Origin: Thamnidium elegans
Taxonomy: Eukaryota > Mucoromycota > Mucoromycetes > Mucorales > Mucoraceae
Direction of reading: 5' to 3'
Assembly: GCA_025201345.1 (NCBI GenBank)
Contig: JAIXMG010000012.1
Span: 852,222-916,221, forward strand
DNA length: 64,000 bases
Shown here: one piece after another, positions 1 to 64,000 of the stretch
Numbering within the stretch: the first letter of the stretch is position 1
How the letters are laid out: each line of letters starts with the position of its first letter
Notes under the pieces: generated by a model
The model's input: only the letters and a program-made list of their open reading frames with translations
Database searches by the model: none
Told to the model about the DNA's origin: nothing
Made by a program: the position numbers and the translations under genes

Positions 1-1041
1 ACTATCACTGGTAGCTTTATCTACACCAGCTACTTTATAGATCCAATCATTTACACCTTTAATCGTCCCACCAGGTTTAATGATATTCAATTCCTCTAGT
101 AATGCTATATTGGAATTTTTACCGTCTTTGGTTTCATCTTTTTCATATAGTACTAGACTCTGTCCAAATCGTTTTATTTTGACACCTATCTTGGAAGCTA
201 TACGTGCATCCTCAAAATTAATCTTTTGTGCTAAAAAAGGCAACGGGCTCATGTCCCCAATGTATCGTGAACGCATCGTACTAACTGGTGGCAATGTTTG
301 TTCAGTAGGAGTTTTATTTTCGGTCATGACGCCGGTTATTTCGGTAGGTGTGGCATTTGGTACATCCTTTATTGTTTGAGTCATATTATCCTCTATTGTT
401 GTTTGAGTCATATTTTCGTCGTCCTTTATATCGTCTTCGTCTGTATCAGCTAAATTACCTAGTATACGTTCCATTCGTTTTAATCGATTTTCTAATACTT
501 CAATATATCTACATTATATAATATTCAACATATAAGCTGACAAGAAATCATTTTTTTTTAGTGATGTTACCCTTTGGGTGGTCCACGCTTCTTGGCACTT
601 TTTGTTTTAAAAAGAATGTTGTTAAATAGGTAAAATTAACCATAACAATAATTGACACGTTACCTATCGTTGAACGTACAGTCCAATTTGGAGGATTTAC
701 AATTTTTGCATGTGTTTCCTGGCCCGCTCGTGTCGCACTTGATTTTTTTACGTCTACATGCATCGCTATATATATGATAATGTTAGTTTTTTGTAGGTAT
801 CAAAAAAGCAATTGATATATATATACCATGCTCTACTGATACGTGTACGTCTATTATCTGATTTATCTGATTCTGGTAATTGTATATTAGGTTTGGTGTA
901 TGTTGAATAACCTCGAAACGGGCTAGGTTGTAAAGGCCTTAGTTGCTGTTGTTGCTGTTGCTGCGGTTGGGGTGGATCAAATAATGGTGTCAATGAAGGT
1001 GGTGCGTATTGGTTTATTTGCCATCTTGGTGGATCTGACAT
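1..1041 (-). CDS. Zn2Cys6 (Gal4-type) transcription factor, C-terminus beyond the window edge
   Basis: Four exons read on the minus strand: 1041-827, 765-664, 597-571 and 508-1 (continuing outside). The first junction restores CDACRRKKIKCD. The complete zinc cluster has spacing C-x2-C-x6-C-x8-C-x2-C-x6-C at residues 72, 75, 82, 91, 94 and 101. It is followed by the linker KKRGPPKGYIEVLENRLKRM, whose heptad pattern is the usual dimerisation helix. The N-terminus has a run of seven glutamines and is proline-rich. Such proteins act in the nucleus as dimeric DNA-binding regulators of metabolic or developmental genes. The target is unknown because the middle/effector domain is missing here. The cluster and linker make the family call near certain, and all three introns have GT-AG ends. 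Confidence 0.93.
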
Positions 1042-2507
1042 TACTATAATTTGTACAATTTAAAAAAAGAAAACGTAAAAAAAGAAAGTTATAAAAATAT
1101 AAAAATATTTAAGAAGAAAAAAAAAAAAAAAAGACGAATTTTCGGGCCGGTTATTTTTTTCGCCGAAAGACGCTTGTTTGTGAATCAAAATACCCGGACC
1201 TCTTTGTTCAACTTCTGTCAAACTACTAGTTATTACCAATTTTCTTTCCTTATCTTTTGGCGCTGCTTTACTTTGCAACTTCAAATAGGGGAGGGGGGTT
1301 AATTAACAACAAAACCAGGGTAATTAAATCGATAAGTAAATTTTTATTTGAAAGTGGTTTTATTGGTAGGGAACAGATTACTTACAACGTTCCATGACTA
1401 CCAACAAATGTTGTCTTTAATATCATTTTAAAATTAATTTTTCAAGTAAGTACAATCACCATAATAATCATTATAATTTAACGCGATCAAAATACGACTT
1501 TTTTCATTGATTAGAATATATATATGTATTAATTGTAACCATAACGAACAGGAAGAGATGTAGGTAGGCGCGTTGACTGGTATCAATAATTCCGTCAAAA
1601 AATAATAACAGGAGCCTACGATTTTTGTCATGATTAATCAGGTCGTTTATCTGGGTTTTCAATATAAGTTACAATCGTATTCGCACTAGTATTACATGAT
1701 GATATTAGTTATAACCGTTAATATTTTGTTTTGTTTTTCTTACCCAATGTGTCACACAGTTTGTCGTATCGAGAGAGAATAACTATTATTTTTTTTCAAC
1801 CATAATACTTACATATGTTCTACTGCAATGCCTGTATGGATAAAGACGTATCATTGAGTTCATTGATAGGATTATCAGCTTGAGTGGACATTGTAATTGA
1901 ATCAATATTAGTTGTTTTAATTATTCAGCAAAAAGCGTGATGTATTTTATGCGTTCACTCAACTGAGCTTTATTCGCTTAAAAAGGAGTTTGCATGAATC
2001 AAGTTTGAACAATAGGTACGAGTCTATGAAACATATACAAGTATGTAAACAGAGTGTAGAAAAGTAGAAAATAAATACAGAAATCTAATTTTTAGGTATA
2101 GACTGGGTGCGAAGAAACCTTACAAGTAATCAAATAAGAACATAAAATGGCTGTAAATGACGAAGCACCAAATAGTAATCATGATTTATTAAGTTTAGTT
2201 AAACCAAGCGTTAATCAGGTAAATATTTGACTGTTGTGGCAGAGGAAGGGCCCATGAGTGTACCGAGTAGCCCAAGTCACATTAAATTTATTTTTTTAAG
2301 TTTTTACAGTTGCAGTCCATGGTTTAGCACACCAAAAATGTTGTTCCAACTTTTTTTTTTTGAAGTAGAAAGTTACACACATAACTGTGAGTGCTGCTTA
2401 AGACTTGATTGGTCAAAAATCAATTTATATCTTTTTTTTTTTTTTTCCTAATTATTGTTGTAGACCCTTTTTTCTTTTTAAATAAATAATAATAATAATA
2501 AAAAAAA
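1042..2507. other. Intergenic region upstream of two divergent genes
   Basis: No convincing gene. It contains poly-A/poly-T runs and a copy of a short dispersed repeat around 1924-2050 (see findings). A short open exon at 2147-2218 begins with ATG and ends at a good donor (CAG|gtaaat). It reads MAVNDEAPNSNHDLL and is followed by an intron-like stretch. It does not join in frame to the Shg1-like exon at 2508, so it may be an upstream ORF, an alternative first exon or an unrelated transcript. Confidence 0.5.
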
Positions 2508-2956
2508 ATGCAACCAGAAGATATTGTATTACAATTAAAGAAAAATGGTACCTTTGATGATTTGAGAAAACATTTATTAACTGGATTTCAAAATGGTGTA
2601 AAGTATACATTTGCTTAATAAGTTAGTTAAACGTAATGTCTCATTTTGTTGTTGTTGTTGTAGGAAGAAGGACAAAAGTTTTTAAACAAGTTGAAATTGT
2701 TTATGGAAGACATGATTGCTAACGATCCTACTTTAATTGAAAAGGAATCTTCTTCTTTTCATGAAATTGTTTCTGCAGAATTAGAAAGGTAGAACATATT
2801 TTACATTTATGTTTATTTCTTTATTCTTATTCTTATTCTATTAGAGCTGGTATCTATAATACAATTCGACAGGAAGCATTAGAGACGTTGAAAGGCGACT
2901 ATTATCAAACACGGATAGACCAAGAAGTTAAAATTGTGACAGAAAAAGACAAATAA
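2508..2956 (+). CDS. COMPASS complex Shg1-like subunit
   Basis: Three exons: 2508-2597, 2664-2788 and 2845-2956, together 327 nt (108 aa), all junctions in frame with GT-AG ends. The protein starts MQPEDIVLQLKKNGTFDDLR and continues with helices of the COMPASS/Shg1 (BOD1-like) family, whose hallmark is an N-terminal K-x-G-x-F-D-x-[IL]-R motif. In yeast Shg1 belongs to the Set1 histone H3K4 methyltransferase complex, and BOD1-family proteins are related. The protein is about as short as the domain itself, so it may be essentially the bare domain. The start at 2508 is the first ATG in frame with the domain. An upstream ATG at 2147 exists but cannot be spliced in frame with the sites visible. 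It is convergent with the reductase gene next door, with 109 bp between stops. Confidence 0.72.
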
Positions 2957-3065
2957 AATAAAATCAGTATACCCAGTAAAAGAATTTTTTTATTTAATTA
3001 TATTATTTTTTAACAATGTTATGTGCAAAAGAGAAAAGAGAGAGAGAGAAAGAAGGGAATATAAT

Positions 3066-4181
3066 CTATAAGTCAGCAACATGAACAACTTGTTTACCAA
3101 AGTTTTCACCACGAAGAACCTTAATTAAAGCTTCAGGGGTCTTTTCAATACCTTCAGCAATATCTGTCTTGTAGTTAACTTTACCGCTAACAAGAAGAGG
3201 AGTGACTTCCTTCAAGAACTTTTCTTCATAGTGGCTAGCATGATCCATAATAATAAAACCGTCAAACTTGATTCTCTTGCTAACAATATTCATGATATTG
3301 TAGATAGGTTCAGGCTTGGTGAGGTTGTATTGAGAGATCATACCACATGCAATGACACGAGCAAAGTTATTAGCAACGGCCAAGACAGCATCAAGCATCT
3401 TACCACCAACACTTTCAAAATAGATATCAATACCGTTAGGACAGTATTTACGCAAGTTTTCTTCAATATCTCCCTTCTTGTAGTTGAATGCTTCGTCAAA
3501 ACCAATAGTCTTGATGTAGTCTACCTTATCGTCACTACCAGCCGAACCAACAACGTGTAAACCCATGGCTTTACCGAATTGACCAACAAGTTGACCAACA
3601 GCTCCTGCTGCAGCTGAAACGTAAAGGGTTTCACCCTTTTTAGGCTTACCAATTTCATTAAGGCTAAAAAAAAAAAAATTAATTTTATACTCCCGTGATA
3701 TAATTTTTACATATTAAAAAACTTACCCGTAGTATGCGGTCATACCGGGCATAGCAAGAACACCAACATAATGAGAGATAGGAAGACCGTTTTCTTTGGC
3801 GTCATTACGAACAACATAAGCATGTTTGGCATATTCAGCAGAAACTTGAACATATTCTTCAAAGATACCTTGACCGGTACGACCATAAACTAAATCACCA
3901 ACTTTATAATCGGGATTGTTGGACTTGACTACAACAGACATGGTATCACCAGTCATAGGCTTGTTTACTTCAAAGGCAGGAGCGTATGATTCAATAGAAG
4001 GGTCACGCATACGACCTCTCATATAAGGATCAACAGAAATTTCAAGAGTCTTGAGGATAAAGTTACCCTTGGGGAGTTCAGCCTCCAAGTCAATAGTAGA
4101 GTCAACTACCTTCATATCTTCACCATCGACAGGGAAACCAGTAGGAATCTTGGTATAGAGAACACGCTTATTGGATACCAT
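3066..4181 (-). CDS. MDR-superfamily NADP-dependent oxidoreductase (alkenal / prostaglandin reductase-like)
   Basis: Two exons, 4181-3727 and 3663-3066 (350 aa). The N-terminal GroES-like half has the SVDPYMRGRM motif typical of the zinc-independent alkenal double-bond reductase / leukotriene B4 12-hydroxydehydrogenase branch. There are no Cys/His zinc ligands of the classical alcohol dehydrogenases. The Rossmann half begins with the AAAGAVGQLVGQ nucleotide-binding turn (about residues 169-180) and runs through FDEAFNYK and FESVGGKMLD, also typical of this branch. Family members reduce the C=C bond of alpha,beta-unsaturated carbonyls using NADPH in the cytosol. The natural substrate is not predictable. 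The single intron (3664-3726) falls inside the TAYYG(S/L)NEIG region. Length is normal for the family. Confidence 0.9.
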
Positions 4182-6435
4182 TTTATTTATTGTATTATTT
4201 TATTTAAAAGATTAAATTGAATTTTTTTTTTAAGTGAAAAAAGTTTTGCTCTTTATATGTACATGGACTGAGACAATCTGGCATTCAATTCACTTGACAG
4301 CTGAATAATCAAAACGGGGGGGGGGAGGTTCTTCTAATGATAGGCATTCTAAACCCTTCTAAAAATGCGCTCATAAAGGTCAAATTACGTCAATTAGAAG
4401 TTCAACACGTTTAAAATCGCGATTATGAGTTTTAAGCTAAACCTACTACTATATGTATAGCAGGGTTCCCTTTTTTTTTTCCCGTAAAATGATAAGACAT
4501 TATTACTAAAAAAAAAATATACGTAGGACATATTAAAGTAAAGCATAATTACTAAAAAAAAAAAAGAAAAAGATATCCTCAAATTTTGATTTTTATTGTT
4601 TAATATGATCCCAGTAAACTTAATTAAGCTCTTTCGGGGTATTTTTTATGCAAATAATACAAACAAAAAATTATACGGTTTGCTTATAAATCCATTATGA
4701 GCTGAAAGTCAATTTGAAGCGAATTACTTTTTGTTCGTAACCCGATAGTCCAGTGAAACGGGAAATACCTTAGTTGTATCAGAATGAACATTACTGAAAA
4801 AAAAACTGTAGCCTAATAAAAGTAATAGAGGAGATTCATTTGTAACTAAGAAACACATTTTTTTTTTTTTTTTTTTATTTGAATAAGGTCGTTAACATTA
4901 GAATCCTTGGAATGGGGGGACTTGCTTATGAATATGATATGTAAAACTTTAAATCGGGATTAATCTCGATTTACCGAAGTTGATCATTAACCTTATAGAC
5001 AAAAGAGAAACATATATGCCAAAGTATATAACCAGCTAATATCATCTTTTTCAAATAAAAAAGAAACATATACTTATATCTGCAATCACAACTAAAAAAA
5101 AAAAGAGTTAACACCACTATATTCCAAATTTTCTAATTTCTTGATAGTTTTCTTTTTTTTTTTTTCGGTTCCGCGGCCTTCATGTCAAAGTTAGCAATAA
5201 TAATGTGCACTTTACGTATGATAATGGAACTAACCATTATGAGCGCGTAAATCATCTTCCCATTAGTATTATCGTTAGAGATTTTTTTCAGATACTAACT
5301 ATTTGAAATTTATCAGACCGTGATGCTTCTCCTCCTACCACATATACTCCCACAGTAGATACTACGGCTTCTCCTCGAATTTAGAGGATATAATATCATT
5401 TCAGAAAAATTTACACCGCTACGAGGATGATTTCATTATTCGGTGTAAAGAAGAGACTAAACTTTTGGGCCACAAGATACATTATGGTGTATAACGACGT
5501 GTCGGGTAATTCATTGAGAAAAGAAGTAAATATGATCTGATTTTATATAATCGAGAAATTAAGTTGTATATTAAGAAGTAGTTATTCGCAACACGAGAAA
5601 ACTAGGGGCCAAATTATGCAAAAAGATCGAGGTATCCTATGACATCTGGATAATTATTATTTTTTTTAGTAAAAGTTGGGTCGTGTGGAAACATCTTCTT
5701 ACAATTCGCCCTCGACAGAGAATGGTCTTGTTCTCTTTTTTTTTTTTTAAAAAAAAAACGACTGTTAAGTCAGTTTGACTATTTTTGAATTCAGAAACAA
5801 TAAACAACTGGATGATTCAATTTAGAGCGTAAAGACTGTTATACGTCAAAAATACGAGTTATCATCAGAAGACGAAGAAGATAAACATATAAAAGAGCAC
5901 TCTCGCTCTAAATCGGATAAAGATGTTGTAATGGTCTTGATAAATTTAAAATGTCATCATTTTTTTTATCTCGTAAAAAAAAAAATATAAAGTCTTTTGA
6001 TATTAGCAATAAAGTAACTATTGGCACTTTTGGATGTATTCCAAGTAGTGTGCTTACAAGTTTGCCGGTTTCATTTATACCAGTTTTAGTACAATCGAAG
6101 CTCTTAAAATTTACTATTCATTACAATGTGTGTATATAAACCTTTCCTGTTACGACACGGAATATGGCATGTGTATTACAAAAAATATATGCACAGCGGT
6201 AAAATACAAGTTTCTGAAAAGCTGCGTTATCGAGATTAATATGCATTTACCCATTTCGATATATCTTCTTAAGTCATAACTATTATTATTAAGTAAGACT
6301 AAGGTCTTTATTGTCATTTGTTTAAAGTGTACCGAAAATTACCAGACATGAATGCTAGGCTTTCATCGTGTTTTGCATTTTATCACAATATGTAACTAGT
6401 CATCTTTAATAAATACATATATAAATACGAAGTTC

Positions 6436-6466
<31 letters not shown>

Positions 6467-6507
6467 AAGTTATACATCTATCTCTTGTGTTTACTGATAT
6501 TGTATAA
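4182..6507. other. Long intergenic region with possible decayed coding sequence
   Basis: No intact gene seen. It has many homopolymer runs and frequent stops. Between about 5320 and 6140 several short plus-strand stretches look protein-like: a Pro/Thr/Ser-rich stretch near 5325-5380, an acidic/serine stretch ELSSEDEEDKHIKEHSRSKS near 5860-5920, and one near 5990-6115. They sit in different frames separated by stops. This may be a decayed gene, but no family can be assigned. Confidence 0.35.
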
Positions 6508-8389
6508 ATGAATTTAGTTATTTCTCGCCCTTATTTATCTAGGTATTTTTTATGTACTCAGAAACGTCTGGTAAGAAGGTTTATTTGAAAGAAGGATATA
6601 TATTTATTTATCAGAAATTAGTTTGCTCAGGTTTCTAATCCTAGTTCGATCAAGGTAAAAAAAAAGAAGTTTTATTTTTTTTATTTTTTAGATTAGTATG
6701 TTCATAATTGATTATCTATGTAGGAACCTGTTGTATTAACTGAGAACTTTAAAAATAAACGGACTATGATATTGAATAGACCACACCAGCTTAATTCTTT
6801 TACGAATACCATGCTTGATATTATGTTTCCTCATCTCAAGGTAAGTGAGAAAAAATATATATGGCTATATGATATATAGCCAAGTAATTAATTTCAATGT
6901 ATAGGCATGGGAGCAGTCAGATAATATAGATATGATCATTTTAAAAGGTCGAGGTAGAGCTTTTAGCTCTGGTGGTGATCTTAAATGTAATTATATACAT
7001 GTTAAATTTTTTTTCCCCCGTAGAATAACCCTCTCCACCCCCCTTTTTTTTTACAGTTATAGCAAGTTCAGTTGAAGACCCTTCTAATAGTAAAGACTTT
7101 AATTACTTTATTGATACGTTTTATGACATGATACATTTTATTGGGACTATGCAAACACCAATCATTTCTTTTATGGACGGAATCACAAGTATTATATACA
7201 CACTATAAAAAACTTTATTCTTTACTAAATAATTCTTTTTAGTGGGTGGTGGCTGCAGTTTTAGCGCCTTGTCACATTTTGGTGTAGCTACCGAAAATAC
7301 TAAAATGGCCATGCCTGAAACTAGATTTGGTCACTTTTGTGATGGTGGTTCGAATTTCTTTCTGTCTCGGTTGAATGGGAATTTGGGAAAATATATTGCG
7401 TTGTGTGCTCAAACTGTTGTAGCGGAGGATGTACTGTATGAGGAGATTTGTTCATTTAAGTATATATTGTTCTGTTCTTGACTCCCCCCCCCCCTTTTTT
7501 TAATATTAGGTTTTCTGGGTTAGCTACACATTTTGTTCCGTCCATACAATTGGAGTATTTACAGGATAGTTTACTTTGGTTGGAAAACCCCAGAGTTGAT
7601 ACTATCAATAATACGATTGAAAAGTTTGCAGTTAAACCAAATCATATTCCATCTAGTAGTGATCTATTAGGTGAAAATAGAAAGATTATTGATGAGTAAG
7701 AATATATTGTTTCTCTTTGATGCATTTTAAAACCTACCTTTCCACATGACACTTTTAACTTTTTTTTTTTTTTGTTGTTGTTAGGTGTTTCAGGTTTAAT
7801 ACGATTGGAAAAATACTAAAGGCTCTAGAAAAGGAAGGATCCAAGTTTTCTTTACAAGCTATTGATAGCATTTGTCAGGGATCACCTATTGGAGTCACAC
7901 TTACTTTAGAACAATTGAATAAATCGTCTAGATTATCTTTGGGGCAATGTCTTCGAATGGAACACCAGGCATGGCAAATTTCTGCCGTAAGTAAAATTAT
8001 ATGCAACTAAAAGAAAGAATTATATACTTAATGTAAACGCATTATAGTACCAACCAGACTTTCAAGAGGGTATTATGTCAACCATGATTAAAAAAAAGCC
8101 TCCTCAATGGTCACGTCAAAGTTTCTCACAAGTTGATTTGGAAAAAGATATTCTTTTAAAGTATTTTCAAACCAATATGAGAGAACTTGTATTTTTCTCG
8201 CAAGATAGAGATTGCTATTCAACTAAACAGTGTCGCGAATATGGGCTACCTTCTGAAAAGGAAGTTCGTATAGCTAAAATTCATAATAATTTAAAATCTG
8301 ATAAGGATGTCGTTTCTTGGTTTATAAACAAACGAAATAATAAATTTGGCGTTCGACAGGAAGTTGAGGAGATTGTTAGTAGAATCTAA
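6508..8389 (+). CDS. 3-hydroxyisobutyryl-CoA hydrolase (enoyl-CoA hydratase/isomerase superfamily)
   Basis: Nine exons: 6508-6570, 6631-6654, 6724-6840, 6905-6986, 7057-7188, 7243-7459, 7510-7695, 7785-7986 and 8048-8389, 1365 nt (454 aa), all phases consistent. The product hydrolyses 3-hydroxyisobutyryl-CoA in valine breakdown, normally in mitochondria. The crotonase-fold signatures are clear: GRAFSSGGDLK (oxyanion hole region), then TMGGGCSFS and MAMPETRFGHFCDGG with the Glu and Asp used by HIBCH-type hydrolases, and finally the family-typical PDFQEGIMSTMIKKKPPQW. The N-terminus, MNLVISRPYLSRYF, is Arg-rich and Ser-containing with no acidic residue, consistent with mitochondrial import. The 24-nt second exon is inferred from good splice sites and kept frame. 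If it is skipped the frame is also preserved. A C-terminal extension beyond the hydrolase core contains EYGLPSEKEV, seen in other fungal members as I recall. Confidence 0.92.
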
Positions 8390-9732
8390 AAGGCAGTTTT
8401 AGGTTTTTTTTTTCTCCTTTATCAATAAAGTAGTGACAAATAGACAGTTGTCAACTGAAAAAAATTTTAATTGTGAAAGATGATATCCGGTGACTTGGTC
8501 CAGAGGAAAAGAATACTGAAAAAAAATAAGTATGTATGTGCTTTGGCTTATGCGTATATACCTTTCATGTCATTAGAGTAGTTGTATTTAGATTATATAT
8601 ACATATAAGCAAGGCAGCTTATCGTTCACGCATGTCATTTGTACCACAGGCCGGAAATCCGCGGTAAAATTATTATATGTGGGGGGGGGGGAGGGAGAGT
8701 CTATAACGAATACAAAAACAGGTGCCAGGAGTATTAAAAAAAAAAGAAAAAAAAAAGGGTCCTTTTATTACCTGCAAAGCACAATATATTACAATAAAGT
8801 TGGTTTGTGTACATATTATACTTTAGATTGGCTACTTTTATAATTGAGAAGGGACGTTCATACTTTATCTTTTGACAAAAAAAAAAAAATCTTGGACAAA
8901 GCGGGAATATAAAAGAATGTATCATTATATCATAACCCTTACATGATAAAATGTCAAGCAAAGTGAGAGGGATATGTAATCTTTTGAATAATTTAATGTG
9001 TACATTTGAATTTGTGAGAGTACTTCAATCATTAAAGTTTTAATTCTATATTATACATTCATCTCCGATTTTTAAAAAAAAGGATATTCAGTAACAACGA
9101 CCGGGAGCAGTGGTAAAGCATATCTACAAAGGTGAACGCCAATAGGCTATGAAAATCTGTTAGTTGTTTTCATAAAACTGTTCAGAAACCGCCAATCAAG
9201 TTTTTTGAACCCTCAAATAGAGGTTTTTTTTTTTTTTTTTTCATTCATCCGCTACTTAAATACTTTTATGTCGCGTAACAGAACGGAGAAAGTTTCTAAT
9301 ATGAACGGTTAAACCTAACCGATATTGACCGTTCTTTTTTTTTTAATAAACAAAATGTATACTGCTGTAATAAAGTGTTTAAACAAAAGAGCTTTAAACA
9401 AGGCTGTTATTATTACTGAAGTAGAATACTTGTTTAGGAAAAGAAACTCGTTGTATGTATACAAAATAGGTAACAGTTTGAGTGTAAAGTAGGGTACCAC
9501 ACAGCCAGTTTGACAGATATAATTTAACTTTTGTGTACACAATAAAGAATAAATATCGTTTCAGCAAACTTTTTCACTTTTTCTTTTTCTTTATTGTTTA
9601 CATATAAACAAAGAATAAAAAAGGTAAAACAGGAATAGCGATTAGCAAAACCCCTTGCATTTTTCTTTAACTAACTATTTGCCTCTTTCTCTTCTCTTTC
9701 TTTTATCTTTATTTCCACCCAAAAAAAGAAAG
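8390..9732. other. Intergenic region
   Basis: No gene found. AT-rich with long A, T and G runs (nine or more G near 8682). A small imperfect inverted repeat (GAACGG ... CCGTTC) lies near 9303-9334. The last ~130 bp before the next ATG are rich in CTTTTT/TCTTTT tracts typical of fungal promoters and leaders. Confidence 0.5.
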
Positions 9733-10626
9733 ATGGATTCAGTAAAAACTAAACGATTTTCGTTTGCTGGTTTCAGTAGTGGATTATCTAGAAGTTTATC
9801 ATTTTCTAGCGGTACAAAAGTAAAAAAAGAAGAGGAAATTTTACCATCACTGGAAAAACCAATCGGTATCAGTCAAGAAGAAGAGCGTAAATTGAAAAGA
9901 GCTCAAAAATCTAAAAGTTTATATATAAAATCGTTTAATAAAAAGACAGCTACACCAACTACACAATATGACGCTTCTGAAGCCGTACAAAGTAACGGTA
10001 AAGAGATTCGTAGTTCCATTAGAAGATCTTTGTCTGCAGTTTTATACGCTTCACCTCATTCAACTGATGATGATGACAAAAGTTACAGTAGTAAACTGGT
10101 ACCTGTCTTAGTGACACCCGAACTCTCAGATTCGGTTGGTGGTATATTAATAGACGACGGTTCAAAAAACAAGATAAAAAATAATGAAGAAAAAGCAATA
10201 GAAGTCAAGAAAAAGAAGAAGCCAGTGGAATATGACAATTCATTAGAAGTATTCTCAAAAGATGGAGATACTACAATTATTTGGCAGGGTTATGGTTATA
10301 TAGTTACAAAGGAAGGTCAAGAGGAAGTTGGTTCAGAATTAATGAGAGATGATTTAGAATCGCGTTTTGAAAAAGAAATTTGGAATTCTTATCGTGGATT
10401 AATTCATCCACTTCATTTGTTTCAAGAAGATAGCGAACAAGAAGTAATTAAAAGAGGCAGATGGGCCGGGTTAAGTGTTACTGAACTACAGAGGTACTAT
10501 GATAACTATGGATCCATGTTGTTAAAAATTCGTGAAACAAGAATGCTTGAACAACAAAAACAATATCAACATCTTTTAAATGTTAAAAAAGAATGGATTA
10601 TACCTGATATTATAAAGGACCAGTAA
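9733..10626 (+). CDS. Unrecognised basic, Ser-rich protein, single exon
   Basis: Open frame of 297 aa from the ATG at 9733. An in-frame ATG at 9655 lies in a pyrimidine-rich leader (MHFSLTNYLPLSLLFLLSLF). It could add a hydrophobic segment, but the leader looks untranslated. The N-terminus is Ser/Phe/Arg-rich (RFSFAGFSSGLSRSLSFSSG), with RRSLS-type sites that resemble basophilic kinase targets. A lysine-rich middle follows (IEVKKKKKPVEYD). The C-terminal third is the conserved-looking part, with IIWQGYGYIV, WNSYRGLIHPLHLF and a final predicted helix rich in Gln/Glu. I recognise no catalytic motif or transmembrane segment in the short form. It is probably a lineage-specific intracellular protein. 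Codon use and lack of stops over 300 codons support it being a real gene. Confidence 0.75.
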   Translation: MDSVKTKRFSFAGFSSGLSRSLSFSSGTKVKKEEEILPSLEKPIGISQEEERKLKRAQKSKSLYIKSFNKKTATPTTQYDASEAVQSNGKEIRSSIRRSLSAVLYASPHSTDDDDKSYSSKLVPVLVTPELSDSVGGILIDDGSKNKIKNNEEKAIEVKKKKKPVEYDNSLEVFSKDGDTTIIWQGYGYIVTKEGQEEVGSELMRDDLESRFEKEIWNSYRGLIHPLHLFQEDSEQEVIKRGRWAGLSVTELQRYYDNYGSMLLKIRETRMLEQQKQYQHLLNVKKEWIIPDIIKDQ

Positions 10627-12145
10627 AAAAGAAAGAAAGAAAGAAAGAGGGAGAAAGAGGGAGAGAGAGAGAGAGTTATACCCAAAAAGATATTAATAAT
10701 AAAACAGCTTATTGGTACAAATAAATCTAACAGCATTCCAGTGATAAAAATAATAAGGGTTATCCAAGAATATAGTGGTAAAAAGACTCACAGACCCAAA
10801 TTAGTTTGCCTTTTTGGCACTACCCCTTTATTTTAGTATGTCCCCTTATTAAACGACGTAATAAATATATAATAATGTTGTAATAGGAGGGTACTATATT
10901 ATATTTACCTAACATATGTATCGTATTATAAATTAATTTATATATATCTGTAAGAGTATATACATGTAAAGAGACCAGAAACAGTTTGTTCTGCATATAC
11001 GATTCGGGTATATATCATGACCTGAGTTCAAGGGTGATGTCCAATAGGTATATATCTAGTTAATTTTAAAAGAAAAAAGTAAAAGCAATTAAAGGTATTG
11101 ATGTAACGACCGATAAAATAATTGCATCCCAAGATTATAGATTTAACATTTAGTTGTTTCTATTTGACTAATCCAAAGAAAAACATATATTACGAGAGGG
11201 GGCTCATACCAGCTCTTGTGATATAATAATGACACCAGCCGCAAAATATAACCTAATTCCAGATAGTTAATCCCAGGTGCTCCAATAGAATAAGCATTAA
11301 CATGCACATAATAACTATTGTACCTAAACATGAGCTCATGCTTTCGTTTTACCCAATAAAAAAATTTCTTATCAAATAGATCGTTAACTAGCATAAGACC
11401 AAAATTCAATAGATATAAACAAATAATTTACTGGCAATATAGTTGAATGTTTAATTTAGAAAAGAACAAGATTACATTTCTAATGACCTAATATTTAGTG
11501 TAGTATAATATGCTGTATTACTCACGCACCTACTAGTTTTTTGTAAAAAAAAAAAAAAAAAAAATGCTCTGCATAACTTCATTGATCAAGTTTAATATAT
11601 TTGCTTTTGTATTCCTGTGGTGCAAAACTTTAACTTATGCAGACAAGGGCAAATACAAACGCTTCTTTTTAGATCTGCATCAAGTACGAATCCCATAATA
11701 ATCATGTTTAGCGATTTATTTATTTTACTTAAAATAGTCATAGCACAACGCCTGTTATCAAGTCTAAATATCAATATTTGTGTATTTTGTTTATGTGTTA
11801 AATAATATATTTATCTAAAAAAAGGGTACCCGAAAAATGATGATATACTTTGTAAACATATTTTTTTTTATTGTTACAAAACATTCTATGTACCTTATAC
11901 CGAAGTCTGATGACGATAGATTACTTTTTTTTTTTTTTTACCAAAAATAAAATAAGATTATTAAATAGACCAACTCTATCCCACACACGCACATATATAT
12001 ATATATATATATATTATAATGTGTTCGCGTTACAGAAACGTGTTTGGGCATATACATATGAAAAGAAAAATATACCAAGAGATAGAGAAAGAGAGAAATA
12101 GAGAGGAATATGTGGGCCGGAATACTATTCTAGAGATTATTCCCC
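10627..12145. other. Intergenic region
   Basis: No gene I can support. Purine-rich GA tracts (10629-10675) follow the stop of the previous gene and there is a TA microsatellite near 11993-12014. Small ORFs (for example minus 11409-11143) have no recognisable domain. Confidence 0.5.
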
Positions 12146-12702
12146 TCAGATAAACCTGAATATTTGTTGATCATGTTTTCTACCCCCACTGACTTTGCGT
12201 GTTACTATAAGTTGGGCATATCCGTTACTATGTATGGTACCTGTTACTATGGTACCATTATTTAGTTTTTTTTTTGATTTTTTGTTACCGTGCCGATACA
12301 CAAAAGTCGCGCTACTTAGTAACATTTCTCCTATTGCACCATCAGAAAAAAACCAGTTGTCACATAGTTTCGTTTCAGTCCAAAGATAATATTTTCTATA
12401 TGGTTTTATATAATCCAACATATAGATCGGATCTTCAATAGCAATTACTGCAAGTACGTACAATCGGTCTTGTGGGCCCTAAAGGGAAATAGATTGTATT
12501 TGTATAAACGCCAAACTCATACAAGCTATAAACAAATACCTTTTTTGTAACTAAAATAAGAGTGAGATAGAACCCCATGATAAGTAATATCTTGATCTAA
12601 CAAAATAACTTGCATCATCGTTAGAGAGCTACTGTATATGCATATTTTTAATTGGTTTAGGTTTTCTCTAGCTTCTCTAGGTAACCCGTGCGTGGAGATA
12701 TT
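12146..12702 (-). pseudogene. Gene remnant or small two-exon gene, unknown family
   Basis: On the minus strand a coding-like stretch runs from about 12702 to 12540 (open after a stop at 12705-12703; first ATG at 12618). After an intron at 12539-12469 (gtattt...cacaag) it continues from 12468 to the stop at 12146. The junction keeps frame and joins HSYFSYKK to DRLYVLAVIAIEDPIYMLDY. The sequence looks like real protein on both sides, including upstream of the ATG (LPREARENLNQLKICIY). There is no start or acceptor to explain that upstream part, which suggests the 5' half was lost. The C-terminal part has WTETKLCDNWFFSDGAIGEM and a basic KKSKKK run. No domain recognised. It could instead be a functional ~138-aa protein starting at 12618. 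Confidence 0.45.
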
Positions 12703-12718
12703 TTATGCATTTAACACT

Positions 12719-13422
12719 CTTTATTTTTATTTAATTCGTATTACAAATAGAAATTGGCAAGTTTTTTTTTTTTTTTTTTTTTTTTTGACAGTTTGGTACA
12801 GATCAATATAACAAGTTTATTATTTAAACCTCATATATAGTCCAAAAGTTTTTTAATTGATTGATTCCCTCCTTTTTTATCTATATCAAGCGTACGTTAC
12901 TCTCGGCTAGGAGATATGGAGGGACTATTTTTGGAATGAAAAAAAAAAAGGGCTGTTACAATTTATTTTTATAACAATTTTTTTATCGAAAGGGGAAGGA
13001 CAAGAATAGTAACCGGTATATAGTACGGTAAATACACGTGTACTAAGACCGAAAACCGAGGAGCTGTAGACTAGTTAACGGTGATTACACTATAAAGGAT
13101 ACATGCGCCAGAGTGGCGAAAAAAATAAATGAATATAGAGAGTAGTTTAGTGATGATAAATATTATAATTGAGGGTCTTTAGCAAAGTGAATCTTAATTG
13201 GTTAGGAAAAATAATTAAAAGTTACACAAAGTATGCTATGTCATACACAGCTTCTCTTATTTTTTCTCTCCTTAAAAGCACGTTTTTTTACGCCCAATAT
13301 TTTATATAAATATAAGCAAATCTTTTTAATTTTTCTTTTTTTTTCTTTTTTCTTCATAAGATTTAAATATACAGAATAACTCAAAAAAAAAAAAATAACT
13401 TGTAAAAAATATATACTCAATT
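12719..13422. other. Intergenic/promoter region of the kinase gene
   Basis: No gene seen. The 150 bp before the ATG at 13423 hold TTTCTTTTTTTT tracts and TATATAAATATAAGC (about 13300-13317), a plausible TATA region. Confidence 0.45.
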
Positions 13423-14619
13423 ATGAACACAACTACTGAACAACCACGCTTACCTATTGGATATATGATTGAAGACTTGGAAATTGTAAAAGTCTTAAGC
13501 ATTGGAGCATTTGGTCAAGTTTATATGGCCAGAAACATTCATACATTTAAACGATATGCAGTAAAATCTTTACCTCATATGGGTCTCGACTCTCGTCAAC
13601 TCGCTTTTCAACAAAATGAAATCACGTTGCACTCTCATCTTTCCGAGCATCCGCATATCATCCGACTAGAGAGAGTAGTACGAACATCAGAATGGACTCA
13701 CGCTATTTTAGAATATGGTTCAGAAGGTGATCTGTTTACAGCAATTATTGATAAGAGCACTTACCATGGCAACCATGATTTAATTCGCAATGTATTTTTA
13801 CAACTTATTGACGCAGTTAAATATAGTCATGACAACCATATCTTTCATCGAGACTTAAAGCCAGAAAACATTCTTGTGTTTAATGGTGGTAAAACATTAA
13901 AGTTGGCTGATTTTGGATTAGCTACGACCGACACGGTATCAACTGATTATGGTTGTGGTTCCACTTTTTATTTCTCCCCAGAATGTCAAGGCGGCCTAGA
14001 TAGACAGAAACGAGTTGGTTATGCAACTGCTCCTAATGACGTTTGGGCATTAGGTATTATATTGATCAATTTATCCGCAGGCCGTAACCCCTGGCGCTTA
14101 GCATCTTTGGAGGACGAAACTTTTCGTGCTTACCTCAATGATCCCAAATTATTATTGAAAATTTTACCTATTTCAAGTGAATTAAACAAGATATTGAAGC
14201 GTATCTTTTGTCTTGATCCTCACCGTAGAATTACATTGGATGAATTGTATTGTCGCATTCAACGTTGTACTTATTTTACTCGTACGGCTGAAGTAGAAAG
14301 ATATGAAGCCATGATGTCTGTCGCAGCTCAATCAATTACATCAAATAGCAAGCGAAGCAAGATTATTAAAAATATTCGAGTTCCTACTAAAATGGATATT
14401 TCTCATATTAATGCTACATTACCTTCACCACCTGATACACCCAGCACAGACTATTCTTCAATTTCATCAGCAGAAGATGAACCTCAATTATCAGCTTCAA
14501 CCTCCTCTTCCTCCTCTTCATTATTGACAGATAATGCAAATATCAATTTGGGTACAAACTTCTTTATCCCCCAAAAAGGTCACAATCTAGACCCCCAAAT
14601 CATTTCATGCATGGTCTAG
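13423..14619 (+). CDS. Serine/threonine protein kinase, Ran1/Sks1/Vhs1-like
   Basis: Intronless, 398 aa. The kinase domain covers about residues 18-285. It has the nucleotide loop LSIGAFGQVY, the invariant lysine AVK (K48), HRDLKPEN (H142, D144) and DFG (D163). CGSTFYFSPE serves as activation segment and APE equivalent, and DVWALGIILINLSAGRNPW is the subdomain IX motif. This order and the NLSAGRNPW signature match the fungal Ran1/Pat1-Sks1-Vhs1 group, which acts in the nutrient/meiosis switch and glucose signalling. The first glycine of the G-x-G-x-x-G loop is replaced by serine (S27 in S-I-G-A-F-G), which is unusual but tolerated in active kinases. The C-terminal ~110 residues are disordered, with Ser/Thr/Pro-rich clusters (PSPPDTPSTDYSS) likely to be phosphorylated. 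The absence of introns contrasts with its neighbours. Confidence 0.93.
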   Translation: MNTTTEQPRLPIGYMIEDLEIVKVLSIGAFGQVYMARNIHTFKRYAVKSLPHMGLDSRQLAFQQNEITLHSHLSEHPHIIRLERVVRTSEWTHAILEYGSEGDLFTAIIDKSTYHGNHDLIRNVFLQLIDAVKYSHDNHIFHRDLKPENILVFNGGKTLKLADFGLATTDTVSTDYGCGSTFYFSPECQGGLDRQKRVGYATAPNDVWALGIILINLSAGRNPWRLASLEDETFRAYLNDPKLLLKILPISSELNKILKRIFCLDPHRRITLDELYCRIQRCTYFTRTAEVERYEAMMSVAAQSITSNSKRSKIIKNIRVPTKMDISHINATLPSPPDTPSTDYSSISSAEDEPQLSASTSSSSSSLLTDNANINLGTNFFIPQKGHNLDPQIISCMV

Positions 14620-15657
14620 ATCATTTTCATATATTTTTTTTTATTTTCTTTATTATACTTTCACTCACTCTCCTTATATGCCCACAAATCAATATATATA
14701 TATATACATCTCCTCCTTCTCCTCCTCCTCCTCCTCCCCCTTTTTGATATCTTGTCTATAGCCCTCTTGTTTATTTTATGACCCAATTTTTTTTTTTTTT
14801 TTCCTTTCATTATATGTTATCCCCCCCCTTCTATATTTTGTGTTTCATTTATATGTATCTACTACTACTACTACTACTACTATAACTTACTCCCTTCATC
14901 ACTTTATATGTACATTTTTTCCCTGTTTATTATACCAAGTTTTTTTTTCTCTATATTTTGTTCGTTGTATATTTCTTTATTATATAAATCCATCCATTTT
15001 TTTTTTGCTTTAAATAAACCATTTTGCATACATACATATTCAAAAAAGGATCTACAAAAAAAAAAAAAAAAAACGTCATTTGATTTTATTTTTTTTAATT
15101 ACAACTATTACTTAAAATAGATAAAGTCGCACTTTGAAAATAATTTTTTCCAGCTTTTCGGCTTGTTTCACGGATAAGAAAAGACGGTATATTGCCAAGC
15201 ATCATTGTGTTCAATATTGGTTTATACAAGCATCAAATACTAGAATTTTTCTTTTTCGAACTTAGTGGTATAAGAGACATTGTATATCGGATGAACAGAT
15301 ATTCTGAAATAAAAGGCTTTTTATCTTTTCTTGGATACTGTCCCCGATTCATTCATCGAGCAAAGCAAGAGAATAGAAACACTGTACAAATGATACGTTA
15401 TCATTTAAGGTTGTTAATCATCACTAAAAAAAGATTGGCGATCATTTTTTTTAGAAAATAGTTGGCTACCTTTTAGTTGCTATGTTAGTTTAGTAAAAAG
15501 GTGTATCACGGACTTTTTTTTCCTTTGTATTAATAGCAAAAAAAACAAAAAAAACCTTGTTTTTTTTTCTACTGCTATATTTAGCGCTTTGTTTGTTTTA
15601 AACGGAATAAACAACACCTTTTGTTTAAAAATAAGTTTTTTTTACTGTTTTTTTTTC
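14620..15657. other. Intergenic region, 3' UTR of kinase and upstream of protease gene
   Basis: Pyrimidine-rich microsatellite tracts: CTCCTC repeats near 14705-14740 and ACT repeats near 14860-14882. There are also long T and A runs. A short Lys/Phe-rich ORF (15192-15461) shows no domain and no codon bias that I can see, so I do not call it. Confidence 0.45.
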
Positions 15658-17227
15658 ATGCTGTTATTATTCTCCCTTTGTTATTTACTTATGCAAAATA
15701 ACCAACCTTGGACCTCCCATTTAGATTTATTTGGCAGTCCTGAATGTGATTATCACGCTAAAGTTACTATAGGGACAACTTTAGTAAGTTTTCTTTTTCT
15801 AGTAGTGTTTAAAAACACATCTTAAAAATTATACATGTAGATGAACCTAGTTTTAGATACAGGGTCATCCAATACAGCAGTTATTTCAGATTTGTGTCAA
15901 TATAAACAAAATTGTTCGTTTGTACAAAAACCTTATTTGCATGTCCCAGTTTTAAACGCAGTTGATTCTGTAAACGCTAGTTATGGAAATGCTAAACTTC
16001 GGTCAGCTTGGAAAGGATTTTCGACAGAACAGTTGGTTAGTTTTCAAGAAGGAGAGGCTATGTTTGCGCGTGTAGATGTGATTTCAGAAAATCAATCTTT
16101 TTTTATACCGCGGTGTGCACATAATCAAGGTATTTGGGGGTTAGCTCATGCTTCTTTACAAACTCAACCTGAGCATGATAGTTTGACTTTTAAATCAACT
16201 CTATTCGATACTATACGTAAACAAAAAGGTTTACCTAATGCATTTACATATCAAATCTGTCCCAAATCTTTAGTAGATTCTCAATTCGCACTAGAATTTA
16301 ATCTCCTAACTCAAAATCTTGGTTTACGTAATATAACACAAGTATCAAAACAGAATCAGTGTATGCGACAAGGTCATTTTTGGTTGGGTGGATATCCAAG
16401 TCAGTCAGTCGGGAGTGAAATTGTTTGGGTACGGTTGGTGCATCAACGTTATTATCAAGTTACAATTGAAAGCTTTCTTGTAAACAATCAAATGGTAGAA
16501 ATGGAACAAATTAATTTACCCAGAACTATTGTTGATACCGGTACTAGAGATATTGTACTATCACAACAGGTATATATACTTATATATATAAAAAGGGAAC
16601 AGAGGAGGGGGAGGGGTTCATTTACATTTATTATTATTATTATTATTATTATTGTGTATTAAGGGATACCTGTAGAATTTACAAAAGTTATTAAATGCAC
16701 TGTGGCAGGCGAAACTAGTTCAATTTGATGCATCTGTTTCCAATGAGCACGAAAAATCTTTTTGGTTCGATCATGCAGAGCTTACAATTCCAAGAAGTTC
16801 GGTATCTATTTCATCTAATGTTTCGTTACAAATTGCGTTTGAAGGGAATAAAAAAGTATCGATACCCATTGAGAATATATTGAATATTAAACCATTTGAA
16901 GAAATGAAAGGGTGGGTTAATATTAGTTGGACTGGTCTTTCTAGCAGTGATAGTAAAAATATGGCGTCTACTATTTTGGGAAATACTTTATTACGCGGTA
17001 AAACTGTTATTTTCGATAGAGGGCAGAAAGACATAGAAGGTAGTAGGATTGGTTTCACAGATGCTGCTGGCTGTTGCAAATCTTCTTCGGGCCATGATGT
17101 CAACATCTTGTTATCGGTAGATAATGTTAGTAAAGCTGCCACCGTAGTACGAGATCATACTACAAGTTCAATACATGCATTTCTCGCTTTAATGATTATG
17201 GCCTTCTTTGCTTCTTTCCAGCTCTAG
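15658..17227 (+). CDS. Pepsin-like aspartic protease with C-terminal anchor signal
   Basis: Three exons: 15658-15783, 15841-16569 and 16676-17227 (1407 nt, 468 aa). The first catalytic motif is LDTGSSNTAV (D48) and the second is IVDTGTRDIV (D274), with about 225 residues between as in A1 family proteases. The N-terminus MLLLFSLCYLLMQ is a signal peptide. The C-terminus ends in a hydrophobic stretch (residues about 448-468) preceded by TTSSI, so the enzyme is probably GPI- or tail-anchored at the surface, like yapsins. Several Asn-x-Ser/Thr sites fit secretion. An earlier in-frame ATG at 15589 would bury the signal peptide, so 15658 is preferred. The last intron (16570-16675) contains a TTA/ATT microsatellite. 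The spacing after the signal is short, leaving little room for a propeptide. Confidence 0.88.
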
Positions 17228-17473
17228 ATATGCTGTTACACATACCACTCTTAATCGTATTATTTATAATATAAACAGGAGTTTTACTATTCTAAATAAA
17301 TTATATAGTATACAACAATACTTTCCCAGTATATATCCCAAGAGACTATATCATTTTTTTTCAAGTTTTAACAAATTGACTCTCTTTTACCACAATAATT
17401 AAGTATATCTTCCTTTTAGTATCAATACATTAACCCATCTATATATTTGTTTTTTCTTTCCCACACATATTCA

Positions 17474-17892
17474 ATGAAGCTATGGTAAGTGTATATTATA
17501 TATATCTTTCATTTATTTAACACACATATATATATAGTAGTGTCAATACAAGCGAGTCTGCAAGTTTGGGTACGAACAAAAAGCGCCGCATTGGTTCCAT
17601 TAGCAAGACCTCTTGGGTGAAATATGATAATACGCGTGATATGATTTTCCGAGCTTACAATAACGGTCACTCTCGAGTTTGGCGCTTGCAAAGTAAAAAA
17701 CAGGAGATTGAAGAAGACTATGGCTCAAAATTTACGAAGGAAGGATTTGTAAAACTCCCTTTGATTCTAAGTGATATGTTAAATAATTTGCTTGAAAAAG
17801 TAAATTTTGATAATCGCTTTCATCACTTAAGAACTGTAATATTTTACACTTTGGACTGCGCCTTCTGTGTCTCGATATGTAGAAATAGGTGA
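17474..17892 (+). CDS. Small protein of unknown function
   Basis: Two exons are proposed: 17474-17484 (ATGAAGCTATG) and 17541-17892, giving 120 aa with a consistent frame. The body reads like real protein and is basic and aromatic: KTSWVKYDNTRDMIFRAYNN, GHSRVWRLQSKKQEIEEDYG, then LPLILSDMLNNLLEKV. I do not recognise the family. The C-terminus is uncertain. A possible intron at 17842-17888 (gtaata...tgtag) would end the protein at HHLRTK instead of running on through a Cys-rich tail. It lies between a protease and NIT2 on the same strand with no sign of co-regulation. It might be the 5' part of a decayed gene. Confidence 0.45.
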
Positions 17893-18065
17893 CTCGATCT
17901 TGGACTTACGATACTCTATCCCTAGTAGTTATGGATCCTTACATTCAATATAACATCTTTATAACAGAGATATATAGTCTTTCCCATCGGTTATTGAACC
18001 TTAAATCATTGTACAATTATAAAAGCTCTTTTTTTATTTTTATTTTTTTATTTTTTTTTACTTCC

Positions 18066-18401
18066 ATGTCACGTAGTAGTGTTTTGAAAACAATGTCTAA
18101 TATTTTATCCCCTGCTTCTCCATTTAAACTTGCCCTCATTCAATTGGGAGGTGTAGGTGCGGACAAAGCCAAGAACTTGGTTCATACTCGTGATATGATT
18201 TTGAAAGCAGCTAATAATGGTGCGCAAGTTATTGTTTTACCTGTAAAGTAAAACGTGTGTGAGAAAATAATAATAGTAACTAACTAATGTAAATTTTTAG
18301 GAATGTTTTAATTCACCTTATGGAACTAATTACTTTCCTCAGTATGCTGAAACTTTACAAGGTGGAGAATCAGTAGCCATGTTATCTGCTGCTGCTAAAG
18401 T

Positions 18402-18435
<34 letters not shown>

Positions 18436-19499
18436 CCTTTGAACCAAAGAAAAAAAAAGACCAACCTACTTTTTTTTTTAAAAAAAAAGGAAGCTAAAGT
18501 TTACCTTATTGGAGGTACAAAAAGCACATACTTTTTTACAGTTTCGATTACTAACGTTATTTTTTTAAAGGATCTATTCCTGAAAAGGAAGAAACAAGTG
18601 GAAAAATTTACAATACTTTAACTGCTTATGACCCTACAGGAAAGATGATTGCTAAACACCGTAAAGTTCATCTTTTTGATATTGATGTACCTGGAAAAAT
18701 TAAGTTCAAGGTACTTTTTGACTGAATTTGTATAAAGAGGCATATATTTAATTTTTTGTATTAGGAGAGTGATACTTTAAGTGAAGGCGATTGGTTAACT
18801 CATATTGATACAAGTAAGTGTTTTAAACATATACCAGAGTATGTATATATAAGCTAATGGGAAACATAATCATAAAGAGTATGGTAAGCTTGGTGTAGGT
18901 ATTTGTTACGATATGCGATTCCCCGAGATGGCAACTATTGCTGCACGTAAAGGTTGTTTAGCCATGATCTATCCTGGTGCTTTTAATTTAACTACAGGAC
19001 CTCTTCATTGGGAATTATTACAGCGCGCAAGGTAAAATATATTTCAATATATATGGGAGGTTTTTTTTTTAATAACTAAATATGTATATAAAATAGAGCT
19101 GTCGATAATCAAATGTATGTTGCTGCTTGTTCACCCGCTCGTGATCTTAATGCTAACTATCTTGCTTGGGGTCATTCCACTGTAGTGAATCCAAAGTAAG
19201 GGGGAAATTTTTGTAAACAGAATTTAATAGAAGTTGACAAAATTATTGTTATTATAGGGGCGCTGTTATTGCTACAACTGAGGAGAGTGAAACTATTGTT
19301 TATGCTGATATTGGTAAGTTTACGTAGTTTTTTAATACATTTAAGTTTTATTTCTGACTAGAAAAGTTTAATAGATCCTGAGCAAGTCAAGGAAGTACGT
19401 ACAAATATTCCTCTTTATGATCAACGTAGATTTGATATCTACGATGATGTATCCGTCTCTATTAAAGAACATGAAGATGGTACTGCTACTAAAAAATAA
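18066..19499 (+). CDS. NIT2: Omega-amidase / nitrilase-superfamily hydrolase (NIT2-like)
   Basis: Nine exons: 18066-18242, 18301-18399, 18490-18514, 18571-18710, 18765-18813, 18878-19031, 19097-19195, 19258-19313 and 19375-19499 (924 nt, 307 aa). The Glu-Lys-Cys triad is present: E60 in [14 protein letters not shown]132 in [10 protein letters not shown], and C173 in [12 protein letters not shown]. Other omega-amidase hallmarks are [16 protein letters not shown] and [12 protein letters not shown]. The enzyme hydrolyses alpha-ketoglutaramate and alpha-ketosuccinamate to the keto acids plus ammonia, closing the glutamine/asparagine transamination cycle, and also deaminates damaged dipeptides in some members. 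[10 protein letters not shown] before the core has no acidic residues and a second in-frame Met (MSNILSP), so dual mitochondrial/cytosolic forms from two starts are possible. The second intron contains a long poly-A run. It is convergent with the EF-hand gene, with 68 bp between stops. Confidence 0.95.
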
Positions 19500-19567
19500 A
19501 GAGTTTTTATTTATAAAAAGAGAGAGAGAAGGGGAATATTTCTATTATAGTTATTATTATTCTTTTC

Positions 19568-20957
19568 TTAAAATACAGTGCCTAAAGCTTCAAACCAACT
19601 GACTATACTTGAATCAGTTTGTACACATTCTTTAAATTCTTCAAAATTGATAAATCCTTCTCTTTCAGTTTGAATACTTTTAAAGGTTTTATCTACCATC
19701 TCATTGATAGCACCTTGAGACATGGTTTCCATTATAGGGAACTTTTCTTCCCATGCTTTTTTACCCTGTAATTCTCTTTTTCTTCTCTTTTCTTCAAACT
19801 GAAGTCTGTCTTGGTCAGTCAAGCTCTTGGACATACTCAGACGTTGACTATCAGAACGAAGTACATTATCTGTCATGTCTATGATTTGTGATTCTGACGC
19901 ATCGGTGAGCGCCTGCGCTTGTTCTGCTTCAATAGCGTATTGTCTTAAAAAGTGATCTTCTTTTACAGGATAACGCCTCTTTTTTATAGTCTTGATGGTG
20001 TCGTCGTCTGTTGCGGAAGGGCCTGCCTCTGTTAATTCACTTTCTTCATTACTACTGTTATCGTCATCATCACTGTTGTTTCTGTCGGATGGCGTAGAGG
20101 GCATAGCAACATTAAATGCGGCACTTACAGGCTGTGAAGCAGAAAATTCGAATGTATCCATCATTTCGTCTTCCATTGCACTTACTACATCTCGTACCAA
20201 TTCCATTGATAAATAAAAGTAAGATTTGTACATTCTATATAATTCGTCTCGTGATATATAACCATCCTCATCCAAATCATATCCTTTGAATGCGTCTAAA
20301 TAATATACGTATTTAGTGATAGCAATAGTATTATTTAAATAAACTCTTACATTCAATCTTTTCATCCAGGTTTCCTTTACAGAGCACACTTAAACCAGCA
20401 ACAATTTCAGGAAAGCTAATAACGTTATCCCCGTCTTGATCAAAAAAGGCAAATATACGTTCCGTAATTAAATTCTTTTCTAGGCCTAATGGACCTAAAC
20501 ATTGTTCAAATGTCTCTCTGTCAATGCCACCTTCTTCTCTGTCTACCGTTGAAAGTGATTTAAATTGTTCGTATAATGCTTCCAACTCTACTTGATCAAC
20601 TATTTTAAGCATATATATTAATAAAATATATATTATATATGTATGAATATATACTTTACAATGGGAACTATGCTGTAATTCACGATATTTCTCTGCAGGA
20701 ATGGGAGGTTTGTTATGATATTTTCCTGGATAAATTGCCGGTAATAATGCGCTACGTGGATTTGCTAAAGGTGGAATTGGAATTCTTATCTTTAAAAAGA
20801 CATGTGTATTAATATGACTATTAGCTCCTTCACACATCTCACACAGATCAAAGTCTACACAATTGGCACATTTATAACGTACGCCTCGAATAGGTGACAT
20901 ATTACATTTGTTGCAAGTAATACCTCCTGCAAATATATAAAAAACTTTAGACTTTCA

Positions 20958-20989
<32 letters not shown>

Positions 20990-21468
20990 ATACATATGCT
21001 TACGGTGAAGAAAACCTTCTATTGTTTAATAATAAAAAAAATTAGTCCCTAAAAAAAAGTAATACTCTATATATGTTTACCTTTACGGGATTGGTTTTCT
21101 GAAATGGCGTGAAGTAAATTCAACAAGTTTTTGTTATCATCGTCACTCCAATCTTTAATAAAAGACAACATCTTGCCGTTATCAATATCTTCCTCAGTTT
21201 CAGAAACAGTGACAGGAGCAGGTTCTGTTTCTGCACTACTAGCAGTAGTTGTCGTGTTGTTTGTTCTACGAATACGAACATGACGAGACCTTCGAAGTCG
21301 ACTGGTGCCTCTACTAGTGGTATCTGAAGTAGTACTATTTTGAGCGTTGGGTCGAGTTGTGCCTGAAGTGTCGGTTCGCCTTTGGAAATAAGATAAAGCA
21401 GCTATTGCTGCTAAGCCTGTTACAGCACCAGATAGAACTATAATTGCTTGGGATATCCGAAGAGCCAT
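19568..21468 (-). CDS. Membrane-anchored ZZ zinc-finger and EF-hand protein
   Basis: Four exons: 21468-21081, 20926-20660, 20599-20351 and 20295-19568 (1632 nt, 543 aa). The third exon's donor is the ..GAAT|gtaaga site at 20350. Residues 8-27 (AIIVLSGAVTGLAAIAALSY) form a membrane segment or signal anchor, followed by a Thr/Arg-rich linker. A ZZ-type zinc finger lies at about residues 134-161 (TCNKC...YKCANC...LCEMC). Two canonical EF-hand loops follow: DQDGDNVISFPE (about 272-283) and DLDEDGYISRDE (about 308-319). A degenerate third loop, TEREGFINFEEF, sits near the C-terminus. An acidic Ser/Asp linker separates the halves. A calcium sensor with a ZZ finger at a membrane is likely, but the organelle is not clear. 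The architecture is intact with no breaks. Confidence 0.88.
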
Positions 21469-22923
21469 AGTTTTTTTTTTTGGTTAAAGAGAGAAAGAAA
21501 GAAGCAACTTTTTAAATCACGCATTTTTTTTATTCACAGAAATTTTGGCTTAAATCCACCCGCTACAGTTTTCTACCGTCACTGATTCTGTCGCTTGTTT
21601 TACATGATTTGCTAGGTTAAATGAAAGGTGTAGCGTCGATGAATGAAGGAACTGCGGGAGGTATGGTAGGTTAACGATATGCGAAATTCTATAGGGAACA
21701 AAAATACAAAGAAAGAACAGTGGTAATATTAAACCTTGGCCATATGTGAAATGACAGAACAGGCAAACAAGGAGAAAATGAGAAATAATTCGAGAGAGAT
21801 GGCAGAGACAATTTATTATATTGAATTTAGGGCAGTTATAGAAGACAAAAAAGAAACAGTTATTGATGCGGAAAGCTTGGGAAGGGGACATATTGCTCAG
21901 CGTGTATATGAAGTTGAGCTGCAAATTCTGAGTATTTGGCGTAAACTTGGATTTGTCAAATAATTAGACAACAAACTCCTTCGCTTTCGAGATATGAGCA
22001 GCAATCTACTTGGCAAGTAAGAATCGAGGGACTTTGATTCAGCTTAAACTTCGTACTCACTTTACAGACTCATGTATATATATTTAGGGACACCATGAAT
22101 TGGGTTCAGAACAACTTTTTTTTTATAAATATCGGCTTACCAACATTTTTTGTAAAAGGAAAATACACATATCTTAGCAGTAAAAGAGTATAAAAAAGCT
22201 CTCAATTCAACCAATGTTTCTTTTAAACAGTGGTCGAAGTTAATAATTGATACCAACTATAGTGTAAGGTATTAAGACAACTATTTATTTACTTTGAGTA
22301 CTTTAATAAAATACTTGACTAGGTGCTTAAAAATAAAGACATAATAAACTTGGAGACTTCTTGATACACACTTCTATCTGCACGCCCAGTAAAAAAAGTA
22401 CGACATATTTTATTATTTTTTCATGCCTTCACTCAACTGCGTTTTTTCCGCAAAAACAAGTACACATATGTATAGTAAAGATGATTAAATAACGTATATA
22501 AATACGAGTACATAGTATAAATATGTCATGATGCGTAAATAGATTTCATGAGTAAAATCCTATTTTATCGTTTATTCTTATATATCTTTTTTTTGTAAGG
22601 AGACAAAGTCGTGTTACAATTAAATAAGATATGGACGCAATTGTGTTTTGTGTTTTTAAATTTTTCGTATAGTTTTTGTCTGTTACCTATTGTATATCTA
22701 AGGTTAATAAAGTGGATTAAACCATTAATCTAAAGAAAAGAAAGGTGCGGTCCCTTCATGAATAAAAGTGTTGCTGTGCTTTCAAAATGAGTTTAGTGAC
22801 ATTAATTTATTTACATCCAGCGTCTAAATAAAAGGTCTGGTGTAATTGGTCAGCCAAAAACCGCAAAACACTACGAAAGTAAAAAAATAAAATAAAAAAA
22901 AAACTTTTTTCTTCTTCTTTAAA
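21469..22923. other. Intergenic region
   Basis: Overlapping ORFs exist on both strands between 21550 and 21963, but neither has a recognisable domain. The plus one (MAICEMTEQANKEKMRNN) is hydrophilic and helix-like. A copy of the short dispersed repeat also found near 1924 and 24400 lies at about 22380-22500. Pyrimidine tracts precede the next gene. Confidence 0.4.
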
Positions 22924-24221
22924 ATGATTGGACCTGCTATACCAGAAGCATTGTTGAAAAAGAAGCAAGCAATCGACAATGAAATTGTTATTTCGTTTTC
23001 TGACGATGAAGAAGAGGAGAGTAATGTAGTTGGACCACAAATCCCAAGTCATCTTTTACAACAGGATACTATTGGACCACAGATCCCTTCTTCTGTTAAT
23101 ATTGGACCTCAAATACCTGCACATTTACTTGAAAAAAAGGAGGTAAACTCTGATGAAATTGTCATGTCTGATGAAGATAATACACCACAAGTAGGACCTT
23201 ATATTCCTCAACATTTACTTGAAAAGAAGAAGAAACAAGAAAGTGTTGGGCCTCAAATTCCAGATCATATCTTGCAACAAAAGAGAAATAATACAGAAGA
23301 AATTGATATTTCGGACGAAGAAGATAGTAATATGACAGGTCCTCAAATTCCTGCTCATTTATTAAATAAGACAAAACCTGTAGTAGTAGCAGACGAAGTG
23401 GATCCGGATGATTTTGCACCTGCACTTCCTCCTGATTTATTACAACAACGTCAACAAAAGACAACACAACCTACTGGTAGAAGACGTAGACCTGTAGGAC
23501 CTACATTTCCTAGTGGGCCTATGCCGCCACCATCAGTAGAAGAAGATGATTATATTGTCGGACCTGCGTTACCTAAAGATTATAATCCAGAAGAAGAGGC
23601 TAAATACTCTGCTATTCAAGCCATTGAAGAACGTGCACGTGAAGCAAGAGAAGCTATGGAGAAAAAAGAAGCGAATAAAGATAAAGTAGAAAGACCAGAT
23701 TGGATGTTGGTACCTCCTGAAGTTGATTACTTGAAGAAAGCAAATTCATCAAAGTCTAGACAATTTACAAATAAGACCATGACAAAAGAAGAACTTGATT
23801 CAACTGATTGGACTTTAACTCCTGCTCAAAAGCAACAACGATTAGAAGAAATAAGGTCTGGGAAGAGACAAAGAACTGAAGAAGAAATTAATTTTTCAAA
23901 GGTGGATATGGAAAGAATGAGAAATATTCAAGAGTATAATGTAAGTTTGGAGGCAGTTATATATACTATAAGAGGGAGATATTAACGTTTTTTTTATAGT
24001 CGCAAACAAGACCTTTGACATTGTTAGAATTACATCAACAGAAAAAGAAAAAGTCAAAGATTCCTACTTCTGATATCGAAGATGTTACAAAGCGTGCGTT
24101 TGACCGTGAAAAAGATTTACTAGGCACTAGAAAGATGGATAGAAAATCGAAGAATGAATTACTGAAGCAATCTGCTCAGTTTGGTGAAAAGTTTGGTTAC
24201 GGTAGTAGTTCATTCTTGTAA
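22924..24221 (+). CDS. GPALPP-motif nuclear protein (DUF3752 family, GPALPP1/KIAA1704-like)
   Basis: Two exons, 22924-23940 and 24000-24221 (412 aa). The N-terminal two-thirds carry about eight repeats of the IGPQIPxHLL / GPALPxD motif (starting MIGPAIPEALL, then VGPQIPSHLL, IGPQIPAHLL and so on), mixed with acidic SDDEEEE patches. The C-terminal third is the DUF3752 domain: KVERPDWMLVPPE, STDWTLTPAQ, RPLTLLELHQQKKKK and FDREKDLLG, ending in KFGYGSSSFL. The family is conserved from fungi to human, is nuclear, and has been tied to RNA processing, although its biochemical role is not settled. The number of repeats appears higher than in animal members, apparently by local duplication. Confidence 0.93.
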
Positions 24222-25173
24222 ATAAAAAAAAAGTCTTGTAAATAAATGCACTTTATAGTTCATCTAATCGTTGGGGTGGGGGTTGCTGATTTTGACTACT
24301 TTTTCATTTGTCAATTAAATAGGTGCTGTTGCACACATGAAGAAATACTTTCTTTGCTTGTTATAGTTAAACTAAGGGTGTGTACGGTTCTAGTTGCATG
24401 CTCAGCAAAAAGGCATAACATATTTATGCGCTCACAACTTGATTTTAATCGCATAAGTTTGAACAGCAAATATACACACATGTATAATTAAATCAAACGA
24501 TATTTGTACTCGTTGAGGATATTCCGGACCCACACGTTCAATAGTGAACAAGGGACTGTTTAGAAGATGGTGTAAATTTAATGGAAAAATTAAGTAATAA
24601 GTATATCGCTGTTGCAAGTTCCTCTACAACACCTCCATCTAGTCTAGGCTGTCTGTAGCTTCTTTGAAAAGTATGAAAGTATGAAGAGTACCCAAATTGC
24701 ATACTATCGTAAGAAGTATATAGAAGTCCATGGTGTTATACAGGAGAAATATCGGATTTGAAAAAAAGAAAAGAATTTCATCCCGTATCACCCACCACTA
24801 CAATGATTAATTAGAATTACGTTTATTATAAATAAAATCAAACCTTTTCAACCCCACAGTTTTAAGAATAAGTTTTCTATTATAGTCAAGAAGTATAAAC
24901 GATAGTCATTTGTATTAAATCATTATATGCAATTAAGATCTCTATATAACATTTTCTTGAACTGTACGACAGCGACATCATTTTGGGCGCATGGACAGCG
25001 CTGAAAAAAAAAAGGAGATGAATTTGATCTTTAGCCAATCATTTACAAGCAAGTTTCACTATTCAAAAATTTTCAATTTATTTAGTATCCGACCCCAACT
25101 ATTAAAAAAGTTTTTTTTTTTTTTTTTTTTCAGGTTTTCTTTTCTTTTTATCACACAAATATACATATAAATA
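24222..25173. other. Intergenic region upstream of adenosine kinase
   Basis: No gene. It contains the third copy of the short dispersed repeat (about 24400-24520). A T-run of 22 bases lies just upstream of the adenosine kinase ATG. Confidence 0.45.
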
Positions 25174-26290
25174 ATGCCTTATACTCTTCTTGCTATTGAA
25201 AACCCCTTGTTGGATATCCAATGTAAACCTGAACAAGAACTTTTGGAAAAGTACAACCTTAAGGCCGATGATGCTATCTTGGCTGATGAATCTCATAAAG
25301 CTTTGTTTAACGAAATTGTTGAAAAGTACGAAGTTGCCTATGTTGCTGGCGGTGCCGCACAAAACACTGCTCGTGGTGCTCAATATTTTTTACCTCCCAA
25401 CTCTACTGTCTATATGGGTTGTATCTCTAACGATAAGTTTGGTGAAACCATGAAGGAATCTGCCAAGGCTGATGGTTTAGCTACCAACTATGAAATTACC
25501 ACTGAAGCTCCTACTGGTACTTGTGCTGTCTTGATCACTGGTCATCACCGGTAAGTCAATTACGCGATTGATTAAATTTCGCGCGTGTGCGCGTGATTAA
25601 TTTTTTATATTAATTTTATTACTTTATAGTTCTCTCGTTGCTAACTTGGCTGCTGCTGAAAAGCTCAACGTTTCTTTCGTTCAAAAGGCTGAAAACTGGA
25701 AGATTGTTGAGGAAGCAAAGTACTATTACTTTGGTGGTTTCTGTATCACCCACGATGGTGGTTATAACTCTGCCATCTTGGTCTCCAAGCACGCTGCTGA
25801 GAACAACAAGACTTTCGCTCTTAACTTGAGTGCACCTTTCTTATCTCAATTCTTCAAGGAACGTCTTGATGCCGTTATCAAGAATACTGATATCCTTTTC
25901 GGTAACGAAGATGAAGCTCGTACTTACTCCAAGCAAGCTGGTTGGAACACTGATGATATTGAGGAGATCGCCAAGAAGTTATCTCAACTTGAAAAGGGTA
26001 ACAGCAAGCCTCGTCTTGTTGTTATCACTCAAGGTGCTGATGCCACTATCACTGCTGTCGGTAATGAATCTAAGGTTCACCCTGTTATCAAGGTTCAAGA
26101 ATCTGAAATTGTTGATACTAACGGAGCTGGTGATGGTTTCTGTGGTGGATTCATGGGTTTGTATGCTCAAGGTGTTGAGGATGCTAGTCGTTGTGTTCAA
26201 GCCGGTCATTACCTTGCTAACATTGTTATTAAGCGTGTTGGTCCTACTTATCCTCCCATGGCTGAAAGAACCAACATTCCTACTTTCTAA
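25174..26290 (+). CDS. ADK1: Adenosine kinase
   Basis: Two exons, 25174-25550 and 25630-26290 (345 aa, the normal length). It is a PfkB/ribokinase-fold enzyme that phosphorylates adenosine to AMP with ATP, which recycles adenosine, including that released by S-adenosylhomocysteine hydrolase. Visible motifs are ENPLLDIQ at the N-terminus, GGAAQNTARGAQ (substrate site) and MGCISNDKFG. FALNLSAPF and DILFGNEDEAR follow, and the C-terminal catalytic signature is DTNGAGDGFCGGF (residues about 288-300, general base D294). Codon use is strongly biased to C/T third positions compared with neighbours, as expected of a highly expressed gene. The 79-bp intron keeps frame (R|S junction). Confidence 0.97.
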
Positions 26291-27393
26291 GTTTTTTGTT
26301 TTAAAATGAAAAATAGGTTCAACACCATCTCTTTCTCTTTATATATCATTTTTGTTTTGTCATTTTTTTATATTTTTTCACTCTTTCCCGCCCCTTTTTT
26401 TTTTATTTTTTACAAGTAGAGATCTGCTTGTAAAATGTAAATCTTGTATCATAGTTTCAACACTTAATGTACTTAATAAATTATCTTTTTTTTATATATA
26501 TATACGTATCACGCGTGTTTATATCACCACCGCCTATATCACATAAGAGGCTGCTTTTTTATCCGTCTCAATAGATACTTTGTTACTGACACGGCGTGTG
26601 AATAGATCTGTCATAATTTTATCAGCTGATATATATCAAATTGTGTTTTCTACTAGTTGGTAGCACCTGTAATAAAAGTAATCCTTTCAACCGTTTTTGG
26701 TTTACTTTAGTGCCTTTTTTTTTTTTTTTTTTTTTTTTGCGGCGTACCTTTTTTTTTTACCAAAATAAAACAATCATGCGGATAAGCTAACTATTTATAA
26801 AAGGCAGGGTTATACATATCCTTTTATTTTCGAGACTGTAGTTATTTAACATGTACAAAAAAACGCCTTTTTATACTAAGTGGATATCTATTTGATTGTT
26901 TTTTTTTAAAAAGAAGGTACAAACTAAAACTTTGTTATTTACTTGAAGAGGCGATAAAAAGCGCGTACTACACCAAAAAAAAGAAAAAAAAAAAGTATCC
27001 TAAAGTGTCTATTGACATCATCCCGAAATCACAACAGCTTTTATGTACATATTTATTATGCAAATACTAAAATAAACGCTAAAATGATGATTAAAATCTA
27101 TGCACTGAAAAAAAGAAATCAAATCCTCCGAGACTAAAAAAAAAGAGCCTTTATTAGATGTGTGCTGTATATAAATAAAAAAAAAGGTATTTTATTACGT
27201 CGAAAACTTCCTATTTTATCAAAGTTCCGGATGAATTTGACAACTTTGCGTTGCTTAGCAAGAACTAAACTTATGGCTTAGCCAAGTTGACAATTGTGCT
27301 ACGTAAAGTTACAGATAATATAAATAAGCTTTTTTTTTTTTTGAAAAAAAAAACTTTTTTCTTCTTCCTATCATTCTTCTAGAAAAATAAAAA
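26291..27393. other. Intergenic region
   Basis: No gene. AT-rich with long T runs (20-plus near 26717-26738). The 60 bp before the next ATG contain CTTTTTTCTTCTTCC tracts, like other promoters in this window. Confidence 0.5.
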
Positions 27394-28616
27394 ATGACTG
27401 TAACTGATAGTGAATTCCCTCTTGGATACTTTTATATCGTATCAAAAATGAACGATCTCGTTATTGATTTACGTGGTCCTGAAACCGCTACTGTAAGTTT
27501 GCTTATATAAAATCCTTAAAAAGTATACATGTAACTAATAATACGTTTTCCAATCCTATTTTAGCTTGCTGCTAAAATCGTTATGGCTGCAAAAAAGCCT
27601 GCTTCTCCTGAGAGAGATAGTCAACTTTGGATCCATCAAAATGGTTTCTTGACTAACAAGTCCACTGGCCTTGTTTTAGACATTAACAAAGCTGAAAGTT
27701 TTATTGGTAAAGTAAAAAAAAAAAATAGACTGATAAATGATCAGAGTCTTAATAGCATTTATAATAGCTATTTTCACCAAAGAAAATCGTCTCTATTTGG
27801 ATAAGATGAAGGAACAAGAAGCTGTAAGTAACACTACTACGGATGATAGGGTAAAAAAAAAAATAACCTTTATTTATTAGGCTAATGATCAACGCTTCGG
27901 ATATGAATCCGAGACTGGCTATATTTACGCTTTATGTAACCGTGATTTGGTCGTTGATATCCGTCATGAAGATACTAAAGAAGATGCTAGAGTTATGGTC
28001 TACCAAAAGAAGCCTATTGAAGAGGCTATTAACCAGTTATGGACTATTGAACTTGGTGATCCTCCTAGAATGATCGATTCTGATGATGAAGATGAGGATG
28101 ATAGTAAGCGTGAGCGTATGAAGGCTTGGTTCGGTAACTGGAGAGGTTGGGGACACAAGAAGCGCGAAGTCATGGCTGAGAAGGATTTGGAAGAAGCCAA
28201 TCAAAAGGTTTACAAGGATAAGAAGTCCAAGGCCAGGTAATACAAACATATATTTTTCATTTTTCTATTGGTACTTATAAAAAATATATGTATATATAAA
28301 GTTATGAACTCATTGCTGCTGCCGCTGCTTATGAAGCTGTAAATGTTTGGGAAAAGAAGCAAAAGGAAGATGGTAACGAGGTACACCATGCAACTGCAAA
28401 GAAGTTGATTGCCGGTATTGCTGCTAAAGAGGTAATAATGCATTATATATATTTGTTTACAAAATCCTCTGACCCTCTTTTTTTTACTAGCTCGTTAAAT
28501 TACTTACAGAAAGAGGTGATGATGATATCAAGAATAACAAGCAAAAGAATGATTTAATTACAAACATGACTAAATCTGCTGCTATCAACTACTTTGATTC
28601 CAAGCACGGTCATTAA
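27394..28616 (+). CDS. Ricin-like beta-trefoil fused to CipC-like (DUF3759) domain
   Basis: Six exons: 27394-27492, 27565-27706, 27783-27823, 27881-28236, 28302-28431 and 28491-28616 (894 nt, 297 aa), all phases consistent. The first ~190 residues look like a beta-trefoil with Q-x-W signatures (DSQLWIHQNGFLTNKSTGLV; INQLWTIE) and repeated LVIDLRG / LVLDINK / LVVDIRH strands. The last ~110 residues match the CipC/DUF3759 pattern: SYELIAAAAAYEAVNVWEKK, then a His-containing HHATAKKLIAGIAAKE and a final NYFDSKHGH. CipC-like proteins are abundant stress- or antibiotic-induced proteins in filamentous fungi, and their function is unknown. An acidic DSDDEDEDD linker and WFGNWRGWGHKKRE join the halves. 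No signal peptide, so probably cytosolic. The trefoil may bind carbohydrate or another ligand. Confidence 0.83.
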
Positions 28617-29257
28617 AAAGTTTCTTAAATATGTATATCCAATAAATAAATATCCCCTTTCTTTTACATATCACCCCTTTAAATTTTTTTTTATCTTTCC
28701 AAAAATCGAGTTGTAATTTAATGCTTTTGCTGGTGTAAAAAAAAAAAGAAAAGAAAAAAAAGGTATTGTTTATAATCAAATCGTTTTTTAGTGTTAAGTA
28801 AATAATATCGATATTCAGCTTCCATTTACAACGCGTATTTTATAACAAACCTCTCAATAAAAGGATCATGGGCTATTTCTAAAGTCATAGAAACTAATAA
28901 TTATATCTTTTGTATTAAATACGAATGAAAAATTAAAGTAGCATACTTTATGATCAAATAGATCCCCCTCCTTTTTATCATCCTTTTTTTAGCAGCAAAT
29001 AGGGACATAGAGAAAATAAAACACTAAAAAAAAAGTAGAATAATAAAAGAATAAAACTTATAAGCTCATTTAAAGGATGAACACAATAAAAAAAAAGCGA
29101 AAGAAAAGTGAGTAAGTATAAAATAACTACGTCAAATGATCTAAACTCTTACCAGAAAAGTCATAAATTTTAAATATTATTCTTACGTACGTTGTTTTAT
29201 AAACTGCTTTTCTCTCTTTTTTACTATTCAATAAAAAAACTAAAACACATATAAATA
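28617..29257. other. Intergenic region bordering the accessory zone
   Basis: No gene. A/T runs only. Gene density drops sharply after this point and transposon remnants begin. Confidence 0.5.
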
Positions 29258-30296
29258 ATGCCTCTCTCTGATATAACAAATCTCAAAAGAAACTAACTTT
29301 ATGAATACCAGTTAGGAGAAATCTCTGGCTTCATTAAAGGTGGTTGTCATAAATTAATTAAAATCTTCGGGATTTTGAATATACCTTATTCTACTATCAA
29401 ACACTCTAACAGTCGATTCAAAGAAGCCGGTAGTACTAAACCACAAGGTATACGTACTAGACGTCTTCCTCATTTGAGTGAACGTGGTTTGAGGTGTTTG
29501 AAGAAAGGTGTTAGGACAGGTCAATTCAAACCTTACAGCTACCACCTGTCTAACATTCATGATCGAATATATTCATGGTATGGGGTATAACTCGCGTGTA
29601 CCGGAAAGAAAACCTGCTTTGACTGAAAGACAGGTAAAAAAAAAGCGCTTGGAATGGGCCCAAAGTAAAAAGGATTGGACGTTCGATCAATGGAAAAAAA
29701 TTATCTGGTCCGACGAGTCAAAATATCAAGTTGTAGGGAATGATCGTGGCATCCGTGTAATTAGACTGGCTGGAGAAAGATACAATCCTGAGAACATAAT
29801 AGACGTAGAAAAGTTTGGAAAGGGTTCTGTGATGATTTGGAGTTGTTTTGTCGCAGGAGAGTTAGGCCCTCTCGTCTTTATGGAAGGAAACGTCGATTAA
29901 GACAAATATGTCGATTGTTTGCCAAAGTATTTTCTTCCTTGGCTCAGTACATTAAAAGAAAACAATCCCGGAGCTCAATATTTATCCCAAGAGGATAATG
30001 CGAGCCCTAATAAAGGTTGGTATGCCATTTGGTATAATGAAAGAGCGATGATTGGCTTGATTGATATCTGGCCCTCACAAAATCCGGATTTAAATCCAAT
30101 CGAACACCTGTGGGCAGTATTGGAAAAGCAGATAGAAGAAAAAAGGTACTTAATTAAGAACTTCAATGACCTCAAGATTCACCTAAAAAAAGAGTGGGAT
30201 CGCCTTGGCCTTGAGGTCAGTAACAAATTAGTCAAGACCATGCCAGATAGATGCGCAGCAGTTATTCAGGCAAAAGGTAGAAACACCCATTATTAA
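29258..30296 (+). pseudogene. Decayed Tc1/mariner transposase (copy D)
   Basis: The reading is protein-like from ATG 29258 to the stop at 30296. It has an in-frame TAA 12 codons after the start, a frameshift between about 29520 and 29590, and a second stop at 29898 after LVFMEGNVD. The N-terminal half is the helix-turn-helix region. The catalytic half shows KPALTERQVKKKRLEWAQSK, IIWSDESKYQV (first Asp), SQEDNASPNKG (second Asp, altered from the usual QQDNAPxH) and WPSQNPDLNPIEHLW (Glu). It is clearly non-functional as it stands. I did not find clean terminal inverted repeats. Confidence 0.88.
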
Positions 30297-30650
30297 TCCC
30301 CTCTTTTCTCTTTCTCTTTTTTTTTCCTTTTCTTTAAAAATTTGAACTGACAACAATAAACACTATACAACTATATATTTTTATGACATACATATCAGCA
30401 AAATACTACGAGAAAACAGACTTTCCGTAGCATGGTATTTAAAAGTTATATGGCTTTTAAAAAAAGACCATGACTTTTCTGGTGGGAGTTTATAGCTTAG
30501 GATTGAGTTTGATTGGTCGGAAAAAAAGTTTAGTGGCGCGTCACTTTCATGGCGACAATGTTTTTTTCTAGGTTATCCCTTTCAACTAATTATATTCAAA
30601 AAAAAAAAAGAAAAAAGAAGGAATCAAACTGTGACTCAAGCTAAGAATTA

Positions 30651-31454
30651 TGAAAGCTATTTTGTCGTATCGAGAACTAGGTTGCATACAATGTGGATGC
30701 ATTCGGCCACTGAAAGTGATATTTCATTTGTGCCAATTGCAACGATAGTATACTTGAATCACTCGAACATTTGTATGTTAATACTTTCATGATATTCAAA
30801 TGGGTCGTTCAAGTATTCAGATATTCTTCTTGTTTAAACAATATCTTTACTCCCGCTATAACTTGAGATAAGTATATTTTCCGTCCATAGCATGTATTCA
30901 TATATTAAAACATATTTTTATACTTTTGTAGCTCAGTATATCAAAACAAGAGGAGTATCTGAAAGCTATTTTGTCGTATCGAGAACTAGGTTGCATACAA
31001 TGTGGATGCATTCGGCCACTGAAAGTGATATTTCATTTGTGCCAATTGCAACGATAGTATACTTGAATCACTCGAACATTTGTATGTTAATACTTTCATG
31101 ATATTCAAATGGGTCGTTCAAGTATTCAGATATTCTTCTTGTTTAAACAATATCTTTACTCCCGCTATAACTTGAGATAAGTATATTTTCCGTCCATAGC
31201 ATGTATTCATATATTAAAACATATTTTTATACTTTTGTAGCTCAGTATATCAAAACAAGAGGAGTATCTGAAAGCTATTTTGTCGTATCGAGAACTAGGT
31301 TGCATACAATGTGGATGCATTCGGCCACTGAAAGTGATATTTCATTTGTGCCAATTGCAACGATAGTATACTTGAATCACTCGAACATTTGTATGTTAAT
31401 ACTTTCATGATATTCAAATGGGTCGTTCAAGTATTCAGATATTCTTCTTGTTTA
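30651..31454. repeat. Tandem repeat, 309-bp period, about 2.6 copies
   Basis: The unit beginning TGAAAGCTATTTTGTCGTAT occurs at 30651, 30960 and 31269, exactly 309 bp apart, with no difference I could see over the aligned parts. The first copy lacks the left part of the unit and the third stops after TTCTTCTTGTTTA at about 31454. Each full unit holds the same 69-codon open frame starting ATGTATTCATATATTAAAAC (30892 and 31201), but this is short and probably incidental. Near-identity between copies points to recent duplication or gene conversion. Confidence 0.93.
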
Positions 31455-31642
31455 CTATTCGTTACAACAGGACTGGTATTTATTATAAGGACATCCCGTA
31501 AGAATATATAAAAGCATGTAAAGGGAATCACAGAGAGCTAAATACATTTAAAGTAGAAAACGGGGCTGTTACAAGTGCTGATCCAAAGCAGTGGATGATG
31601 TAGAAAAAAAATAGAAAAAGGAAGAGGAAGAGAAAGACAGGA

Positions 31643-31643
31643 A

Positions 31644-31707
<64 letters not shown>

Positions 31708-31709
31708 GG
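31643..31709. repeat. Compound CA-TA-GA microsatellite
   Basis: Three dinucleotide tracts run together: (CA)n, then (TA)n, then (GA)n, about 65 bp in all. Confidence 0.9.
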
Positions 31710-32519
31710 ATAATTATTGATCTAAGCGCAAGTAGCTTATAATTGTGAACGATTGTTTAGTATCACTAGTTTTCTTGTCTGGAAAATTTCCAAGGTTCTT
31801 TTAGGACTGCCAACAATCCCGACATTCCGTCTTCTCTTCTATAATAAAGCTTGATATGTGAAAATTATATATGTGATATGACATTTTAAATCAAATAAAC
31901 CAATACCTCTCTTATGGATCCGTATCTCGAGAATACGCCTCTTAGATATATGTTGCCTTTATTTCCATTAACATTTAATTCAGAAAATACGTGAAAGGTA
32001 AACAACAACAAAAAATTATGAACCAATATTTTTGATTACTTATTTAAAGCTTTAAGAGTAAAATACACTTTATTTAAAAACGAAGAAATAAAAAAATAAA
32101 GAGTTGAAAAAAACAATATATTCATTTGAATTCATAATAATTTCCCTGGAACGATCAAATTCACATAGAACCTAATAAGGTTATAATAACATGGAAATTA
32201 TAAGAATTTATTTTAAAATGCATACAATTTGTAAAATATTGAAAATTTAACATAACGGAATTATAATGAATTACAACGATATTACATGCTCTAAAGTTTG
32301 GCATCTTCGGTTTAAACATTGGACATTGTCCTCATTGTTGCTTTTACCAGCATAAATCATAGTAAAACCATTGGGACATGTTTCATAAATTTTAGGCTTT
32401 AAAGTTGATAGTTTCTTGGAGATTAAAGTGTTAGTTCTGTGGAGACTTAGAAGTTTAAGATGGTCTATTCGTTAATATTTTATAGTCAAATAAACTTTTT
32501 AAAAAGAATAAAAGGGTTT
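31710..32519. other. Region without a recognisable gene
   Basis: AT-rich with no open frame of note. It lies between the microsatellite and a decayed minus-strand gene. Confidence 0.4.
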
Positions 32520-33060
32520 ATTTCTTTATCTTGGCCAGCGTTTCAAGATAATTGCTCATCCAATTTACAATATCTTCTTTCGCATTTTTTAAAATATTCT
32601 TGTCTTCCAATAGCTTCATGAAATCAAGACTTGATTTCGTTTTTCAACAAAACTTGATGTTGTCTTCTTTCATTATTTGTAATTAAGTTGACATTTTCAA
32701 CATTATCCTCTTCCTCAGCAAGAGGCGAAAACATTCTAAAGTTTCTATCATCTTCATTAAACTCCAATTCAAAGGTGAAAGAATCTTCAGCAGATTCATC
32801 CTCTTCAAACTATTCCTCATTGATTTCTACATCTTCCATTTCAACATCATCATCTTCTAACCAATCTTCTTCTTCTACGTTTTCTTCTTTAACATACAAG
32901 CTAGGTATAGGCAAAGGTGCATTTGAGGAAGCCACTCTTCACTCTCTTTCGTATCTATCGAATCCCTCATCAATCGATTGACGGACATGTTCTTACTTGT
33001 GTTGTGGGGATTTCCTTGCAGGAATTAATTTTTTACAGACTTTACAATAGTTTTTCAATT
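32520..33060 (-). pseudogene. Decayed gene with N-terminal zinc-knuckle-like motif and acidic region
   Basis: On the minus strand, starting near 33060, the sequence reads YCKVCKKLIPARKSPQHK (C-x2-C ... H), then an acidic stretch (LPIPSLYVKEENVEEEDWLE and EMEDVEINEE). It continues to a C-terminal helix MKLLEDKNILKNAKEDIVNW and a stop at about 32520. Several in-frame stops and at least one frameshift interrupt it. The order zinc motif then acidic tail resembles the 5' part of the gene at 40036, so both may derive from the same transposon gene family. No certain name. Confidence 0.5.
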
Positions 33061-33390
33061 TTAGATTAATGTTGAAGTATAAATGAAAGAAGTCTTAAAT
33101 CAAGTTCACAGATTCTGCTTCAAATTGATTTGAGATAAAAAGGTAATTTCTCTTTGTTAATTAATTATAGCTTAATAATGCAAAATTGGAAAATGAGTAT
33201 CCATTGTTATAAGCTACAGACCATTAAAAAGAACCATGAGGAAAGTGTTCATTTGTTTAAGCAGTTTAGTAGCTGTTTATACCACTTAACGTCCTATAAA
33301 AAAAAGGGTCTCTGGTAACAAGAAAAAAGTATAAAAGTAGAAAGGAAAGAGAACTTTTTTAAGAATACCTATATTTTTTTTTTATTTAAA

Positions 33391-33925
33391 ATGGCAAGAA
33401 ACTTCACTAACACAATCAACGAAGCAAGAGACAACATTATTCAGTATATCAATGGACGTATTAATGATGTTCAGAATACTCTTCAAATCAGTCAAGAGGA
33501 TACACAGACCAATTTTAATACGATAAGGGAGAATTTAACGATGAGTATAGATGCTTTGAACACTCGTCTGGATGAACTTGTGTTGGTAGCAAATGATCAG
33601 GGAACTGAAACTCAACGGACTAACCAAAGAATCCAAGAAAGGCATATTCCAAAGCCTAGAAAACTAAATAAGGAGATCATGTACGACTTTTTTCAGGGAC
33701 AATTAGATACTGACAGGGCCGATGCAGTAGTCGTCTGCCAACTCGTTAGCAATGGTTGTTTGCAAGTCTGTCAACAATACAGAATAAGAGGAAAAATCGG
33801 AAATGATGAACAACGTCTTGGTGTATGCTGTAGAAGAAAGGGATGATATTGGTTTCATAGCCCAATGCACCAACTTGTGGCCAATTGAGTTCCTTCTCCA
33901 GCACTTTGAGCAGCTATGCTCGTAA
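33391..33925 (+). pseudogene. Coiled-coil protein with 3' frameshift, unknown family
   Basis: From ATG 33391, 151 codons are open. The first ~95 residues are a predicted coiled coil (TINEARDNIIQYINGRINDV and following heptads), then a basic RHIPKPRKLNKE linker. From about 33800 the open frame turns Cys/Arg-rich and stops at 33846. Another frame continues with better protein character (VYAVEERDDIGFIAQCTNLW, then EFLLQHFEQLC) to about 33925. This suggests a single frameshift in a gene with a longer natural C-terminus. No domain recognised. Confidence 0.5.
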
Positions 33926-34306
33926 AACTAGGTAAACTTAAAAGAACAATGTAATTTTATTTTGTTTTTAAATGATATCGAACATCTGCCAGCAACTATA
34001 CGACGAAACGAACAAAGGGGTGGAGATTAATAGAATATATATTTGCTCTTATAATATTTTAATAAAGTTTCAATGTATAATGTCCATAAATATAAAGCCT
34101 TTCTTTTTTTATACAACTAATTCTAATAAATTCTCATATTTATTTCGTTGGAATCAGATGTATCACGAAATCCATGTGATTTTGCGCCGATCGCACCTTT
34201 TTCATGTGACCATCGATTCTAATAATTTCACACCAATTTTTCCTGCGGTGAGTATAAAACGCGACTTTTGCTGGATTTTCCTTCATTCTTTCTTCTCTTC
34301 CATTTT

Positions 34307-36229
34307 ATGTCTTTCTTCTCTGAAATGCCAGAAACATCAAAATTACCAAAGAATTTAACTTCTATTAGCTATTTAAGGCAAATCAACCTAGATGATTTTA
34401 GCATTGTGAACTTTTTCAAGTATTTCAATATGACGAAGAAGCAGGAAGCAGATTTATTTTTCAGAACCACTATTAACACTGTTTTGAGTATGTCAGCAAA
34501 AGATAAAAAGAAAGATAAGAACCAGACACTTGTACAATTTGCCCAGAGCATAAGAGGATCAAACCATTCGGTGGGTTTTCAGATCTTGTTAAAACAATAT
34601 ATGTAGTTCTTAAACATGTTACGTTATGTAGATTCTAGACTCCACTGAGTTAAGCCTATACTTTATAAAATGTAGTCATGAAAAGACTTCATTAAATAGA
34701 GAGGTTGCATTCGCCAATTCGGCTATGCATATAACGGAAGCTGGTGTAACAATGTAAAGTATTTAATTTATGATTTTAGCGATTTTTTAAAAATATATGC
34801 ATAGGTCCGAAGAATCGAATAAACGTACAAAATACAATTTTTCTGAAGAAAAAGAAGGACTTATTAACGAAGAAGAACCTGAAGAAAAAGAAAGACTTTT
34901 TAATGAAGAAGGATCTGAAGAAGGATCTGAAGAAGGAGAACCCGAAGAGGAGTCTGAAGAAGATCCTATCTCTGATCTTTCGATCAACCACCACCCCCAA
35001 AGAAAAGGTCTTTATCATATGGTTGAGCAGAACAAAGCCGAATCCGATGAAGAGAGTGACAGATGTACTGATACGAATAGTACATGGATTATAGATGATA
35101 TTAACTTGTCAGATGTTTGCAAAAAATATACTGAGTTCTGCTTTTCAAAGAATAATCCACAAAAACTAAATGACCTAAGTATACTGTAAGTAAATCTCAG
35201 AGAGAAATATAACACGACGATATTAACAAACTATATTCACATAAAGTGCGATAAACAACATTTATCTTTTTTCGGAGACGCTTCAAACGTCTATAACCCG
35301 ATATTTCGGCTGTAACAATCAGCACCATCAGATTATTCGTAATTTAGGTATATATGACGAGTATTCCACTCCTAGTTCTTTGGTGTATGAATGGTGCACG
35401 AAATGCATTATATGTCCTTCGGGCAATTGGAGAGAGATACAAAAACTTACTATTGGTTTTTTGAACAAAGCGTTGGATTCTACAAATGATATGGATCTTA
35501 TTGTTGCTAATGTATTACATAGGATTCTACCTTCCCTCAAAATTGTTGGATATGTTGACCAAAGAGGCGAGGATTCCTTTGTTCACGATGTCCTTGCTCC
35601 CTTGCTCGATATAATTTTTTCATTTGATCCCAACTTAAATCATTTCTGGGCAAATATTAGTCTCAACGAAGTATACAAGGAGTACAAACCTGATTTCGGT
35701 GTTTACGTCAATGGGTTGAGCAAACGGTTTGTCGTTTTAGTTGCTGAATTTAAGCCCGTAGAAAGTAAACAACGGCAAGAGAGTGATTTGGTTAAGATTG
35801 GAAAGCAAATGCGAATCATGTTAAACGAGTTGTTAGCTATTGGTGTTAAAGATCCTGTTTCTAGTGGTATTCTCGTCAGTCGTGATACAATGTATACTTT
35901 TAAAATGCATTTAGCTGGTGAAAATTTGTACGTGATGACACAATTATCAGCTATCCAGGTAGTAAAAACACATGATGACTTGACATGTATTCCTATTATT
36001 GTATCCAAGCTGGTACAAATTAAAGTATATTAACATTACACGGACGCATTATTTGGGCAATTTTTTATTAATACAAAATTTATTTATAAAGGGTATTTCT
36101 ATTAATACAGCAGAGAAAGTCCAGTCACAGGCTATGAAAGTAAGAGATGGTAATGAAATTGTTCGATCCTCTATTCCCTTGTCTTGGTTATCTACTAGGT
36201 TTTACTCTCTTAAACGTAAAAATTTATAA
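34307..36229 (+). CDS. Lineage-specific protein with PD-(D/E)XK-like signature
   Basis: Four exons: 34307-34602, 34805-35185, 35247-36024 and 36092-36229 (1593 nt, 530 aa). All phases agree and no exon has an internal stop. The N-terminal ~100 residues are helical and basic. Residues ~105-185 are very acidic (repeated EEGSEEGEPEEESEED). The C-terminal half has the order expected of a PD-(D/E)XK fold: a helix with E334 (EDSFVHDVLAPLL), then K-P-D375 (KPDFGVYV), a beta strand, and E393-F-K395 (LVAEFKPV). A conserved-looking ESDLVKIGKQMRIMLNELL helix and VSSGILVSRDTMYTFKMHL strands follow. As I recall, proteins with this ESD-[LF]-V-K-[IL]-G-K helix and strands are expanded in Mucorales genomes without an assigned function. 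Nuclease activity is inference only. It is intact in the middle of transposon debris. Confidence 0.72.
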
Positions 36230-37103
36230 AACTGGTCTTTATTATTTGAAAAGTGAAACGATTTTATATGATTTAATTTACTTTTCGTCTTGACTGTACC
36301 AAATATAATAAAGGGGAACATTATTAAAAAAAACAAGTGTCTTTCATTTTATTGGTTTATTGCTATTTTTTTTAAAAAAATAGCCCTTCTTAATTTTAAC
36401 TTTATCGCAAATGTTTTTCGTTATACGCAAAAAAGACCACAGATTCATTTAATAATAGCCGTGTCATCAACTGTCAGTAAATAACTACGTTATATATAGT
36501 ACCATTATAGGTAGAAGCTGCTGTATAAAAGCATAGTAATGTCAATATGTATGCCAGAAATACTGAATAGTAACAATATTCCAGATCCCAAAAAGAAAAT
36601 AAAAAATGTTAGTTTTATTTCTACTTTACCCGAAGTATTCAAACCGCACAGGCGGCGAAGCACAACCTATGTTGTATCGGAATCTTAATTACCTAGAGAA
36701 TTAATACAATCTTGTGTTCTTAACTTTCTTGACTATAATAAAAAAAAACCAAGAGATACGGATTCTTGATTTAATTCTAAAAACTTAGGGGGTAAAAGGC
36801 TTATTTTTATTTCTAATAAAACTAATACTATTTTATAAAGGCAGAGGGTGGTACAGGATAAAGCTCAACATCCTACAACCGAGAGTTTTCTCCTGTACTA
36901 CACCATGGTCTTCTACCTCCTTCAATTTTTTTTTCTTAAGGCAGACTTGCGGTCCGGACCGTCCAAACCCACCTTATAACACCTGGTGCACCATGGCTTT
37001 AAAGCGTATATTTTGGGTAATTATACGCGCACCGTTTTTTTCGCACCGTCTTTTTTAATTGGCGTTCTCTTTAAACTTTTAAATAACAAATTTCAAACGA
37101 AAC
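36230..37103. other. Region between accessory gene and MULE remnant
   Basis: No gene. Near 36948-36962 there is a GC-rich palindrome (TGCGGTCCGGACCGTCC), and CGCACCGT occurs twice near 37027-37050. These could be the remains of a terminal repeat of the adjacent Mutator-like element, but I could not find the matching end. Confidence 0.35.
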
Positions 37104-39425
37104 GAATGGTAATGAATATCTAATTCAAGTACTTCTTGCAGAGTTTAAAGAGGAAGATTGCGAAATACAAAATTATGATGAGCTCATAATTGAAGAGGAT
37201 TCTAAAGCTGACGACGCCAAGGAATTAATTGCACGTCATCCAGAAACAAGTTATGATTGGGATAATCTTACCGACGTTGAAGAGGAAGAAAACAGCGTTG
37301 AGGCTACCCGCGTACTACCTTCTTTTATTGATACAGTCTCATACGATGAAAGAACAGAGGAATTGGAAACTCTTCGAAAAAGAATTCCCTTCGGTAAATC
37401 CTTTTTGGATAAAGCAGACGCCAGGCTCCAAATTCAAAAAATTAGTAGGGCCAATAACATCCCATTCGAAACTATTAGAAGCGATGCAAAGTATGTTAAG
37501 ATGGGATGTAAGCATTTTGGCTCTTATCGTACTGGGAGAAAAGATGAAGAAAGTAAAATTACATAACTTTGTGTCTGAATTTAGTCTAAGACATGAAGCT
37601 GTTTTGTCTTTTTTAGAGAAAGAGGAAGATAATGACAAGAGTTTTATCAAGAGGCCAAGTAGAACAACAGGTAAAATGGATTGTACCGCTTTTATTAATA
37701 TTAGAGTGGATAATAAGAGTCCCGGAAACCCCTGGATAATCAATAGCAACTGTTTCGCGCATAACCATCCCATCAGCGAAGATGAGAGGCTTTATAGTGT
37801 AAACAGAAAGCTGGATGCTGAGAACCAAGAATTAGTGATCAATTTAATGTCTAATGGTACGCTTCCAAGGGAAGCTTTAAAGGTAAGTCTCATTATTACA
37901 AGTTTTCATTGAGTTATTATGCTGTCATGATCATTTTAGTTTTCTTTTTTTTAAAAAATAAAAAAATAAAATAATATATAATATAATTCAGTCAAGGCAA
38001 TAAAACTCTGAAAACTCAAAGTTTGCGCAGTCGTTTTAATACCATCCAATTTTTTTTTTCATTTCACATAAACTACCAGATTCTTGAAACAAGAGGTGTT
38101 ACCAATGTATTGGTGACTGACCTAACAAACATACAGCAACAGTTTTGTCGTGATAATCATGTTCAGATGTGGAATTTTATAAAAAAACTTGGAAATGACC
38201 GGCCACCAAGTATGTTGGATGGTTGACACGGACGAAATAATTTGTGGTGTATTCTTTATGCATCAACATGGCGTTGAAGAAACCCGCAATCTTCCTGAGC
38301 GTATTGTAGTTGATGCTACATATAAGACAACTCTCATAAGATGGTTTTGTTAAATTTTGTGATTGCTGGTACTTTGCGCTCCAAAGAAAAACCAAAACAG
38401 CTAACTACGATTCCTGTTGCCGGCTGTTGGTTAGATAGAGAAACCAGCTCAAGATGAAAGTGGGCATTAGGTTGTTTTCGTGAAGTTATTTGATCGAATG
38501 GATCTGATTCAAAATACGAATTACCCAACTGCTTTGTAACAGATAATGATGAAGCTTTGTTAGGTGCTATTAAATTGGGTTTTCCTAGCAGCAAAAGAAT
38601 TTTGTGCTGGATCCACGTTCAACGAAACTTCGTTCTTAATTTCAAAGCGAATCTTCTCTCCAAAATAAGGAAAAACAGTAAGTGGTTCTCCCATACATAA
38701 TTCTCATATGTATTTTCTTCCCTCCTCCAAAATTAAATGAACGTTATACATATTTTAGATAGCGAACTTCAATCAGTCGTTTTAAAGTTTATGAAAATAA
38801 TCAGAAATCTGACGATTGTATGTACCACCAAGGCAACTTTTCTGGATGCTAAAAATCAATATATGGCATTTGTATCGAATAAAGCTATGCTTACGGAAGT
38901 TGGTACCAACAAAATGATACTTTATTTAAACTAGTAAGTGATACTTTTTATTCGTTATATGGCTTTAAAAAGCCTGTTAATCGCTTTTATAACAATTTTT
39001 ATATTTGAACGTACTAATTTTACAAATAAGCATGATGAAAAAAAAAAAAAGAATCTTGGGTGGATTACTACGTGAATTCATTGATGCATATGGGAAATAG
39101 AAGCTCAAATAGAGTCAAATTAACACACGCCAACATAAAAAGAAGTAACCAAACTCCATCAGGTAGTATGGCTATCGTAACCGAAAAAGTCAATCTTTGG
39201 ATTAAAAAACGGTTTTTTTTTAGCGTTTGGTATTATGACAGTTAACCTTAAATTTTGATGATATTATATTTAGGAGAACTACCGTAACTTGCAATCTGCA
39301 AAAGAATCAATATCACAAAAACCAGTATATTTGGGTTCTGAAATCACAAAAAAATTAAGTGATTTAAGACTAAATATTACAAACTTTGCATACGAAAGTA
39401 TCAGAGTGTTTAAAAATGTATATTG
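37104..39425 (+). pseudogene. Decayed FAR1/Mutator-like (MULE) transposase
   Basis: Protein-like stretches in changing frames appear in the order of a FAR1-type MULE transposase. First comes an acidic N-terminus, then a FAR1-like zinc domain (MDCTAFINIRVDNKSPGNPW ... CFAHNHP). A probable intron lies at about 37883-38079. The transposase core follows (RIVVDATYK, then VIAGTLRSKEK, CFVTDNDEALLGAI and LCWIHVQRNFVLNF). A C-terminal part near 39050-39420 includes WVDYYVNSLMHMGNRSSNRV. At least four frameshifts or stops break it (for example near 37545, 38220, 38350 and 38455). Host FAR1-like transcription factors share this fold, but the damage and surroundings favour a dead transposon. Confidence 0.82.
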
Positions 39426-40035
39426 ACAGACATTTGATACGATCGACAATACCAAGTGTTGCAGTATTTTTTACAAATTTGTTTTATCGTGTCAATAATA
39501 AAAAAAAATAAAGAATTCCCAATAAAATAGCATTATTTCTTGTTGTGCATATTTGATGCACTAAAAAAAAAAAAGAAAACTTCCTTGTGACAGAAAAAAA
39601 AAGGATTCATGTATTAAATAAACCAATTAAAACACACTAGTCAACAAGACATTACATTAAATATGCTTAGGATAGCTATACTACTTATAATATAATACTT
39701 TCATGTCGTCAAAAGAAACAGTTATTCTTACAGTCAAAATAAATATTATCATTTATAAAGAAAGGGCCACCAATTTGTTTTAATTATTTAAAATTTTTTT
39801 TTTATCATACATTCACTTCTTAATTAAAAAAAATGGAAAGTGATGCATATTCCTTTTGGAGAATATTTGACCGAATCAAAAGAGATGATAATAGCTATTG
39901 ATTCTTAAAGAAAGCAATGTCTATATAAAAATAGCTATTGGTTCTTTGAAAAATCAATTTCCATGTAAAAAAAAAAGATATATAATAAGAGCGGCATTTT
40001 GGATTATGATTAAATTCATCAACGCTTTTTCTATC
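39426..40035. other. Short gene-free stretch
   Basis: AT-rich with A-runs. ATGGAAAGTGATGCATATTC at 39833 opens a short frame that stops after 23 codons. Nothing else recognised. Confidence 0.4.
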
Positions 40036-41411
40036 ATGTCTAATAACCGCAAAAGAAAAATCAATTGTTATTGTTTAGAATGCGATGGTGCATGTGTACC
40101 ATTTACTACGGCAAGAAATCACAAAGAGGAAAATAAATTTAAAGATAGTCTTGTGCAATCTAGTCTTGTGGCATCTAGTATTATGGTATTCACTAGTATA
40201 ATAACAGATGGTAACGTAGAATTATCGTATTTCGAAAAATTTAAAGCATTACTTACAAAGCCTTTAGAAACAGATACACCAATAGCAGACAATACATTAT
40301 CTTTTTCTGGATTTTTAATATCTTCTATTGAGGCTGAATTCTCCCATGTTGCAGACGCAGTTGAACAGGATTCACTTGACCTAGAGCTATTCAGTATAGC
40401 CCTTTTTTTTTTTTTACCTATATACATCAATGTACTAATACGTTATTAAGATGACGGAGAAAGTATTGTATTTGGGGATGATAATGTATCTATATTAGAA
40501 GACACAATTGAAGAGTTTGCTTTACCTGAGGAGAATTGGATGGATGAGGTAATATCAATGTTAAATGATATTGATAACTATGTAAACAAATTCGTCATAA
40601 AAAAAGTTTTTTTTTTTTTTTAATGTCATAATGATGTATCCAAGTAACATTAGAGTAATATAATTTAGATATAATTTATACAAGTATGATATCAGTTATC
40701 AATTTACATAAAATTATATACAGATAGAATATTAGCTACATATTACTTTGATCCCTTTGTACTATGTTATAACGAATGATAAATATGTGTATAACAAAGC
40801 ATGGTGCAACAGCTAAAAAGTGATACAATGATACATTTTCTATAATCAGATTTGTTGTTGTGATTACTCTATAATCAGTGTACCCATCCATAAAAGGGTT
40901 ATGTATCTATATACTCGTTTAACTTACAACCATGTCATGCTGGTACTATCTTATTTTCTAAAAGTCTATAAAAAGGCTCTTATTTTTAATTTAATAAAAC
41001 AATAATCTCTTTCAGTCTGATAAACTTTTCTTTTATTTTTTCTTTTTTTGATATTTACTCTGTCAATATCACACATAATACACAATTTATTAATTAATTC
41101 ACAATAGAAAGCACGAGTTTTACCTCTGTCCATCTAAGAGGGCCTATTTACCTATTTATTTGTTTTTTCCAAGAGAATTACCTACTGTGAAAAAAGAGAC
41201 TTGTTTCTGTTCATTAACGGATGGAATTACAACATATGGTACTTGCTCAAAATGCTATACATTGTATCTATATTCCAACAGTGCAGGATTAACTACATAT
41301 TTTTCTTTTCTAAAATATTCTATCTGTATTCATGTCAAGTTTTTAATGTACCAGTGGGCATGGCTCTTTTGTTCTAGAAATATTACACCAACATCTTATT
41401 TGATCAGATGA
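40036..41411 (+). pseudogene. 5' part of a tnp2/CACTA-like transposon gene, truncated
   Basis: Exons 40036-40393 and 40451-40548 splice cleanly in frame (LELF|NDGESI). They encode a Cys/His motif (CYCLECDGACVPFTTARNH), a Ser-rich helical region and an acidic end (EDTIEEFALPEENWMDE). After the next donor-like site the frame runs into poly-T and stops. Further on, 41160-41411 encodes PRELPTVKKETCFCSLTDGI followed by YGTCSKCYTLY. That C-x2-C-x2-LY pattern is one I associate with tnp2-type (Transposase_21) transposase genes. I interpret the whole as the front end of such a gene whose catalytic part is missing. The first two exons could alternatively be a separate small gene. Confidence 0.5.
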
Positions 41412-43339
41412 GTATTTGTTTATGTTTTTTTATATACAGTATAAAGCTACTTTTTTTTTATTGAAGACTATAAGAGAAGAAATAAACAAAAAAATTTCCT
41501 TTTTTTCTTTAAAAAAAAATAATGATGGTAAGAAATTAATTAATTTATTATATTGTTTCTAATGTTTTTTTTCTAGATTTCGTAGCCTCAAAGATCTATA
41601 TTATGATTTGACTTTTTTTTTTTTTGGAGGTAAGATCGCTATATATACATATATCACGTTGATATATAGCTAATGATCATTTAGTTTTTTTTTCTATGTA
41701 TTCATATATAGCATACTTCTGGTCTAAAGGTATATTATCAAAATAGGATATAAGATATTGAGCCTATTTTAATGATTTTTATTACGCCTTTCCGAAACTA
41801 ATTGTTGCTATCTATTGTTCTTCTTTTAAGTTGCCACTTGATCTTCTAGTACGCAAAGAGGCTATATCCACGCGTGTGGATACAAGTATAAAGAAATTTC
41901 TAGTCAGACAATTACACGTTATACGCCTATAAAGATAGATGTAGCTTTTTTTCTAAGTAAAATAATTTTTCTGCCCAATTTTAATGTTATTTAACGTATC
42001 GTTTCGTATATATCGTTTTTTATATCCCTTTTTATATCGCTTTTTATATAGTATATTGTTTTATATGTCGTTTGATACGTCGACGGAATAAGTCTGTTCG
42101 GATATAGCTATATATATGTATATATCACTAGGACTCCGAAAGGACAGAAAAATCCTTAATTTATTAAAAACTGTGATATTGACGGTTATAAAATAAAAGT
42201 AAATATCAAAATACAAAAAATAAAATATAATAACAGAAAATTATCAGACTTTAAAAAGGTAATAGTTTTTATTATAAGAAAATGTGTGTGCCTTATATAC
42301 ATATTGGATTTAAATGGACGCTTATCATAAGATGTGAAACTTAGACAGTATAATATATAGCAGCTATATATCTAACCTTTTGATTACTATTTAAGATCTG
42401 CTTTCTATCTTATTTGACAAGTGTGATATTGACGATTATGCTAATAAGAGTAAATATCAAAAAAAGAAAATAAAGAAAATAAACGTAGAATTTATCAGAC
42501 TTTAAAAAGGAATTGTTGTTTTTATTAATGAAATAATGTGTGCCTTATATACAAAATAAGTTAAATAAGCGCTTATCCACTTAATATGAAACATCACCTA
42601 AGCCAAAAAAATTTACTCTATCCGCTGAGATTCAGCGAGCAGTTAACGAATCCATTTCTGAGCGAATTTTTGGATGGATGAGGTGAACTCGTTTTTCTTA
42701 ACGGATCCATTCCCTTATAACGGATCCATTTTCATTTTAACATATTTTTTTTTTTTTTTTTTAGGGAACGAATTATACTGAAACAGTGTTTTTTTACGAT
42801 AGAAGGGTCATATATATTATAGTTTAATTATTGTTTTTATTAAAAAAATTTAAATAAATATATACATTCATAATAAGGATGCTAATGGTGTAGTAAATAC
42901 AGTTATATGAACTGTTACAGGAGAGACCCCTGTGCTTGAACGTGATAGAGAATATAAAGAATACAGGTAATAGAATATACAGCAGTTTAAACGATCTAAA
43001 TGAGTACTTACAAATGCAGCTCCGTAAACTAAAGTATTGAACTACGGCTTTTTTTTTTTTAAAAAAAAAGGATAAAGTCAGTAAACCGGAAGTTTTTTTT
43101 ATTTATTATTGCTCATTCCAAATGAGAACTTACATTAGAGATGGGTACAACATGAGTATAGGAGACACAACCTAGTTTAAATAAAATTAGAAGGTGAATA
43201 TGGAGAAAGAAAAAGTATGTTACCGATTGCCTAGAGGAAACAGTTCATGTTTGTCTGAAATATACAATAGAAAATAAGTCCTTTAAAGTATTGATAAAAG
43301 TCTTAGTTGTGATTGTTTTTATTTTAGATGAAAAAGAAG
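41412..43339. other. Gene-free repeat-rich region
   Basis: Contains TATA-rich short repeats near 41640-41710 and 42000-42130, LTR-family remnants (annotated separately), and a GGATCCATT repeat near 42640-42735 (AACGGATCCATT twice). No gene. Confidence 0.5.
42172..42600 (-). repeat. Two adjacent diverged LTR-family copies
   Basis: TGTGATATTGACG occurs at 42172 and again at 42422. Each is followed by the same order of blocks: AAATATCAAA, TTATCAGACTTTAAAAAGG, TTTTTATTA, GTGTGCCTTATATAC and a GCGCTTATC-type block. In reverse complement these blocks form the 3' part of the LTR family seen at 45080-45625 and 61260-61702. The copies are diverged and lack clear target duplications. Confidence 0.7.
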
Positions 43340-43652
43340 GATGTATTTATACTAAAGGGGTTATACAATTAGCCATTCTAATTGTAGAGTAATAAAAGTC
43401 AGTTTTAAATATCATAAGTATTATGGTTAATCCTTATTGATAATCCGATTGGTTTAAGCATTTATGCGCATTGTGTTTAATTGGTAGTTCTTATTATTAA
43501 ATGGCAGTTGCCCTGTCATTGTTAATAATAATGGATGATTGCTTAGGATAATTCTATATTGTATTATTAATCGTCTATGTTTAATAATGTTTAGTTTTGA
43601 TGTGCTATATCGTAATAATAACGAAGATGAAGAGGGATATATAGTCTGTATA
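43340..43652 (-). repeat. Second LTR-like family, interrupted by Tc1 element A
   Basis: In reverse complement this begins TGATATACAGACTATATATC (the first bases are now at 46210-46214, on the far side of element A). It includes ATCAAAACTAAACATTATTA and CCAATTAAACACAATG, and ends in a TATA-like AGTATAAATACATCC and AATAAA-type region. A diverged plus-strand copy lies at 62440-62720. The left end and target duplication are not clear. Confidence 0.6.
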
Positions 43653-44165
43653 CAGTGGGTGGAAAAATGGTCCGGATGCTTTATATTTTTTCACCTCCGT
43701 ACTTGTAACTCTACAACCAAGAATAGGATTAAGTTGAAATAAAATACAATAGAAGAGGGAAATCGTTTACTTTCAAATAGGTAAAAAGTTGGGATAAAAA
43801 CATTATATGTGGTTAAAATAATTTTATTTAAAAATGACATATACATCCGGACCATTTTTCAGGGTCAAATTTAAAATATGAAAAGTTCCGAAATATTGGG
43901 ATAATGAAAGTATTAACAATTAATATGTATTTGCTACGGTATGTAGGTATCTTTCCGAGGTATGTATTGCATATACATATAAAAGGAAGACTTTTTCAAA
44001 ATTGTTTTTCATTCTTTTATTCTTTCTTTTTTTTTTTAAATTATGGTTCGATCTCTTCCCAAAGATACTCAAAATAGTCTACAAAATTTGCTTCAATCTG
44101 GTTATTCCTACTCTCAGATCATGAAACGAATTCCTGGAATTAAAAAAAGCACAATTAGTGACTAC

Positions 44166-44515
44166 TGTGGTAAAATCACACATAAAATAAAATATATAAT
44201 AATCGATGAACCATCGATTATAAAACATAACAAACCTTAGGTATCAAAATGAACCTTATATATAAAAAAAGCGCAGGATCTAGAAATCAAGATCCTCAGG
44301 CTATAAAAATCACTAGATCAAATCTACGTGTAACGATCAATCACAATAGTGTGACCACTATTGTGAAAGACTATAAATAAGAAATCATAGTTAGCAATCC
44401 CTTTTACCGGGATTGATTTTTACAATTAAAATAAGAAATAAACGTTATTAGACATTTAATCTTATTCACCTGTTTTTATTAATTTTTCTGTGTTAAATCA
44501 AAGTATTTCTCCACA
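44166..44515 (+). mobile_element. Solo LTR (350 bp) with ACTAC target duplication
   Basis: Begins TGTGGTAAAATCACACAT and ends TATTTCTCCACA, so it has TG...CA termini. It is flanked by ACTAC at 44161-44165 and 44516-44520. It interrupts codons for the transposase helix-turn-helix region. There are AATAAAC and TATAAAAAT-type signals inside. No internal retrotransposon sequence is present, as expected after LTR-LTR recombination. Confidence 0.93.
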
Positions 44516-45079
44516 ACTACAAGCGGAAGCGGTATCCTAATTCACCGATCAACAACCCAGGGAGACCCGCTCTTTTAGGCAATACTACGCAAAACTACAT
44601 TCGAAAGAGCTTAATTTTGGGTAAACTAAAGACTGGAAAAGACGTTCAGAGGTACCTGGAATCTATTGATATTAAAATGGAGTATAGTACATGCCTTAAG
44701 GTGCTAAAATCTATGGGGTTCCAAGCGTATATAAAAAAGAAAAAACCTTTCCTTAAAGCCGAGCATAGAAAAAACAGGCTACGTTGGGCCAAAGCTCATA
44801 GAAATTGGACATCCGACGATTGGAGACGAATGGTATTCTCTGACGAAACAAAAATTAATGTTTGGGGTTCTGATGGGTGCAAGTACTATTGGAAAAGACC
44901 TGATGATATACTTCGATTTCATCATATTGAAATGACATTGAAGCATGGTGGAGGCGGTATTATGATGTGGGGTTGTATAACATATGACGGTCCAGGATAT
45001 GCGTGCCAGATATATGATGGGAATATGAAAAAAGAGGACTATATCCATATTTTAAGTACGACTTTAAAAGACACGATGG

Positions 45080-45625
45080 TGTTATATCTACGTATTATAT
45101 TTCAATAAATACTAATTTATATATACTTATACAAGTCATATCCTCATATGTCACTTACATAAGCTATACACAAATCACAGTATTTATTTACAAATTAATC
45201 TCAGATATATTCTATTGTTCTATCGCTTTGATCATAAAACTAGAAGACTGCTTAAACTCTTGACAAACAGAAGATAACTGGTTTACATAAATAATTGTCA
45301 CATTATTTATAATCAACAAGCCTCTATCTTACGTCTTTTGTTAAAGAAGCCAATTAGAAGCATAATACGCATCGCTGCTATTGTAATTGACCTTCTAAAG
45401 AATCTATTTATCTTTCCAAATTGCTCATTCATTAATGTCTCGTTGAAACTGTCCAAGTTTCACATTAATGGTAAGCGCTTATTCAACCCATAATATGTAT
45501 ATAAGGCACACACTTTTTCATTAATAAAAATAACAATCTATTCTTAGTCTGATAATTATCTAGTTATTTTACTTTTTTATTTTATTTTTTGATATAACTT
45601 TTATTTTATAACCGTTAATATCACA
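45080..45625 (+). mobile_element. Solo LTR (546 bp) with GATGG target duplication
   Basis: Begins TGTTATATCTACGTATTATA and ends CCGTTAATATCACA, flanked by GATGG (45075-45079 and 45626-45630). It has a TATA-like GTATATAAGGCACAC followed about 25 bp later by an AATAAA signal, fixing plus orientation. The same family occurs at 61260-61702 (minus, with its own TATAT duplication), as a fragment at 50073-50399, and as older copies at 42172-42600. Confidence 0.95.
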
Positions 45626-46379
45626 GATGGAGTGGTATGGTTACAACCCAAAAGCTATATATTTTCAACAGGATAAGGATCCGAAACATACTTCGAAGGC
45701 AACAAAGACCTGGTTAAATGAAAATAAATTTAATACCGATTGGACATATAGTTGGCCTTCTCAAAGCCCCGATTTAAATCCTATAGAACACATATGGCAT
45801 CACTTAAAGTTAAAGTTAAGCTCTTACCCAACAAAGGCAGTAGGAGTACATGAATTGTGGGAAAGAGTTGAAGAACAATGGGCAACGTTTACAAAAGAAG
45901 ATTGTCAAAGATATATAGATAGTATGCCTAAAAGAATAGAAGCTGTTATTAAGGCTAAAGGAGGTCCAACTAAATATTAAATATTTTAAATTTGACCCTG
46001 AAAAATGGTCCGGATGTATATGTCATTTTTAAATAAAATTATTTTAACCACATATAATGTTTTTATTCCAACTTTTTACCTATTTGAAAGTAAACGATTT
46101 CCCTCTTCTATTGTATTTTATTTCAACTTAATCCTATTCTTGGTTGTAGAGTTACAAGTACGAAGGTGAAAAAATATAAAGCATCCGGACCATTTTTCCA
46201 CCCACTGTATATCAGGGTTTAAGTCCGGGCTTTGAGCGGGCCAGTCTTCCAGAAGATGAACACCTTTGTCATTTAACCACTTCATTGTTGATTTTGATTT
46301 GTGCTTTGGATCGTTATCTTGCTGAAAGTAGACATTGTTATACTGCAAATTATAGTAATCCATGGTATCGTTAAGGGAA

Positions 46380-47898
46380 CACCAAGGCGAGAAATAGCGC
46401 TAAATTTAGCGCTGTTGCTAAGCACTGGTGCTTGGTTTAGCGCTAGCGCTTCAGTTACGACTGATGCTTGGTCTAGCGCTAGCGCTAGATTAAGCGTTGG
46501 CGCACATTTAAAAAAAACAGCATTACGACGGTATGGAATTAATCAGGTCATGGTATAAAATATTTATTCAATAATATAATAATTATAGCACATTTTGTAA
46601 TAAATATTTATATATTCAGGTATATAAAAAAAAAGAGATTCTGAAAAAAAAAGCGAGCATTTTTATTATTTATTTATATGTGGATGTATATATTAAGAAA
46701 TGGAAGAGTATATGTGTATATTATAGTTTGTTATTATATTTTGATACGGACAATAATAAAAAAAAGAAAAAAAAAAGGGAATGGACACTTGTGGAATAAG
46801 ACAATACCTATAAAAAAAAAAGAGTCAGAATAAGCTATTATTAAGTTTGAATCAAATGAAATAATTACCTTTTAGCAAAATTTATTAAAGTAAACACCCT
46901 TTAAGCAAGCAGTAATAAAAATAATAGAATATTAGATATATGAAGTTGTCTTCATAATTTATACTTAATAGCATTACCTGATTTCAAAGAATGAGATGAG
47001 TTACAACATGGCGAAAACCTATATAAGTAAAGTTCAAAAGAACTCTTATTTTATTTTATTAAGAAAAATTGATAAAAGAAAAAAAAATAAAAGGAAAGGA
47101 AAAGCAATTAAAAAAAGGAAATATTTATACTAAAAAAAAAACGAATCCCCAGTATTATTAATCTGACATTATTTCAACTGTTGGTTTAATTCAAAAGACT
47201 GACTTGATAAATAAACAAGTTGGGTCGTCTAATTGGTACTATGTCATTTTGTCTTCGACAGCTTTCGATCAAGACATGTTCAAAAAATGCCAGCAAGATA
47301 AACAACTTGTAATAGTAGTGTAAATTATTTCGTCTGTCTTAAAAAAAAAAGGATATATTTTTGACTTTTAAAAAAAGGAGCTTCTACTTCGATAGTGATT
47401 TGCAAATTATTACGAGATAGGCTTATTATAAAAAATCCAGTATATGTACAATAAATTAGAATTACATCTTTATTATTTACCATATTTTATAGAGCTAGCA
47501 GTAGGGTCTTTTTTTATTGTTGTAACTAACGGTCGTAATATTCATTTAAAAAAGTAAAATAGTTATAAAGTAGTTGAATAGAGTGAAGCTTGAAAAAAAA
47601 AAGCATAGTTTATAAAGTCTTTTATTAAGCGGAAGATAAAATAACAATATGTCAAATGGCTCATAAAAAAAAAAAAAATCCAGCGCTAAATTTAGCGCTA
47701 GCGCTTCACCAAGCGTTGAAATGGTTTTTTTTTTTTTTTTTGTGAAAAAAAGCTAACCCTGGGCTTGAAAAGATGGGGTTCCAATTTCCAGTGATTTTTT
47801 TTTCACCTGCTTAAAATTAGCGCTAGTGCTTCCCCAAGCATCCCAGTGCTTGTACAAGCACCAGTGCTTAAGATTTAGCGCTATTTCTCGCCGTGGTG
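46380..47898. mobile_element. CACTA-like non-autonomous element with AGCGCT subterminal repeats
   Basis: 1519 bp. Left end CACCAAGGCGAGAAATAGCG; right end, in reverse complement, CACCACGGCGAGAAATAGCG. Flanked by a 3-bp duplication GAA (46377-46379 and 47899-47901), which exactly restores the interrupted transposase. Both ends carry clustered AGCGCTAGCGCT, AAGCACTGGTGCTT and related palindromic motifs over ~120 bp. Short CAC-starting ends, 3-bp duplications and subterminal repeats are the hallmarks of CACTA/EnSpm elements. The middle has no ORF and consists of A-rich DNA, so an autonomous partner must supply the transposase. Confidence 0.82.
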
Positions 47899-48325
47899 GA
47901 AGTGTCTAGTATATGTTGATAGTCTTCTGATTTCATTGTCCCATCAAATATCTGACAAGCGTAACCTGGCCCTTCATAAGTGATACAGCCCCATATCATT
48001 AAATTTCCACCACCATGCTTAACGGTAACATCAATATGATGTGGTTTTAGTTCATCGCCTGGTCTAGACCAATAGTACTTACAGCCATCGGAGCCCCAAA
48101 TGTTAATTTTTGTCTCGTCTGAGAATATTACACGTTGCCAATCATCACTTGTCCAATGCTCATGTCTTTTGGCCCACGCTAACCTAGCTGCTTTGTGTTT
48201 TTTCGACATGAACGGCTTTTTTTTCTTTATGGCAGAAAAAAAATTAAGTGATTTGAGTACGTTAGCAGCAGTTTTTGCTGTTAAATTGTATCCCATCTCA
48301 AGGAGAGCCTTATAAACATCAGTAG

Positions 48326-48592
48326 TGTGGTATTTAACCATAAAAACTAACGCAAGTTATCACTCCAAATATATCTGAGGTGGTTACACAACAACCTCAG
48401 TTAGGTATCGCTTACTACCCTGGTTCTTAAACCTAAATTATTCTTACTATAAAAAGGATATTTTACGAGGTAACCTTTTGTTCCCTCTCTTGTTTTTTAG
48501 AAGTCATTTTTTAATTAATAAAGATCCAAAAGAAGTTTCATCTTATTTTCTGCTGTCTCTTTTTATTTCATAATTCGATACTAAATATCTCA
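48326..48592 (+). mobile_element. Solo LTR (267 bp) with AGTAG target duplication
   Basis: Begins TGTGGTATTTAACCATAAAA and ends CTAAATATCTCA, flanked by AGTAG at 48321-48325 and 48593-48597. ACTATAAAAAGGATA works as a TATA box and AATAAAGATCC as a polyA signal, giving plus orientation. It lies inside the B transposase. It does not resemble the 546-bp family beyond the LTR plan, so at least two LTR families have been active here. Confidence 0.9.
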
Positions 48593-48832
48593 AGTAGCAG
48601 TGAGTAGTTCACCGTTTAAAACACTTCGACGCACTATATTCTTGCTGTAACTACTGACAATGCTTGGTCTTCCGCCTTGACTATGTGTTATATTGGGGTA
48701 CCACCTGTTACTGTACTTTGAAATCACACCTTTTGAGATTCCCAAACTAGCAGAAATGTCTGATATAGACCTCCCTTGATTCACTTGAGCTTTCATGTTA
48801 TTTAAGACATCTATAGGTAATGAGCGAGTCAT

Positions 48833-49480
48833 ATTTAGAAGAAAAGATACTATAGGAAAAAGATAACGTTTTTTTAAAAAAAGCAGATTCTAAATATCGA
48901 AGTGGTTATAATGTAATTTGAGGTAGTTACGCATAGTTTTTTAGTGCGTGAATGTCAGTAATTGGGCTTGAACTATATTATACAATAATATCAGAGGATA
49001 CCTACTAGTTACTGTGGGCAGGATCGTAGTGTTCAAGAGTAGTCTATTATATCAAGTAAAGGGGGAAGTAAAAGAGTATACGAGATAATCGACAATGGGA
49101 AGAAAAGGGGAAGGGAAAAGGTGTGTATTTATATCTTTTTAGATATAACATGGGTTCGCATAAGATGGAACATAGTCCCATCTTTATGGGGTACATGACT
49201 GAAACATGAGTCATCTTACGTGGCTGAAACATGAGTCACAATGCATGGAGTTGGTCTTGATTGGATATGAGCTGCATGAATAGGAATAGTCTATTCATGG
49301 AAAGTCGTAGAATGTCGTGGAATCTAATGGCCATGAGACTGGTTCATGACAGTGAGTCTAACAAGAACAGCCACAAATAGAATATTTTTTTTTTATTGGC
49401 TATGGAAAAAACTGTTCACGTAATGTTTTAATAAACAAAAGTCCACAAAAAATATTCCCATGATTTATTTTGTCCCAAAT
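48833..49480. other. Gene-free spacer between transposon remnants
   Basis: Probably includes the outer part of element B, but no matching terminal inverted repeat was found. ATGAGTCA- and CATGAGTC-type short repeats occur near 49190-49350. Confidence 0.4.
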
Positions 49481-49807
49481 TTAAGCAGTGTTTACTTGGG
49501 CGTTGAATAAACAAATGATATTTTTTTCGGGCGGAAGTTTAAAGTATTTACGTATATATCTCTCGTTTCCCCAAGGTTTTTGCAACACGTGAACAGTTTT
49601 TTCCCCAACTGTATAATCAATTGTTGTACTAGTAACTTTTTTTTTTCTACCTGCTTTTTGCGTTTCTCTCTCCGATAATTCATTTTTTCCTATTTTGGAA
49701 ACAGTAGACTTACTTACGCCAGTTCTGGACGATGTTTCACGTATACTGAGACCACTCTCCAAACATTGTAACACGTTTTCCTTTTTAGATCGCGAGAGGT
49801 TGCGCAT
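49481..49807 (-). pseudogene. N-terminal fragment of a third Tc1-type transposase
   Basis: From ATG 49807 the minus strand encodes a clear helix-turn-helix (MRNLSRSKKENVLQCLESGL, SIRETSSRTGVSKSTVSKIG) as in other Tc1 transposases, then a Lys-rich AGRKKK turn. It ends after ~108 aa without any catalytic motif. It is a different family from A and B at the sequence level. No terminal repeats assigned. Confidence 0.75.
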
Positions 49808-49908
49808 GTCAATTTACCTTAATGAATTTGTAAAATACTAAAATGAAAAGAAATTAGAGCTGTAATAAAGGCTTGCTCTGTAGTTGTTATAAGCAAATTT
49901 TGGTTAAA

Positions 49909-50958
49909 AGGTCATATATGGCCACCGCTGGATCTGGAATAATTGAGAGGGTTAAAAAATTACTATAAAAGGCGATTTTTCTTGTGTAACATAGTTTGTG
50001 TGACCTTCGTGTAACATACTGCCAGAATCATTTTTGAGAGTTTTTGGTTCATTTCAATTTTTTCGCTTATAGTCACATTATTTATAATCAACAGGCCTCT
50101 ATCGTACGTCGTTTGTTAAAGAAGCCAATTAGAAACATAATACGCATCGCTGTTACAATTGACCTTCTAAAGAAACTATTTATATTTCCAAATTGCTCAT
50201 CCACTATTAGATGGTTAACATTGTCCATGTTTCATATTAAGTGGGTAAGCGCTTATTTAACTTATTTTGTATATAAGACACACACTTTTTCATTAATAAA
50301 AAAAACAATCGATTCCTAGTCTGATAATTATCTATTTATTTTACTTTTTTATTTTATTTTTTTGATATAACTTTTATTTTATAACCGTTAATATCACAGG
50401 CAACCTATTTTTATTCTGATAACTATTTAGCTATATTACTTTTTTACTTCTGTTTTTAATACTACTTATTAGTAACTAATTCTAACTTTATTACTATTAT
50501 TATTACTGTAATAGTATCTATATACAACGATAAAACAACTAACGAAATCGATAGAGCAGTTTTTAACCTGAAATAAATCCCGGGATTTGCCTCCGTTGTA
50601 AGTACTAATTAACAGCAATACTTATTTTTAGCCAAGAACCACTATTTGCATATAAAAAGATGGCTTATACAAGTAGTCGATCAATCTACCATGTTTTACG
50701 ATTTATTTGACGAAATCCTAACATCAAAACTCGCTTATTTTGGCAAGACATCCATATAGAGGACTTCTGGGCTGATTTCAAGTAAGTCATGTGACTATAA
50801 GCGAAAAAATTGAAATGAACCAAAAACTCTCAAAAATGATTCTGGCAGTATGTTACACGAAGGTCACACAAACTATGTTACACAAGAAAAATCGCCTTTT
50901 ATAGTAATTTTTTAACCCTCTCAATTATTCCAGATCCAGCGGTGGCCATATATGACCT
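49909..50958. repeat. Fold-back element with 170-bp inverted arms
   Basis: Left arm 49909-50078 and right arm 50789-50958 are inverted copies. The left begins AGGTCATATATGGCCACCGC and ends GCTTATAGTCACAT, and the right is the reverse complement with no difference I could see. The 710-bp centre contains an LTR fragment (50073-50399), another LTR-like block, and a short protein-like stretch (MAYTSSRSIYHVLRFI, stop, NPNIKTRLFWQDIHIEDFW). No target duplication was evident next to the arms. Near-perfect arms suggest recent formation or maintained pairing. Confidence 0.9.
50073..50399 (+). repeat. Internal/3' fragment of the 546-bp LTR family
   Basis: Matches the LTR at 45080-45625 from its TCACATTATTTATAATCAAC block to the terminal CCGTTAATATCACA. 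The first ~215 bp of the LTR are missing. The fragment starts exactly where the left arm of the fold-back ends, overlapping by the bases TCACAT. Confidence 0.85.
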
Positions 50959-52737
50959 AAGATCCTAAATGTATAAACAAAACATAAAATTAACAATGGG
51001 TTAATGGCATTATGTTTTTTTTTTTTTTTTGGCACTTACATGATTGATAAAAAGTTAAAGAAAGAAGAAGAAAATATCTAGGCTCCCCCTACCCTAAATA
51101 AATAAATTTAAAGTAGTCACTCTTTAATTTAAACTGCGTGGATTTGATTATGCTTGTCGCTAGCCGAAAAATCAATATTTTGAGGAGCTATAAAAAATAA
51201 AGCTCTTAAATATAGTGTTTTTAAACTTATATATAGCACTCTGTAAGCAAAAAATAAGCTTATAGACCAAAAAAAAGGGTTATTATGTGATTTTTACTGC
51301 GAAAGGAACGAAATTAAGAAATTGGGTGAACTATTTTTTGCTTTTTACTGTGAATTATATAAATAAAATAAAGAATGTATATGAAAATTAGCTTAGTTTC
51401 TAAAACTATTTTTAAAATTCGCCTATCGTTATTGTATCATAAGTTCGGACCATATTTTATCCGTCATTTTTTAATTTTTGGTAATATCAGCACCAATTTC
51501 CTTTTTCAATCGTAGTAAAACCTATATACGTAATAGAACCGTTAATTACGCATGTTTTAAAACTAAAATTGTGTAGTTCTGACTGTTTGTTCAGAATTCA
51601 TAGCAGAAACAAAAATAAAAAATGCTTATTTTTTATAGCATTTAAATACCTTAATTCGCCACTGTCTCAGCTATAAATATAACATTGTCTTAATCAGTTT
51701 GTTTTCTTTTATTTGAGCATTTAAAAAAAACTTTAGCTTAAAAATTGATTGAGTAATTTGCATTTAAAAAAATGAAGATAATGATTAAAACCTTAATATC
51801 TCCACCAAAAATTATGCTACTAACTTGAAATAAATAGAAATCGCGTTAAAATTATTAATAGCTTTATCAAAATTATTTACAGCTATCCTCAAAAAGTTTT
51901 TAAAATTTATTCCACATTTTAAAGCAAATACAAAGTAAATTTAATATCATTTGAGTATGTCATCTTTTTTTGAAAAATAATAACAATTTCTTTTTTTACA
52001 AGTAAATTACCTAGACTATTAATGTGAACTTATGTAGAATTTCACCAAAAAAAAGAATATCAAATCAGAATTTCAAAAAAATAAAAATTCGCAAAGTTAT
52101 GACCAGTTCAAAAAAATAAATATATCAAAAATCTTAGAAAAAAAAGCAAATTTTTTTTTTACAAAAGTTGACGTACGGGGTCGAACCAGCGACACGAAGA
52201 TTGCTAATTCGACGCTCTACCAACTGAGCTACACAGATAAACTTTTGAAACTTATAAAATAAATTAAAGATATCCAAGCTGGTTAAAATGTTTTTTGGCA
52301 ATTGCGACTTCTTTTATTACATAAAATTAATTTCTTAAAATTTAATAATTTTAAATATAGCTATTTTTATCGTAATTAACTGTCAAACCGTATTTAATAG
52401 TTTTTATGCTGCCCCAGCGCATCTTAGACTTTTAACGCTCGCGGAGACCGAAATATAGCTAGAATTAATTTGAAAACTTTGGAGAATATGCGGAGACTTT
52501 ATTAATGCATTGTGTGAAAATCTGAAGCTTTTTGAATCATAGCCTAATGCGCTTTTGAATTTAACCCTATTTAATTGACACATTTTGGCCTATAGCGCAC
52601 GCAATAATAATTTGACAGTCACGAAAGTTACTTTAAAAGATGCGGAAAATTACAATGTATCATCTCTCCAAATTTCAGACCCCTACTATTTTTATATCCC
52701 AAACGGCTACAATTAATCCCTATCTTAAATGGTACCC
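50959..52737. other. AT-rich, gene-free transition to the subtelomere
   Basis: No ORF of note. It contains a tRNA-like sequence (52169-52238). A somewhat less AT-rich stretch (52400-52690) ends exactly where the subtelomeric duplicate begins. The CTCCCCCTACCCTAAATAA near 51083 resembles CTCCCCTTACCCTA near 60065, a possible old subtelomeric homology. Confidence 0.45.
52169..52238 (-). ncRNA. tRNA-like sequence (decayed tRNA or tRNA-derived repeat head)
   Basis: In reverse complement it has a good RNA polymerase III A-box region (TAGCTCAGTTGGTAGAGC) and B-box (GGTTCGACCCC) at tRNA spacing, with an intact D-arm. The anticodon arm (CGAATTAGCAATCTTCG) forms a stem only with a nine-base loop. The acceptor ends and the T-arm do not pair properly, so it is unlikely to be a working tRNA. 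If read as a normal loop the anticodon would be AGC (Ala). Confidence 0.5.
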
Positions 52738-55700
52738 CTATCAATCATCTTTTGTTACACTTGTAATATCAATTTACACATTCTTTTGTAATTTAAATTG
52801 GTTATTTATTCGTCCATAACTCAGATTAGCGATACCTCCTTCGTCTCCTTCAATGATAACCTAGCTATATCTACTTATAGTTACCTTATCATTACACAAA
52901 TTTATTCCTAATATCAAATTTATCTTACAAGATTCGAAGGATATCCTTTTTTATATCTTTGAATATAAATACCACGTAATTTTACTTTATAAATAAGTCT
53001 ATCTCATCTTTTAGCTATATTTTACATTCTACATATCGGTTTCTTACTTATAAATATAAAGATCCCTTGAATTATATTTTCTTTATCATATAATTCTAAT
53101 GATTTCATATTTATGGATCGTTTCTCAATGTTTGAATACTTATATCATAAACTAAAAGAAAAGAATACTAGATTAAAACGTATCTTTTCAATAACAGGGT
53201 TTCCCTATAATGCTTTCTCCTAAGAAGACTAAACAGTAATAATTGATTAATATAGTATTTGACATAGAGTTAATTATATATAAAATAAATATTAAATTCA
53301 AAATATAAATCATGTAATAGTCGTATAGTAAATTCTAATTTATTTATATAATTATCATGTGATTATCAAGTGAAAGAATATAATATAGTTATATAAATAA
53401 AACAGCTTTTATTTTTATATTATTAATATATCAAAATTGAATTAAGAGATAAATAAAAAAACAGAATGATAGGTGATGATGTAGAAATTATGGATGAATA
53501 TATAAATAAAAACAATGAAGAAATAAAACAATATAAAAAAGATTTAAAAATTGAAATCAATAAATTAGTTTTAAATGAATGGAAATTCTTAAGTTATGAC
53601 TGGAAAAAGATTACAAACAAATATAAACATCGTACTGAACTAAAAAATGTAAAAAATATAGAAGAGGTAAAAAAAGAATTAACAAATAAATTAGGATATA
53701 TTTCAGTATTCTTTTTTCTAACAATGTTATATACACATAGAGAATATCCTGGTCCTTACTTGGAAATAGAAAAAGGTTTACTATTATTATATCAGTTAAC
53801 CTCTGGTTTTACATCCAAGAATATTAAGAAATATATGCCACATTCATCATTTTATGCTGTCTATAAAAAATTTTGGATAACTAATTATGAATCTTTAAAT
53901 AAATATGTAAATTATTGTCTATATAATATGTTTAGTAATATAAAAATAAGAATATTATCTGCATTAATTAAAAATCCTAAAAATTATAAAAACATTACCA
54001 CTATGCTCGATGGGCACGATATTACAATTGAATATGATAAACCTGATATATCTACGCAAAAAAAATGGTCTTACAAATTAAACTCATCAGGAATTAGAAC
54101 ACAAGTTTTAATGGATATTAATGAAATGGTATTAAGTTTATCAGATAGTCAACTTTGTGGTAATAGCTCTGATGGTGGTATGTTTTTAAATATGAAATTG
54201 TATAATAAAATTAAAGAACAAGATTGTGTAGCATTGGATGGAGGTTATACTCTATTTATAAAACAGTTTGAGAACTTATGTAAAGATAAAAATATTAATT
54301 TAGATGATAAAAACTTTTTCTATCCAATAAGAAAGGAAAATGGTATTGCATTAAATGCACAAGAAGAACATTATAATAAAGTATTTGGAAGTTTTAGATC
54401 TGTAGTGGAAAATCAATTTAAAGAATTATATAATAAATTTAAACGTTTTAGTAATAATAACTCTATAATAAAAACTGATGATATTAAATACATAAATTTA
54501 CAATTAAAAGTTGTATTTTTATTGAAGAATATACAGTTGTTTTCAGATAAATTTAACATTATAACTCAAGAACATCATAAGCTATGGATTAATGAAAATT
54601 TTGAATTTCCAAATGAACTGAGATTAATAGATATAGTTTATACAAATCAAATGGAACAAGTTAAAAAATTAAACGAATTGAGTAAAATACAAAAAGATTT
54701 ATTAAATTTATCTATAGAAAATAATCAAGATAGTATGATAATAGATGATAAGAATGAAATTTTAAACGAAAGTGATAAAAACGAAAGTGATGTAGATTTT
54801 CCTCAATATAAAAATCCAACTAAAAAAAGAAAGAAAAAATCAAAAAATAAAGATAAATTAGATATACATAATATTAGAAATGTTAATAAAGACGAAGGTA
54901 TATATGAAATAGAATATATTGTAACTCATAAAATAATAGATAAACAATATACCTTTCTTGTTAAATGGAAAAATTATGACAACAAGGAGAATAGCTGGGT
55001 CAAAGAAAATGACTTTATAGAAAGAGATATTATAAGAGACTATTTTCAGAAAAACAATATATTATTTCCTAATTACTAAAATATATATGTAATTTAAATA
55101 ATATTCAATCAATAATATAGTGTTTTATTTTATATATAATATTTTATCTATTGATATTGATTAGTCATCTAACATAACTATATCTTAATATAAATATAAC
55201 ACTGTCTCTCTGAGGGACATCTATTATTTCTTAAATGGCTATCATATTAAAGATATTCATAAATAACATTGTATTTAATTTTATAATCTAAACAAAGTGT
55301 TATCGTTTTAGATATTTCACTTAAGTATAAATAATATATCTAATAAAGTACGGAATTATGTGGAAGATGGAGGTATTCCTATATAAAACAGGGGAGAAGG
55401 GAGCGTAGCTTCTGGGAGTGGGTCTATATAAACGGGTGAAAGACGGGAGCGTAGCGACCTGGGAGCAATTGTAGCACTGGGAGCGCATAGGAGTAATATT
55501 GATGAGGTCGTGAAATCGAGATGGGGAGGGGTAAAAAATGAAAATGGGTGTAAAAGAGGGGAAATAAGATAAAATGAATAGGAGAATAAGAAAGTGAATA
55601 AGATAGGGTAAAGGAATATAATAATAAGAAAAATAAAAAAGATGCATAAGTAAAAAAAAAAAAAAAAAAAGCATAAGTAGAAAAATAAATAAAAAAAAAA

Positions 55701-55815
55701 AATAAAAGCATAAGTAGAAAAAAAGGTAGGGCAGATAGGAAAATAGAACAGGCCAACAGGGATCGCCTACCCGGCGACCCAGTTGCCCCATAAAGGACCA
55801 AGGGCGTTGAAGGTT
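52738..55815 (+). repeat. Subtelomeric unit, copy 1 (complete)
   Basis: About 3.08 kb, repeated nearly identically at 56955-60031 (offset 4217 bp, falling to 4216 at the end because one A-run differs by a base). Layout: a ~730-bp AT-rich leader, the 537-codon nuclease-chromodomain gene, ~250 bp of 3' region, and a ~490-bp G-rich block. The block contains TATATAAA boxes, GGGAGCGTAGC repeats, AGCATAAGTAGAAAA repeats with long A-runs, and a GC-rich tail ending CGTTGAAGGTT. The DNA after this copy (AGTAAGGGTAGGTGGGGGG) looks like degenerate telomeric repeat. No terminal inverted repeats were found. Confidence 0.93.
53466..55079 (+). CDS. DDE_Tnp_4/HARBI1-like nuclease with C-terminal chromodomain, copy 1
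   Basis: Intronless, 537 aa. The N-terminal ~170 residues are helical and include a probable helix-turn-helix (YQLTSGFTSKNIKKYMPHSS). The nuclease core has LDGHD (D182), the family-typical NSSDGGMF, ALDGGY (D258) and VVENQFKELYNKF (E315), the DDE order of the DDE_Tnp_4/HARBI1 superfamily. A lysine-rich NLS-like run (TKKRKKKSKNKDK, near residue 460) precedes a chromodomain at about 475-530 (EIEYIVTHK, YTFLVKWKNYDNKENSWV), which normally binds methylated histone tails. The frame is fully open and AT-rich. Harbinger-type elements usually need a separate Myb-like partner protein; none is present. Cutting or integration at heterochromatic or telomeric DNA is inference. Confidence 0.88.
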   Translation: MIGDDVEIMDEYINKNNEEIKQYKKDLKIEINKLVLNEWKFLSYDWKKITNKYKHRTELKNVKNIEEVKKELTNKLGYISVFFFLTMLYTHREYPGPYLEIEKGLLLLYQLTSGFTSKNIKKYMPHSSFYAVYKKFWITNYESLNKYVNYCLYNMFSNIKIRILSALIKNPKNYKNITTMLDGHDITIEYDKPDISTQKKWSYKLNSSGIRTQVLMDINEMVLSLSDSQLCGNSSDGGMFLNMKLYNKIKEQDCVALDGGYTLFIKQFENLCKDKNINLDDKNFFYPIRKENGIALNAQEEHYNKVFGSFRSVVENQFKELYNKFKRFSNNNSIIKTDDIKYINLQLKVVFLLKNIQLFSDKFNIITQEHHKLWINENFEFPNELRLIDIVYTNQMEQVKKLNELSKIQKDLLNLSIENNQDSMIIDDKNEILNESDKNESDVDFPQYKNPTKKRKKKSKNKDKLDIHNIRNVNKDEGIYEIEYIVTHKIIDKQYTFLVKWKNYDNKENSWVKENDFIERDIIRDYFQKNNILFPNY

Positions 55816-56954
55816 AGTAAGGGTAGGTGGGGGGTGGGGTTCCTTTCGTGAGACCTTCAAAAAATATAGTGTCTCAGAACCAATAAAAAAGTGGATAAAA
55901 AACCAAAAAAAATTTATTTGTAGTCATAACATTTTGAAATTCCGATTTTCACAGTCACCGCGGGATAAAGACTACATACACCACAACATATTAACTACAA
56001 ACACTACATTATATTAGCTAGGGACACCACAATATATTCACTACATACACTACTAATATGAGCTACAAACACTACAAAATATAAGCTACAAACACTACAA
56101 TATAAAAGCTAGAAACACTGCAATGATTTTTGGGTAAGGGACTAGCGAATAATGACAAACACTTCAAATTATATCTAACACAATGATATACATCTAGAAT
56201 TAAATGCTCGACTATTTTAATATACTCAAACACTATTATCTTTATCTTTAAATTTCATTTACTCTTCAATCTTATTAAAAATCGTATAAGACAATGTTAC
56301 GAATCCAAATCGAAAGCATCATACTATTTAAGATCACTACAGTCTGCTCTTTATAAAAATAGTGTATCTACTGCCTCGTTTATTATCACACCATTCCATT
56401 TATTTCAGTTATACAGCTACATATTTCATTACTTTTTACTTTGAGTTTAATCTATCATTTATTTTATCATCCATTTCTACTTTAGATTATTAATTACTAT
56501 TTCAAATATCATTTTCTGTTACATTTTCTACTAATTTTACCTTTATTATCTTTTATCCATCAATTTATTACATTATTATTCAAAGGTTATCCTTCATATA
56601 CCATCAGATATGTTACTCCATCTATTTATTTATTTTACAAGACCTTTTAATCATTTCTGTTTGTAAAACCATCAATTGATAAACTTTATTAATCAACTAG
56701 AACAAAAACAACGCACTTAGTTTAGAAAGTGTACATTTTACATCATCTTGGAATCAAATAGAACAAATTATAACGACTCAAGGGAATTATATCTAAGATT
56801 ACATAGCAACTTATATATTCAGAATGAATAACATTCTCACACATCATTATAAATACTTGGACAACAGATATAAATACAATTTCAGAGTTTATATCTGTTT
56901 AATATCCTTATTATTCCTTATACGTTTATTATTTTCTTTTAATAAACTTATATT
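55816..56954. other. Spacer between subtelomeric copies 1 and 2
   Basis: Starts with degenerate G-rich telomere-like sequence (55816-55850), then AT-rich DNA with a minisatellite (annotated separately). No gene. A small frame at 56824 runs into the start of copy 2 and is not supported. Confidence 0.6.
55965..56125. repeat. Degenerate minisatellite of AGCTACAAACACTACA units
   Basis: About six imperfect units of 22-29 bp with the core ACTACAAACACTACA-TATA. It lies just distal to copy 1 of the subtelomeric unit. Confidence 0.75.
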
Positions 56955-59900
56955 CTATCAATCATCTTTTGTTACACTTGTAATATCAATTTACACATTC
57001 TTTTGTAATTTAAATTGGTTATTTATTCGTCCATAACTCAGATTAGCGATACCTCCTTCGTCTCCTTCAATGATAACCTAGCTATATCTACTTATAGTTA
57101 CCTTATCATTACACAAATTTATTCCTAATATCAAATTTATCTTACAAGATTCGAAGGATATCCTTTTTTATATCTTTGAATATAAATACCACGTAATTTT
57201 ACTTTATAAATAAGTCTATCTCATCTTTTAGCTATATTTTACATTCTACATATCGGTTTCTTACTTATAAATATAAAGATCCCTTGAATTATATTTTCTT
57301 TATCATATAATTCTAATGATTTCATATTTATGGATCGTTTCTCAATGTTTGAATACTTATATCATAAACTAAAAGAAAAGAATACTAGATTAAAACGTAT
57401 CTTTTCAATAACAGGGTTTCCCTATAATGCTTTCTCCTAAGAAGACTAAACAGTAATAATTGATTAATATAGTATTTGACATAGAGTTAATTATATATAA
57501 AATAAATATTAAATTCAAAATATAAATCATGTAATAGTCGTATAGTAAATTCTAATTTATTTATATAATTATCATGTGATTATCAAGTGAAAGAATATAA
57601 TATAGTTATATAAATAAAACAGCTTTTATTTTTATATTATTAATATATCAAAATTGAATTAAGAGATAAATAAAAAAACAGAATGATAGGTGATGATGTA
57701 GAAAGTATGGATGAATATATAAATAAAAACAATGAAGAAATAAAACAATATAAAAAAGATTTAAAAATTGAAATCAATAAATTAGTTTTAAATGAATGGA
57801 AATTCTTAAGTTATGACTGGAAAAAGATTACAAACAAATATAAACATCGTACTGAACTAAAAAATGTAAAAAATATAGAAGAGGTAAAAAAAGAATTAAC
57901 AAATAAATTAGGATATATTTCAGTATTCTTTTTTCTAACAATGTTATATACACATAGAGAATATCCTGGTCCTTACTTGGAAATAGAAAAAGGTTTACTA
58001 TTATTATATCAGTTAACCTCTGGTTTTACATCCAAGAATATTAAGAAATATATGCCACATTCATCATTTTATGCTGTCTATAAAAAATTTTGGATAACTA
58101 ATTATGAATCTTTAAATAAATATGTAAATTATTGTCTATATAATATGTTTAGTAATATAAAAATAAGAATATTATCTGCATTAATTAAAAATCCTAAAAA
58201 TTATAAAAACATTACCACTATGCTCGATGGGCACGATATTACAATTGAATATGATAAACCTGATATATCTACGCAAAAAAAATGGTCTTACAAATTAAAC
58301 TCATCAGGAATTAGAACACAAGTTTTAATGGATATTAATGAAATGGTATTAAGTTTATCAGATAGTCAACTTTGTGGTAATAGCTCTGATGGTGGTATGT
58401 TTTTAAATATGAAATTGTATAATAAAATTAAAGAACAAGATTGTGTAGCATTGGATGGAGGTTATACTCTATTTATAAAACAGTTTGAGAACTTATGTAA
58501 AGATAAAAATATTAATTTAGATGATAAAAACTTTTTCTATCCAATAAGAAAGGAAAATGGTATTGCATTAAATGCACAAGAAGAACATTATAATAAAGTA
58601 TTTGGAAGTTTTAGATCTGTAGTGGAAAATCAATTTAAAGAATTATATAATAAATTTAAACGTTTTAGTAATAATAACTCTATAATAAAAACTGATGATA
58701 TTAAATACATAAATTTACAATTAAAAGTTGTATTTTTATTGAAGAATATACAGTTGTTTTCAGATAAATTTAACATTATAACTCAAGAACATCATAAGCT
58801 ATGGATTAATGAAAATTTTGAATTTCCAAATGAACTGAGATTAATAGATATAGTTTATACAAATCAAATGGAACAAGTTAAAAAATTAAACGAATTGAGT
58901 AAAATACAAAAAGATTTATTAAATTTATCTATAGAAAATAATCAAGATAGTATGATAATAGATGATAAGAATGAAATTTTAAACGAAAGTGATAAAAACG
59001 AAAGTGATGTAGATTTTCCTCAATATAAAAATCCAACTAAAAAAAGAAAGAAAAAATCAAAAAATAAAGATAAATTAGATATACATAATATTAGAAATGT
59101 TAATAAAGACGAAGGTATATATGAAATAGAATATATTGTAACTCATAAAATAATAGATAAACAATATACCTTTCTTGTTAAATGGAAAAATTATGACAAC
59201 AAGGAGAATAGCTGGGTCAAAGAAAATGACTTTATAGAAAGAGATATTATAAGAGACTATTTTCAGAAAAACAATATATTATTTCCTAATTACTAAAATA
59301 TATATGTAATTTAAATAATATTCAATCAATAATATAGTGTTTTATTTTATATATAATATTTTATCTATTGATATTGATTAGTCATCTAACATAACTATAT
59401 CTTAATATAAATATAACACTGTCTCTCTGAGGGACATCTATTATTTCTTAAATGGCTATCATATTAAAGATATTCATAAATAACATTGTATTTAATTTTA
59501 TAATCTAAACAAAGTGTTATCGTTTTAGATATTTCACTTAAGTATAAATAATATATCTAATAAAGTACGGAATTATGTGGAAGATGGAGGTATTCCTATA
59601 TAAAACAGGGGAGAAGGGAGCGTAGCTTCTGGGAGTGGGTCTATATAAACGGGTGAAAGACGGGAGCGTAGCGACCTGGGAGCAATTGTAGCACTGGGAG
59701 CGCATAGGAGTAATATTGATGAGGTCGTGAAATCGAGATGGGGAGGGGTAAAAAATGAAAATGGGTGTAAAAGAGGGGAAATAAGATAAAATGAATAGGA
59801 GAATAAGAAAGTGAATAAGATAGGGTAAAGGAATATAATAATAAGAAAAATAAAAAAGATGCATAAGTAAAAAAAAAAAAAAAAAAGCATAAGTAGAAAA

Positions 59901-60031
59901 ATAAATAAAAAAAAAAAATAAAAGCATAAGTAGAAAAAAAGGTAGGGCAGATAGGAAAATAGAACAGGCCAACAGGGATCGCCTACCCGGCGACCCAGTT
60001 GCCCCATAAAGGACCAAGGGCGTTGAAGGTT
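56955..60031 (+). repeat. Subtelomeric unit, copy 2 (complete)
   Basis: Near-identical to copy 1. I noticed one base change in the gene (at 57706, giving Ile8 to Ser8) and a one-base difference in an A-run. It runs directly into GGGGTTAG, so the junction reads TTGGGGTTAG, a remnant of telomeric repeat now 3.96 kb from the chromosome end. Confidence 0.93.
57683..59296 (+). CDS. DDE_Tnp_4/HARBI1-like nuclease with C-terminal chromodomain, copy 2
   Basis: 537 aa, differing from the upstream copy only at residue 8 (Ser for Ile) as far as I can see. All catalytic residues (D182, D258, E315) and the chromodomain are unchanged. Two intact copies of an AT-rich transposase-like gene near a telomere imply either very recent duplication or gene conversion with continued selection. 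The flanking leader (56955-57682) is also conserved, including an ATTAATATATC block and AAAACAGAATG at the start codon. Confidence 0.88.
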   Translation: MIGDDVESMDEYINKNNEEIKQYKKDLKIEINKLVLNEWKFLSYDWKKITNKYKHRTELKNVKNIEEVKKELTNKLGYISVFFFLTMLYTHREYPGPYLEIEKGLLLLYQLTSGFTSKNIKKYMPHSSFYAVYKKFWITNYESLNKYVNYCLYNMFSNIKIRILSALIKNPKNYKNITTMLDGHDITIEYDKPDISTQKKWSYKLNSSGIRTQVLMDINEMVLSLSDSQLCGNSSDGGMFLNMKLYNKIKEQDCVALDGGYTLFIKQFENLCKDKNINLDDKNFFYPIRKENGIALNAQEEHYNKVFGSFRSVVENQFKELYNKFKRFSNNNSIIKTDDIKYINLQLKVVFLLKNIQLFSDKFNIITQEHHKLWINENFEFPNELRLIDIVYTNQMEQVKKLNELSKIQKDLLNLSIENNQDSMIIDDKNEILNESDKNESDVDFPQYKNPTKKRKKKSKNKDKLDIHNIRNVNKDEGIYEIEYIVTHKIIDKQYTFLVKWKNYDNKENSWVKENDFIERDIIRDYFQKNNILFPNY

Positions 60032-60929
60032 GGGGTTAGTACTGGAAAGATCAAGGGTTAGCCTCCCCTTACCCTATCTTTTTATTTGTTGTAAAAATAG
60101 AGAAAAATCGTGGCTTTTTAATGATACTAATCTTAAAAATTAAAAAAAATTATTCCCGGAGTTATTAAAGATTTAGTGTTCCCTACAGACACCCTAAAAT
60201 CAGAGATCGAATCCTGCTGGGAGCAGCATATATTTAAGGGAGATATGGGCTAAAAACACTACATACTAACACATGCACAGTATCAATAAGAGTTTACTAA
60301 AATCCGGGGAATGAATGAGTAAAAATCCGAGCCATGATAGTACAGTACCGTTCAGGTTAAATTAGGATGAAATCTTTCTTAACTGTTTAAAGATTAGAGG
60401 AAAGTTTTTCCATTTGAGAGATGTTAAATAGTCCTTCCAGAAGCGTTTGGTTGGTTAGATATTTAGGTTTTAATTAACCTAGATACATTGTTTATATTTT
60501 CAGTTTTTATTATTGATATATACGAGCGATATATATAACCTTTTGATTATTATTTAAAGTCTGTAATTACAACTTTATTCGACAAGTACCGATTAACTAT
60601 GAATAAATCTGTGCCAAGTTGATTTTCCTTATAAAAGATGTTTGTGATACTGTTACAGAAATAGCCTATACAGAATAACACAATAATAATAAACGACTGT
60701 TTATTATTATTTATCAGGACTTGCCTCACTCAAATATTACAGCAAATATCTCGGACCGATCATTCCCATAAAGGCTCACTTTTCTTATGTTTTGTTATGA
60801 GTACTAGCAATCATCCATAACCCCCTATTTTATCATCATCTAATTCAACTATCATTGAAATCTTTCTTTCTTATATAAATAACCACTCTTTCTTTTCAAA
60901 TAATAAACAATATCTTTTTAAGATTTTTA
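60032..60929. other. Spacer between copies 2 and 3
   Basis: Begins with the short telomeric remnant GGGGTTAG. Around 60500-60600 it resembles 42340-42425 (TATATAACCTTTTGATTATTATTTAAA), and TATAAAAGATG followed by an AATAAA-type signal suggests another LTR-like piece. Around 60200 a B-box-like GATCGAATCC is present without a matching tRNA structure. No gene. Confidence 0.5.
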
Positions 60930-62022
60930 TCAAACTTTACTTGACTTATATCATATATATCAATAATTCTACTCAATAAATAAATCTATCCCATCTTTTA
61001 CCTATATTTTATACTCTATATATATATAGTTTCTTACTTATAAAGATTCCTTAAGTTATATTTTCTTTATCATGTAATTCTCTGTAAACCAATTCCTTTT
61101 TATTTTATTTCTCTACGTATTATATCTGTTACATAATACTCTCTTAGTTGAACAGCTATAAGTCTGGTGTTCACTTTCCTTTTGAACTTGTATAGTTATA
61201 TCTTTTTATTTCTACCTTACAAATAACTATCACTCAATTTGTAACAATAATAACTATATTGTGATATTAACGACTATAAAATAAAAGTTATATCAAGAAA
61301 TAAAATAAAAAGTAAAATAACTAGATAATTATCAGACTAAGAATAGATTGTTATTTTTATTAATGAAAAAGTGTGTGCCTTATATACATATTATGGGTTA
61401 AATAAGCGATGCGTATTATGTTTCTAATTGGCTTCTTTAACAAAAGACGTAAGATAGAGGCTTGTTGATTATAAATAATGTGACAATTATTTATGTAAAC
61501 CAGTTATCTTCTGTTTGTCAAGAGTTTAAGCAGCCTTCTAGTTTTATGATCAAAGCGATAGAACAATAGAATATATCTGAGATTAATTTGTAAATAAACA
61601 CTGTGATTTTGTGTATAGCTTATGTAAGTGACATATGAGGATATGACTTGTATAGGTATATATAAATTAGTACTTATTGAAATATAATACGTAGATATAA
61701 CATATATAATCCTAAGGATTTCATATTTATGGATTTTTTCTCAATGTTTGGATACTTATATCATGAATTAAAAGACAATAATACTAGATTAAAATGTATC
61801 TTTTCAACAACAGGCTATCTCCATAATGCTTTCTCCTATCATAACTATATCTTAATATAAATATAGCACCGTCACTTTGAGGGACATCTATTACTTCTTA
61901 AATGGCTCTCATATTAAAGATATTCATAAATAACATTGTATTTAATCTTATAATCTAAACAAAATGTTATCCTTCTAGATATTTCATTTAAATATAAATA
62001 ATTTATTTAATAAAGAAGCCAA
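60930..62022 (+). repeat. Subtelomeric unit, copy 3: left and 3' flanks joined, gene deleted
   Basis: 60930-61083 and 61705-61835 match the leader of copies 1 and 2 (AATAAATCTATCCCATCTTTT; ATTTCATATTTATGG ... AATGCTTTCTCCTA). The sequence then jumps straight to the region after the stop codon (ATAACTATATCTTAATATAAATATAGCAC...). Everything equivalent to about 53222-55170, including the whole nuclease gene, is missing. It is diverged by scattered substitutions, so this is an older copy. A solo LTR and ~170 bp of other DNA are inserted in the leader. Confidence 0.85.
61260..61702 (-). mobile_element. Solo LTR (443 bp) with TATAT target duplication
   Basis: Plus-strand ends TGTGATATTAACG and GTAGATATAACA, flanked by TATAT at 61255-61259 and 61703-61707. 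In reverse complement it is the 546-bp family of 45080-45625 with an internal deletion of about 100 bp around the GCGCTTATT block. It sits inside subtelomeric copy 3. Confidence 0.93.
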
Positions 62023-62439
62023 CAGTTTTATTATGTATGAAAAAGTGATCTTTTATTTATTCTTTATCTAAAATAAACTTCTTTTTATAATAATTTAAAA
62101 TATCCTTCTTTACAAGTATGCTTTTCCACCTAATACCTTATCTAATTAAGTATTACAACTTAACAACTTATATCTCTTCTGCTAACTAGCCCGTAAAGTA
62201 TATCCCCATCTATTGATTAGGTTAATAATCATCCTTAGCAACTTAAGTTTTATTTAGATGTACTATTATATGTTGTATGCAAATAATAATATAATTTATA
62301 CAAAGTTTTACAAAAAAAAAATATACATAAATATAATACTATCTGTACACTACTAACTAATCCGTATATCAACGAGATATATGTAGTAATAAAGTATTTG
62401 TAAGAGGTTATTGGAGCAATACAGTTATATATGATATAT

Positions 62440-62720
62440 ACAGACGATATATACTTCTTTATATTTATTATTACTACGATACGATATTAAAGATCAAAAC
62501 TAAACATTATTAATTACCTATGATTAAAATACAATATATAATTATTTTAAAAAATTATCCACTTTATTATTAGCAAATACAAAGACAGGGAAACAATCAT
62601 TTAATAATAAGAAAATACCAATTAAACACAATGTGAATAAACACTTAAGCCCAAACCAGATAACAAACGAATTGGATTATCAATAAGGACTAGCCTTAAC
62701 TTTTTTCATATTAAGCTAAT
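62440..62720 (+). repeat. Diverged copy of the second LTR-like family
   Basis: TGATATATACAGACGATATATAC ... ATCAAAACTAAACATTATTA ... CCAATTAAACACAATG ... GGATTATCAATAAGGA follows the same order as the reverse complement of 43652-43400. Ends uncertain. Confidence 0.65.
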
Positions 62721-62722
62721 CC

Positions 62723-62840
62723 ATATGACAATAAAATAATACTTATAATAATAACTTAATCCTTATGACAATAACTTAATCTTTATGACAATAAACTAAT
62801 TCTTATAACAATGAATTAATCCTTATGAGAAACATTTATG
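62723..62840. repeat. Degenerate short tandem repeat (TTAATCCTTATGACAATAA units)
   Basis: About five imperfect units of 19-25 bp (CTAATCCATATGACAATAA, CTTAATCCTTATGACAATAA and so on). Confidence 0.75.
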
Positions 62841-62946
62841 TTACAAATGTTTTTTTGATTTCAATGTATATAAAAATAATAATAAAAATAAGTTTCACAA
62901 TTTTTATTTTATTTTAATAACATATCATCAAAAACCATAAATATAG

Positions 62947-63817
62947 TACGGAATTAGATGGAAGATGGAGGTATTCCTTCATAATTCTCTAAAGAATGGG
63001 AGCGTAGCTTCTGGGAGAAGGGGTATATAAATGGGTGAAAGAAGGGAGCGTAGCTTCTGGGAGTTCCTTCATAATTATCCAAAGAATGGGAGCGTAGCTT
63101 CTGGGAGAAGGGGTATATAAATGGGTGAAAGAAGGGAGCGTAGCTTCTGGGAGTTCCTTCATAATTCTCCAAAGAATGGGAGCGTAGCTTCTGGGAGAAG
63201 GGGTATATAAATGGGTGAAAGAAGGGAGCGTAGCTTCTGGGAGTTCCTTCATAATTCTCCAAAGAATGGGAGCGTAGCTTCTGGGAGAAGGGGTATATAA
63301 ATGGGTGAAAGAAGGGAGCGTAGCTTCTGGGAGTTCCTTCATAATTATCCAAAGAATGGGAGCGTAGCTTCTGGGAGATGGGGTATATAAATGGGTGAAA
63401 GATGGGAGCGTAGCTTCTAGGAGATGGTGTATATAAACGGGTGGTAGATGGGAGCGTAGCGACCTGGGAGCATGAGTAGCACAGGGAGCGCATAGGAGTA
63501 ATATTGATGAGGTCGTGAAATCGAGATGGGGAGGGGTAAAAAATGAAAATGGGTGTAAAAGAGGGGAAATAAGATAAAATGAATAGGAGAATAAGAAAGT
63601 GAATAAGATAGGGTAAAGGAATATAATAATAAGAAAAATAAAAAAGATGCATAAGTAAAAAAAAAAAAAAAAAAGCATAAGTAGAAAAATAAATAAAAAA
63701 AAAAAATAAAAGCATAAGTAGAAAAAAAGGTAGGGCAGATAGGAAAATAGAACAGGCCAACAGGGATCGCCTACCCGGCGACCCAGTTGCCCCATAAAGG
63801 ACCAAGGGCGTTGAAGG
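62947..63817 (+). repeat. Subtelomeric unit, copy 3: terminal G-rich block
   Basis: Equivalent to 55360-55815 and 59576-60031. From about 63480 it is almost identical to them, including the A-runs, the GATCGCCTACCCGGCGACCC stretch and the tail CGTTGAAGG, and it then passes directly into the telomere. The front part is expanded by the 90-bp minisatellite. Minus-strand open frames through this block follow the repeat and are not credible genes. Confidence 0.92.
62971..63420 (+). repeat. 90-bp minisatellite, five copies, each with a TATA-like box
   Basis: The phrase TTCCTTCATAATT recurs every 90 bp from 62974. Each unit has two copies of GGGAGCGTAGCTTCTGGGAG about 45 bp apart with GGGTATATAAATGGG between. 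A further TATATAAACGGG occurs near 63430. In copies 1 and 2 of the subtelomeric unit only about one such repeat is present. Confidence 0.95.
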
Positions 63818-64000
63818 TTGGGGTTAGGGATTATGATTGGGGTTGGGGTTGGGGATTATGATTGGGGTTGGGGATTATGATTGGGGTTGGGGTTGGGGAT
63901 TATGATTGGGGTTGGGGTTGGGGTTGGGGTTGGGGTTGGGGTTGGGGTTGGGGTTGGGGTTGGGGTTGGGGTTGGGGTTGGGGTTGGGGTTGGGGTTGGG
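63818..64000 (+). repeat. Telomere, TTGGGG repeats with proximal variant units
   Basis: The first ~85 bp mix TTGGGG with TTAGGG (once) and the block GGATTATGATTGGGG (four times). From about 63902 to the end it is uninterrupted TTGGGG (some 16 repeats). The G-rich strand reads 5' to 3' toward the end, the expected polarity for a chromosome right end. The repeat is the Tetrahymena-type hexamer rather than the TTAGGG common in fungi. Confidence 0.95.

Follow-up and report, generated by a model that had tools for sequence, protein, structure and literature searches.

The 537-aa gene near the end of this Thamnidium elegans contig is very probably the single gene of a PIF/Harbinger-like cut-and-paste transposon; it encodes a transposase with a C-terminal chromodomain. 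The transposon very probably inserted once, at a TAA, within a non-coding telomere-associated repeat. The window, i.e., the whole 64-kb stretch of DNA analysed, is the terminal 64 kb of contig C4 in an assembly of 34.1 Mb in 64 contigs. A first-pass annotation had offered a telomere-directed DDE element as one reading of the gene; we regard that lead as wrong and propose in its place a nested insertion, documented by sites both with and without the element. Features of the window are collected in Table 1; Rfam (at gathering thresholds) and ARAGORN gave no matches within the 64 kb.

Table 1. Features of the terminal array on contig C4 (positions are those of the window).
Feature	Positions	Strand	Basis or remark
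Telomere-associated repeat unit 1, 5'-truncated, with transposon	52738..55815	+	
Telomere-associated repeat unit 2, with transposon	55816..60031	+	short telomere-like tract after
Telomere-associated repeat unit 3, diverged, without transposon	60032..63819	+	empty site at ~61837-61838
Telomere, (TTGGGG)n with interspersed variants	63820..64000	+	contig C4 and window end there
Transposon copy 1, 1,946 bp, PIF/Harbinger-like, one gene	53224..55169	+	two pre-insertion sites; independent C35 and C23 copies with identical ends
Transposon copy 2, same insertion as copy 1, duplicated with host unit	57441..59386	+	99.95% identity to copy 1
Left target-site duplication, TAA	53221..53223	.	right TAA at 55170-55172
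Left terminal inverted repeat	53224..53247	+	18/24 matches to right end
Right terminal inverted repeat	55146..55169	-	pairs with 53224..53247
537-aa transposase-chromodomain gene, copy 1	53466..55079	+	
537-aa transposase-chromodomain gene, copy 2	57683..59296	+	
DDE_Tnp_4 domain, residues 182-354, with D182, D258 and E315	54009..54527	+	Pfam profile; triad alignment
Chromodomain, residues 480-529, with cage Y480, W501 and Y504	54903..55052	+	Pfam Chromo; HP1 alignment; predicted fold

A transposon nested in a terminal repeat

Self-comparison of the window confirmed that the two near-identical stretches of ~3.08 kb are real (52738-55815 and 56955-60031; 99.935% identity across 3,078 columns, with one gap), and that each contains an intact 537-aa ORF within 11.3 kb of the telomere, as the first-pass annotation had stated. 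The length of ~3.08 kb was mistaken as that of the repeat unit, since the tandem spacing is 4,217 bp, and position 52738, taken as a unit boundary, is the edge of a 5'-truncated first unit: among the stretches examined, five of six copies run on upstream into common sequence and unit 1 is the exception. The 3.08-kb piece was also considered as the mobile unit and rejected; the gene lies in a nested 1,946-bp element. Between the near-identical pair and the telomere lies unit 3 (60032-63819), from which the gene is absent. Here 53088-53222 correspond to 61704-61838 and 55169-55348 to 61836-62015, and the ~1.95 kb between these matching segments is missing. The ends of the nested element, GAAGACTAAACAGTAATAATTGAT and reverse-complemented GATGACTAATCAATATCAATAGAT, are equal at 18 of 24 positions, a match expected at ~5e-5 among random 24-mer pairs of the same repeat unit. 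Terminal inverted repeats, previously reported as not found, are therefore present as imperfect 24-bp sequences, bounding the nested element rather than the ends of the unit.

Empty and filled versions of the insertion site were compared in 17 host units, of which 11 were empty (unit 3 of the window, three on C29, two on C35 and one each on C23, C55, C3, C54 and C5), four were filled (two on C4, one each on C7 and C26), and two, on C24 and in the inner unit of C26, were interrupted there by a different insert. In the C35 and C23 units the site reads CCTAACATAAC, with a single TAA and 60-bp flanks 98-100% identical to the window, whereas the filled window site runs from CCTAA through the element to TAACATAAC. 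A single TAA in these empty units against one on each side of the window element identifies a pre-insertion site and a 3-bp target duplication. The C23 unit matches the window at 98% over 60 bp and 95% over 494 bp; nine of the 11 empty units, more diverged from the window, have CCTAT rather than CCTAA at the site. Both observations weigh against the nested-insertion reading, as do the shortness and imperfection of the inverted repeats, the mismatch in the duplication around the C35 copy and the two targets, TAG and AAG, that depart from the Harbinger pattern. The insertion is common to both filled C4 units, which are nearly identical, so the unit was duplicated after the element had inserted; the proposal that a subtelomeric unit had been amplified is supported. 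Identity and position strongly suggest that the filled unit was later copied within C4, where there are two, and that C7 and C26 each received a copy at a chromosome end, although both of these copies are cut by contig ends and contain gaps, so that the evidence for filled units beyond C4 comes from incomplete copies. The transposon would have been carried passively while the repeat was copied, with recombination the likely route.

Searching the contigs with a 446-bp probe taken near the unit's 3' terminus gave at least 74 matches to the host repeat (40 of 42 candidates scored). Thirty-three of these, on 15 contigs, span at least 276 probe bases, and all 33 lie no more than ~15 kb from a contig end with the 3' side towards that end; proximity is less telling on C54 (16 kb) and C46 (32 kb), which are short. 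The 41 shorter matches left out of the count were sub-repeats (including a group at ~443 kb on C24), fragments truncated at a contig end, and five short ones that resemble A-rich low complexity (on C4, C5, C8, C12 and C38). Units terminate in GGGCGTTGAAGGTT; after this comes either the telomere itself or a telomere-like tract that leads into the next unit. In the two gene-free units examined, no helicase or MoTeR-type ORF was found, and ORFs of at least 60 aa were on the minus strand and of low complexity. The telomere-associated entity is thus the host repeat and not the transposon: this non-coding, end-facing repeat resembles Y' in its behaviour and carries the transposon as a passenger.

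The transposase and its copies elsewhere in the genome

The first-pass annotation had proposed a DDE_Tnp_4 nuclease fused to a C-terminal chromodomain, and this reading is supported; the fusion is in frame and the chromodomain HP1-like. Both domains exceed their Pfam gathering scores (DDE_Tnp_4, E 1.6e-8; Chromo, E 2.4e-8), and the catalytic residues D182, D258 and E315 occupy the positions given for them and are invariant in all 34 aligned proteins, i.e., the query and 33 relatives picked by hand from 120 listed of 168. The Chromo domain was detected in 31 of the 34. The predicted transposase fold aligns with the piggyBac and Tn5 transposases (VIA-align), and the chromodomain is predicted to adopt an HP1-like fold with a three-aromatic cage. 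The cage residues Y480, W501 and Y504 were placed by alignment to those residues of HP1 that form its aromatic cage. No second gene with a Myb-like domain was found within 53224-55169, where the only second ORF of at least 45 aa is 48 aa long; the element was therefore filed as PIF/Harbinger-like rather than as a two-gene Harbinger. The transposase would cut both ends of the element through its DDE site and join them with a 3-bp stagger; recognition of these ends may fall to its helical N-terminal part instead of a Myb-like partner. More weakly, the chromodomain might bind H3K9-methylated nucleosomes and so bias insertion to heterochromatin.

A search of the contigs with the 537-aa protein gave at least 75 matches (81 of 105 candidates scored), among them four intact full-length copies with 99-100% protein identity. 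Outside the array, full-length copies with the ends of the window element occur on C23 (flanked by TAG/TAG) and C35 (TAA/AAA, one mismatch), a copy on C42 retains both ends and AAG/AAG around a damaged interior, and partial copies lie on C28 and C32. The exact 3-bp duplications are thus TAA in the window, TAG on C23 and AAG on C42; only TAA fits the classic TNA pattern, and three exact sites are few. Copies differ by ~0.6%, the sole sign of recent movement.

Genomic distribution and alternative readings

The distribution of the family was compared with that of other transposon-related domains. Family places numbered 30 after neighbours were merged, the C4/C7/C26 insertion was counted once, and chromodomain-only matches and small fragments were dropped; several of the 30 are themselves fragments, counted without a chromodomain check. 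The controls were 130 LTR integrase (rve) matches, 101 DDE_3 matches (48 long and 53 partial, from at least 165, with 150 of 406 candidates scored), and 16 other DDE_Tnp_4 places (from 41 matches), namely those missed by the 537-aa search. With the contig end as a proxy only for the chromosome end, because assemblies presumably tend to break at repeats, 19 of 30 family places lay within 50 kb of an end, compared with 3,024 of 20,000 random positions. Results showed no detectable difference from rve (88/130; Fisher p 0.67) or from the long DDE_3 matches, which are Tc1/mariner-type (25/48; p 0.36). The family did differ from the other DDE_Tnp_4 matches (1/16; p 1.7e-4) and from the partial DDE_3 matches (5/53; p 3.6e-7), but both sets seem to consist largely of host genes or old fragments, many of the other DDE_Tnp_4 matches resembling intron-bearing host genes, and the contrast is not read as a chromodomain effect. 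Two further profiles were searched: hAT gave two matches, and RVT_2 (Copia) gave none in this genome or in 14 control genomes, which makes it uninformative and unusable as a chromodomain-free control.

Steering to heterochromatin by the chromodomain, through the cage Y480, W501 and Y504, is plausible. We hold tentatively, with somewhat less than even confidence, that the domain truly targets heterochromatin and decides the insertion sites of the element. The cage residues, the HP1-like fold and the retention of Chromo in most of the aligned proteins are consistent with it, as is the finding that 26 of the 30 family places have a contig end or an rve match no more than 50 kb away, compared with ~25% of random positions; the scarcity of other DDE_Tnp_4 matches near ends points the same way, though many of these resemble host genes. 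However, long DDE_3 elements show a similar placement, with an end or an rve match nearby for 40 of 48, and have an rve match within 50 kb even more often (32 of 48, against 14 of 30 for the family), so location is not ascribed to the chromodomain; these DDE_3 elements may have chromodomains themselves, as many rve elements do. Purging of insertions from gene-rich DNA would also yield the same pattern.

Far less probable is the reading in which the DDE-chromodomain unit itself is directed to chromosome ends and moves the entire repeat. Two copies do lie close to the telomere, and contigs C4, C7 and C26 share one insertion at their ends, which would agree with it, but the pre-insertion sites already largely refute it, and only two of the 33 long repeat ends, both on C4, belong to units where the gene was detected (on C7 and C26 the filled unit breaks off before reaching its 3' end). 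For independent copies the nearest contig end is ~474 kb (C23), 120 kb (C32), 72 kb (C28), 34 kb (C35) and 8 kb (C42) away, with no telomeric sequence in the flanks of the C23, C35 and C42 copies. Since proximity to ends shows no detectable difference from that of rve and long DDE_3 elements, telomere targeting is unsupported; it is the host repeat that is bound to the telomere, carrying a transposon with its own inverted repeats and 3-bp duplications and with some insertion sites far from ends.

Selection was examined by comparing genes between copies. Synonymous and nonsynonymous changes numbered 1 and 7 between the window and C35, 1 and 6 between the window and C23, and 0 and 5 between C35 and C23; with 278 synonymous and 1,333 nonsynonymous sites the neutral expectation is ~1:4.8, to which these counts are near, but they are small. 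Between the window gene and the C11 subfamily (62% identical) dN/dS was 0.26 (0.17 in the catalytic region, 0.38 in the chromodomain). Such a pattern is consistent with an active transposon lineage in which copies degrade once inserted, rather than with a gene kept for the host. Domestication as a subtelomeric gene maintained by selection and recombination is accordingly the least probable reading, for although the four intact copies and the dN/dS between subfamilies could be cited for it, such a ratio is expected of any active autonomous transposon, and inverted repeats, target duplications, independent sites, near-neutral if small counts between close copies, and broken, truncated or split copies on C42, C28 and C32 all argue against it.

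Relation to known elements and to a sister family

Two-gene members of PIF/Harbinger carry a second gene with a Myb-like domain. The window element resembles the superfamily in its DDE_Tnp_4 domain and triad, its short inverted repeats and its 3-bp target duplication, but it differs in having one gene and no Myb-like partner gene, in the C-terminal chromodomain of its transposase, and in its exact targets, of which two of three depart from the TNA (TWA) pattern described for PIF/Harbinger (PMC12477816). Chromovirus (Ty3/Gypsy) integrases likewise have a C-terminal chromodomain on a DDE-type recombinase (PMC3248453), whereas the window element is a cut-and-paste DNA transposon without reverse transcriptase or LTRs. 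A 2024 fungal survey describes chromodomains in Maverick and chromovirus elements (PMC10799480). Among titles and the openings of abstracts, which gave partial coverage, no description of a chromodomain fused to a DNA-transposon nuclease was found, and we do not claim that such a fusion is unpublished; in the accessible portions of papers that name both Harbinger and chromodomain, the two belong to separate elements.

Units of the yeast Y' element are terminal, oriented and tandem, with telomere tracts between them, and contain a helicase ORF. The host repeat is similar in being terminal, oriented and tandem with units separated by telomere tracts, and unlike Y' in that neither of the two gene-free units examined contains a helicase ORF. 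It also recalls the MoTeRs of Pyricularia, telomere-targeted retrotransposons in tandem end arrays with telomere-like tracts at junctions (PMC8381367), but only in its arrays at chromosome ends and its junction tracts; it has no such ORF, and the transposon is a passenger at a TAA without reverse transcriptase. A literature search for telomeres of Mucorales or Thamnidium found nothing usable.

A sister family (L014-L019), with ~43-44% protein identity to the window transposase, has a different architecture. In each of its six copies the inverted repeats measure 377-379 bp and match each other at 99.7-100%. In L014 these contain the chromodomain-coding end of the gene, and in the left repeat a minus-strand ORF ends in 110 residues identical to the C-terminal 110 of the transposase, a segment that includes the chromodomain; such ORFs are listed also for L015, L017, L018 and L019, in a list without L016. 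Beyond the repeat on one side lies a self-complementary block, which spans 450-456 bp, or 581 bp in L018. If the element is taken to include this block, exact 3-bp duplications flank all five copies in which both ends could be read (ATA, CTT, TCA, TAG and, in L018, ATT); the outer end of L019 was not found. Relative to the hairpin the gene faces one way in L014, L016, L017 and L019 and the opposite way in L015 and L018, two orientations of the core such as recombination between the repeats would produce. The sister genes on C31 and C32 differ by five synonymous and five nonsynonymous changes (dN/dS 0.2).

The remaining point of interest is the chromodomain fused to a DNA-transposon nuclease. 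A broader proposal, doubtful at present, is that of a lineage of cut-and-paste transposons that read H3K9 methylation with their own transposase and would hence land in heterochromatin, with a sister branch in which the reader, duplicated into 378-bp inverted repeats, would yield a free-standing chromodomain protein and let the gene core flip relative to the terminal hairpin. In Mucor circinelloides, repeats, centromeres and telomeres are rich in H3K9me2, and most Mucorales have no enzymes for 5mC and H3K27me (PMC12332000), so that these fungi would offer a simple test of chromodomain-guided cut-and-paste insertion. If the proposal is true, an H3K9me-reading cut-and-paste lineage would be the DNA-transposon counterpart of chromovirus targeting.

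Telomeric ends and flanking features of the window

The telomere repeat, found at 63820-64000 of the window and at the ends of contigs C4 (the window's own contig), C23, C29 and C35, was (TTGGGG)n with GGGATTATGATT variants. (TTGGGG)4 was limited to the right ends of these four contigs, and a search of the contigs of the T. elegans assembly found no reverse-strand (TTGGGG)4. The tRNA-like stretch beside the array carries motifs that we take to be A-box- and B-box-like and is followed by an A-run. ARAGORN made no tRNA call for it; the stretch is perhaps tRNA-derived. Elsewhere in the window lies a tandem repeat with a period of 309 bp (2.6 copies, 100% matches).

Window features and related element families
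Feature	Location	Details
tRNA-like stretch	52165-52245	minus strand; a short way upstream of array
Tandem repeat	30651-31454	
62%-identical subfamily (element ~1.83 kb)	L006 (C11)	flanks TAG/TAG
	L007 (C55)	flanks AAT/TAC
	L009 (C9)	flanks TAT/TAT
Sister DDE-chromodomain family	L014-L019	contigs C31, C32, C10, C5, C3, C17

Truncated and differently filled repeat units

The filled units in the first ~1.4 kb of L013 (C7) and L033 (C26) are truncated by the contig start. They showed 98.9-99.5% identity to the window element with 6-15 gap positions; low assembly quality at the contig ends, and not genuine decay, could account for these. A different insert directly adjoins the transposon target site in two repeat units, at C24 ~456950 and in L033 at ~4208-4767; its length of 560 bp is that of the C26 insert. 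Related sequence was also found next to the C35 transposon copy.

Ends of the related elements

A 3-bp duplication was present in two of the three copies of the 62%-identical subfamily, and exact 3-bp TSDs flanked 5/5 sister-family copies with both ends readable. The sister family has near-perfect inverted repeats of 377-379 bp, within which sits the chromodomain-coding gene end; the left repeat carries a second, stand-alone chromodomain ORF (shown for L014 and listed for four other copies). A hairpin block of 450-581 bp occurs at one side only, and relative to it the gene core takes two orientations, one in 4 copies and the other in 2.
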